A stretch of 33,898 nt of DNA from Magnetospira sp. (GTDB lineage: Bacteria; Pseudomonadota; Alphaproteobacteria; Rhodospirillales; Magnetospiraceae), in contig JANQIL010000132.1 of the NCBI GenBank assembly GCA_028282245.1, positions 1 through 33,898 on the forward strand. Reading direction: 5' to 3'. Below the pieces are notes generated by a model that made no database searches, had not been told where the DNA came from, and saw only the letters and a program-made list of their open reading frames with translations. The translations under genes were made by a program, and so were the position numbers. Of the stretch, positions 1 through 33,898 are shown piece by piece; the stretch's first letter is position 1; each line of letters begins with the position of its first letter.

Positions 1-278
1 GATGATCACCCGAGCGCCGATGTCGACGGCGAAATTCATCAGCAGGCACTCGAACGGCTGCACGTCGATCCGTGCCTTGACGTCCGGGCGGCCGATCTCC
101 GCCAGCTCGGTCTCGATCATCTCGACCCGCTCGGGAAGCGAGAACAGGGGCTGCTTGCCGTCGTTGGCGGCCACCGCGATGGTCAGGCGCTCAAGCACCT
201 TGCCGGCCCGGCAGATGATGTCCATGTGGCCGTTGGTCACCGGGTCGAAGGTGCCGGGATAGACGCCCGTGAGTTCCG

Positions 279-282
<4 letters not shown>
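1..282 (-). CDS. coaD: Phosphopantetheine adenylyltransferase, 3' part cut by window edge
   Basis: This enzyme makes dephospho-CoA from ATP and 4'-phosphopantetheine, the penultimate step of coenzyme A synthesis in the cytoplasm. The first 94 residues are visible. They start [18 protein letters not shown], the nucleotidyltransferase signature, with the T/HxGH motif at residues 16-19 (T, N, G, H). The [12 protein letters not shown] segment that follows is also typical of the family, which is usually about 160-170 residues, so roughly 40% of the gene lies beyond the left edge. The ATG overlaps the gyrA stop codon (ATGA), so the gene is probably translationally coupled behind gyrA. gyrA-coaD is a familiar order in Rhodospirillales. 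The identification is secure; the C-terminal half cannot be judged. Confidence 0.95.
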
Positions 283-3041
<2,759 letters not shown>

Positions 3042-3252
3042 CGCGGATCGCTTAACCTACTGATGGGAATACGGTTAGGCGCCGAGGGCAGATCGACGCC
3101 GGAAACCCGGACACTAGCAGGTTTCGCAGGCGCGAACAACCACATGAACCTCGCATGACATTTGATCCATTCCAGGAGTCGACCGTCGCGGCCCTTTGCG
3201 GCATGATTGCACAAGTCGCCGAGACTTTCGCCACCATCCGGACGCCATCGCC

Positions 3253-4323
3253 ATGAGCGCCAAGACCATTGCTCTCGCCCTGCAAGGAGGCGGCTCGCAC
3301 GGCGCCTTCACCTGGGGCGTGCTCGATAGCCTGCTGGCCGACCAACGGTTGACCATCGAGGGGTTCTCCGGCACCAGTTCGGGCGCCATGAACGCGACCG
3401 CGGCGGTACAGGGGCTGATCGCCGGCGGGCGGGCCGGGGCGCGGCAGAGCCTCGACGATTTCTGGCGGCAGATTCATACCCTGTCGTGGCCTTTCGCGCC
3501 GCTTATGACCGGCTCGTTCGGGGAGTGGTGGGGCGATCACAACCTGTCGTCGAGGCCCGGCTGGAGCTTCCACGACCTGGCCTGGAACCTGCGGCCGGAA
3601 CTGTCTCCCTATGAGATCAACCCATTCAACATCAATCCCTTTCGGTCATTCCTGGATGATTTCTTCGATGGTGAGGCACTGCGCCGCGACGACCGCTGGA
3701 AACTCTTCCTGGCCGCCACCCACGTGGAGAGCGGCAGTTTGCGGCTGTTCCGCAACAATGAAATCGGGACCGATCACCTGATGGCGTCGGCCTGCCTGCC
3801 AAGCCTGTTCCATGCGGTGGAGATCGACGGCACCCATTACTGGGACGGCGGCTACAGTGCCAATCCGGCCATCTTTCCGCTGATCTACGAGTGCAAGGCC
3901 AAGGATATCGTGGTGGTGCAACTGACCAAGAGCCGGCGCGCCGGCCTTCCCCGGTCGACCCAGCAAATCCAGCAACGGTTCACCGAGATCACCCTCAATT
4001 CCTGCCTGATCCGCGAAATCCGCGCCATCCGCCTGATCACCGACCTGATCGACCGCGGGGTCATCTCCGATCCGAGCATGCGGCGCATCAACCTGCACCT
4101 GATCAAGGACGAGGACTTCTTCGACGGCCTGTCCTACAGCAGTTCGTTCAACACCGACATCGGCTTCCTGCGCAAGCTGCGGGCGGCCGGCGCGGCGGCC
4201 GGCCAGCGGTGGATCGAATCGGCCTACGACGATCTGGGCACCGATCTGCCATTCCCCGACGACCTGCTGGAGGACTATGTCGGCGGGCACCACGTCGGTC
4301 CCGCCATCACGACAGCCGAGTGA
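3253..4323 (+). CDS. Patatin-like phospholipase family protein
   Basis: A 356-residue protein of the patatin family, serine hydrolases with a Ser-Asp dyad that release fatty acids from phospholipids or related lipids. Visible are the oxyanion loop ALQGGGSHGAF at about residues 9-19, the nucleophile elbow GTSSG with Ser42, and the DGG motif with Asp198 (YWDGGYSANPA). I chose the ATG at 3253 because the conserved core begins five residues later; in-frame upstream starts (for example TTG at 3196) add only low-complexity sequence. No signal peptide or membrane segment is seen, so it is probably cytoplasmic or peripheral. It faces the RutE-like gene 53 bases away. The true substrate is unknown; such proteins next to housekeeping genes may act in membrane turnover or polyhydroxybutyrate metabolism. 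Confidence 0.85.
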   Translation: MSAKTIALALQGGGSHGAFTWGVLDSLLADQRLTIEGFSGTSSGAMNATAAVQGLIAGGRAGARQSLDDFWRQIHTLSWPFAPLMTGSFGEWWGDHNLSSRPGWSFHDLAWNLRPELSPYEINPFNINPFRSFLDDFFDGEALRRDDRWKLFLAATHVESGSLRLFRNNEIGTDHLMASACLPSLFHAVEIDGTHYWDGGYSANPAIFPLIYECKAKDIVVVQLTKSRRAGLPRSTQQIQQRFTEITLNSCLIREIRAIRLITDLIDRGVISDPSMRRINLHLIKDEDFFDGLSYSSSFNTDIGFLRKLRAAGAAAGQRWIESAYDDLGTDLPFPDDLLEDYVGGHHVGPAITTAE

Positions 4324-4376
4324 CGACGGCGAAAAAGCTCCGCCGCGCCGATCCATCCAGTGCCGGAACCGAATAC

Positions 4377-4961
4377 CTATGCGATCCGGCAAGCCTCGTC
4401 GAAATCCAACCTCGGGCCGCGCGGGTACAGGGCCGCCGGGTCGCCATGGCCCAGGTTGCACAGGAAGTTGGAACGCACCCGGGTGCCGGCGAAAAACTCC
4501 GCGTCGACCTTCGCGTTGTCGAATCCGGATATCGGTCCGCAGTCGAGTCCCAGGGCACGCGCCGCCATGATGAGATAGGCGCCTTGGAGGGTTCCGTTGC
4601 GGAACGCCGTGGTCTCGATCAGGGCGTCGTTGCCCACGAACCACGACCGGGCGTCGGTATGTGGAAACAGCCTTGGCAAATGTTCGTAAAACGCCAGGTC
4701 GTGGCCGATGATGGCGGTGACCGGGGCGCGTATGGTCTTCTCGACGTTGCCGTCCATCAGGGCCGGACGCAGCTTCTCCTTGGCTTGCGGAGTGGTCACG
4801 AAGACGATCCGCGCCGGCAGGCAATTGGCGCTGGTCGGCGCCATCCGCGTCAGGTCCCAAAGCCGCCGCAGCAGGACCGGGTCGACCGGCCGGTCCTGCC
4901 ATGCGTCGTGGGTGCGGGCATCGAGGAACAGGGTAGCGAGGGCATCGGCGCCGAGTGTCAT
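4377..4961 (-). CDS. RutE/HadB-type nitroreductase (putative malonic semialdehyde reductase)
   Basis: A 194-residue FMN-dependent nitroreductase-fold protein. Its closest match by eye is RutE, which reduces malonic semialdehyde to 3-hydroxypropionate in the Rut pyrimidine pathway. The N-terminal [16 protein letters not shown], the [17 protein letters not shown] flavin-binding stretch and the final [13 protein letters not shown] fit that family, and E. coli RutE is almost the same length (196). The ATG at 4961 has AGGGGA about nine bases upstream. No other rut genes are nearby, so the gene may be a stand-alone family member with a different physiological substrate. It is transcribed alone, convergent with the patatin gene. 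Confidence 0.8.
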
Positions 4962-5040
4962 GGGCAAGTCCCCTGGGTGCGATAATCCTGCCTTGCAAAT
5001 AGGGTCCGGCCGCCACCGGCACAACCCCTTCGGGTCGACC

Positions 5041-6105
5041 TCACGACCCGTCGGCGGCCAGGGCCTCCTCGACCGTCAACTCGTTCTGCGCGACCAGCCG
5101 GTCGCGACCACGCCGCTTGGCCGCGTAGAGGCACGCGTCGGCGCGCGCCACCAGATTGCCCGGCGCCTCGCCGGGCTCGAACCGTCCGACGCCAATCGAA
5201 ACCGAAAGCTTGCCCAGCTTCTCGCCGGTCTTGCGGTTGATCAGGGTCTTGCCGGCCACCTTGCGACGGATCGTGTCGCCGACGATCTTGGCCGCCCGAA
5301 GCGGCGTCGCCGGCAGGATGATCCCGAACTCCTCGCCGCCGTAACGGGCCGCCGTATCCTGCCCCTTGACGCTGCCGACCAGGACCTGGGCAAGCACCTT
5401 GAGAACCTGATCGCCCACCTGATGGCCGTAGGTGTCGTTGAACTTCTTGAAATGGTCGATGTCGATCATCAGCAACGACATCTCGTCGCCGGTCTCCGCC
5501 GCCTCGGCGGTCGCCGTCTGCAAGGCGGCATCGAACACCTTGCGGTTGGCGATCCCGGTCAGCGCGTCGGTCTGCGCCTCGTGGCGCATCGCCTCCAGGT
5601 CGCCGCGCAGCTTGTCCACTTCCTGCGACGACGCCGAGAGTTGCTGCTCCAGCGTCTCGTTGCGGGCCTCCATCTGGCGGGTCGCGACGAGAATGCCGGA
5701 CACCGTCTTCTTGAGGTCCTCGCTGCCGGTCGTCTCCTCGATGCGGCTGCTGATCAGGGCCAGGGTGCGTCCATAGTCCGAGGCGCTGCCCCCGGCGTCC
5801 TTCAGATAATCGAGGACCCGGTCGATCTGGGCGCCCAGTTCCTGACTGGCCTCGATCACCTCGCCCTGCTCGGCCTGGTTGGGGAAGAACTTGGCGTGGA
5901 TTTCCGCGTTCCGCTGACCGGTGAACGACTGCTTGTTGCGCAGCAAGATGTCGAGGGTGTGGCGAAGATCGGGATACGTGCCGGCGAAATAATGGTACCA
6001 GACGGTGAAATTCTCCGGCGTCGGGGCGACCGAAAGCCGGCTCATCTGATCCATTGCCGCGAGCGCGCTGCTCGCAACCTTGTCAACGCCGCCGTCCTGA
6101 TCCAC
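5041..6105 (-). CDS. Diguanylate cyclase (GGDEF domain) with N-terminal helical region
   Basis: The enzyme joins two GTP into cyclic di-GMP, the second messenger controlling motility and biofilm formation. Of 354 residues, about 1-140 form a helical N-terminal domain ([20 protein letters not shown] is conserved in alphaproteobacterial GGDEF proteins), 145-180 look coiled-coil, and 180-345 are the GGDEF domain with DALTGIANR, the metal-binding Asp in [10 protein letters not shown], and GGEEF at 256-260, so it should be active. The product-inhibition site reads KGQD (247-250) where RxxD is canonical, so allosteric feedback may be weakened. There are no membrane segments. The start is uncertain: GTG at 6105 gives the length stated, and an ATG at 6054 would remove 17 residues. 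Confidence 0.9.
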
Positions 6106-6284
6106 CGGAGCATGCCCCCCGCGCTCGCTTCGCCAAGAACCATAACGCCATCGTGGTCGAATCGAAACCCGAATCGTCGCCCGGCGCCGGGGGCGGCGCG
6201 CCGCGCGGGCTCGGTTTTCAGGTCCGCGCGGGCGGCGAATGAACTTGGCCCGGAGTTCCTCCGGGGGTTAGACTCGGTGACTGG

Positions 6285-6308
6285 CGAGACGCCGGATCCG
6301 GCGTCTCG
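6285..6308. repeat. Perfect 24-bp palindrome in the leader of the TPR-ABC operon
   Basis: The half-site CGAGACGCCGGA is followed directly by its exact reverse complement TCCGGCGTCTCG, with no spacer. It lies 41 bases before the TPR gene start and about 180 bases upstream of the divergent diguanylate cyclase gene. No T-run follows on either strand, so it is not a standard intrinsic terminator. It could be a protein-binding operator or a cruciform/RNA hairpin. The symmetry is directly visible; the role is inferred. Confidence 0.6.
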
Positions 6309-6349
6309 AAGACCCCATAACAAGCCAACCTGACGAGGGGAGCCCGGCA

Positions 6350-7234
6350 ATGATCAAAGCGGATATCAAGAAGGCGGAAGGCGAGAAACTGCTGCTGTCC
6401 GGCGACGTGACGGGGGCGCGCGAGGCGCTCGAGGAGGCGGTGGCGCAATACCGCGTCGCCGGCGACGTGGTTGGCGAGGCGGACTCCCAGGTGGTGCTTG
6501 GCCGGCTCGAACTGGACACCGGATCGAGCGCCGCCGCCGGCACCGCGTTCGAGCACGCGGCCAAAATGTTCCGGATCGCCCGAAGCGCCCAGGGCGAGGC
6601 CCTGGCGCTGCTCGAACTGGGCGACCTGGCGCGCGCCGACGGGCGATTCGACGACGCCGATGATCTGTACCGGCGGGCCGGCGCGCTGATGCGCGAGGCC
6701 GGCGACAACGGCGGCGCGGCCAAGGTGGACAAGAACATCGGCCATCTGTATCGGCGGCGCGGCAAGGAGGATCAAGCGCTCATCCATTACCGCCGGGCCT
6801 GCGACCAATACGAGTTGGCCGGCGAACGCCAGGGACGGGCGGTGGCGCTGAAATACGTCGGCCACGTGGAACGTCGCCTGGGGCGCGCCGACCGCGCCCA
6901 CGAGGCCTACGACGAGGCGCTCGAAATCTTCCGCCAGAACGGCGACCATCTGGGCGAGGCGGCGGTGCTGACCGGGCTCGGCAAGTTGCAGCGCATCATC
7001 GGCAACCTGACCGAGGCGCGCGACACCCTGCGCCAGGCGATCACCATCTGCGGCGAGTTGGGGGACCTGCGCGGCGAGGCTCACGCGATGCTGGCCCTGG
7101 CGCGCCTGGAGGCGGCCACCGACCCGAAACGGGCGCGCGGCCATTTCACCCACGCGGCCAGCCTGTTCGACCGCGCCGGGGTGCCGCAGGTGCGCGATCA
7201 CGCGTTGCGCGAGGCGGAGGAACTCGGCGCCTGA
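6350..7234 (+). CDS. Tetratricopeptide repeat protein
   Basis: A 294-residue protein built almost entirely of TPR helices with a period near 40 residues, the longer TPR type seen in signalling scaffolds and MalT-like proteins. Examples are NIGHLYRRRGKEDQALIHYR and LGKLQRIIGNLTEARDTLRQ, each followed by a G(D/E) linker and a second helix; six or seven units can be drawn. No signal peptide, membrane segment or catalytic domain is present, so it should be a cytoplasmic protein-interaction scaffold. GAGGGGAG sits eight bases before the ATG. The ABC ATPase gene starts 23 bases downstream on the same strand, so the three genes are probably co-transcribed and the TPR protein may assist or regulate the exporter. 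The partner is unknown. Confidence 0.85.
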   Translation: MIKADIKKAEGEKLLLSGDVTGAREALEEAVAQYRVAGDVVGEADSQVVLGRLELDTGSSAAAGTAFEHAAKMFRIARSAQGEALALLELGDLARADGRFDDADDLYRRAGALMREAGDNGGAAKVDKNIGHLYRRRGKEDQALIHYRRACDQYELAGERQGRAVALKYVGHVERRLGRADRAHEAYDEALEIFRQNGDHLGEAAVLTGLGKLQRIIGNLTEARDTLRQAITICGELGDLRGEAHAMLALARLEAATDPKRARGHFTHAASLFDRAGVPQVRDHALREAEELGA

Positions 7235-7257
7235 ACCGTCGCCGGAGGCGGTGCCGA

Positions 7258-7851
7258 ATGCTGATTCTCGAAGCCCTCGGGCGACCCGGCCTGCACCCGG
7301 TCGATCTGACGCTGGCGGCCGGCGAGCGGGCCGTCGTCATGGGACCCTCGGGGGCCGGCAAGAGCCTGCTGTTGCGGGCCATCGCCGATCTCGACCCGAA
7401 CGACGGCGAGGTGATCCTGGACGGCACCCGGCGGGCCACCCTGCCCGCGCCGCTGTGGCGGCGCCGGGTCGGCTATCTGGCGGCCGAGCCGGGCTGGTGG
7501 TCGGACCGCCCGCGCGACCACCTTCCGGACACCCGCGAGACCCACGGGATGTGCGACGCCCTGGCCCTGCCGGCGGCCATCATGGACCGTCCGGTCGCGC
7601 GGCTTTCGACCGGCGAGCGACAGCGGCTGGCGCTGATCCGTCTGCTGCTCAACGGGCCGCGCGTCTTGCTGCTCGACGAACCGACCTCGGGCCTCGATCC
7701 GGAGTCGACGGCGCGGGTCGAGGCGCTGCTCGACGCCCGCCGCGCGGACGGAGCCATTACCCTGATGGTCAGCCACGACCCGGCGCAGGCGGCGCGCCTG
7801 GCGACCCGCCGCCTGACCATCCGCGACGGCCGGCTGGAGACCGCCGCATGA
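7258..7851 (+). CDS. ABC transporter ATP-binding protein, FetA (YbbL) type
   Basis: This is the nucleotide-binding subunit of a two-gene ABC transporter, 197 residues. It shows Walker A GPSGAGKS (29-36), the signature LSTGE (116-120), Walker B VLLLDEPTSGLD with Asp140/Glu141, and the H-loop histidine in MVSHDP. The Q-loop region reads GYLAAEPGWW, lacking the usual glutamine; this AAEPGWW pattern appears to be characteristic of this alphaproteobacterial branch. E. coli FetA-FetB has been linked to iron export and oxidative-stress tolerance. GGAGG lies nine bases before the ATG. Its stop overlaps the permease start (ATGA), so the two are translationally coupled. The substrate here is not shown by the sequence. 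Confidence 0.87.
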   Translation: MLILEALGRPGLHPVDLTLAAGERAVVMGPSGAGKSLLLRAIADLDPNDGEVILDGTRRATLPAPLWRRRVGYLAAEPGWWSDRPRDHLPDTRETHGMCDALALPAAIMDRPVARLSTGERQRLALIRLLLNGPRVLLLDEPTSGLDPESTARVEALLDARRADGAITLMVSHDPAQAARLATRRLTIRDGRLETAA

Positions 7852-8660
7852 CCTATATCGTCCTCGATTACGTGGACATCGCGCTGGCCGCGCTGCTGCT
7901 GCTGATCAACGCCGGGCTGTCGATGTCGCTGCACCTGGGAATCGGCCGCCGGCTGCTGATCGCGTCCCTTCGCATGGTCGTCCAGCTGTCCCTGATCGGA
8001 TTGGTTCTCGAACAACTGTTCGCCCTGGTGTCGCCCTGGGCGACCGGCGGCGCGGCGCTGGTCATGGTGCTGTTCGCCGGGCGCGAGATCGCGGCCCGCC
8101 AGACCCACCGGTTCACCGGCTGGTGGACCCACGGCCTGGGTACCGGCAGCATGATGGCGGCCGGCGCCCTGGTGACCCTGCTGGCCTTGTCGACCGCCAT
8201 CCGCGCCGATCCGTGGTACGACCCGCGCTATGCCCTGCCGCTGTTCGGGATGATCCTCGGCAACGCCATGACCGGGGTGTCGCTGGGCCTTGAGCGGCTG
8301 CTCGCCGGGGCGCGCCGCGAACGATCGGCCATCGAGGCCCGCCTGAGCCTCGGCGGCACCCGCTGGGAGGCCTTCCGGCCGGTCCTCCGCGACGCCCTGC
8401 GGGCCGGCCTGATGCCGATCGTCAACACCATGTCGGCGACCGGCGTGGTCGCCCTGCCGGGCATGATGACCGGCCAGATCCTGGCCGGAGTTCCGCCCGT
8501 CGAGGCGGTCAAGTATCAATTCCTGATCATGTTCCTGATCGCCGGCGCGGTCGGCCTCGGCACCTTCGCGGCAACCCTCGGAGGGGTCCTGCGGCTGACC
8601 GACGAGCGACACCGGCTGCGTCTCGACCGGCTGCGCGACGCGGCGCCCGGCGACCGTTGA
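7848..8660 (+). CDS. ABC transporter permease, FetB (YbbM, UPF0014) type
   Basis: The membrane partner of the preceding ATPase. It has 270 residues with about seven hydrophobic segments: the first runs from YVDIALAALLLLINAGLSM, and others include LVMVLFAGREIA, MMAAGALVTLLALSTAI and FLIMFLIAGAVGLGTFAATL. The conserved family block GMILGNAMTGVSLGLERL and the following RLSLGGTRWEAFRPV coupling region, plus PGMMTGQILAGVPPVEAV, mark it as UPF0014/FetB. The ATG overlaps the upstream stop by four bases. E. coli FetB is implicated in iron efflux, and that role is transferred here only by family. It converges on cbiB with 11 bases between. Confidence 0.87.
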   Translation: MTYIVLDYVDIALAALLLLINAGLSMSLHLGIGRRLLIASLRMVVQLSLIGLVLEQLFALVSPWATGGAALVMVLFAGREIAARQTHRFTGWWTHGLGTGSMMAAGALVTLLALSTAIRADPWYDPRYALPLFGMILGNAMTGVSLGLERLLAGARRERSAIEARLSLGGTRWEAFRPVLRDALRAGLMPIVNTMSATGVVALPGMMTGQILAGVPPVEAVKYQFLIMFLIAGAVGLGTFAATLGGVLRLTDERHRLRLDRLRDAAPGDR

Positions 8661-8671
8661 CGGGTCGCGCC

Positions 8672-9676
8672 CTATCCCATCGCCACGAACAACCCGAGCG
8701 CCGCCGCCCAGCCGAGCAGGCAGGCGACCGCGTAGAGATAGAGGGCCCGGCGGATATCGCCGGGACCGGCCCGCGCGGTGCCTTGCGGGTGAATCCACGG
8801 ATCGTCCACCGTCGCCTCCCGGTAACGGCGCGGCCCGGCCAGCGACAGCCCCAGGGCCCCGGCCATCGCCGCTTCCGGCCAGCCGGCGTTGAGCGACCGG
8901 TGCTTGCCGGAGTCCCGCCACATGGCGGCGAGCGCGCGACCCGGCCGGGCGCCCGGCGTGAACAGGGCGGCGGTCGCGAACAGCAGTCCCGACAGGCGCG
9001 CCGGCGCGATGTTCAGAAGATCGTCGAGGCGCGCCGCCGCCATCCCGAACGCCTCGTGGCGCAGGGTGCGGTGGCCGATCATGCTGTCCAGGGTGTTGGC
9101 GGTCTTGTAGAGCAGCAGGCCCGGCATCCCGAACACCAGATACCAGAAAGCCGGCGCCGCCACCCCGTCGGAGAAGTTCTCGGCGCAGGACTCGATGGCC
9201 GCCCGCGCCACCCCATGGGCGTCCAGCCGCGCCGGGTCGCGGCCGACGATGCGCCCCACCTCGGCCCGCGCCGACTCCAGACCGGCGCCGCGAAGCGCCA
9301 CGCCCACCGCCCGCACCCGGTCGAACAACTCGCGCTGGGCCAAAAGGGAGACCACCAGGAACAGCTCCAGCGCCCAGCCGTGGGGCACGTGGGCCGAAAC
9401 CCAAACGACCCCGAGGCCGGCCGCCCAGGCCGCCGCCGCGAAGGCGAGGACGGCCAGCAGGCCGCGCAGCCGGCGATCGTTGTCGGAGCGGGATTCCCGG
9501 TTCAGGCGCTGGTCGAGGCGCTCGATCGCAACCCCGACCACCACCACCGGATGGGGGATCAGCCTGAACAGCGGCCCCATGCCGCCGAGCAGCGCGTCGA
9601 GCGGCAGGGCGAGCACAAGCAGAAGCAGCGGATCGGTGGCCGGCCCGGCCGCCCAGTCGGGGAGCAATGGAAACAT
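8672..9676 (-). CDS. cobD: Adenosylcobinamide-phosphate synthase (CbiB/CobD)
   Basis: An integral membrane enzyme that attaches the aminopropanol arm to adenosylcobyric acid in cobalamin synthesis. It has 334 residues from the ATG at 9676 and fits the family: LPLDALLGGMGPLFRLIPHPVV near the N-terminus, the central RDPARLDAHGVARAAIESCAENFSDG block, FWYLVFGMPGLLLYKTANTLDSMIG-type core, and hydrophobic spans throughout, ending in YAVACLLGWAAALGLFVAMG. An upstream TTG (9739) would add 21 hydrophilic residues and is less likely. No other cobalamin genes are adjacent and no B12 riboswitch was recognised in the short upstream stretch. The name cobD follows Pseudomonas/Rhodobacter usage. Confidence 0.92.
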   Translation of the reverse strand: MFPLLPDWAAGPATDPLLLLVLALPLDALLGGMGPLFRLIPHPVVVVGVAIERLDQRLNRESRSDNDRRLRGLLAVLAFAAAAWAAGLGVVWVSAHVPHGWALELFLVVSLLAQRELFDRVRAVGVALRGAGLESARAEVGRIVGRDPARLDAHGVARAAIESCAENFSDGVAAPAFWYLVFGMPGLLLYKTANTLDSMIGHRTLRHEAFGMAAARLDDLLNIAPARLSGLLFATAALFTPGARPGRALAAMWRDSGKHRSLNAGWPEAAMAGALGLSLAGPRRYREATVDDPWIHPQGTARAGPGDIRRALYLYAVACLLGWAAALGLFVAMG

Positions 9677-9731
9677 CGCCGCACCATGCGGCTCCCGGCG
9701 CGCCCAGTCAATGCGATGGCGGTCGCGGGAT

Positions 9732-9761
9732 TTGCCCAACCGGCCACGCAGCGCCTATAGT
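9732..9761 (+). promoter_or_regulatory. Candidate promoter of the PHA gene pair
   Basis: TTGCCC (9732-9737) and TATAGT (9756-9761) are separated by 18 bases, a plausible housekeeping -35/-10 pair. The predicted start would lie about 20 bases before the ATG at 9789. It is seen by eye only and the -35 is an imperfect match. Confidence 0.4.
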
Positions 9762-9788
9762 CACGTATTGGACCCTTTCGGAGCCCGC

Positions 9789-10160
9789 ATGTCCGATCCC
9801 GAGGACTATCAGGACCTGGCGCGCCGTTATCTGGACCTGTGGCGACGCCAAATGGCGGGCCAGGTGGCCGACGAGGACGCCGCGCGCTCCATGGGCCACG
9901 CCCTCGACCTCATGAACCAGGGCGCCGCCGCCTTCCTGGCGGCCGTCGATTCGTCGCTCAACCCCGGACAGGCCGATGACCGATCCCCGCCCGCCGCGCA
10001 GGACCGGACCCCGCCCGCTGCCCCTGCACATCAACACCCTGATCCTGACCTGGCTGACCTCGCGCGGCGGGTTGTCCGGCTTGAACAGCGGGTCGCTGCC
10101 CTGGAGGCCGGATCTGGCGGCCGAGGCGGCGAACCTCCGGAGCCGCCTGAGCGGGATTGA
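9789..10160 (+). CDS. Small PhaE-like protein upstream of and overlapping a PHA synthase gene
   Basis: A 123-residue protein: a helical N-terminal half (YQDLARRYLDLWRRQMAGQV then ARSMGHALDLMNQGAAAFLA), a proline/alanine-rich linker, and a C-terminal heptad stretch LARRVVRLEQRVAALEAG that should form a coiled coil. This layout resembles a shortened PhaE, the accessory subunit of class III polyhydroxyalkanoate synthase, though PhaE is normally about 350 residues. The ATG at 9789 lies a short leader away from a candidate promoter. Its last 185 bases are shared, in another frame, with the next gene. The coiled coil lies within that overlap, which argues that this frame really is translated. The functional link to PHA is inferred from the neighbour. 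Confidence 0.65.
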   Translation: MSDPEDYQDLARRYLDLWRRQMAGQVADEDAARSMGHALDLMNQGAAAFLAAVDSSLNPGQADDRSPPAAQDRTPPAAPAHQHPDPDLADLARRVVRLEQRVAALEAGSGGRGGEPPEPPERD

Positions 10161-11205
10161 TCCGGCCCTGTTCGCCCTCGCGGTGGACGCCGAGGCGCGG
10201 CGCTGGATGCAGGGCTTCGTGGACGGCGTGCGGGCCTATCGCGACCATCCCTACCGGCGCGACATGGACGAGCCCCCCTGCCTGCGTCAAATCGGCGCGG
10301 CGCGCCTGCTCGACCACGGATACGGACGACCGGGGCCGGTGGTGGTGGTGGTGCCGTCGCTGGTCAACCGCGCCTATATCCTCGACCTGATGCCGGACCG
10401 CAGCCTGCTGCGCTACCTGGCCGAGCGTGGCCTCCGGCCGCTGCTGATCGACTGGGGCGTGCCGGGCGACGCCGAGCGGCGGTTCGGGCTCGACGATTAC
10501 ATCGCCGGCACCCTGGAGGCGCTTCTCGACGTGGCGATCCGCGAGTCGGCCGGCAAGGTGGCGCTCGCCGGCTATTGCATGGGGGGACTGCTGGCCCTCC
10601 CGGCGGCCCTCTGGCACCCCGATCGGGTGGCCGGGTTGGCGCTGCTCGCCACCCCGTGGGACTTCCATCGCGGTCAGGCGGCGCAGCGCCACTATCTGAA
10701 GGCGGCGCTGCCGCAGATCGAGGCGCTGGCGCTGACGCTGGGTGAATTGCCGGTCGATGCCCTGCAAACCCTGTTCGCCGGCATCGATCCCTGGGGCATT
10801 CCCGCCAAGTTCACCGCCTTCGCCCGCCTCGACCCGGCGACCCGCAGGGCGCGCCGCTTCGTGGCCCTGGAGGACTGGCTGAACGACGGCGTGCCACTGG
10901 TCCCCGAGGTGACCCGCCAGTGCCTGCGGGAGTGGTACCTGGACAACCGCACCGGACGCGGCGACTGGCGGATCGACGGCCGTCCGGTGCGCCCCGAGGA
11001 GGTGACGGCGCCGACCCTCGCCATGGTTCCGCGCAACGACCGCATCGTGCCGCCGGACGGCGCCCGGGCACTCGGCGAGGCGATCCCCGGGGCGCGGGTG
11101 CGGACGGTCCCGGCCGGCCATATCGGAATGACCGCCGGGGCCCGCGCGGCAACGGTCCTGTATCGCCCGCTGAGCGATTGGCTGCACCGGGTGCTGGCGC
11201 GATGA
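9976..11205 (+). CDS. Class III-like polyhydroxyalkanoate synthase (PhaC-type alpha/beta hydrolase)
   Basis: Polymerises hydroxyacyl-CoA into polyhydroxyalkanoate storage granules, or is a close relative of enzymes that do. The 409 residues carry the PhaC lipase-like box GYCMGG with catalytic Cys, the LLIDWGVPGD segment followed by DDYI, the acid-residue motif PRNDRIVPP and the histidine motif AGHIGM, in the right order. The size is close to class III PhaC (about 355) with an N-terminal extension. The ATG at 9976 is preferred because RPLPLHI and LNSGSLPWRPDL, which look like conserved N-terminal blocks, lie before the next possible start. This forces a 185-base overlap with the small upstream gene. 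Substrate chain length cannot be read from the sequence. Confidence 0.82.
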   Translation: MTDPRPPRRTGPRPLPLHINTLILTWLTSRGGLSGLNSGSLPWRPDLAAEAANLRSRLSGIDPALFALAVDAEARRWMQGFVDGVRAYRDHPYRRDMDEPPCLRQIGAARLLDHGYGRPGPVVVVVPSLVNRAYILDLMPDRSLLRYLAERGLRPLLIDWGVPGDAERRFGLDDYIAGTLEALLDVAIRESAGKVALAGYCMGGLLALPAALWHPDRVAGLALLATPWDFHRGQAAQRHYLKAALPQIEALALTLGELPVDALQTLFAGIDPWGIPAKFTAFARLDPATRRARRFVALEDWLNDGVPLVPEVTRQCLREWYLDNRTGRGDWRIDGRPVRPEEVTAPTLAMVPRNDRIVPPDGARALGEAIPGARVRTVPAGHIGMTAGARAATVLYRPLSDWLHRVLAR

Positions 11206-11226
11206 ACCGCCCGCTCGCGAGGGGTC

Positions 11227-11508
11227 CTATCGCCGCTTCGACCATTCGAGCAGAAGCCTATCCGTGGGCGCGAGATCGCGTCCGGCGCCGCGCCGGCCGT
11301 TCAGCCCGAAGGTCTCCTCGATACGGCTCAGGGCGGAATCGACGTTCTCCGCCTGCGGGCAGGCGCGGGTGAGAATGCAGGCATAGACGGCGTCGCGCAC
11401 GGTTTCCGCGTCGTCGGCGTTGCCGGCGATCAGTTCCTCGGTGGTTTGATCGATGATCCGTCGGCAGAGACAGTAGGGTTCGCGGGGCGTGTCGCTGTCG
11501 CTGGTCAT
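11227..11508 (-). CDS. Small cysteine-containing protein of unknown function
   Basis: I do not recognise this 93-residue protein. It has a helical, acidic middle (EELIAGNADDAETVRDAVYA), a basic C-terminus (LLLEWSKRR), and four cysteines: a CLC pair near residue 13 and two more in CILTRACPQ. No signal peptide or membrane span is present. It starts 12 bases after the cupin gene ends and is last in the glyoxalase/glutathione-transferase operon, with no good ribosome-binding site. The cysteines could bind metal or be redox-active, but nothing in the sequence proves that. Coding is supported by the operon position and by a sensible amino-acid composition. Confidence 0.6.
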   Translation of the reverse strand: MTSDSDTPREPYCLCRRIIDQTTEELIAGNADDAETVRDAVYACILTRACPQAENVDSALSRIEETFGLNGRRGAGRDLAPTDRLLLEWSKRR

Positions 11509-11520
11509 GGCGCGCGTCTG

Positions 11521-12015
11521 TCAACGGGGACCATGGGCGGGACGGGACTCCGGTCCGGAGTCGCCCGCCGCGATCGATTGGTCGGCGTCCGGCGCCCAGC
11601 CCGCCGGGGCCATCTCGAAGCCGGAGAACCGGAACCCCGGCGCGACCGCGCAGCCGACCAGGGTCCAGGCGCCGAGACTGCGCGCCGACTGCCAGGCGAA
11701 CGGCGGCACCACGGCCTGCGGTCGTTGGCCGGCCGCGAGATCGGCTCCCAGGCGATGATCGACCACCGCGCCGCCCGGCTCGGCGATTGTCAGCAGGAGC
11801 GGCGCTCCGGCATGGTAGGCCCAGATCTCGGTGGCGTCGACCCGGTGCCAGCGCGACACCTCGCCCGCCGACAGAAGGAAATAGATCGACGTGACCGCCG
11901 CCCGTTCGCCATCGGGTGATTGGGCGCGGTGGATTTCCCGATAATGGCCGCCCTCGGGGTGTGGCCGCAGATCCAATGCGGCGATCACCGCCTCGGCGGC
12001 CACGGGCCCCGTCAT
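11521..12015 (-). CDS. Cupin family protein (DUF985)
   Basis: A 164-residue protein of the DUF985/cupin_5 family, small beta-barrels of unknown biochemical function. Characteristic are LDLRPHPEGGHYREIHR near the N-terminus, TSIYFLLSAGEVSRWHRVDATEIWAYHAG with the cupin histidines and glutamate, VVPPFAWQSARSLGAWTLVGCAVAPGF, and the FSGFEMAP ending. The ATG at 12015 overlaps the GST stop (ATGA), which fixes the start. It is third in a compact minus-strand operon with glyoxalase II and a glutathione S-transferase, so it may serve detoxification of reactive aldehydes; that is inference from context. Confidence 0.85.
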   Translation of the reverse strand: MTGPVAAEAVIAALDLRPHPEGGHYREIHRAQSPDGERAAVTSIYFLLSAGEVSRWHRVDATEIWAYHAGAPLLLTIAEPGGAVVDHRLGADLAAGQRPQAVVPPFAWQSARSLGAWTLVGCAVAPGFRFSGFEMAPAGWAPDADQSIAAGDSGPESRPAHGPR

Positions 12016-12620
12016 GGCGCGGGATGGGCGCTGGCCCGCATCGAGCGGCGCTCGCCAAATGTCTGATACCAGCCCTCCAGATCCGGGCGGCCGGTCGCCC
12101 AGCAGACGTTGGGAAATCTCAGGTCCAGGTAACCGAGCGCGCAGGCGACGGCGATCTGGCCGATGGTGACCTCGGTCTCGAACTCGGTGGCCTCGTTCTC
12201 CAGGGCATCCAGGGCGTGCTCGATCTTCTCGGTCTGGAACGCCATCGCGTCGCCGGAGCGCAGGGGCTCCGGGCGCAGGCTTTCCAGGCGCTTGCCCACC
12301 GCGGCGTCCATGATCCCGTCGCCCAGGGCCTGGCGCCGCAACGCCGTCCAGCGGCTGCCGCCGGCGCGCGGGAACAGCGGGATGCCGTCGTGCAGGCTGT
12401 CCAGGTATTCGCAGATGACCGGTGAATCGTAGAGCACCTCGCCGCCGTCCAGGATCATGGCCGGCACCTTGCCCAGGGGATTGACGTCCTCGATCGGAGA
12501 CTCGGGCACGAAGACCTGGGTGGTCAGGATGGTCATGCGGTCGATCAGGCCGGTTTCGTGCGCGGTGACCACCACCTTGCGGGCATAGGGCGAGGTCGGC
12601 GAATAGAAAAGCTGCATCAT
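12012..12620 (-). CDS. Glutathione S-transferase family protein
   Basis: A 202-residue glutathione transferase. The thioredoxin-like N-terminal domain opens MQLFYSPTSPYARKVVVTA, with Ser/Tyr at the usual active-site position, followed by the NPLGKVPAMIL cis-proline loop and the DSPVICEYLDSL glutathione-binding motif. The C-terminal helical domain includes TIGQIAVACALGYLDLRFP. It resembles the YibF-like bacterial branch. The start is ATG at 12620 with AAAGGA upstream; the neighbouring ATG at 12617 is an alternative. The gene begins over the gloB stop and ends over the cupin start, so the three are almost certainly one transcript handling glutathione conjugates. Confidence 0.9.
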   Translation of the reverse strand: MMQLFYSPTSPYARKVVVTAHETGLIDRMTILTTQVFVPESPIEDVNPLGKVPAMILDGGEVLYDSPVICEYLDSLHDGIPLFPRAGGSRWTALRRQALGDGIMDAAVGKRLESLRPEPLRSGDAMAFQTEKIEHALDALENEATEFETEVTIGQIAVACALGYLDLRFPNVCWATGRPDLEGWYQTFGERRSMRASAHPAP

Positions 12621-13390
12621 CGGAAGACATCCTTTCGGCGGCGCAGGTCGGCGAACACCTGGACCGGATCGAGGCCGCGCATCCCGAGGGCCATCTGTAG
12701 GGCCGGATCGTCGGCCCGCAGGAAGGGGTTGCAGCGTTTCTCGACGGCCAGCGAACTGGGTACCGTGGAATGGCCGGCGCGGCGCAGCGCGGCGACCTCG
12801 TCGGACCGCGCCGCCAGGTCCCGGTTGCGCGGATCGACCGAGCGCGCGAAGGCGGCGTTCGATTCGGTGTATTCGTGCGCGCAGTAGACCTGCGCCGTGT
12901 CCGGCAGCCCGCGCAGGCGCAGCAGCGATGTCCACATCTGGGCCGCCGATCCCTCGAACAGCCGCCCGCAGCCGAGGCCGAACAGGGTGTCGCCGCAGAA
13001 CAGGGCGTCGGCGTCGGCGAACCAATAGGCGACGTGGCCGATCGTATGGCCCGGCACGTCCAGAACGGTGGCGCTCAGCTGGCCGAGCGAGATACCCTCG
13101 CCGTGCCGCACCGCGATGTCGAGCCCCGGAATCCGCTCGGCGTCCACCGCCGCGCCGACCACCTTGCAGCGGGTCACCATCTTGAGCTCGGCGTTGCCGC
13201 CCACGTGGTCGTGGTGATGATGGGTACACAGGATATAGTCGAGATTCCAGTCCCGCTCGTTGAGCACCGAAAGCACCGGCTGCGCGAGCGCGGGATCGAC
13301 CGCCGCCGTGACTCCGGTGGCGGTATCGCGGACGAGATGGACGTAGTTGTCGGACAGAACCGGTATTTGAACGATTTCCATTCTGGGCAC
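12617..13390 (-). CDS. gloB: Hydroxyacylglutathione hydrolase (glyoxalase II)
   Basis: Hydrolyses S-lactoylglutathione to D-lactate and glutathione, completing methylglyoxal detoxification. It is a metallo-beta-lactamase-fold protein of 257 residues with the binuclear metal motif THHHHDH, then DVPGHTIGHVAY, LFCGDTLFGLGCGRLFEG and YCAHEYTESN, all in family order, and the C-terminal FLRADDP / DPVQVFADLRRRKD block. I favour GTG at 13390 because GGGAGG sits five bases upstream; an ATG nine bases later (13381) is the alternative and would give 254 residues. It leads the operon gloB-GST-cupin-unknown, and the methyltransferase gene diverges from it across a 110-base gap. Confidence 0.94.
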   Translation of the reverse strand: MPRMEIVQIPVLSDNYVHLVRDTATGVTAAVDPALAQPVLSVLNERDWNLDYILCTHHHHDHVGGNAELKMVTRCKVVGAAVDAERIPGLDIAVRHGEGISLGQLSATVLDVPGHTIGHVAYWFADADALFCGDTLFGLGCGRLFEGSAAQMWTSLLRLRGLPDTAQVYCAHEYTESNAAFARSVDPRNRDLAARSDEVAALRRAGHSTVPSSLAVEKRCNPFLRADDPALQMALGMRGLDPVQVFADLRRRKDVFR

Positions 13391-13486
13391 GGGACCCTCC
13401 CTTTGCGCCGAGTGTACCCGGAACGACGACCGGGACAACACACCGATGCGTGAACCGATCGACGGATGTCCGGCGGCCGGTTTTGG

Positions 13487-13492
13487 TATAGT
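13487..13492 (+). promoter_or_regulatory. Possible -10 element giving a nearly leaderless methyltransferase mRNA
   Basis: TATAGT lies nine bases before the ATG at 13502. If used, transcription would begin two or three bases before the start codon. No good -35 is seen 17 bases upstream, and there is no Shine-Dalgarno before the ATG. Confidence 0.3.
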
Positions 13493-13501
13493 CTCCCGGG
13501 T

Positions 13502-14320
13502 ATGTGGAGCGATGTGGTGGATCTGCGGGATTTCTATGCCGGCGACCTGGGGCGGGTCGCCCGGCGGACGTTGCGCAACCGGCTGCGCCGCATGTGGCCG
13601 GACGTGAGCGGCCACGCGATGCTCGGAATCGGCTACACGGCGCCGTTTCTGGGTCTGTTCCGCAGCGAGGCGGACCGGGTGCTGTCGGCCATGCCGGCGC
13701 CGCAGGGGGTGCTGCATTGGCCGGCCGACGAGCCCAACCTGACCGCGCTGATCGAGGAGACCGACCTGCCGTTTCCCGACCTGTCCATGGACCTGGTGCT
13801 GCTGGCCCATGCCCTGGAGGGATCGGAACGGCTGCGCGACCTGCTGCGCGAGGTGTGGCGGGTGATGGCCGACGGCGGCCGGATGATCATCGTGGTGCCG
13901 CACCGGCCAAGCCTGTGGACGCAGACCGAGCGCACCCCGTTCGGCCACGGCCAACCCTATTCGGCGCGCCAGGTGTCGCGCCTGCTGCGCAAATGCCTGT
14001 TCACGCCGATCCGCACCGAGCACGCGCTCTACGTGCCGCCGTTCCGCTGGCGCCCGGCCCTGTCCTGGGCGACGGCCTGGGAGAACATCGGCGACCGCTG
14101 GTTCCAGGGACTGTCCGGCGTCCTGCTTGTGGAGGCCTCCAAGCAGCTTTACGCCGGCGCGCCCTTGCGCGTCGAGCGATCGGCCGGCGCGGCGGCGGGC
14201 TATGGGCTGCTGCCGCGCCCCAACGGCGGAAGCTGGCGTCACCGCGAAATGTCGCCGCATGTCCTTCGTCCTCGCTCCTGGAGCCGGGCCGATCGCGCGC
14301 GAACCGAGGCCCCAAGATGA
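13502..14320 (+). CDS. SAM-dependent methyltransferase (Methyltransf_11 type)
   Basis: A 272-residue class I methyltransferase-like protein of the kind found beside gloB in many alphaproteobacteria. It opens WSDVVDLRDFYAGDLGRVAR, has a divergent motif I (AMLGIGYTAPFLGLF), an acidic motif II region, the motif around FPDLSMDLVLLAHALEGSE, and LREVWRVMADGGRMIIVVPH as motif III. The start at 13502 is preferred; an upstream in-frame start (13466) would add 12 residues that read poorly. The C-terminus is rich in arginine and serine. The acceptor substrate is unknown. It converges on the glycosyltransferase-like gene with 13 bases between. Confidence 0.85.
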   Translation: MWSDVVDLRDFYAGDLGRVARRTLRNRLRRMWPDVSGHAMLGIGYTAPFLGLFRSEADRVLSAMPAPQGVLHWPADEPNLTALIEETDLPFPDLSMDLVLLAHALEGSERLRDLLREVWRVMADGGRMIIVVPHRPSLWTQTERTPFGHGQPYSARQVSRLLRKCLFTPIRTEHALYVPPFRWRPALSWATAWENIGDRWFQGLSGVLLVEASKQLYAGAPLRVERSAGAAAGYGLLPRPNGGSWRHREMSPHVLRPRSWSRADRARTEAPR

Positions 14321-14333
14321 TGGTCAACAGGCC

Positions 14334-15329
14334 CTAAAACAGGATGTCGATCGGCCGGCCGGCGCGCCGTTCCGCATGGCGGGCGGCGAATGCCTCGGCG
14401 TCAACGAACTCGAACCAGTCACGCCAGAAGCTTCGGTATTGCGGGAACACCCGCTCGTGGGGGTCCGGACAGGCGGGGTCGACCAGGATCATCGGCCCCT
14501 TGGTGACCGGATGTCGGCGGGTGCCGGCGAAGTGCAGGAACCAGGTGTTGTGAAACGCCGTGTTGACGCACTGCCAGACCAGATCCGGATGGCTGCGCAT
14601 GAGGTGAAGGTTGAACAGAAACGGATAATGACGGACCACCCAGTTGCCCCAAGGGGCGTTGAAGCGCGGGTCCAGGTCGTCGTCGAGTCCACGCACCTGC
14701 AATTCGAACGACAGCGGGGTCATCTCGTAGTCGATGTAGTTTTTTTGGTACTTCAGGTAAATTTCGGCCAGGGTCCGGGCGTGGCGGGCCGGATCGAACA
14801 CCAGCACCCCGGTGTTGATCATGGCGTCGGCCGGGCCATCGAGGCCATGCAGGCGGTAGTAGGCCCGATAGCCGTCGTGCAGCACCGCGGCATCGTTGTG
14901 CGGACCCGGCGACAGGGACCGCCGCCGCATCTGCTCCAGCAGGGTGAACGCGGTCGAATGGCCGAACTCGGCGCCGCCGAGCGACGGGCTGGCCGGCGGT
15001 GGCTTGACCACGCCGATTCCCGGTCCGTCGTGCGCCGACGCAATGCAGGGCGCCCAGCGATGGTTGATCAGGATGTCGGAGTCCACCCAGACCAGTTTCT
15101 CGTAGCCGCTCAAATCCGGATGCATGCCGATCAGCAGCTTCTGCCAGTGGATCGCCTTGGTCTCGAAATCGCAGGTCGGGTCGATCGGCTCGGTGAGGGT
15201 CGCGATGTCGTAGCCGTGCCGCTCGGCATAGGGGGTCCAGGTCGGCCGCACGTAACGCTCGAAGGCATCCACGTAGGCGTCGCCGATCAGGAAGGTGACC
15301 AGGGCGTGGCGGGCGCGGTGTTCGGCCAT
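14334..15329 (-). CDS. Putative glycosyltransferase (GT-A fold, GMA12/MNN10-like)
   Basis: A 331-residue cytoplasmic protein. The N-terminal HALVTFLIGDAYVDAFERYV, the DFETKAIHWQKLLIGM segment and the DxD-type metal-binding motif in KLVWVDSDILINH suggest a GT-A nucleotide-sugar glycosyltransferase related to the galactosyl/mannosyl transferases of the GMA12/MNN10 group. The later DAMINTGVLVF block also fits such enzymes. The start is ATG at 15329, just inside a palindromic element that occupies its upstream region. No partner glycan genes are adjacent, although flgE is next door, so a role in decorating flagellar or surface structures is possible but not shown. Confidence 0.7.
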   Translation of the reverse strand: MAEHRARHALVTFLIGDAYVDAFERYVRPTWTPYAERHGYDIATLTEPIDPTCDFETKAIHWQKLLIGMHPDLSGYEKLVWVDSDILINHRWAPCIASAHDGPGIGVVKPPPASPSLGGAEFGHSTAFTLLEQMRRRSLSPGPHNDAAVLHDGYRAYYRLHGLDGPADAMINTGVLVFDPARHARTLAEIYLKYQKNYIDYEMTPLSFELQVRGLDDDLDPRFNAPWGNWVVRHYPFLFNLHLMRSHPDLVWQCVNTAFHNTWFLHFAGTRRHPVTKGPMILVDPACPDPHERVFPQYRSFWRDWFEFVDAEAFAARHAERRAGRPIDILF

Positions 15330-15333
15330 CGGA

Positions 15334-15408
15334 CTAGTGTCCCGAATCCGAAGTTCGGAGCATTATTTGGCAGGCGTTTTCGAACTTCGGATTCGATAAG
15401 GACACTAG
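15334..15408. repeat. Palindromic element A (REP/MITE-like)
   Basis: Left arm CTAGTGTCC plus CGAATCCGAAGTTCG; right arm CGAACTTCGGATTCG, four unpaired bases, GGACACTAG. The 9- and 15-base arms pair perfectly around a 23-base centre beginning GAGCATTATTTGG. It lies immediately upstream of the glycosyltransferase start. It is related to element B (15423-15500) in arms, termini and centre. It could act as a transcription terminator for flgE, but its organised termini suggest a dispersed repeat. Confidence 0.8.
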
Positions 15409-15422
15409 GGAATAATCTGATT

Positions 15423-15500
15423 CTAGTGTGGTTTTGGAGTCGAAGTTCGCCATGGAATTTGCCCCGAATAATGTCGCGAACTTCGAATCCATCACACTAG
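15423..15500. repeat. Palindromic element B, inverted relative of element A
   Basis: Termini CTAGTGTG and CACACTAG pair exactly; the inner arms GGAGTCGAAGTTCGC and GCGAACTTCGAATCC pair with one mismatch. Read on the minus strand the centre starts GACATTATTCGG, matching the centre of element A, so the two copies lie in opposite orientation, 14 bases apart. The right terminus contains the flgE stop codon (TAG, 15497-15499), so the hook gene ends inside the element. Confidence 0.8.
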
Positions 15501-17734
15501 CGGATCAGGTCCTTCGCCGTCTCGGTCATTTCGTCGATGGTCTTGAACGCGGTGGCCGATGAGTTGTAGGCGTTCTGGGTCATGATCATGCGGCTGAACT
15601 CGTCGGCCAGGTCCACGTTGGACAGCTCCAGGGCGTTCGGCAGGAAGATGGCGAAACCGTTGATGTCGGCCTGGATGAACACCGGGTCGCCGGTCTGGTC
15701 GTTGACCTGAAAGACGTTGCCGTTCTCGGGGGTCAGGAGATCCGGATTGACGAAGGTGGCCAGCGCCAGCTTGTAGAGCTCGCGCGAGGTGCCGTTGTCG
15801 AACGACCCCCAGACGACCCCGTTCTGATCGAAGCTGATCCCGGTCAGGCGACCGCCGGCGTTGCCGTTGCGGGAATAGGTGAGCGGCACCAGGTCCTCGG
15901 AGGCATACTGGGTGCTGTTCGAGAAATCGAATACCGTCGACGAGGTCTCGCCGTTCGGCCAGTCGATCGTGTAGGTGACCGTGGTTCCATCCGGAAGCTG
16001 GGCGTTGCCGTCGAACGTGAAAATGGTGCTGGTGGTGGTGACGTTGGAGGTGGCGTCGGTGGACGCCGTGGTCAGCACGCTCGCGGTGTTGTCGGTGGTG
16101 GCGCCGCCGTTGCTGGCATTGACCGTGGTCGCGAACGATGCCCCGACCGATGTCGCGGTCAGGGTCAGCTCTCCCGCCCCGCCGGCCGCCGCGGTGACCA
16201 GTCCGGATACCGTGGAATCGGCGTTGATCGCCGCGACCAGCGCGTCGCGCACCGCGTTCATGTCGGCCTCGGCGCCGGTGGTCGTGTAGGAGACGGTGGT
16301 GCCATCGACGGTCACCGAGTAGACGTCGCCGGCCTCCACCGTGCCGCCGAGAGTCACCGTGTCCACCTTCGGAACCACCGCCGTGGCGAGCGGCGCCACC
16401 GAAATTCCGTTGTCGGTGATGCGCGACACGTTGGTTGCCGCCGCGGTGTTGGTCAGCGCGCCGCCGGGAGTATTGGCGGTCAGGGTCAGCGCCCCGGCAC
16501 CACCGGCCGCCGCGGTGACCAGCCCGGACACCGTGGGATCGGCGTTGATCGCCGCCACCAGGGCGTCGCGCACCGCGTCCATGTCGGCCTCGGCGCCGGT
16601 GGTGACATAGGATACCGTGGTGCCGGCGACGGTCACCGAATAGGTGTCGCCGTATTCCACCGTGCCGCCGAGGGTCACCGTGTCCACCTGCGCCACGCCG
16701 GGCGCCGCCGCCACGGTGTTGACCAGGATCGCCGTGTTGTCGGCCGTCGCCGGCCCCTCGGTTTCCGACACGCTGGTCGTGAAGGCGGTGCCGACGGCCG
16801 GCGCGGTCAGGGTCAGTTCCCCGGTGCCGGTGCCGTCGGCGGCGGTGACCAGGGCGCCGACCACCGGATCGGCGTTGATCGCGGCGACCAGGGCCGTGCG
16901 GACGGCGTTCAGATCGGCCTCGGCACCGGTCACCGTGTAGGACACCGCGTTGCCGTCCACGGTCACGGTATAGACGTCTCCCGGTTCCACCGAGCCACGC
17001 AGGGTGACCAGATCGACCTGGGCGGTCGGCGGCGTGGTGTAGTTGCCCTGCACGGCCCAGGTGTTCTCGGCGGTCTTGGTGAAATTGAAGGTCACCGTCT
17101 GGGTGTTACCGCCGGTGTCGAACACCCCGGCGCTGTAACGAAACGAATCGCCGACCGTGGCGTCGGCCGGCAGGTTGAGGTGCACCGAGGCCTCGGTGGT
17201 CGGCTGCGGTCCGTCGTAGAACGCCCAGCCGTCCATGCGCAGGGATTGCAGGCCGCTCGCCGAGGGCGACGGGAACGCGCCGTTTTCGTCGGCCGCCCAG
17301 CCCTGGACGAAATATCCGTTCTTGTCGGCCAGATAGCCCTCCATGATGGTAAGCGTGGTGCCGTCCAGTTCGGTCACCGACACCTCGTCGCCGTTGCCCT
17401 GGCGGAACGAGCCGTCGCGGCCGTAATAGGTCGTGCCGCTGCCGTCGATCCGGCTGTTGAGGACGAAGAAGCCGGTGCCGTTGATGGCGACGTCCAGGTC
17501 GCGGTCGGAGGCGATCATGGCGCCCTGATTGCTGATCCGGTTGATTTCCTTCGGGCGCATCCCGCCCAGATCGCCCTCCTGATTGACCAGGCCGCTGACC
17601 AGGGACGCGAATTGGGTGTCGATCCGCTTGTAGCCGCCGGTGTTGACGTTGGCCACGTTGGTGCCGATGTTGTTCATGCTGATCGACTGGGAATACATCC
17701 CCATGACGCTCGTTGCGAACAAGCCGTACAGCAT
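15497..17734 (-). CDS. flgE: Flagellar hook protein FlgE with tandem repeat insertion
   Basis: The structural subunit of the flagellar hook, exported by the flagellar type III system. The 745 residues begin MLYGLFATSVMGMYSQSISM and ANVNTGGYKR (D0 rod motif) and end with the other D0 half, FSRMIMTQNAYNSSATAFKT then DEMTETAKDLIR. Most hook proteins have 400-600 residues. The extra length is three tandem repeats at about 239-348, 349-455 and 456-565, each with VDxVTLxGxVExGDxYxVTV, VSY, TGAEAD, ALVAAINAD and LTLTA. GGAGG lies seven bases before the ATG, and a sigma-54 promoter lies about 65 bases upstream. It diverges from fliX. The stop codon is inside a palindromic element. Confidence 0.92.
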   Translation of the reverse strand: MLYGLFATSVMGMYSQSISMNNIGTNVANVNTGGYKRIDTQFASLVSGLVNQEGDLGGMRPKEINRISNQGAMIASDRDLDVAINGTGFFVLNSRIDGSGTTYYGRDGSFRQGNGDEVSVTELDGTTLTIMEGYLADKNGYFVQGWAADENGAFPSPSASGLQSLRMDGWAFYDGPQPTTEASVHLNLPADATVGDSFRYSAGVFDTGGNTQTVTFNFTKTAENTWAVQGNYTTPPTAQVDLVTLRGSVEPGDVYTVTVDGNAVSYTVTGAEADLNAVRTALVAAINADPVVGALVTAADGTGTGELTLTAPAVGTAFTTSVSETEGPATADNTAILVNTVAAAPGVAQVDTVTLGGTVEYGDTYSVTVAGTTVSYVTTGAEADMDAVRDALVAAINADPTVSGLVTAAAGGAGALTLTANTPGGALTNTAAATNVSRITDNGISVAPLATAVVPKVDTVTLGGTVEAGDVYSVTVDGTTVSYTTTGAEADMNAVRDALVAAINADSTVSGLVTAAAGGAGELTLTATSVGASFATTVNASNGGATTDNTASVLTTASTDATSNVTTTSTIFTFDGNAQLPDGTTVTYTIDWPNGETSSTVFDFSNSTQYASEDLVPLTYSRNGNAGGRLTGISFDQNGVVWGSFDNGTSRELYKLALATFVNPDLLTPENGNVFQVNDQTGDPVFIQADINGFAIFLPNALELSNVDLADEFSRMIMTQNAYNSSATAFKTIDEMTETAKDLIR
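16040..17020 (-). repeat. Three tandem ~325-base repeats inside flgE
   Basis: Successive repeat starts fall at 17020, 16690 and 16369, giving spacings of 330 and 321 bases (110 and 107 residues). The second and third copies are most alike, sharing VDTVTLGGTVE, TTGAEADM and LVTAAAGGAG. The repeats lie in the surface-exposed part of the hook protein and probably form extra beta domains on the outside of the hook. Confidence 0.85.
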
Positions 17735-17797
17735 GGTTGATCCTCCGGCCGCCCGACGCGCGGGCGGATTGCTGCGAAGACACTTCCGAAGCCTCAG

Positions 17798-17815
17798 AAG
17801 CAAACGCGATGCCAA
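17798..17815 (-). promoter_or_regulatory. Sigma-54 promoter of flgE
   Basis: Read on the minus strand, TTGGCATCGCGTTTGCTT matches the -24/-12 consensus (TTGGCAC-N5-TTGCT), with the GG and GC exactly 12 bases apart. The inferred start leaves a leader of about 50 bases before flgE. Late flagellar genes in Caulobacter are controlled by sigma-54 with FlbD and FliX; fliX is the divergent neighbour here. Confidence 0.75.
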
Positions 17816-18006
17816 CCGCGAACCCTTTCGGGCCATTGATGATTGGTCGCCGTCGTGTAGAGTTCGCGGGGAAACAATTGCCCGGTCGGCGGCCCGCGAC
17901 GGCCGCGTCGGCAGAAATTGCCGGGTCCGAACGGCCGGACGAAATCCCTGGCGTCGCCGGACCGCGTCGGGCAGGATTTCGGAACACCATGCGCGAGGCC
18001 CATGCA

Positions 18007-18447
18007 GTGGCGGACATCAAGGTAACCGGGCCGGGTTCGATCCGTGGACCGTCGGCCAGCGAACGAAGGAAGAAATCGGGCGGAGATCGCGGTGCGTTCG
18101 CGGATCAACTGCGCGAGGCCTCCGAGACGGGCGAGGCGGCGGCGGCCTACGAGGCGACGCCGGCCGCCACGGTCGACGCCGTGCTGGCCGTCCAGCAGGT
18201 CGACGACGCCTCCGCCGAGCGCGGGCGCGGACAGATGCGGCGGCGGGGCGACGCCCTGCTCGACCGGCTTGAGGCGTTGCGCGCGCAGATCCTGGCCGGC
18301 CACCTGTCGAAGGACGACCTGGCGCGCCTCGCCCAGATGGTGCGCGAGCAACGGCCACGAACGAACGACCCACGGCTCTCCGACATACTCGACGAGATCG
18401 AACTGCGGGTCGAGGTCGAAATCGCCAAATATACTCGTTTTGGTTGA
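18007..18447 (+). CDS. fliX: Flagellar assembly regulator FliX
   Basis: In Caulobacter FliX couples basal-body assembly to sigma-54-dependent late flagellar transcription by acting on the activator FlbD. This 146-residue protein starts with the family hallmark (V/M)ADIKVTGPGSIRG and ends DPRLSDILDEIELRVEVEIAK, with a helical middle QMRRRGDALLDRLEALRAQI. Length matches FliX (about 140). I chose GTG at 18007 because the conserved block begins right there and GAGG lies eight bases before; an in-frame ATG at 17989 would add six residues. It is divergent from flgE, which carries a sigma-54 promoter, and is followed by dksA, an order seen in Rhodospirillales. Confidence 0.9.
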   Translation: MADIKVTGPGSIRGPSASERRKKSGGDRGAFADQLREASETGEAAAAYEATPAATVDAVLAVQQVDDASAERGRGQMRRRGDALLDRLEALRAQILAGHLSKDDLARLAQMVREQRPRTNDPRLSDILDEIELRVEVEIAKYTRFG

Positions 18448-18511
18448 TTTTTGACCGTTCCGTCGCGCCGTTCCAACCTCCCGTCGAACAACCTTCCAGC
18501 GGGTCCACCGA

Positions 18512-18554
18512 AAGCAAATGTTTGCTTGCGAGCCGGCCCCGCGACCCGTATATA
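18512..18554 (+). promoter_or_regulatory. Candidate dksA promoter with dyad
   Basis: TTGCGA (18526-18531), 17 bases, then TATATA (18549-18554) form a plausible -35/-10 pair about 45 bases before the dksA start. AAGCAAA and TTTGCTT (18512-18527) form a 16-base dyad with a TG centre touching the -35, so it could be an operator. Confidence 0.4.
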
Positions 18555-18598
18555 GGCCCTAAAAATAAGCGAGTAAGAGCTTCGGGAGGTCATTCCGT

Positions 18599-19015
18599 AT
18601 GACGATCACGCTGCCTCCGGACTATCGGCCCTCGGACGACGAGGAGTTCATGAATCCGTTGATGCAGGAATATTTCCGCCAGAAGCTCCTGAGGTGGCGT
18701 GGCGAGCTTCTGGAAGCGTCGCAGGAGACGCTGGCCAGCCTACAGGAAGGCGGACTTCAGGAACCGGACATCGCCGACCGCGCGACCATCGAGACCGAGC
18801 GCTCGTTGGAACTCAGGACACGCGATCGGGCCCGCAAGCTGATCGGCAAGATCGACGAGGCCCTGGAACGGATCGACGACGGTTCGTACGGCTATTGCGA
18901 GGAAACCCAAGAACCGATCAACGTCCGCCGCCTGGAGGCGCGGCCGATCGCCGTTTTGAGCATCGAGGCGCAGGAGCGCCACGAGCGGATGGAACGCACC
19001 TACCGCGATGATTAG
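18599..19015 (+). CDS. dksA: RNA polymerase-binding transcription factor DksA
   Basis: DksA binds the RNA polymerase secondary channel and, with ppGpp, tunes rRNA and amino-acid promoters. The 138 residues show the coiled-coil hairpin with the functional tip DxxDxA (Asp57, Asp60, Ala62 in EPDIADRAT), then RSLELRTRDRARKLIGKI, and the C-terminal RRLEARPIAVLSIEAQERHE. The classical four-cysteine zinc finger is reduced to one cysteine (Cys100), as is typical of many alphaproteobacterial DksA proteins, so it should fold without zinc. GGGAGG lies nine bases before the ATG. It follows fliX on the same strand but appears to have its own promoter. Confidence 0.93.
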   Translation: MTITLPPDYRPSDDEEFMNPLMQEYFRQKLLRWRGELLEASQETLASLQEGGLQEPDIADRATIETERSLELRTRDRARKLIGKIDEALERIDDGSYGYCEETQEPINVRRLEARPIAVLSIEAQERHERMERTYRDD

Positions 19016-19122
19016 GGCCCGTTGAGAATCATGTCGAGGCCTCGGCGGCAGGCCGATCGCGGGGTCCGGATGATCGCCTTGGATTAGCAACCGTGTCGGT
19101 GGCCTGCCCCGGGAGATCTCTC

Positions 19123-19617
19123 ATGGCGGAAGCGGCCCTCAGGAGCACTTCGGTTCAGCGGGTACGGGACGCCTTGCAAGCGGCCGGTATCGAGAACCGG
19201 ATTCTACGCCTCGGCGCGACCGCCCACAGCGCCCGCGAGGCGGCCGCCGCCATCGGCTGCGAGGTCGGCGCCATTGTCAAGTCGCTGGTCTTCGTGATCG
19301 ACGAGCAGCCGGTGATGGCCCTGGTGTCGGGCGACCGGCAGTGCCGCGCCGAGGCCCTGCCCGATCTCCTGAACCTTTCGGGCGTGGCGCGCCGCGCGAC
19401 CGCCGACCGGGTCCGCGCGGCGACCGGATTCGCCATCGGCGGAGTCGCTCCGCTCGGCCACCCGACAGCTCTGCCGACCGTGATCGACGTCGGCATCGGC
19501 CGCTTTCGCGACGTCTACGCGGCGGCCGGGCATCCCTCCTGCGTGTTCCGCACGTCGCTCGATGAACTGCGCCGCCTGACCGGCGGCAGGGTATCGGATC
19601 GGGTCGGGCGCGGATAA
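19123..19617 (+). CDS. YbaK/EbsC family aminoacyl-tRNA deacylase
   Basis: A 164-residue protein of the YbaK/ProX family, which hydrolyses misacylated tRNAs such as Cys- or Ala-tRNA(Pro) in trans. Family marks are VGAIVKSLVFVIDEQPVMALVSGD with the conserved lysine, TGFAIGGVAPLGH, and the final VFRTSLDELRRLTGG. The ATG at 19123 has GGGAG seven bases upstream; an upstream GTG at 19093 would add ten residues. Which mischarged tRNA it clears cannot be told by eye. The gene stands alone between dksA and the helicase, and a hairpin followed by TTTT lies about 70 bases after its stop. Confidence 0.88.
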   Translation: MAEAALRSTSVQRVRDALQAAGIENRILRLGATAHSAREAAAAIGCEVGAIVKSLVFVIDEQPVMALVSGDRQCRAEALPDLLNLSGVARRATADRVRAATGFAIGGVAPLGHPTALPTVIDVGIGRFRDVYAAAGHPSCVFRTSLDELRRLTGGRVSDRVGRG

Positions 19618-19684
19618 CGGCCGGCCGGCCGCGGCCGACGAATTCGATTGCATTTGCCCCCGATGTGTGGTTTTTGAGGCCACC

Positions 19685-19724
19685 ACGCCGTGCGTAGACA
19701 ACGACTCCTTCGTTGACGGCGTGT
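19685..19724 (+). terminator. Hairpin followed by TTTT after the YbaK-type gene
   Basis: CACGCCGT and ACGGCGTG pair perfectly, and CAACGA/TCGTTG extends the stem inside; TTTTC follows at once. It is a good intrinsic terminator for the YbaK-type gene, or an attenuator in the leader of the helicase gene 150 bases downstream. A separate hairpin (GCTTC/GAAGC) and the palindrome AGCGATATCGCT occur further on, at 19801-19824. Confidence 0.5.
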
Positions 19725-19873
19725 TTTCGTGCAACCATCCCGTGGATCGTTGCCCCATCGGTGCCCCATGGCACACCCATCCGGCGGCTGATCTACGCAG
19801 GCTTCCTCCCGAAGCGATATCGCTCCGAACCGGCCGATGCGCCGGCGCCGGGCGTTCAACGAAAGATTCCCTT

Positions 19874-21175
19874 TTGACAACTTTCCAAGACCTCGGCCTC
19901 GCCGAGCCCCTCCTTCGCGCCGTCGCGGCCGAGGGATACGTCACCCCCACCCCCATTCAGGCGCGGGCGATTCCGCCCCTGCTGGCCGGTCGCGATCTGC
20001 TCGGCACCGCGCAGACCGGCACCGGCAAAACGGCCGCCTTCGTGCTGCCGCTGCTGCACCGGATCGCCGAGCGGCGCCAGCCGCCGGCGCCGCGAGGCTG
20101 TTCCGCGCTGATCCTGGTGCCGACCCGCGAACTGGCGGCCCAGGTGGCCGACAGCCTGCGTACCTACGGTCGTTTCGCGCGGGTTTCGTCGGCCGTCGTC
20201 ATCGGTGGCGCCCGTCCGGGCCCGCAGATCCGCGCCCTCGCTCCGGGAATAGACGCGGTCATCGCCACCCCGGGCCGGCTGCTCGATCACCTGTCCACCG
20301 GCGCGGTCCGCCTGGACCGGGTCCGCGCGGTGGTCCTGGACGAAGCCGACCACATGCTCGACCTCGGCTTCATGCCGGCGATCCGCCGCATCATGGCCAA
20401 GCTGCCGGCGGCCCGCCAGACGATCCTGCTGTCGGCCACCATGCCGGCTCCGATCCGCGCCCTGGCCGGCGACTTCCTGACCGACCCGGCGGAGATCGCC
20501 GTGGCCCCGGCCTCCCGTCCCATCGAACGCATCGCGCAGTCGGTCGTCCATGTGGACAGCGCCGCCAAGCGGGGCGTGCTGGTCGACCTGCTGGGCGACG
20601 CGGCGATGGAGCGCGCGATCGTGTTCACCCGCACCAAGCGCGGCGCCGATCGGGTGAACCGGCACCTGGAAACCGCCGGATTGGCCGCCGTCGCCATCCA
20701 TGGCAACAAGAGCCAGGGACAGCGCGAAAGGGCGCTCGGCGCGTTCCGCGACGGCCGCGCGCGGATTCTCGTGGCGACCGATATCGCGGCGCGCGGCATC
20801 GACGTCGACGACGTCTCGCACGTGGTGAACTACGAATTGCCGAATGTTCCGGAGGCCTATGTCCACCGCATCGGACGCACCGCGCGGGCCGGTCGCGACG
20901 GTGTTGCCGTCACCCTGTGCGATCCGGAGGAGCGCAAGCTGTTGCGCGACATCGAGCGACTGATCGGCTACCGGATCGGCGCCACCGGCGACGATCCCGG
21001 GCGGCGTGTCGAGGCACCGCCCCGGCGGACCGAGGCCGCCAAGCCGGCGGCCGACAAGAGCGGTCGCAAGCGGCGCGCGCGGCCACCCAAGAACAAGCCG
21101 TCCGGACGCCCCCGGCGGCGCTCGGGACCGGATGGCCCGGACTCCGGCCTCGCCCGCATGCTCGGCGGTGCCTGA
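19874..21175 (+). CDS. DEAD-box ATP-dependent RNA helicase, RhlE type
   Basis: Unwinds RNA duplexes, usually in ribosome assembly, RNA decay and cold adaptation. In 433 residues it shows all helicase motifs in order: Q motif TPTPIQARAIPPLL, Walker A AQTGTGKT, PTRELAAQV, TPGRL, DEAD, SAT, VFTRTKRGAD, DIAARGIDVDDV and HRIGRTARAG. A lysine/arginine-rich tail (about the last 75 residues) probably binds RNA. The start is uncertain: the family core begins with TTG at 19874 (M-TTFQDLGL), while the same frame is open back to 19667. No clear Shine-Dalgarno precedes the TTG. A long structured leader precedes it, as often found for cold-inducible helicases. It converges on yaiI-like gene. Confidence 0.9.
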   Translation: MTTFQDLGLAEPLLRAVAAEGYVTPTPIQARAIPPLLAGRDLLGTAQTGTGKTAAFVLPLLHRIAERRQPPAPRGCSALILVPTRELAAQVADSLRTYGRFARVSSAVVIGGARPGPQIRALAPGIDAVIATPGRLLDHLSTGAVRLDRVRAVVLDEADHMLDLGFMPAIRRIMAKLPAARQTILLSATMPAPIRALAGDFLTDPAEIAVAPASRPIERIAQSVVHVDSAAKRGVLVDLLGDAAMERAIVFTRTKRGADRVNRHLETAGLAAVAIHGNKSQGQRERALGAFRDGRARILVATDIAARGIDVDDVSHVVNYELPNVPEAYVHRIGRTARAGRDGVAVTLCDPEERKLLRDIERLIGYRIGATGDDPGRRVEAPPRRTEAAKPAADKSGRKRRARPPKNKPSGRPRRRSGPDGPDSGLARMLGGA

Positions 21176-21194
21176 GCACGGCCGGTTCCCGATT

Positions 21195-21229
21195 GCCTGG
21201 GAGCGGCCCGACCAGGCCGGTCTCCAGGC
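21195..21229. terminator. Bidirectional hairpin between helicase and UPF0178 genes
   Basis: GCCTG, GAG and CGGCC pair with GGCCG, CTC and CAGGC around a six-base loop, with one small bulge and a two-base bulge. It sits 19 bases after the helicase stop and 13 bases from the end of the convergent gene. No T-run on either side, so termination efficiency is uncertain. Confidence 0.35.
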
Positions 21230-21242
21230 GAGACGGCACCGT

Positions 21243-21692
21243 TCAGCGCCTTTTCGCGGCCTGGACCATGGTTTCCAGGCCGTTCAGGAACGCCGACCGA
21301 TCGGCCCGCCCGAACGGCCTCGGCCCACCGGTGACCGCCCCCGCCTCGCGCAGCCCCTGCATCAGGTCGCGGGTGGCCAGCGCCATGCCGATCCCGTGCT
21401 CGGTGAACGCCTCGCCGTTCGGCCGGATGGCCAGGGCGCCGCGCTCCAGGCATCGCGCGGCGAGCGGGATGTCGCCGGTCACGCAGACGTCGGCGGCGCG
21501 GATATTGTCGGCGATCCAATCGTCGGCCGCGTCGGCCCCCGGGGCGACGATCACCAGTTCGACCAGCGGCTCGCGGCTGGGCCGGATACCGCCGTCGCTG
21601 ACCAGCCAGGTCTTCAGGCCGTGCCGGGCGGCGACCCGCAGAATCTCCTGCCTGACCGGGCAGGCGTCCGCGTCGACATAGATTTCAACCAT
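21243..21692 (-). CDS. YaiI/YqxD family protein (UPF0178, DUF188)
   Basis: A 149-residue protein of the conserved UPF0178 family, whose fold resembles PIN/NYN-type nucleases but whose activity is not established. Family marks are IYVDADACPVRQEILRVA at the N-terminus, the WIADNIRAADVCVTGDIPLA block with its acidic residues, and RPNGEAFTEHGIGMALATRD followed by GGPRPFGRADRSAFL. ATG at 21692 starts directly before the conserved block. It is transcribed alone on the minus strand and converges with the helicase gene. The 260 bases upstream of it contain no gene I can support. Confidence 0.9.
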   Translation of the reverse strand: MVEIYVDADACPVRQEILRVAARHGLKTWLVSDGGIRPSREPLVELVIVAPGADAADDWIADNIRAADVCVTGDIPLAARCLERGALAIRPNGEAFTEHGIGMALATRDLMQGLREAGAVTGGPRPFGRADRSAFLNGLETMVQAAKRR

Positions 21693-21952
21693 CGCAACGG
21701 TCCTTGAGCGCGGGGCTGGACATGCCCATCGGCCTCGAATGACACCTTGAGGGCCAAGGGCCACGGACGCGGGCGAGGCGTTATCGCCCGCGGCCACAAT
21801 CGGCTGGCTCGGTTGATGCGTGATGCAACGAGCATTCGGAATTGCCTGTTCGCCTGCCCCACGCGGCGGGCCGATCACGCCCGGGAGCGCGATCATCGCC
21901 GATGGCGGGCGCGGTTTCCAGCCTCCATATCGAGGAGACTCGCATGCGCGCG

Positions 21953-22531
21953 TCAGTGCAGCGGGCGTTCCAAGGGCGGGTCGATCCGAAAATCGGTGAA
22001 ACGGACTCGAAATCCCTCGCGTTGCGGCGAGCAGGCCATGGGTCCGACCTCAAGCGATGCCGGCGACGGAAAATCGCAGAGGCGCATCATGTCCCACATG
22101 CCGTTTTCGGCCCGACGATGGGCGAACACCGTGTTGCCCTTTCTGGTCAGGCGAACCGATTGAGGCCCGGATAACGAGGGACTGCCGATCACCGACCAGT
22201 CGGACGTTTCGCGCGTCACGACGCAACTGAAATTCGTTACGTTATCCGAATACTCGATCCCGAGCTTGATCCACCGCCTTGCGTCCGCGCGCAGCAAAAG
22301 ACCGGCTTGGTCATAGAGATGTTCGTAGCGACCCTCGAACGTGACGGTCGCCGTGAAGTCGCCCGTCGCCGTCGTCAGCAGGGCGTGTCCGTCGTCGCGG
22401 TGAAAGCCGTAAAAGGTCCCCTGCCAGAAATCCGTCCTGTCATCGGTTTCGACGGTCAGCGACTCGTCGTTCAACGACCACGCCGAGGGCTCGTTCAGCC
22501 ATCGGCCCGCTTGAAGGGACTGAACCCCCAT
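21953..22531 (-). CDS. DUF1349 domain protein
   Basis: A 192-residue protein of the DUF1349 family, a concanavalin-like beta-sandwich found in proteins of unclear role (some annotated as regulation of enolase 1). It matches in TDFWQGTFYGFHRDDGHALL, FTATVTFEGRYEHLYDQAGLLLRADARRWIKLG with the characteristic Tyr-Asp-Gln-Ala-Gly, NFSCVVTRETSDWS and AFAHRR-like blocks. GGGAG lies seven bases before the ATG at 22531, which I prefer to the ATG at 22537. There is no signal peptide. The gene stands apart, flanked by 260 and 120 bases of non-coding sequence, and looks slightly less GC-rich than its neighbours, which could indicate acquisition. Confidence 0.82.
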   Translation of the reverse strand: MGVQSLQAGRWLNEPSAWSLNDESLTVETDDRTDFWQGTFYGFHRDDGHALLTTATGDFTATVTFEGRYEHLYDQAGLLLRADARRWIKLGIEYSDNVTNFSCVVTRETSDWSVIGSPSLSGPQSVRLTRKGNTVFAHRRAENGMWDMMRLCDFPSPASLEVGPMACSPQREGFRVRFTDFRIDPPLERPLH

Positions 22532-22651
22532 CGGCATTCTCCCGCGATGCTTGTTCCGAGGGGACGCAGCCCCCGGCGATGTTGAAGGGCGCCCTTGGCC
22601 GTCGAGGCGGCGCGAGCGCGATGTCGGAATACCAATAACCGATCCGCGCGC

Positions 22652-23188
22652 TCAGTCCAGGTGCTCGCGCAGGCGCGGCATCAGTTCGACGAAATTGCAC
22701 GGCCGGTGGCGGGCGTCGAATTGATGGACCAGGATGTCGTCCCAGGCATCCTTGCAGGCGCCGGTCGAGCCGGGCACCGCGAACAGGTAGGTGCCGCCGG
22801 CGATCCCGGCGGTGGCCCGCGACTGGATGGTGGAGGTGCGGATCTTCTGAAAGCTGATCCAGCGGAACAGCTCGCCGAACCCCGGGATTTCCTTCTCCCA
22901 CACCCGGGCGAAGGCCTCGGGCGTCACGTCGCGCCCGGTCAGGCCGGTGCCGCCGGTGGCGATCACCGCGTCGATCTCCGGGTCGTCGATCCAGTCGCGA
23001 AGCTGCGACGCCAGACGGTCCACGTCGTCCGGCAGGATGCGGCGCGCGGCGATCCGGTGGCCGGCCGCCGCGATGCGGTCCGCCAGCACCTGACCCGAGG
23101 TGTCGGTGTCCGGGGTGCGGCTGTCGGACACCGTCATCACCGCGATGTTGATGGGGACGAAAGCCCGCTCTCCGTCAATTGTCGCCAT
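22652..23188 (-). CDS. moaB: Molybdenum cofactor biosynthesis protein B
   Basis: MoaB/MogA-fold protein that binds molybdopterin and takes part in its adenylylation. The 178 residues show INIAVMTVSDSRTPDTDTSG at the N-terminus, the pterin-binding ATGGTGLTGRDVTPEAF, then GFGELFRWISFQKIRTS-type and VPGSTGACKDAWD blocks, and PCNFVELMPRL at the end. The ATG at 23188 overlaps the end of the upstream transglycosylase gene by 14 bases, so the two are co-transcribed. moaB behind a soluble lytic transglycosylase is a common Rhodospirillales order although the two functions are unrelated. Confidence 0.93.
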   Translation of the reverse strand: MATIDGERAFVPINIAVMTVSDSRTPDTDTSGQVLADRIAAAGHRIAARRILPDDVDRLASQLRDWIDDPEIDAVIATGGTGLTGRDVTPEAFARVWEKEIPGFGELFRWISFQKIRTSTIQSRATAGIAGGTYLFAVPGSTGACKDAWDDILVHQFDARHRPCNFVELMPRLREHLD

Positions 23189-24938
23189 GTCTGGCCACGC
23201 TGCTGATATCACCGTCCAGTCGGATATAGGCCGGCCACTCGTTGGCGGCAATGGCGGCCAGCGACGGCCTCGACTGACCCAGCCGGTGGCGGTAGATCCA
23301 CAGATTGGTGAGCACCGTTTCCACGAACCGTCGGGTCTCGCGCAGCGGAATCAGTTCCATGAACAGCAGCGGGTCGTCGTTCGGCCGGTGGCGGCGCAGC
23401 CACTTGGCGAGGTTGCCGGGGCCGCCGTTCCAGGCGGTCACCAGGCGCAGAACATCGCCATCGATCGCCGGCTCGCGGAGCAGCATTCGGATGTAATCCT
23501 GGCCCAGCCGCAGGTTGACGTCCGGGTCGTGCAGGGTCTTTCGCTCGCGGCCGTGCAGGTTGCGGTCGCCGGCCACGAAACTGGCGGTGCGCGGCATGAT
23601 TTGCAGCAGGCCGCGCGCGCCCATCGGGCTGCGCGCCCGGGCGTCGAACCGCGATTCCTGGCGCATCAGGGCGAACAGCAGGGCGCGGTCGACCGTGAAC
23701 CCGTCCTTCGGGGACAGGTCGGGAATCGGGTAGTCGAAGGCGATCGGCGCCGACGGGCCGTAAAGGCGATGCGACAGACGAAGAACCGCCTCGGCCAATC
23801 CGATCCGGCCGGCCAGAATCAGCGCGGCGCGGCGGGTGGCTTCGTCGCCGCGCGCCGCCAGCAGGTTCAGTTCGCGCGCCGCGTCGTCCGTCCGACCGAT
23901 CTGCGCCAGGGCGCGCATCCGGCGCCCGGCGGCGCCATCCGCCAGATTCCGGATTCGGTGCTCGACGGCCGCGTCGTCGTTCCACGCGAAGGGCGGCTCG
24001 CCGCCCAGCAGACCCAGCGCGATCAGGCCATAGAAGCTGCGCGGGTGTTCCGCCGCGACCTTGAGGAACCGGTTGACCTTGTGCGGGCGGCGTCCGACCA
24101 GATGCGTCCGGGCCGCCCAGAAGGCGGCCGCCGAGGCGAGCACCGGCTTGGCGTGGCGGGATTCGGCGGCCCGCTCGAAGTGGCCGGCCGCGCGGTCGAT
24201 CTGGCCCAGTTTCCAGGCCGCCAGTCCGGCCACCCAGTGGGCTCGCGGAACCCGCTTCCCGGAGCGGGTCGCCGCCTCCGCCCATTCGAGCGCCCATTGG
24301 TCGCGACCGTCGCCGAGATAGGTCATGCCGAGGGCCGTCCGCAGGGCGTCGAAGCGGCTGTGCGACAGCAAATCCCGCGCCTCGGCGGTATTCAGCATCC
24401 GCTTGGCCGATTTGGTCCAGCCATGGCGCAGGCGATTGCGGACGATCCGCTCGATGGCCTTGGCGCGGGCCTGCTGCTCGTCGCTCAGGCCGCGCCGTCG
24501 GGGCAAGGGATCGTCCGACGGGTGGCGTGGCGCCCGATACCCCGGCAGGCCGGGGACCGGCGACGGGCGGCGCGGCCATTTGTAGTTGGCCGGACGGCGC
24601 TTGACGGCCAGCCGGTAAATGCGCTCGGCGCGCGGATGGTCCGCGTGGGCTGCCAGCCAGTCCCGCAGTTCCAGGTAGCGGCTTCGGTAGTGGGTCGGGT
24701 GCAGGTAACGTTGGGCGCGCACGTGACCGATCAGGATATCGTCGGTCAATGCCCCGATCAGCTTGTCGGCGGCCCGCCATTCGCCCAGCTTCTGGAGAGC
24801 GAAAATATCCCGATACCGCTCGGCGTCGGCCCGTGACAGCGCGTCGGGCGGCGGAGCCGCGAGGGCCGCCGCCGTCCAGACGATCCAGACCACAAGGATA
24901 CCCGACAGCCGCGCCAGAGGGATTCGCCACCGCATCAT
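23175..24938 (-). CDS. Soluble lytic murein transglycosylase (family 1 SLT)
   Basis: Cleaves peptidoglycan glycan strands in the periplasm to form 1,6-anhydro-muropeptides. The 587 residues begin with a signal peptide (hydrophobic GILVVWIVWTAAALAA, then APPP), continue with a long alpha-helical superhelical region (about 40-400) and finish with the SLT domain: catalytic Glu428 in RQESRFDARA, GLLQIMPRTA, and LRLVTAWNGGPGNLAKW. Start: ATG at 24938 or the adjacent 24935. The region before it contains an 11-base inverted repeat whose second arm ends eight bases from the start codon, so translation could be influenced by structure. moaB overlaps its stop. Confidence 0.92.
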   Translation of the reverse strand: MMRWRIPLARLSGILVVWIVWTAAALAAPPPDALSRADAERYRDIFALQKLGEWRAADKLIGALTDDILIGHVRAQRYLHPTHYRSRYLELRDWLAAHADHPRAERIYRLAVKRRPANYKWPRRPSPVPGLPGYRAPRHPSDDPLPRRRGLSDEQQARAKAIERIVRNRLRHGWTKSAKRMLNTAEARDLLSHSRFDALRTALGMTYLGDGRDQWALEWAEAATRSGKRVPRAHWVAGLAAWKLGQIDRAAGHFERAAESRHAKPVLASAAAFWAARTHLVGRRPHKVNRFLKVAAEHPRSFYGLIALGLLGGEPPFAWNDDAAVEHRIRNLADGAAGRRMRALAQIGRTDDAARELNLLAARGDEATRRAALILAGRIGLAEAVLRLSHRLYGPSAPIAFDYPIPDLSPKDGFTVDRALLFALMRQESRFDARARSPMGARGLLQIMPRTASFVAGDRNLHGRERKTLHDPDVNLRLGQDYIRMLLREPAIDGDVLRLVTAWNGGPGNLAKWLRRHRPNDDPLLFMELIPLRETRRFVETVLTNLWIYRHRLGQSRPSLAAIAANEWPAYIRLDGDISSVARHGDN

Positions 24939-24945
24939 CAGTCTC

Positions 24946-25000
24946 AACCCGTTGTCTTCCCGGTTCCTTTTACCCGGCGCGGCGAAAATGACAACGGGTT
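24946..25000 (-). repeat. Inverted repeat just before the transglycosylase start
   Basis: AACCCGTTGTC and GACAACGGGTT pair perfectly over 11 bases across a 33-base loop. It fills the gap between the prenyltransferase stop and the transglycosylase start. It could be a terminator or attenuator, or could occlude the ribosome-binding region of the transglycosylase mRNA. The pairing is seen; the role is inferred. Confidence 0.45.
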
Positions 25001-25012
25001 TGCGTGGTTCGA

Positions 25013-25969
25013 TCACGCGTTTACGCTCACCGCCACGCAAGTCCACAGGATTCCCAGGCCGTGGATGGCGAGGGTGAATTCCATGGCGCGGCGCAAACGG
25101 TCGTCGTCGGCGCCGTCGATGGCCGCCGAAACGCGAACCGCGAGGCCGAGCAGAACCGCCGGACCGAGCAGGCTCCAGGTCGGCAGCAGGCCGTTTGCGA
25201 CGCCGAGCGCGAACGTGGCCAGGGCCGACCCGTGCAGCACCAGATAGAGCCTTCGGGCGGCCCGGCGGCCCCCGATGACGACCCAGGTGCGACGCCCCAC
25301 GGCGGCGTCGGCGGTGGCGTCGGGCACTTCGTTGATGAGCAGGATGGCGATGACCCAGAAGGTCGTTGGCAACGCCAGAAGCACCGCCTCGACGGTCACG
25401 GCGCCGCTCTGCGTCCACGCGGCGCCCACCACCGGGAGAAGGCCGAACGCCAGTCCGACCACGATCTCGCCCAGGCCACGCGCGCTCAGCTTGACCGGCG
25501 GCGCCGAATAGGCGACGGCGAGCGCCAGGCCGACCGCTCCGAAGGCGAGCACCGGAGCGCCGAGATGGAATGTCAGAAGCAGACCGGCCGCGCTTCCCAC
25601 GGCGAGCAGGAAATAGGCCCAGCGGGCCATCTGCCCGACCGACAGGATGCCGTTCTGAATGAACCGGGATCCGCCGGAATAGGGATGGATTCGGCCGTCG
25701 TTGAGACCGTCGTTGCCACTCAAGTGATCGTGCACGTCGTTGATCACGTTGCCGCCGGCGGCAACAGCGATCGAGGCCACCAGGGCCAGGGCGAACCCGG
25801 TCGCGTCGAACGAGGAGATCCGCAACGCCCCCCATGCGGTCCCGAGCACCACCGGCAACGCGATGGCGCTCAGAAACTTCGGCCGGGTGGCCAGGACATA
25901 GCGGCTCAGCAGCCGCCCAAGGCCCTTGCCGCCGAGTGCCTCGACGGACGGTTCTCCGGTCTGTTTCAC
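25013..25969 (-). CDS. UbiA-superfamily prenyltransferase (MenA-like)
   Basis: An integral membrane prenyltransferase of 318 residues with about eight hydrophobic helices. The two Asp-rich motifs for the prenyl diphosphate are present: [11 protein letters not shown] (Asn77-Asp87) and NEVPDATAD (213-221), and IHPYSGGSR between them is MenA-like. Relatives attach polyprenyl chains to aromatic rings such as dihydroxynaphthoate. No other menaquinone gene is visible here, so the aromatic acceptor is unknown. The GTG at 25969 overlaps the uracil-DNA glycosylase stop (GTGA), with GGAGG ten bases upstream, so translation is coupled to that gene. Confidence 0.82.
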
Positions 25970-26835
25970 GGGCGCGGTTCCTCCTTCGGTTCGTTCAGCC
26001 GTCGCCGGATGGCCAGCAGGTCGCGCCAGGCCTCCCGCTTGGCGCCCGGCGACCGCAGCAGGTAGGCCGGGTGATAAAGGGCGGTGGCGGCCACCGGATG
26101 CGACAGCCCGGCGGTGGCATAGGTCGACCAATGGCCGCGCAGCCGGGTGATGCCCTCGCTGCGGGCGAGCAGGGTCTTGGCCGCCGGACCACCCAGGGCG
26201 ACCAGAATCTCCGGGGCGACCAGTTCGATCAGGCGCTCCAGGAACGGCAGGCAGGTGGCGATCTCGGTGGTGTTGGGGCTGCGGTTGCCGGGTGGCCGCC
26301 AGAACACGGTGTTGGAGATCACCACCCCCGCGCGATCGAGTCCAATGGAGGCCAGCATGCGGTCGAGCAGCATGCCGCTCGGACCCACGAAGGGCAGGCC
26401 CCGGCGATCCTCCTCGGCGCCCGGCGCCTCGCCGACCAGCATCACCCGCGCCGCCTCCGGAGTCCCGTCGTAGAACACCGTGTTGGTGGCGGTGCGCTTG
26501 AGGGCGCAGCCGTCGAAGGCATCCAGGGCGGCCCGCAATTCGGCCACCGTGCGGGTCTCGCGCGCCAGGTCGCAGGCCGCCTTGACCGCCTCGCCGGTCG
26601 GTCGCGGACGGGCGGCGGGGGGCGGCGTGGCGGATCCCGGTGGCGGATCGGGCCGGGTGTCGGGCCGCGACGCGGCCGCGACGCGCGGAGGCGCGGGGGG
26701 CGGGTTCGGGTCCTCCGGCGGAATGGCGCGCGTGCGGTCGATGGGCAGCGCCGACAGGCACTCGTCGACTCCGACCGATTCGTACCATCGGAGGAGCGCG
26801 ATCGTGGCCTCGGCCCGGGCGTTCCGACTCTCCAT
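25966..26835 (-). CDS. Uracil-DNA glycosylase, family 4-like
   Basis: Removes uracil from DNA to start base-excision repair. The 289 residues have a proline/alanine-rich N-terminal linker (about 37-80) and a C-terminal glycosylase domain with [18 protein letters not shown] (motif A), the [16 protein letters not shown] segment and motif [12 protein letters not shown]. Canonical family 4 enzymes hold a 4Fe-4S cluster with four cysteines; here only Cys110 and Cys195 fall at corresponding places, with Trp in place of the cysteine before RPP. This alphaproteobacterial type may lack a full cluster. The ATG at 26835 starts the conserved N-terminal block. It leads a chain into the prenyltransferase. 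Confidence 0.88.
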
Positions 26836-26935
26836 CGGGCGACGTTAGCACGCCCGGCCAACGCCCCGGAACGGCAATCCGCCCCCTCGCTGTCCAGCGG
26901 GCGCGCGCCTGCCGAACGGCGCAAGGCGATGCATG

Positions 26936-26963
26936 CGGGTTCCGAATGGATGATCCGGACCCG
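26936..26963 (-). terminator. Hairpin directly after pheA
   Basis: On the minus strand CGGGTCCG pairs with CGGAACCCG (one bulged base) four bases after the pheA stop codon. No T-run follows, so it is a weak terminator candidate. Confidence 0.3.
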
Positions 26964-26966
26964 GTA

Positions 26967-27836
26967 TCAGTCGGATGGCGGCACGCGCGTATCGACGAAC
27001 CGATAGGGGTGGGCCGGATAGACCCCGAGGATCTTGACCTCGTGGGAGAAGAACTCCAATTCCTCCAGGGCCAGGCGCAGGTTGCGGTTCTCCGGATGGC
27101 CCTCGACGTCGGAATAGAACTGGGTGGCGTGGAAGAAGCCGTTCAGCATGTAGCTTTCCAGCTTGGTCATGTTGATTCCGTTGGTCGCGAAACCGCCCAG
27201 CGCCTTGAACAGGGCGGCCGGCACGTTGCGGACCCGGAACACGAAGGTGGTGATGATCCGCCCCGCCTTGGGGTGCGGAATGATCGGCTCGCGGGCCATC
27301 AGCAGAAACCGGGTGGTGTTGTGGTCGGCGTCCTCGATGTCGGCCCTCAGCGACGCCAGTCCGTTCAGCTCGCCGGCCAGCTCGGAGGCGATCACCGCGC
27401 GCGTCGGATCTCCGGAGGCGGCGAGTTCGGCCGCCGCGCCGGCGGTGTCGACGCGGACCACGGGGGTCAGGCCCAGTTCGCCGATCAGCCCGCGGCATTG
27501 GCCCAGGGCATGGACATGCGAATGCACCTCGACCAGATCCTCGATGCGCGCCCCCGGAACCGCCAGAAGGTGATGGTTCACCCGCTGGAAATGCTCGCCG
27601 ATGATGTGCAGGCCGGACTCCGGCAGCAGATGGTGGATGTCGGCGACCCGGCCGGCCACCGAGTTCTCGACCGGGATCATGGCCAGCGCGGCCCGTCCGT
27701 CGCGCGCCGCCTGGAAGGCATCCTCGAACGAGTGGCAGGGCAGGGTGAGCATTTCCGGCCGCACGTGGCGGCAGGCGAGGTCGGAGTAGGCGCCGGGCGC
27801 GCCCTGGAAGGCGATGGTCTTCGACGGATCGGACAT
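26967..27836 (-). CDS. pheA: Prephenate dehydratase
   Basis: Converts prephenate to phenylpyruvate in phenylalanine synthesis. The 289 residues contain the PDT domain: IAFQGAPGAYSDLACR at the start, ALAMIPVENSVAGRVADIHHLL, HSHVHALGQCR, and the catalytic TTRFLLM (TRF motif). The ACT regulatory domain follows with VPAALFKALGGFATNGINMTKLES, ending in GVYPAHPYRFVD. In this class the ESRP motif reads LESYM. It is a stand-alone dehydratase without a chorismate mutase domain. ATG at 27836 lies 12 bases after kdsB, so the two are co-transcribed; kdsB-pheA is a usual alphaproteobacterial order. Confidence 0.96.
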   Translation of the reverse strand: MSDPSKTIAFQGAPGAYSDLACRHVRPEMLTLPCHSFEDAFQAARDGRAALAMIPVENSVAGRVADIHHLLPESGLHIIGEHFQRVNHHLLAVPGARIEDLVEVHSHVHALGQCRGLIGELGLTPVVRVDTAGAAAELAASGDPTRAVIASELAGELNGLASLRADIEDADHNTTRFLLMAREPIIPHPKAGRIITTFVFRVRNVPAALFKALGGFATNGINMTKLESYMLNGFFHATQFYSDVEGHPENRNLRLALEELEFFSHEVKILGVYPAHPYRFVDTRVPPSD

Positions 27837-27848
27837 CGGGCGGGTTCC

Positions 27849-28598
27849 TCAGCGGCGGACCAGCAGGGCGCGGGCCCGCTCCAGGTCGGCCGGAGTATCG
27901 ACACCGAGCGGCACCGTGTCAACGCGCGCCGCCACGATCCGCAGGCCGTTTTCCAGGGCGCGGAGTTGTTCCAGACGCTCGCGTCGTTCAAGCACCCCCG
28001 GCGGCAGGCCGACGAACCGTTCCAGCGCCGCCCGGCGATAGGCATACAGGCCGACGTGGTGATACAGGTCGCCGCCGCCCCACGGCACCGGGGCCCGGCT
28101 GAAGTACAGCGCCGGAGCCGTCTCCGCGCCCTCGGGGAAGCCGACCACCGCCTTGACCACGTTGGGATCGGCGCGTTCGTCGGGATCGCCGATCGGAACC
28201 ACCGGGGTGGCGATGTCGGAGGTCGCGTCGCCGGCCAGGGCGGCGACGGTGCGACGCAGGAGTCCCGCGTCGACGGTCGGCAGGTCGCCCTGCAGGTTGA
28301 CCACCACGTCGTGGCGTCCGTCCGGATCGAGCAGGCTCAGGGCCTCGAACACGCGGTCGGACCCGGACGGATGGTCCGGCGTGGTCAGCACGGCCCTGCC
28401 GCCCGCGTCGCGCACGGCGGCGGCGATCTCGGTCTCCGCGCAGGCGACCACGACCGGACCCAGGTCGGCCTCGCGGGCCCGGTCGAGCACGTGGACGATC
28501 ATCGGCCGCCCGTGGATGTCGGCCAGCGGCTTGCCGGGCAGGCGGGTCGAGGCCATCCGGGCGGGGATGAGAACGATCGGGTTCGCGGGAACGGGCAT
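27849..28598 (-). CDS. kdsB: 3-deoxy-manno-octulosonate cytidylyltransferase
   Basis: Activates KDO to CMP-KDO for lipopolysaccharide inner-core synthesis. The 249 residues show the nucleotidyltransferase signature [18 protein letters not shown], the [13 protein letters not shown] segment, [12 protein letters not shown], and the [20 protein letters not shown] and [14 protein letters not shown] blocks, ending [20 protein letters not shown] sits six bases before ATG at 28598. It is the first gene after tRNA-Glu and leads into pheA, with only 12 bases between. Presence of kdsB supports a Gram-negative cell with KDO-containing LPS. Confidence 0.96.
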
Positions 28599-28690
28599 CG
28601 ACGACCTCCGGCCGGGACACGGCGCGCGAAACGCCTGCGAACCGGCTCCCGGATCGCCTCTCGGGAACCGTCGGTGTCTTGCAAAAAACC

Positions 28691-28766
28691 TGGCGACCCC
28701 AACGGGATTCGAACCCGTGTTGCCGGCGTGAAAGGCCGGTGTCCTAGGCCTCTAGACGATGGGGTC
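28691..28766 (-). tRNA. tRNA-Glu (anticodon TTC), CCA encoded
   Basis: Read on the minus strand the gene folds as a tRNA: acceptor GACCCCA pairs with TGGGGTC, then discriminator G and an encoded CCA. The D-arm region reads TCGTCTAGAGGCCTAGGACA, as in bacterial tRNA-Glu. The anticodon stem CCGGC/GCCGG holds the loop CTTTCAC with anticodon TTC, and the T-arm has GGTTCGAATCC. A TTTTTT run follows two bases after the CCA. It lies between recJ and kdsB, all on the same strand. Confidence 0.96.
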
Positions 28767-28825
28767 CCGGAGCCCGGGTTTGTAACCGCGTTCCGGATTC
28801 GAATCAAGTCTCTCGACGCGGCCGA

Positions 28826-30625
28826 TCAGCCGGCCGGCGCGGCGTCGTCGATCTGGAACTGCACCGCGTCGCCGTTGCGCCAGCGGTCGCGGCGCAAACG
28901 TCCGGCCACGTGCAGCACGGCGCCGCGATGGTTGAGCAGCGTCTGGCCGAGCGCGTCGTCGACGCTGCGAAACGCGATGCCCTGGACGCGTCCTCCCTCC
29001 GCCGCCCCGGCGAGCGCACAGCGCACGTGGGCCTCGCCGACCACCGCCGACGAGGTGACGCGCACCCCGGTCAGCACGAACCTGGGCTCGGCGTTGCCGG
29101 CCCCGAACGGCGCCGCCCGCTGCACCGCCGCCAGGGTCGCCGCGTGGGCCGCCGCGGCCTTGAGGGCGCCATCGACCGACAGGTCGGGCACCAGGCCGGC
29201 ATCGGGCAGGCCGTGCTCCAGGCGTCCGGCCAGAAAATCGAGGAATTCGTCGATCCGTTGCGCGGCGACGGTAAACCCGGCCGCCATGGCGTGGCCGCCG
29301 CCCTTGATCAGAAGATCGGACTGGTGGGCCGCGATCACCGCCGCGCCGAGGTCGAGACCGGGCAGCGAGCGTCCGGAGCCGACCGCCGTCGCGCCGTCGC
29401 GGGCCAGCACGCAGGCCGGCCGGTTGTAGCGCTCGGCCAGCCGGCTGGCCACGATGCCGACCACTCCGGGGTGCCAGCCGTCGCCGACCGCCGCCACCAG
29501 GGCCGGCCGCAGACATCGCTCGGAATCGGACTCGACGACGTCGATGGCCTGTTCGAGAACGCGTGCCTCCAGGGCCTGGCGCTCGCCGTTGCAGGCGTCG
29601 AGCCGGCGCGCCAGTTCCGCCGCTTCGTCCGGGTCGTCGCAGGCCAGCAGGCGCGCCCCCAGATCGGACTCGCCGACCCGTCCGCCGGCATTGACGCGCG
29701 GCCCGAGCAGGAACCCGGCGTGATAGGTGCCGGGCGGTTCGCGCACCCCGGCCACGTCGGCCAGCGCCGCGAGCCCGGGATTGGTCCGCCGCGCCATCAC
29801 CTTGAGTCCCTGCGCGACCAGGGCGCGGTTGAGACCGACCAGCGGCACCACGTCGCACACCGTTCCGAGGGCCACCAGGTCGAGCAACCGCATCAGGTCC
29901 GGCTCGCGGCGCTCGCCGGTGAACCAGCCGGCCGCGCGCAGCCGCCGGTTGACCGCCACCACGCACAGGAAGGTGACCCCGACCGCCGCCAAGTGCCCCA
30001 GGCCACGGTCCTCGTCCAGGCGGTTCGGATTGACCACCGCGATCGCCGGCGGCAGGCGGGAGTCCGCCTCGTGATGGTCGAGCACCACCACGTCGAGACC
30101 GGCCTCGGCGGCGGCCGCCAGGGCGTCGTGGGCGGTGGCGCCACAGTCCACGGTGACCGTCAGGCGCACCCCGTCGGCGGCCAACCGCCGTAGCGCCGGG
30201 CCGTTGGGTCCGTAGCCCTCGGTCAGGCGGTCGGGGACGTAGAGACGGGGCGGCGGGGCGCCGACGGCGTTCAGGAAGCGGCCGAGCAGGGCGGTCGAGG
30301 TGGCGCCATCCACGTCGTAGTCGCCGAACACCGCGATCCGCTCGCCGTCGACGATGGCCCGTTCGAGCCGCGCGGCGGCGGCGTCCATGTCGCGCAGGCG
30401 CGACGGATCCGGCATCAGATGACGCAGGGTGGGATTGAGGAAATGGGGGGCCTCGTCGAGGCCGATCCCGCGCGCCGCCAGGACCCGCCCGGCCAGTTCG
30501 GGCAGGTCGTGACGCTGGGCCAGGGCCAGGGCGATCCGGTCGTCGGCCTCACGCAGCCGCCAGCGCTTGCCGCGCAACGACCGTTCGACGCCGAGGAAGG
30601 CCGGTCGGGTCGGGCCGCCGTCCAC
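28826..30625 (-). CDS. recJ: Single-stranded-DNA-specific exonuclease RecJ
   Basis: A 5'-3' exonuclease for recombination and mismatch/base-excision repair. The 599 residues carry the DHH-phosphoesterase motifs FGDYDVDGATSTALL (about 100-114), VLDHHEADSRLPPA, AVVNPNRL and LDLVALGTVCDVVPL, followed by DHHA1 with GWHPGVVGIVASRLAERYNRP and GGGHAMAAGFTV, and an OB-like C-terminal domain. Length matches the family. It starts with GTG three bases after the glpX stop, so it is the last gene of the hom-glpX-recJ operon. tRNA-Glu follows after a 60-base gap. Confidence 0.96.
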   Translation of the reverse strand: MDGGPTRPAFLGVERSLRGKRWRLREADDRIALALAQRHDLPELAGRVLAARGIGLDEAPHFLNPTLRHLMPDPSRLRDMDAAAARLERAIVDGERIAVFGDYDVDGATSTALLGRFLNAVGAPPPRLYVPDRLTEGYGPNGPALRRLAADGVRLTVTVDCGATAHDALAAAAEAGLDVVVLDHHEADSRLPPAIAVVNPNRLDEDRGLGHLAAVGVTFLCVVAVNRRLRAAGWFTGERREPDLMRLLDLVALGTVCDVVPLVGLNRALVAQGLKVMARRTNPGLAALADVAGVREPPGTYHAGFLLGPRVNAGGRVGESDLGARLLACDDPDEAAELARRLDACNGERQALEARVLEQAIDVVESDSERCLRPALVAAVGDGWHPGVVGIVASRLAERYNRPACVLARDGATAVGSGRSLPGLDLGAAVIAAHQSDLLIKGGGHAMAAGFTVAAQRIDEFLDFLAGRLEHGLPDAGLVPDLSVDGALKAAAAHAATLAAVQRAAPFGAGNAEPRFVLTGVRVTSSAVVGEAHVRCALAGAAEGGRVQGIAFRSVDDALGQTLLNHRGAVLHVAGRLRRDRWRNGDAVQFQIDDAAPAG

Positions 30626-30628
30626 CGA

Positions 30629-31621
30629 TCAGCCGCCGAGGATCAAGCGGCCGCCCGAGTCCAGGCGATGGCGGGATTCGATGTATCGCACGGTACCGGA
30701 CGACGAACGCATGACCAGGGAATGGGTGGTGGTCCACCTCGATCCCCGCTGCACGCCGCGCAGCAGGGCGCCCGGCGTCACTCCGGTGATCGCCACCATC
30801 ACGTCGCCGACCGCCATCTCGGAAAGGTGGTACGCGCGGTCCGGCTCGGCGATCCCGTGATCGATCGCGCGCCGCCGGTCGTCCGGGCCGCGCAGGTGGA
30901 GCCGGCCCTGCATCTGTCCTCCGACGCAGGACAGCGCAGCGGCCGCGAGCACGCCCTGCGGCGCTCCGCCGACCCCCATGAACACGTCGACTCCGCTTTG
31001 CGGGTCCATGGTCGCCAGGATGCCGCTCACGTCGCCGTCGGAGATCAGCGTGATTCGCGCCCCGGCGTCGCGCACCCGCTCGATAAGGTCGCCGTGGCGC
31101 GGCCGGTTGAGAATGCACACCAGCAGATCGCGCACCCGCACCCGCTTGGCCTCGGCCAGGGCGCGCAGGTTGTCTTCCGGCGTCGCGTCCAGATCGATCA
31201 CGCCGCTCGGCAGGTCCGGACCGACCGCGATCTTGTCCATGTATAGATCGGGCACCGACAGGAATCCGCCCCGGTCGGTCATCACCACCACCGACAGGGC
31301 GTTGGCGCCGCCGCGCGCGCAGGCGGTGATGCCCTCGAGCGGACTGAGCGCCACGTCAATCGCCGGCCCGGCGCCGGAGCCCACGGAATCGCCGGCGCAG
31401 AGCGCCACGCCGGGATGATCCCCGAACTCGCCGATCACCACCAGGCCGTCGAGGTCGATGCTATGGAGAGCGTCGCACATGGCGGCGGCGGCGGCCGCGT
31501 CGGCCGCCTGCTCGTCGCCGCGCCCCATCCAGTCGGCCGCCGCGAGGGCCGCGTTCTCGGTGATCCGGACCGCGTCGAGGGCGAAGTTCCGACCGCCGAA
31601 CAACGCCGCCATGCCGCTCAT
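30629..31621 (-). CDS. glpX: Class II fructose-1,6-bisphosphatase-like protein GlpX with altered metal site
   Basis: GlpX normally hydrolyses fructose-1,6-bisphosphate in gluconeogenesis and the Calvin cycle. The 330 residues keep the fold: AALAAADWMGRGDEQAAD, SLEGI-type loop, YMDKIAVGPDLPSG, RPRHGDLIERVRDAG, ISDGDVSG and GGQMQGRL. Compared with E. coli GlpX, metal ligands Asp33, Glu57 and Glu88 are kept (Asp41, Glu65, Glu96), but Asp85 is Ser93 (LSPLEG for DPIEG) and Glu213 is Gln222 (GAPQGV for GAPEGV). The conserved DEAPM stretch is DHPGV. It may be inactive or changed in specificity. I chose the ATG at 31621 because GGGGAG lies seven bases upstream; an ATG at 31636 is in frame. It lies 19 bases after hom and three before recJ. 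Confidence 0.88.
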   Translation of the reverse strand: MSGMAALFGGRNFALDAVRITENAALAAADWMGRGDEQAADAAAAAAMCDALHSIDLDGLVVIGEFGDHPGVALCAGDSVGSGAGPAIDVALSPLEGITACARGGANALSVVVMTDRGGFLSVPDLYMDKIAVGPDLPSGVIDLDATPEDNLRALAEAKRVRVRDLLVCILNRPRHGDLIERVRDAGARITLISDGDVSGILATMDPQSGVDVFMGVGGAPQGVLAAAALSCVGGQMQGRLHLRGPDDRRRAIDHGIAEPDRAYHLSEMAVGDVMVAITGVTPGALLRGVQRGSRWTTTHSLVMRSSSGTVRYIESRHRLDSGGRLILGG

Positions 31622-31640
31622 CGTGCTACTCCCCATCGGT

Positions 31641-32930
31641 TCAGAAGGACTCCATCCTTATCATATAGGGCGGCTCGACGACGCTGTCCTGCCGTCCGAT
31701 CGCGTCCAATGCCGCGACGACCGAGGCCTCGCGGGTTTCGTGCAGGGTCATCACGAGGGGTACCGGCTCGTTGGGCGCGCGACCGCGCTGCAACACCGAT
31801 TCCATCGACACCTCGTGGGCGCCCAGCGCCGCCGCGATGTCGGCGAACACGCCCGGCCGGTCGACCACCGACAGCCGCGCGTAATAGGCCCCCACGTGCT
31901 CGGCCATCGGCCGGGTTGGCAGCCGGGCGAGGTCGCGGGACGGAATCCCGAACGTCGGCGGGCGCGGGCCGCGCGCGATGTCGGCGATATCGGCGACCAC
32001 CGCCGAAGCGGTCGGCCTCTCGCCGGCGCCGCGTCCCACGTGCATGGTGGTATCCACGAAATCGCCGTGCGCGACCACCGCGTTGAAGACCCCCTCGACG
32101 GCGGCGATCGGGGTGTCGCGGGCCACCATGCAGGGATGCACCCGCTGCTCAATCCCGCCCTCGGTGCGGCTGGCGACACCCAGAAGCTTGATGCGGTAGC
32201 CCAGTTCGTCGGCGAACCCGATGTCGAGCGCGCTGACCCGGCGGATGCCTTCCACGTGCACGGCCGGGAAGTCGATCTCGCATCCGAACGCCACGCTGGC
32301 CAGGATGGCCAGCTTGTGCGCGGTGTCGATGCCGTCAACGTCGAAGCCGGGATCGGCCTCCGCGTAGCCGAGATCCTGGGCCTCGCGCAGCACCTCGGCG
32401 AATTCGCGACCGGTCTCGCGCATGGCGGTCAGGATGTAGTTGCAGGTTCCGTTGAGGATCCCGTAGACGCGGGAATAATTGTTGCCGGCCATGCCCTCTC
32501 GGATCGCCTTGACGATCGGGATGCCGCCGGCCACCGCCGCCTCGAACGCCAGCACCACTCCGTGCGCCTCGGCCAACCGCGCCAGTTCGGCGCCGTGGTG
32601 GGCGATCAGGGCCTTGTTGGCGGTCACCACGTGACGGCCGCGCCGCAGGCTCTCGGCGACCAGGTCGCGGGACACGCCCTCGGCGCCACCGATCAGTTCG
32701 ACCGTCACGTCCAGATCCTCGTCGAGCAGCGCCATGGCGTCGCCGTGCCAGGCGATGCCGTCCATCGGCAGGCCGGGGACGCGGTTGTTCGACCGCTCGG
32801 CGACCGCCGCGAGGGTCACCGGGCGCCCGCAGCGGGCGGCGAGGAGATCGGCGTTTTCGAGCAGCAGACGCACCGTCCCGCCGCCGACCGTTCCCAGACC
32901 GGCGATCCCTACGCGCAAGTCCTTGCTCAT
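31641..32930 (-). CDS. hom: Homoserine dehydrogenase
   Basis: Reduces aspartate semialdehyde to homoserine, the branch point to threonine and methionine. The 429 residues show an NAD(P)-binding N-terminus (RVGIAGLGTVGGG), VVTANKALIAHHG, FEAAVAGGIPIVKAIREG, the signature GILNGTCNYILTAM, the catalytic-lysine helix DTAHKLAILASVAFG, and a C-terminal ACT domain (RLSVVDRPGVFADIAAALG) that usually binds threonine as feedback inhibitor. ATG at 32930 has GGGAG seven bases upstream. It heads hom-glpX-recJ. A TTGACA lies at 33004-33009 on the same strand, with no convincing -10. Confidence 0.96.
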   Translation of the reverse strand: MSKDLRVGIAGLGTVGGGTVRLLLENADLLAARCGRPVTLAAVAERSNNRVPGLPMDGIAWHGDAMALLDEDLDVTVELIGGAEGVSRDLVAESLRRGRHVVTANKALIAHHGAELARLAEAHGVVLAFEAAVAGGIPIVKAIREGMAGNNYSRVYGILNGTCNYILTAMRETGREFAEVLREAQDLGYAEADPGFDVDGIDTAHKLAILASVAFGCEIDFPAVHVEGIRRVSALDIGFADELGYRIKLLGVASRTEGGIEQRVHPCMVARDTPIAAVEGVFNAVVAHGDFVDTTMHVGRGAGERPTASAVVADIADIARGPRPPTFGIPSRDLARLPTRPMAEHVGAYYARLSVVDRPGVFADIAAALGAHEVSMESVLQRGRAPNEPVPLVMTLHETREASVVAALDAIGRQDSVVEPPYMIRMESF

Positions 32931-33310
32931 GAAAATACTCCCTCGATCGAGTCGGATTGGTTGCCTGTTCTCCATCCCATGCTTCGCCCATGCGACACGT
33001 GGGTGTCAACCGTCGCCTCGCCGCCGCCATGCCCGGGCGACCCTCGCGGCGGTGGAACGGCGGCGCGCAAACTTATCGTGGACCAACGGAACGTCTTCCG
33101 CGTAGAATGCCGGCGCCAGGGCGCGAGGTCCCCTGGCCCCGAAATCTCAGGCACGCCCGGGTGGAGCCCGGCCATTACGTCGGAGGCTTGATCTCCCGGT
33201 CGTTCCGACGGCTCCACCACGGCTGCGCGAGAGATTTTGGGCTTGTTCCCTCGTCCCTGGGTCTCTCTCCACAAAAAAAGCGAGGGATATGACAGGATGA
33301 GGACGATCTC
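32931..33310. other. 380-base intergenic region between hom and the Gly/Tyr-rich gene
   Basis: No gene is supported; open frames here are shadows of uncertain composition. On the minus strand TTGACA at 33004-33009 could be a -35 for hom, but the -10 is poor. On the plus side TCCCTCG (33247-33253) and CGAGGGA (33281-33287) form a seven-base inverted repeat across a 27-base loop containing AAAAAAA, shortly before the ribosome-binding site of the next gene. It could be a leader hairpin, operator or attenuator. Confidence 0.4.
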
Positions 33311-33664
33311 ATGAAAAAGATTCTGATGGTTTCCGCGGTTGCCCTGGCGGTCGGTGGAATGGCCGGTGACGCCCAAGCCTGGGGTTGGGGTCCGTGGGGT
33401 GGCGGCGGTCCGTGGAACGGACTCGGCGACGGCTCCGGCGATTTCAACATGAACTTCAGCGGTCGCGGCTCGGGCTACGGCCACGGCAGCCCGTACGGCT
33501 ATGGCCCCTACGGTTACGGTGGTCCCTATGGGTACGGCGGCCCCTATGGCGGCTATGGCCCCTACGGTTACGGTGCTCCCTATGGGTACGGCGCCCCTTA
33601 CGGTCACGGCGTGCCTTATGGGTACGGCGCTCCGGTCGCCCCGGCGGCGGCCCCGCAGCAGTAG
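33311..33664 (+). CDS. Secreted Gly/Tyr-rich protein resembling sulfur globule proteins
   Basis: A 117-residue exported protein. A signal peptide (MKKILMVSAVALAVGGMAG, cleavage likely after AQA) is followed by WGWGPWGGGGPWNG and GDFNMNFSGRGSGYGHG, a core much like the sulfur globule proteins of purple sulfur bacteria (GPWN, DFNMN, SGRG and GYG blocks). The rest is a tandem array of PYGYG units, then a proline/alanine tail. Sulfur globule proteins coat periplasmic sulfur deposits. GAGG lies eight bases before the ATG. No sulfur-oxidation genes are in the window, and Gly/Tyr-rich envelope proteins of other function exist, so the role is tentative. Confidence 0.7.
   Translation: MKKILMVSAVALAVGGMAGDAQAWGWGPWGGGGPWNGLGDGSGDFNMNFSGRGSGYGHGSPYGYGPYGYGGPYGYGGPYGGYGPYGYGAPYGYGAPYGHGVPYGYGAPVAPAAAPQQ
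33491..33631 (+). repeat. Tandem 18-base repeat encoding PYGYG units
   Basis: About eight units of CC(C/T)TA(C/T)GGxTACGG(T/C)... code for PYGYGG/PYGYGA/PYGHGV. Units 2-4 and 5-7 form a 54-base higher-order copy, with units 2 and 5 and units 3 and 6 differing by only one base, so the array probably grew by duplication. Confidence 0.8.
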
Positions 33665-33687
33665 GCCGCCCACCGTTCCGGCACGAA

Positions 33688-33724
33688 CCAACCGGGCGGA
33701 TGCCGCGCGCGTCCGCCCGGTTGG
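33688..33724. terminator. Strong hairpin after the Gly/Tyr-rich gene
   Basis: CCAACCGGGCGGA and TCCGCCCGGTTGG are a perfect 13-base inverted repeat with an 11-base loop, 23 bases after the stop codon. It is followed by CGTTT rather than a long T-run, so it may be a terminator or an RNA-stabilising structure. Confidence 0.5.
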
Positions 33725-33800
33725 CGTTTGGGCTCGCCGTCCCTGGACTCGGATATGTCGGCCGGTCCGAAAATCGCGGACGACCCGAGGACGACAATCC

Positions 33801-33859
33801 GCTAGTGGATCGGATCCAACGCTTGGTACCCAAGCTTTGGATCGGTCGATCCACTAAGC
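33801..33859. repeat. Imperfect palindrome near the right edge
   Basis: CTAGTGGATC plus GGATCCAACGCTTGG on the left matches, with small gaps, the reverse complement of CAAGCTTTGGATC plus GATCCACTAAG on the right, centred on GGTACC. Its CTAGTG terminus resembles elements A and B at 15334-15500, but the inner sequence is different. It is not within a gene. Confidence 0.6.
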
Positions 33860-33898
33860 TATTGATCTGGTGGTTCGATTCAGCCAACGGATGGGACT

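Follow-up and report, generated by a model that had tools for sequence, protein, structure and literature searches.

GlpX proteins (PF03320, TIGR00330), as known from E. coli, M. tuberculosis, F. tularensis and Brucella, are class II fructose-1,6-bisphosphatases (FBPases). Their DPxE motif forms a single high-affinity metal site, an Arg-Pro-Arg stretch the phosphate-6 pocket and an Asp-Gly-Asp stretch the furanose contacts, and a threonine (Thr90 in E. coli, Thr89 in F. tularensis) is the proposed nucleophile (PMC10289334). The T89A mutant of F. tularensis and the equivalent T84A of M. tuberculosis are completely inactive, and E. coli D61A is essentially so; the threonine contributes no significant substrate affinity, and a change of the Thr90-to-Ser type leaves other GlpX proteins partly active (PMC10289334). 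The M. tuberculosis T84A protein was crystallised with F6P bound, and the class is proposed to act as a 222 homotetramer (PMC5892879). The GlpX of B. abortus is an active FBPase, which shows that genuine enzymes occur among alphaproteobacterial GlpX proteins (PMC11005471).

The window analysed here, a stretch of 33,898 nucleotides from Magnetospira sp., encodes a GlpX that shares the fold, length, phosphate-6 and furanose pocket and Tyr119 of these canonical enzymes, and its operon position is that of alphaproteobacterial GlpX. In contrast, Asp85, Thr90, Glu213 and the DEAP loop of canonical GlpX are lost, and the protein is predicted to be inactive. The nucleophile is likewise absent from M. 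tuberculosis T84A (PDB 6ayv), in which catalysis is gone and F6P is still bound in the crystal. T84A is a laboratory mutant, whereas the window gene, itself under selection, lost the residue naturally and metal ligands along with it; the mutant with F6P is a direct precedent for a GlpX that is dead but binding. On balance, the window gene probably encodes a catalytically dead GlpX kept as a sugar-phosphate-binding, non-catalytic and probably regulatory protein. We did not find this pattern described in the literature searched, which included few subscription papers.

The glpX-like gene and its operon

The glpX-like gene (30629..31621, minus strand; PF03320, TIGR00330) encodes 330 aa with a class II FBPase fold and without the catalytic residues. 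The longest ORF extends from 30629 to 31636 (minus strand, 335 aa). We prefer the ATG at 31621 (MSGMAALFGG..., 330 aa) over a start at 31636, because GGGGAG lies 7 nt upstream of it and the congener G001 has the same MSGMAALFGGRNF start. The upstream operon partner is hom, for homoserine dehydrogenase (31641..32975, minus strand; NF004976, 522.8 bits), and the downstream partner is recJ, for the single-strand exonuclease (28826..30625, minus strand; TIGR00644, 513.5 bits). The spacing is tight, with about 19 nt from the hom stop to the glpX start and a recJ GTG start 3 nt beyond the glpX stop. By descent the protein is a member of the family: it has the GlpX fold and scores 387.6 bits with PF03320 over its full length (cut-off 27) and 285 bits with the NCBIfam equivalog TIGR00330 (cut-off 259.3).

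Active-site residues

Sites are numbered as in E. coli K-12 GlpX, and the ten catalytic-site residues are those of PMC5892879. The window GlpX has kept Asp33, Glu57, Glu88, Tyr119, Arg166 and Asp188, and has Ser for Asp85, Ile for Thr90, Arg for Lys164 and Gln for Glu213. In detail (all on the minus strand), the Ser codon AGT at 31343..31345 removes an M1 metal ligand (PMC5892879, PMC10289334), and the Ile codon ATC at 31328..31330 removes the proposed nucleophile, at the position where T89A and T84A are inactive (PMC10289334). A further metal ligand is lost through the Gln codon CAG at 30956..30958. Glu57 (31427..31429) is retained, and in the loop directly after it EGEIDEAP has become EFGDHPGV (GEFGDHPGVAL in the window, GEGEIDEAPML in E. 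coli), with His at the position of Asp61. The active-site Tyr119 (31241..31243) aligns with that of E. coli. The Arg-Pro-Arg of the phosphate-6 pocket (residues 164-166, 31097..31105) is kept here and in all relatives checked, as is, in the window, the Asp-Gly-Asp that contacts the furanose hydroxyls (residues 186-188, 31031..31039; PMC10289334). Arg at position 164 is also found in the M. tuberculosis enzyme.

An earlier note on this DNA had claimed D85S, E213Q and replacement of the DEAP stretch after the conserved Glu57. The codons and the alignment to E. coli bear this out, but its count of catalytic losses was incomplete, as T90I, the most telling of the three, and the change of Asp61 to His were missed. 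What a functional FBPase has at the M1 ligands (Asp85, Glu213) and at position 90 (Thr or Ser) is absent from the window GlpX; the R/K-P-R of the phosphate-6 pocket and the DGD are present. The metal site and the nucleophile are therefore gone and the sugar and phosphate-6 pocket is retained. Judging from the published mutants, the protein should be unable to hydrolyse fructose-1,6-bisphosphate; very probably it no longer has any FBPase activity.

Degenerate GlpX across the order

We first searched 100 relatives, read their loci and tabulated twelve sites; a second sample of 44 degenerate and 26 canonical genomes was then added from an order-wide search. The 93 degenerate genomes (49 from the first sample and 44 from the second) all belong to the order of the window. 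In the first sample, hom-linked GlpX is degenerate in 20 families, including that of the window, and canonical (the twelve sites read DEDDETYRRDDE) in families f20, f29 and f30 and part of f19. The congener G001 and G002, from the same family, both have Thr, Ile and Gln at positions 85, 90 and 213. With these two, and with related losses in 93 genomes across the order, the changes in the window are neither chance nor sequencing error. The related changes in G001 and G002, together with the low dN/dS given below, rule out sequencing error or decay.

Among the 93 degenerate proteins, Asp85 is kept in 7, Thr90 in 5 and Glu213 in 35, with Gln in all 58 others. The earlier note asked whether Ser and Gln define a conserved subclade; they do not, as Ser85 occurs in just 3 of the 93 and Gln213 recurs in 58. 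Several degenerate proteins have a shortened 54-70 loop, and the 57-65 loop is altered or shortened in many lineages. Arg164, Arg166 and Asp188 are each kept in 93/93, Asp33 in 92/93, Tyr119 in 91/93 and Glu57 in 71/93. At least two of Asp85, Thr90 and Glu213 are lost in 88 of the 93, the window protein among them, and one is lost in the other 5, at least one of these by T90 to Ser. That these proteins are still active FBPases, with other side chains or water completing the metal site, would accord with those 5, since the change to Ser is partly active elsewhere. Given the 88 with two or more losses, the two GlpX enzymes killed by a T-to-A change alone and the invariance of canonical relatives at these sites, it is very unlikely.

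Glu88 belongs to the M1 metal motif and is the same in all 93 degenerate proteins, despite the losses of its co-ligands Asp85 and Glu213. With M1 lost, this invariance and the persistence of Asp33 and of Glu57 (71/93) mean that metal or an altered chemistry may remain. The protein could then be a neofunctionalised enzyme, in line with the new substrate that the earlier note allowed for, that uses F6P, FBP or a related sugar phosphate in a different reaction through Glu88, Asp33 and the second metal site. Glu88 (93/93) and Asp33 (92/93) are conserved beyond what a mere scaffold would require, and the pocket is intact. However, lineages differ freely at positions 85 and 90, the alignment of the degenerate set revealed no acid, base or nucleophile that is newly conserved, and the 57-65 loop is changed or shortened as described. 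We consider such an enzyme unlikely, and favor a non-catalytic protein that has kept its sugar-phosphate pocket.

The 80 named hom-linked relatives, from Azospirillum, Inquilinus, Reyranella, Thalassospira, Acetobacteraceae and others, are canonical without exception, although they are those with the highest similarity to the query and degenerate sequences could be under-represented among them. Of 20 loci outside the order, mainly the lowest scorers picked from a class-wide search, 19 keep Asp85, Thr90 and Glu213 and the remaining one has T90A only. By these counts, alphaproteobacterial GlpX is not degenerate as a rule, and the degeneration is, from the sequences compared, derived and centred on the order of the window.

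The degenerate set includes genomes G195, G155, G141 and G188, which we take to be R. rubrum ATCC 11170, M. magneticum AMB-1, M. gryphiswaldense MSR-1 and P. photometricum DSM 122, respectively. The hom-linked GlpX of all four is without Asp85 and Thr90, and those of the first three score above the NCBIfam cut-off for the class II fructose-bisphosphatase equivalog. As all scored degenerate GlpX proteins pass this cut-off, automatic annotation and metabolic models would assign them an FBPase activity that is probably absent. One degenerate glpX, that of G051 (L207:7226-8382), is in two pieces; this frameshift is either real decay or an assembly error.

Fold and selection

The AlphaFold2 model of the window GlpX has a pLDDT of 89.6 and a pTM of 0.87; its input alignment comprised canonical relatives only, and it supports the fold and says nothing on the altered active site. 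The top Foldseek matches are FBPase II structures, the T84A mutant included, with TM scores of 0.87-0.91 to 7js3 and 6ayv. A weak match is SuhB of the inositol monophosphatase family (6tqn, rrn antitermination complex), which has a loosely similar phosphatase fold. SuhB differs from GlpX in family and has a known antitermination role in a non-metabolic complex; it keeps its catalytic residues.

We calculated dN/dS by the Nei-Gojobori method for the same genome pairs in glpX, hom and recJ. Values for degenerate glpX are 0.02-0.41, the 0.41 coming from a pair with very low divergence; hom and recJ gave similar values, 0.03-0.21 and 0.06-0.24, respectively. For the pair that includes the window, the values are 0.27 (glpX), 0.20 (hom) and 0.24 (recJ). 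The window GlpX thus combines the features of a pseudoenzyme, namely lost catalytic residues, a kept fold and purifying selection, and there is good support for its being retained by selection for a function at the protein level. The earlier note had described the rest of the fold and the operon position as intact, and the predicted fold and the tight hom-glpX-recJ operon agree. Its statement that this is not random decay is right. Its reading of the protein as a possible pseudoenzyme is well supported by the loss of three catalytic residues, together with that of the metal-ordered loop, from an intact fold, by the purifying selection and the invariant pocket, and by the recurrence of this loss in the first sample, where 20 families show it.

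Other F6P/FBP enzymes

Reports of PPi-phosphofructokinase (PPi-PFK) activity in Rhodospirillaceae go back decades. In the genome of the window we identified a PPi-PFK (C66:21766-22977; NF010675, 486.5 bits, cut-off 273) with the motif GGNDS and PKTIDND, in which the Asp marking PPi use was assigned according to PMC11609450. The same genome has a class I Fbp (on C158) and a second GlpX, paralog B (G000:C102:9349-10260), near a gene read as class II fba; the second glpX or fbp that the earlier note had proposed to look for is therefore found in both forms. Paralog B has kept Asp85, Glu88, Thr90 and Glu213 and carries E57G and D61V. With these three proteins encoded, the hom-linked GlpX is not needed as an FBPase.

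PPi-PFK and/or class I Fbp were found in 47 of 49 degenerate and 8 of 23 canonical genomes of the first sample (Fisher 4e-8), and in 40 of 44 and 3 of 26, respectively, of the second (Fisher 2e-11), in tests that leave relatedness in. For both samples together, the counts are 87/93 and 11/49. Six degenerate genomes have neither enzyme. Three of them (G067, G184 and G187) have a single T90A or T90S and a canonical paralog B, and the others (G063, G119 and G123) are drafts. On hom+recJ trees the state of GlpX changed 8-9 times by parsimony. Independent pairs numbered 2.3 for the same and 0.1 for the opposite direction, which, with few supported pairs, is not a significant association independent of ancestry. 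We infer that FBPase chemistry may have been lost repeatedly once a reversible PPi-PFK and/or class I Fbp could form F6P from FBP.

Several genomes (G031, G063, G099 and similar) have no PFK-A match; glycolysis probably proceeds by another route there, or the gene is absent from the draft.

The hom-recJ slot

Families without a hom-linked GlpX mostly have hom right next to recJ, so glpX is not a required spacer, and its role is dispensable in the several lineages without it. In G003 a methyltransferase-domain gene (L333:194-1458) occupies the slot instead of glpX. Within this one order, the slot is thus seen in three states, which we read from the genes as active, dead but kept, and deleted. 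The very tight gene spacing and the old operon order would suit a passive relic that only couples the expression of hom and recJ. Against this, direct hom-recJ junctions are tolerated in several families, the amino acids are under purifying selection and the pocket residues Arg164, Arg166 and Asp188 are invariant (93/93), which makes a mere relic extremely unlikely.

A PPi-PFK gene lies past recJ, convergent and ~3-3.7 kb from glpX, in 17 genomes of 7 families, and in several genomes of family f27 a class I fbp takes its place just past recJ (L212, L213). At loci that have no glpX, recJ may still be faced by PPi-PFK, and the short distance between PPi-PFK and glpX is therefore in part an inherited feature. 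This persistence weakens the linkage of glpX and PPi-PFK as proof of function.

The neighborhood also bears on a possible heteromer, in which the pseudo-GlpX would assemble with an active paralog B, class I Fbp or PPi-PFK and tune its partner. The 222 homotetramer proposed for the class (PMC5892879) is compatible with this, all three candidates are in the genome of the window, and fbp (in f27) and PPi-PFK (~3 kb from glpX in the 17 genomes) lie close by. However, paralog B and Fbp are both missing from many degenerate genomes. No single partner therefore suits all of them, with the possible exception of PPi-PFK, and that enzyme is missing from f17 and part of f27 and stays next to recJ without glpX. 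A regulatory subunit of this kind, also raised in the earlier note, is compatible with the data but doubtful.

Possible role of the retained protein

A dead GlpX kept for its sugar-phosphate pocket would still bind F6P or FBP and act as a ligand-gated non-catalytic protein; such binding is likely from the conservation of the pocket. Its likeliest role would be regulation of a partner at the F6P/FBP node, a best guess to which we give about even chances. PPi-PFK is one candidate, and as the target of pseudo-GlpX it is speculative and rather improbable. Also tentative and rather improbable is an order-wide, repeated conversion of FBPase II to an F6P/FBP-binding regulatory pseudoenzyme that would control F6P-FBP flux, for example through the reversible PPi-PFK, which many members encode next to this operon. 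The pattern resembles a repeated turn from enzyme to pseudoenzyme in central carbon metabolism. With the canonical, dead and deleted states at one slot, both the succession of events and what the kept protein does can be tested directly in bacteria amenable to genetics.

Paralog B is not hom-linked and is 31-40% identical to the window protein, with the same PF03320 fold. Unlike the window protein, it keeps Asp85, Glu88, Thr90 and Glu213, and Glu57/Asp61 or Asp186 is changed in many copies. Across the copies at G000:C102:9349-10260 and L076-L104, it is altered in several families at Asp33, Glu57 or Asp61 (Asp33 is lost in f15 and f22, and E57G occurs in the genome of the window). These altered copies keep Asp85, Glu88, Glu213 and mostly Thr90, a second and different erosion of the same family.

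Elsewhere in the window, a small ORF at 33311-33664 (plus strand) has a signal-peptide-like start and Gly/Tyr-rich PYGYG repeats, which we take to be reminiscent of sulfur globule proteins.
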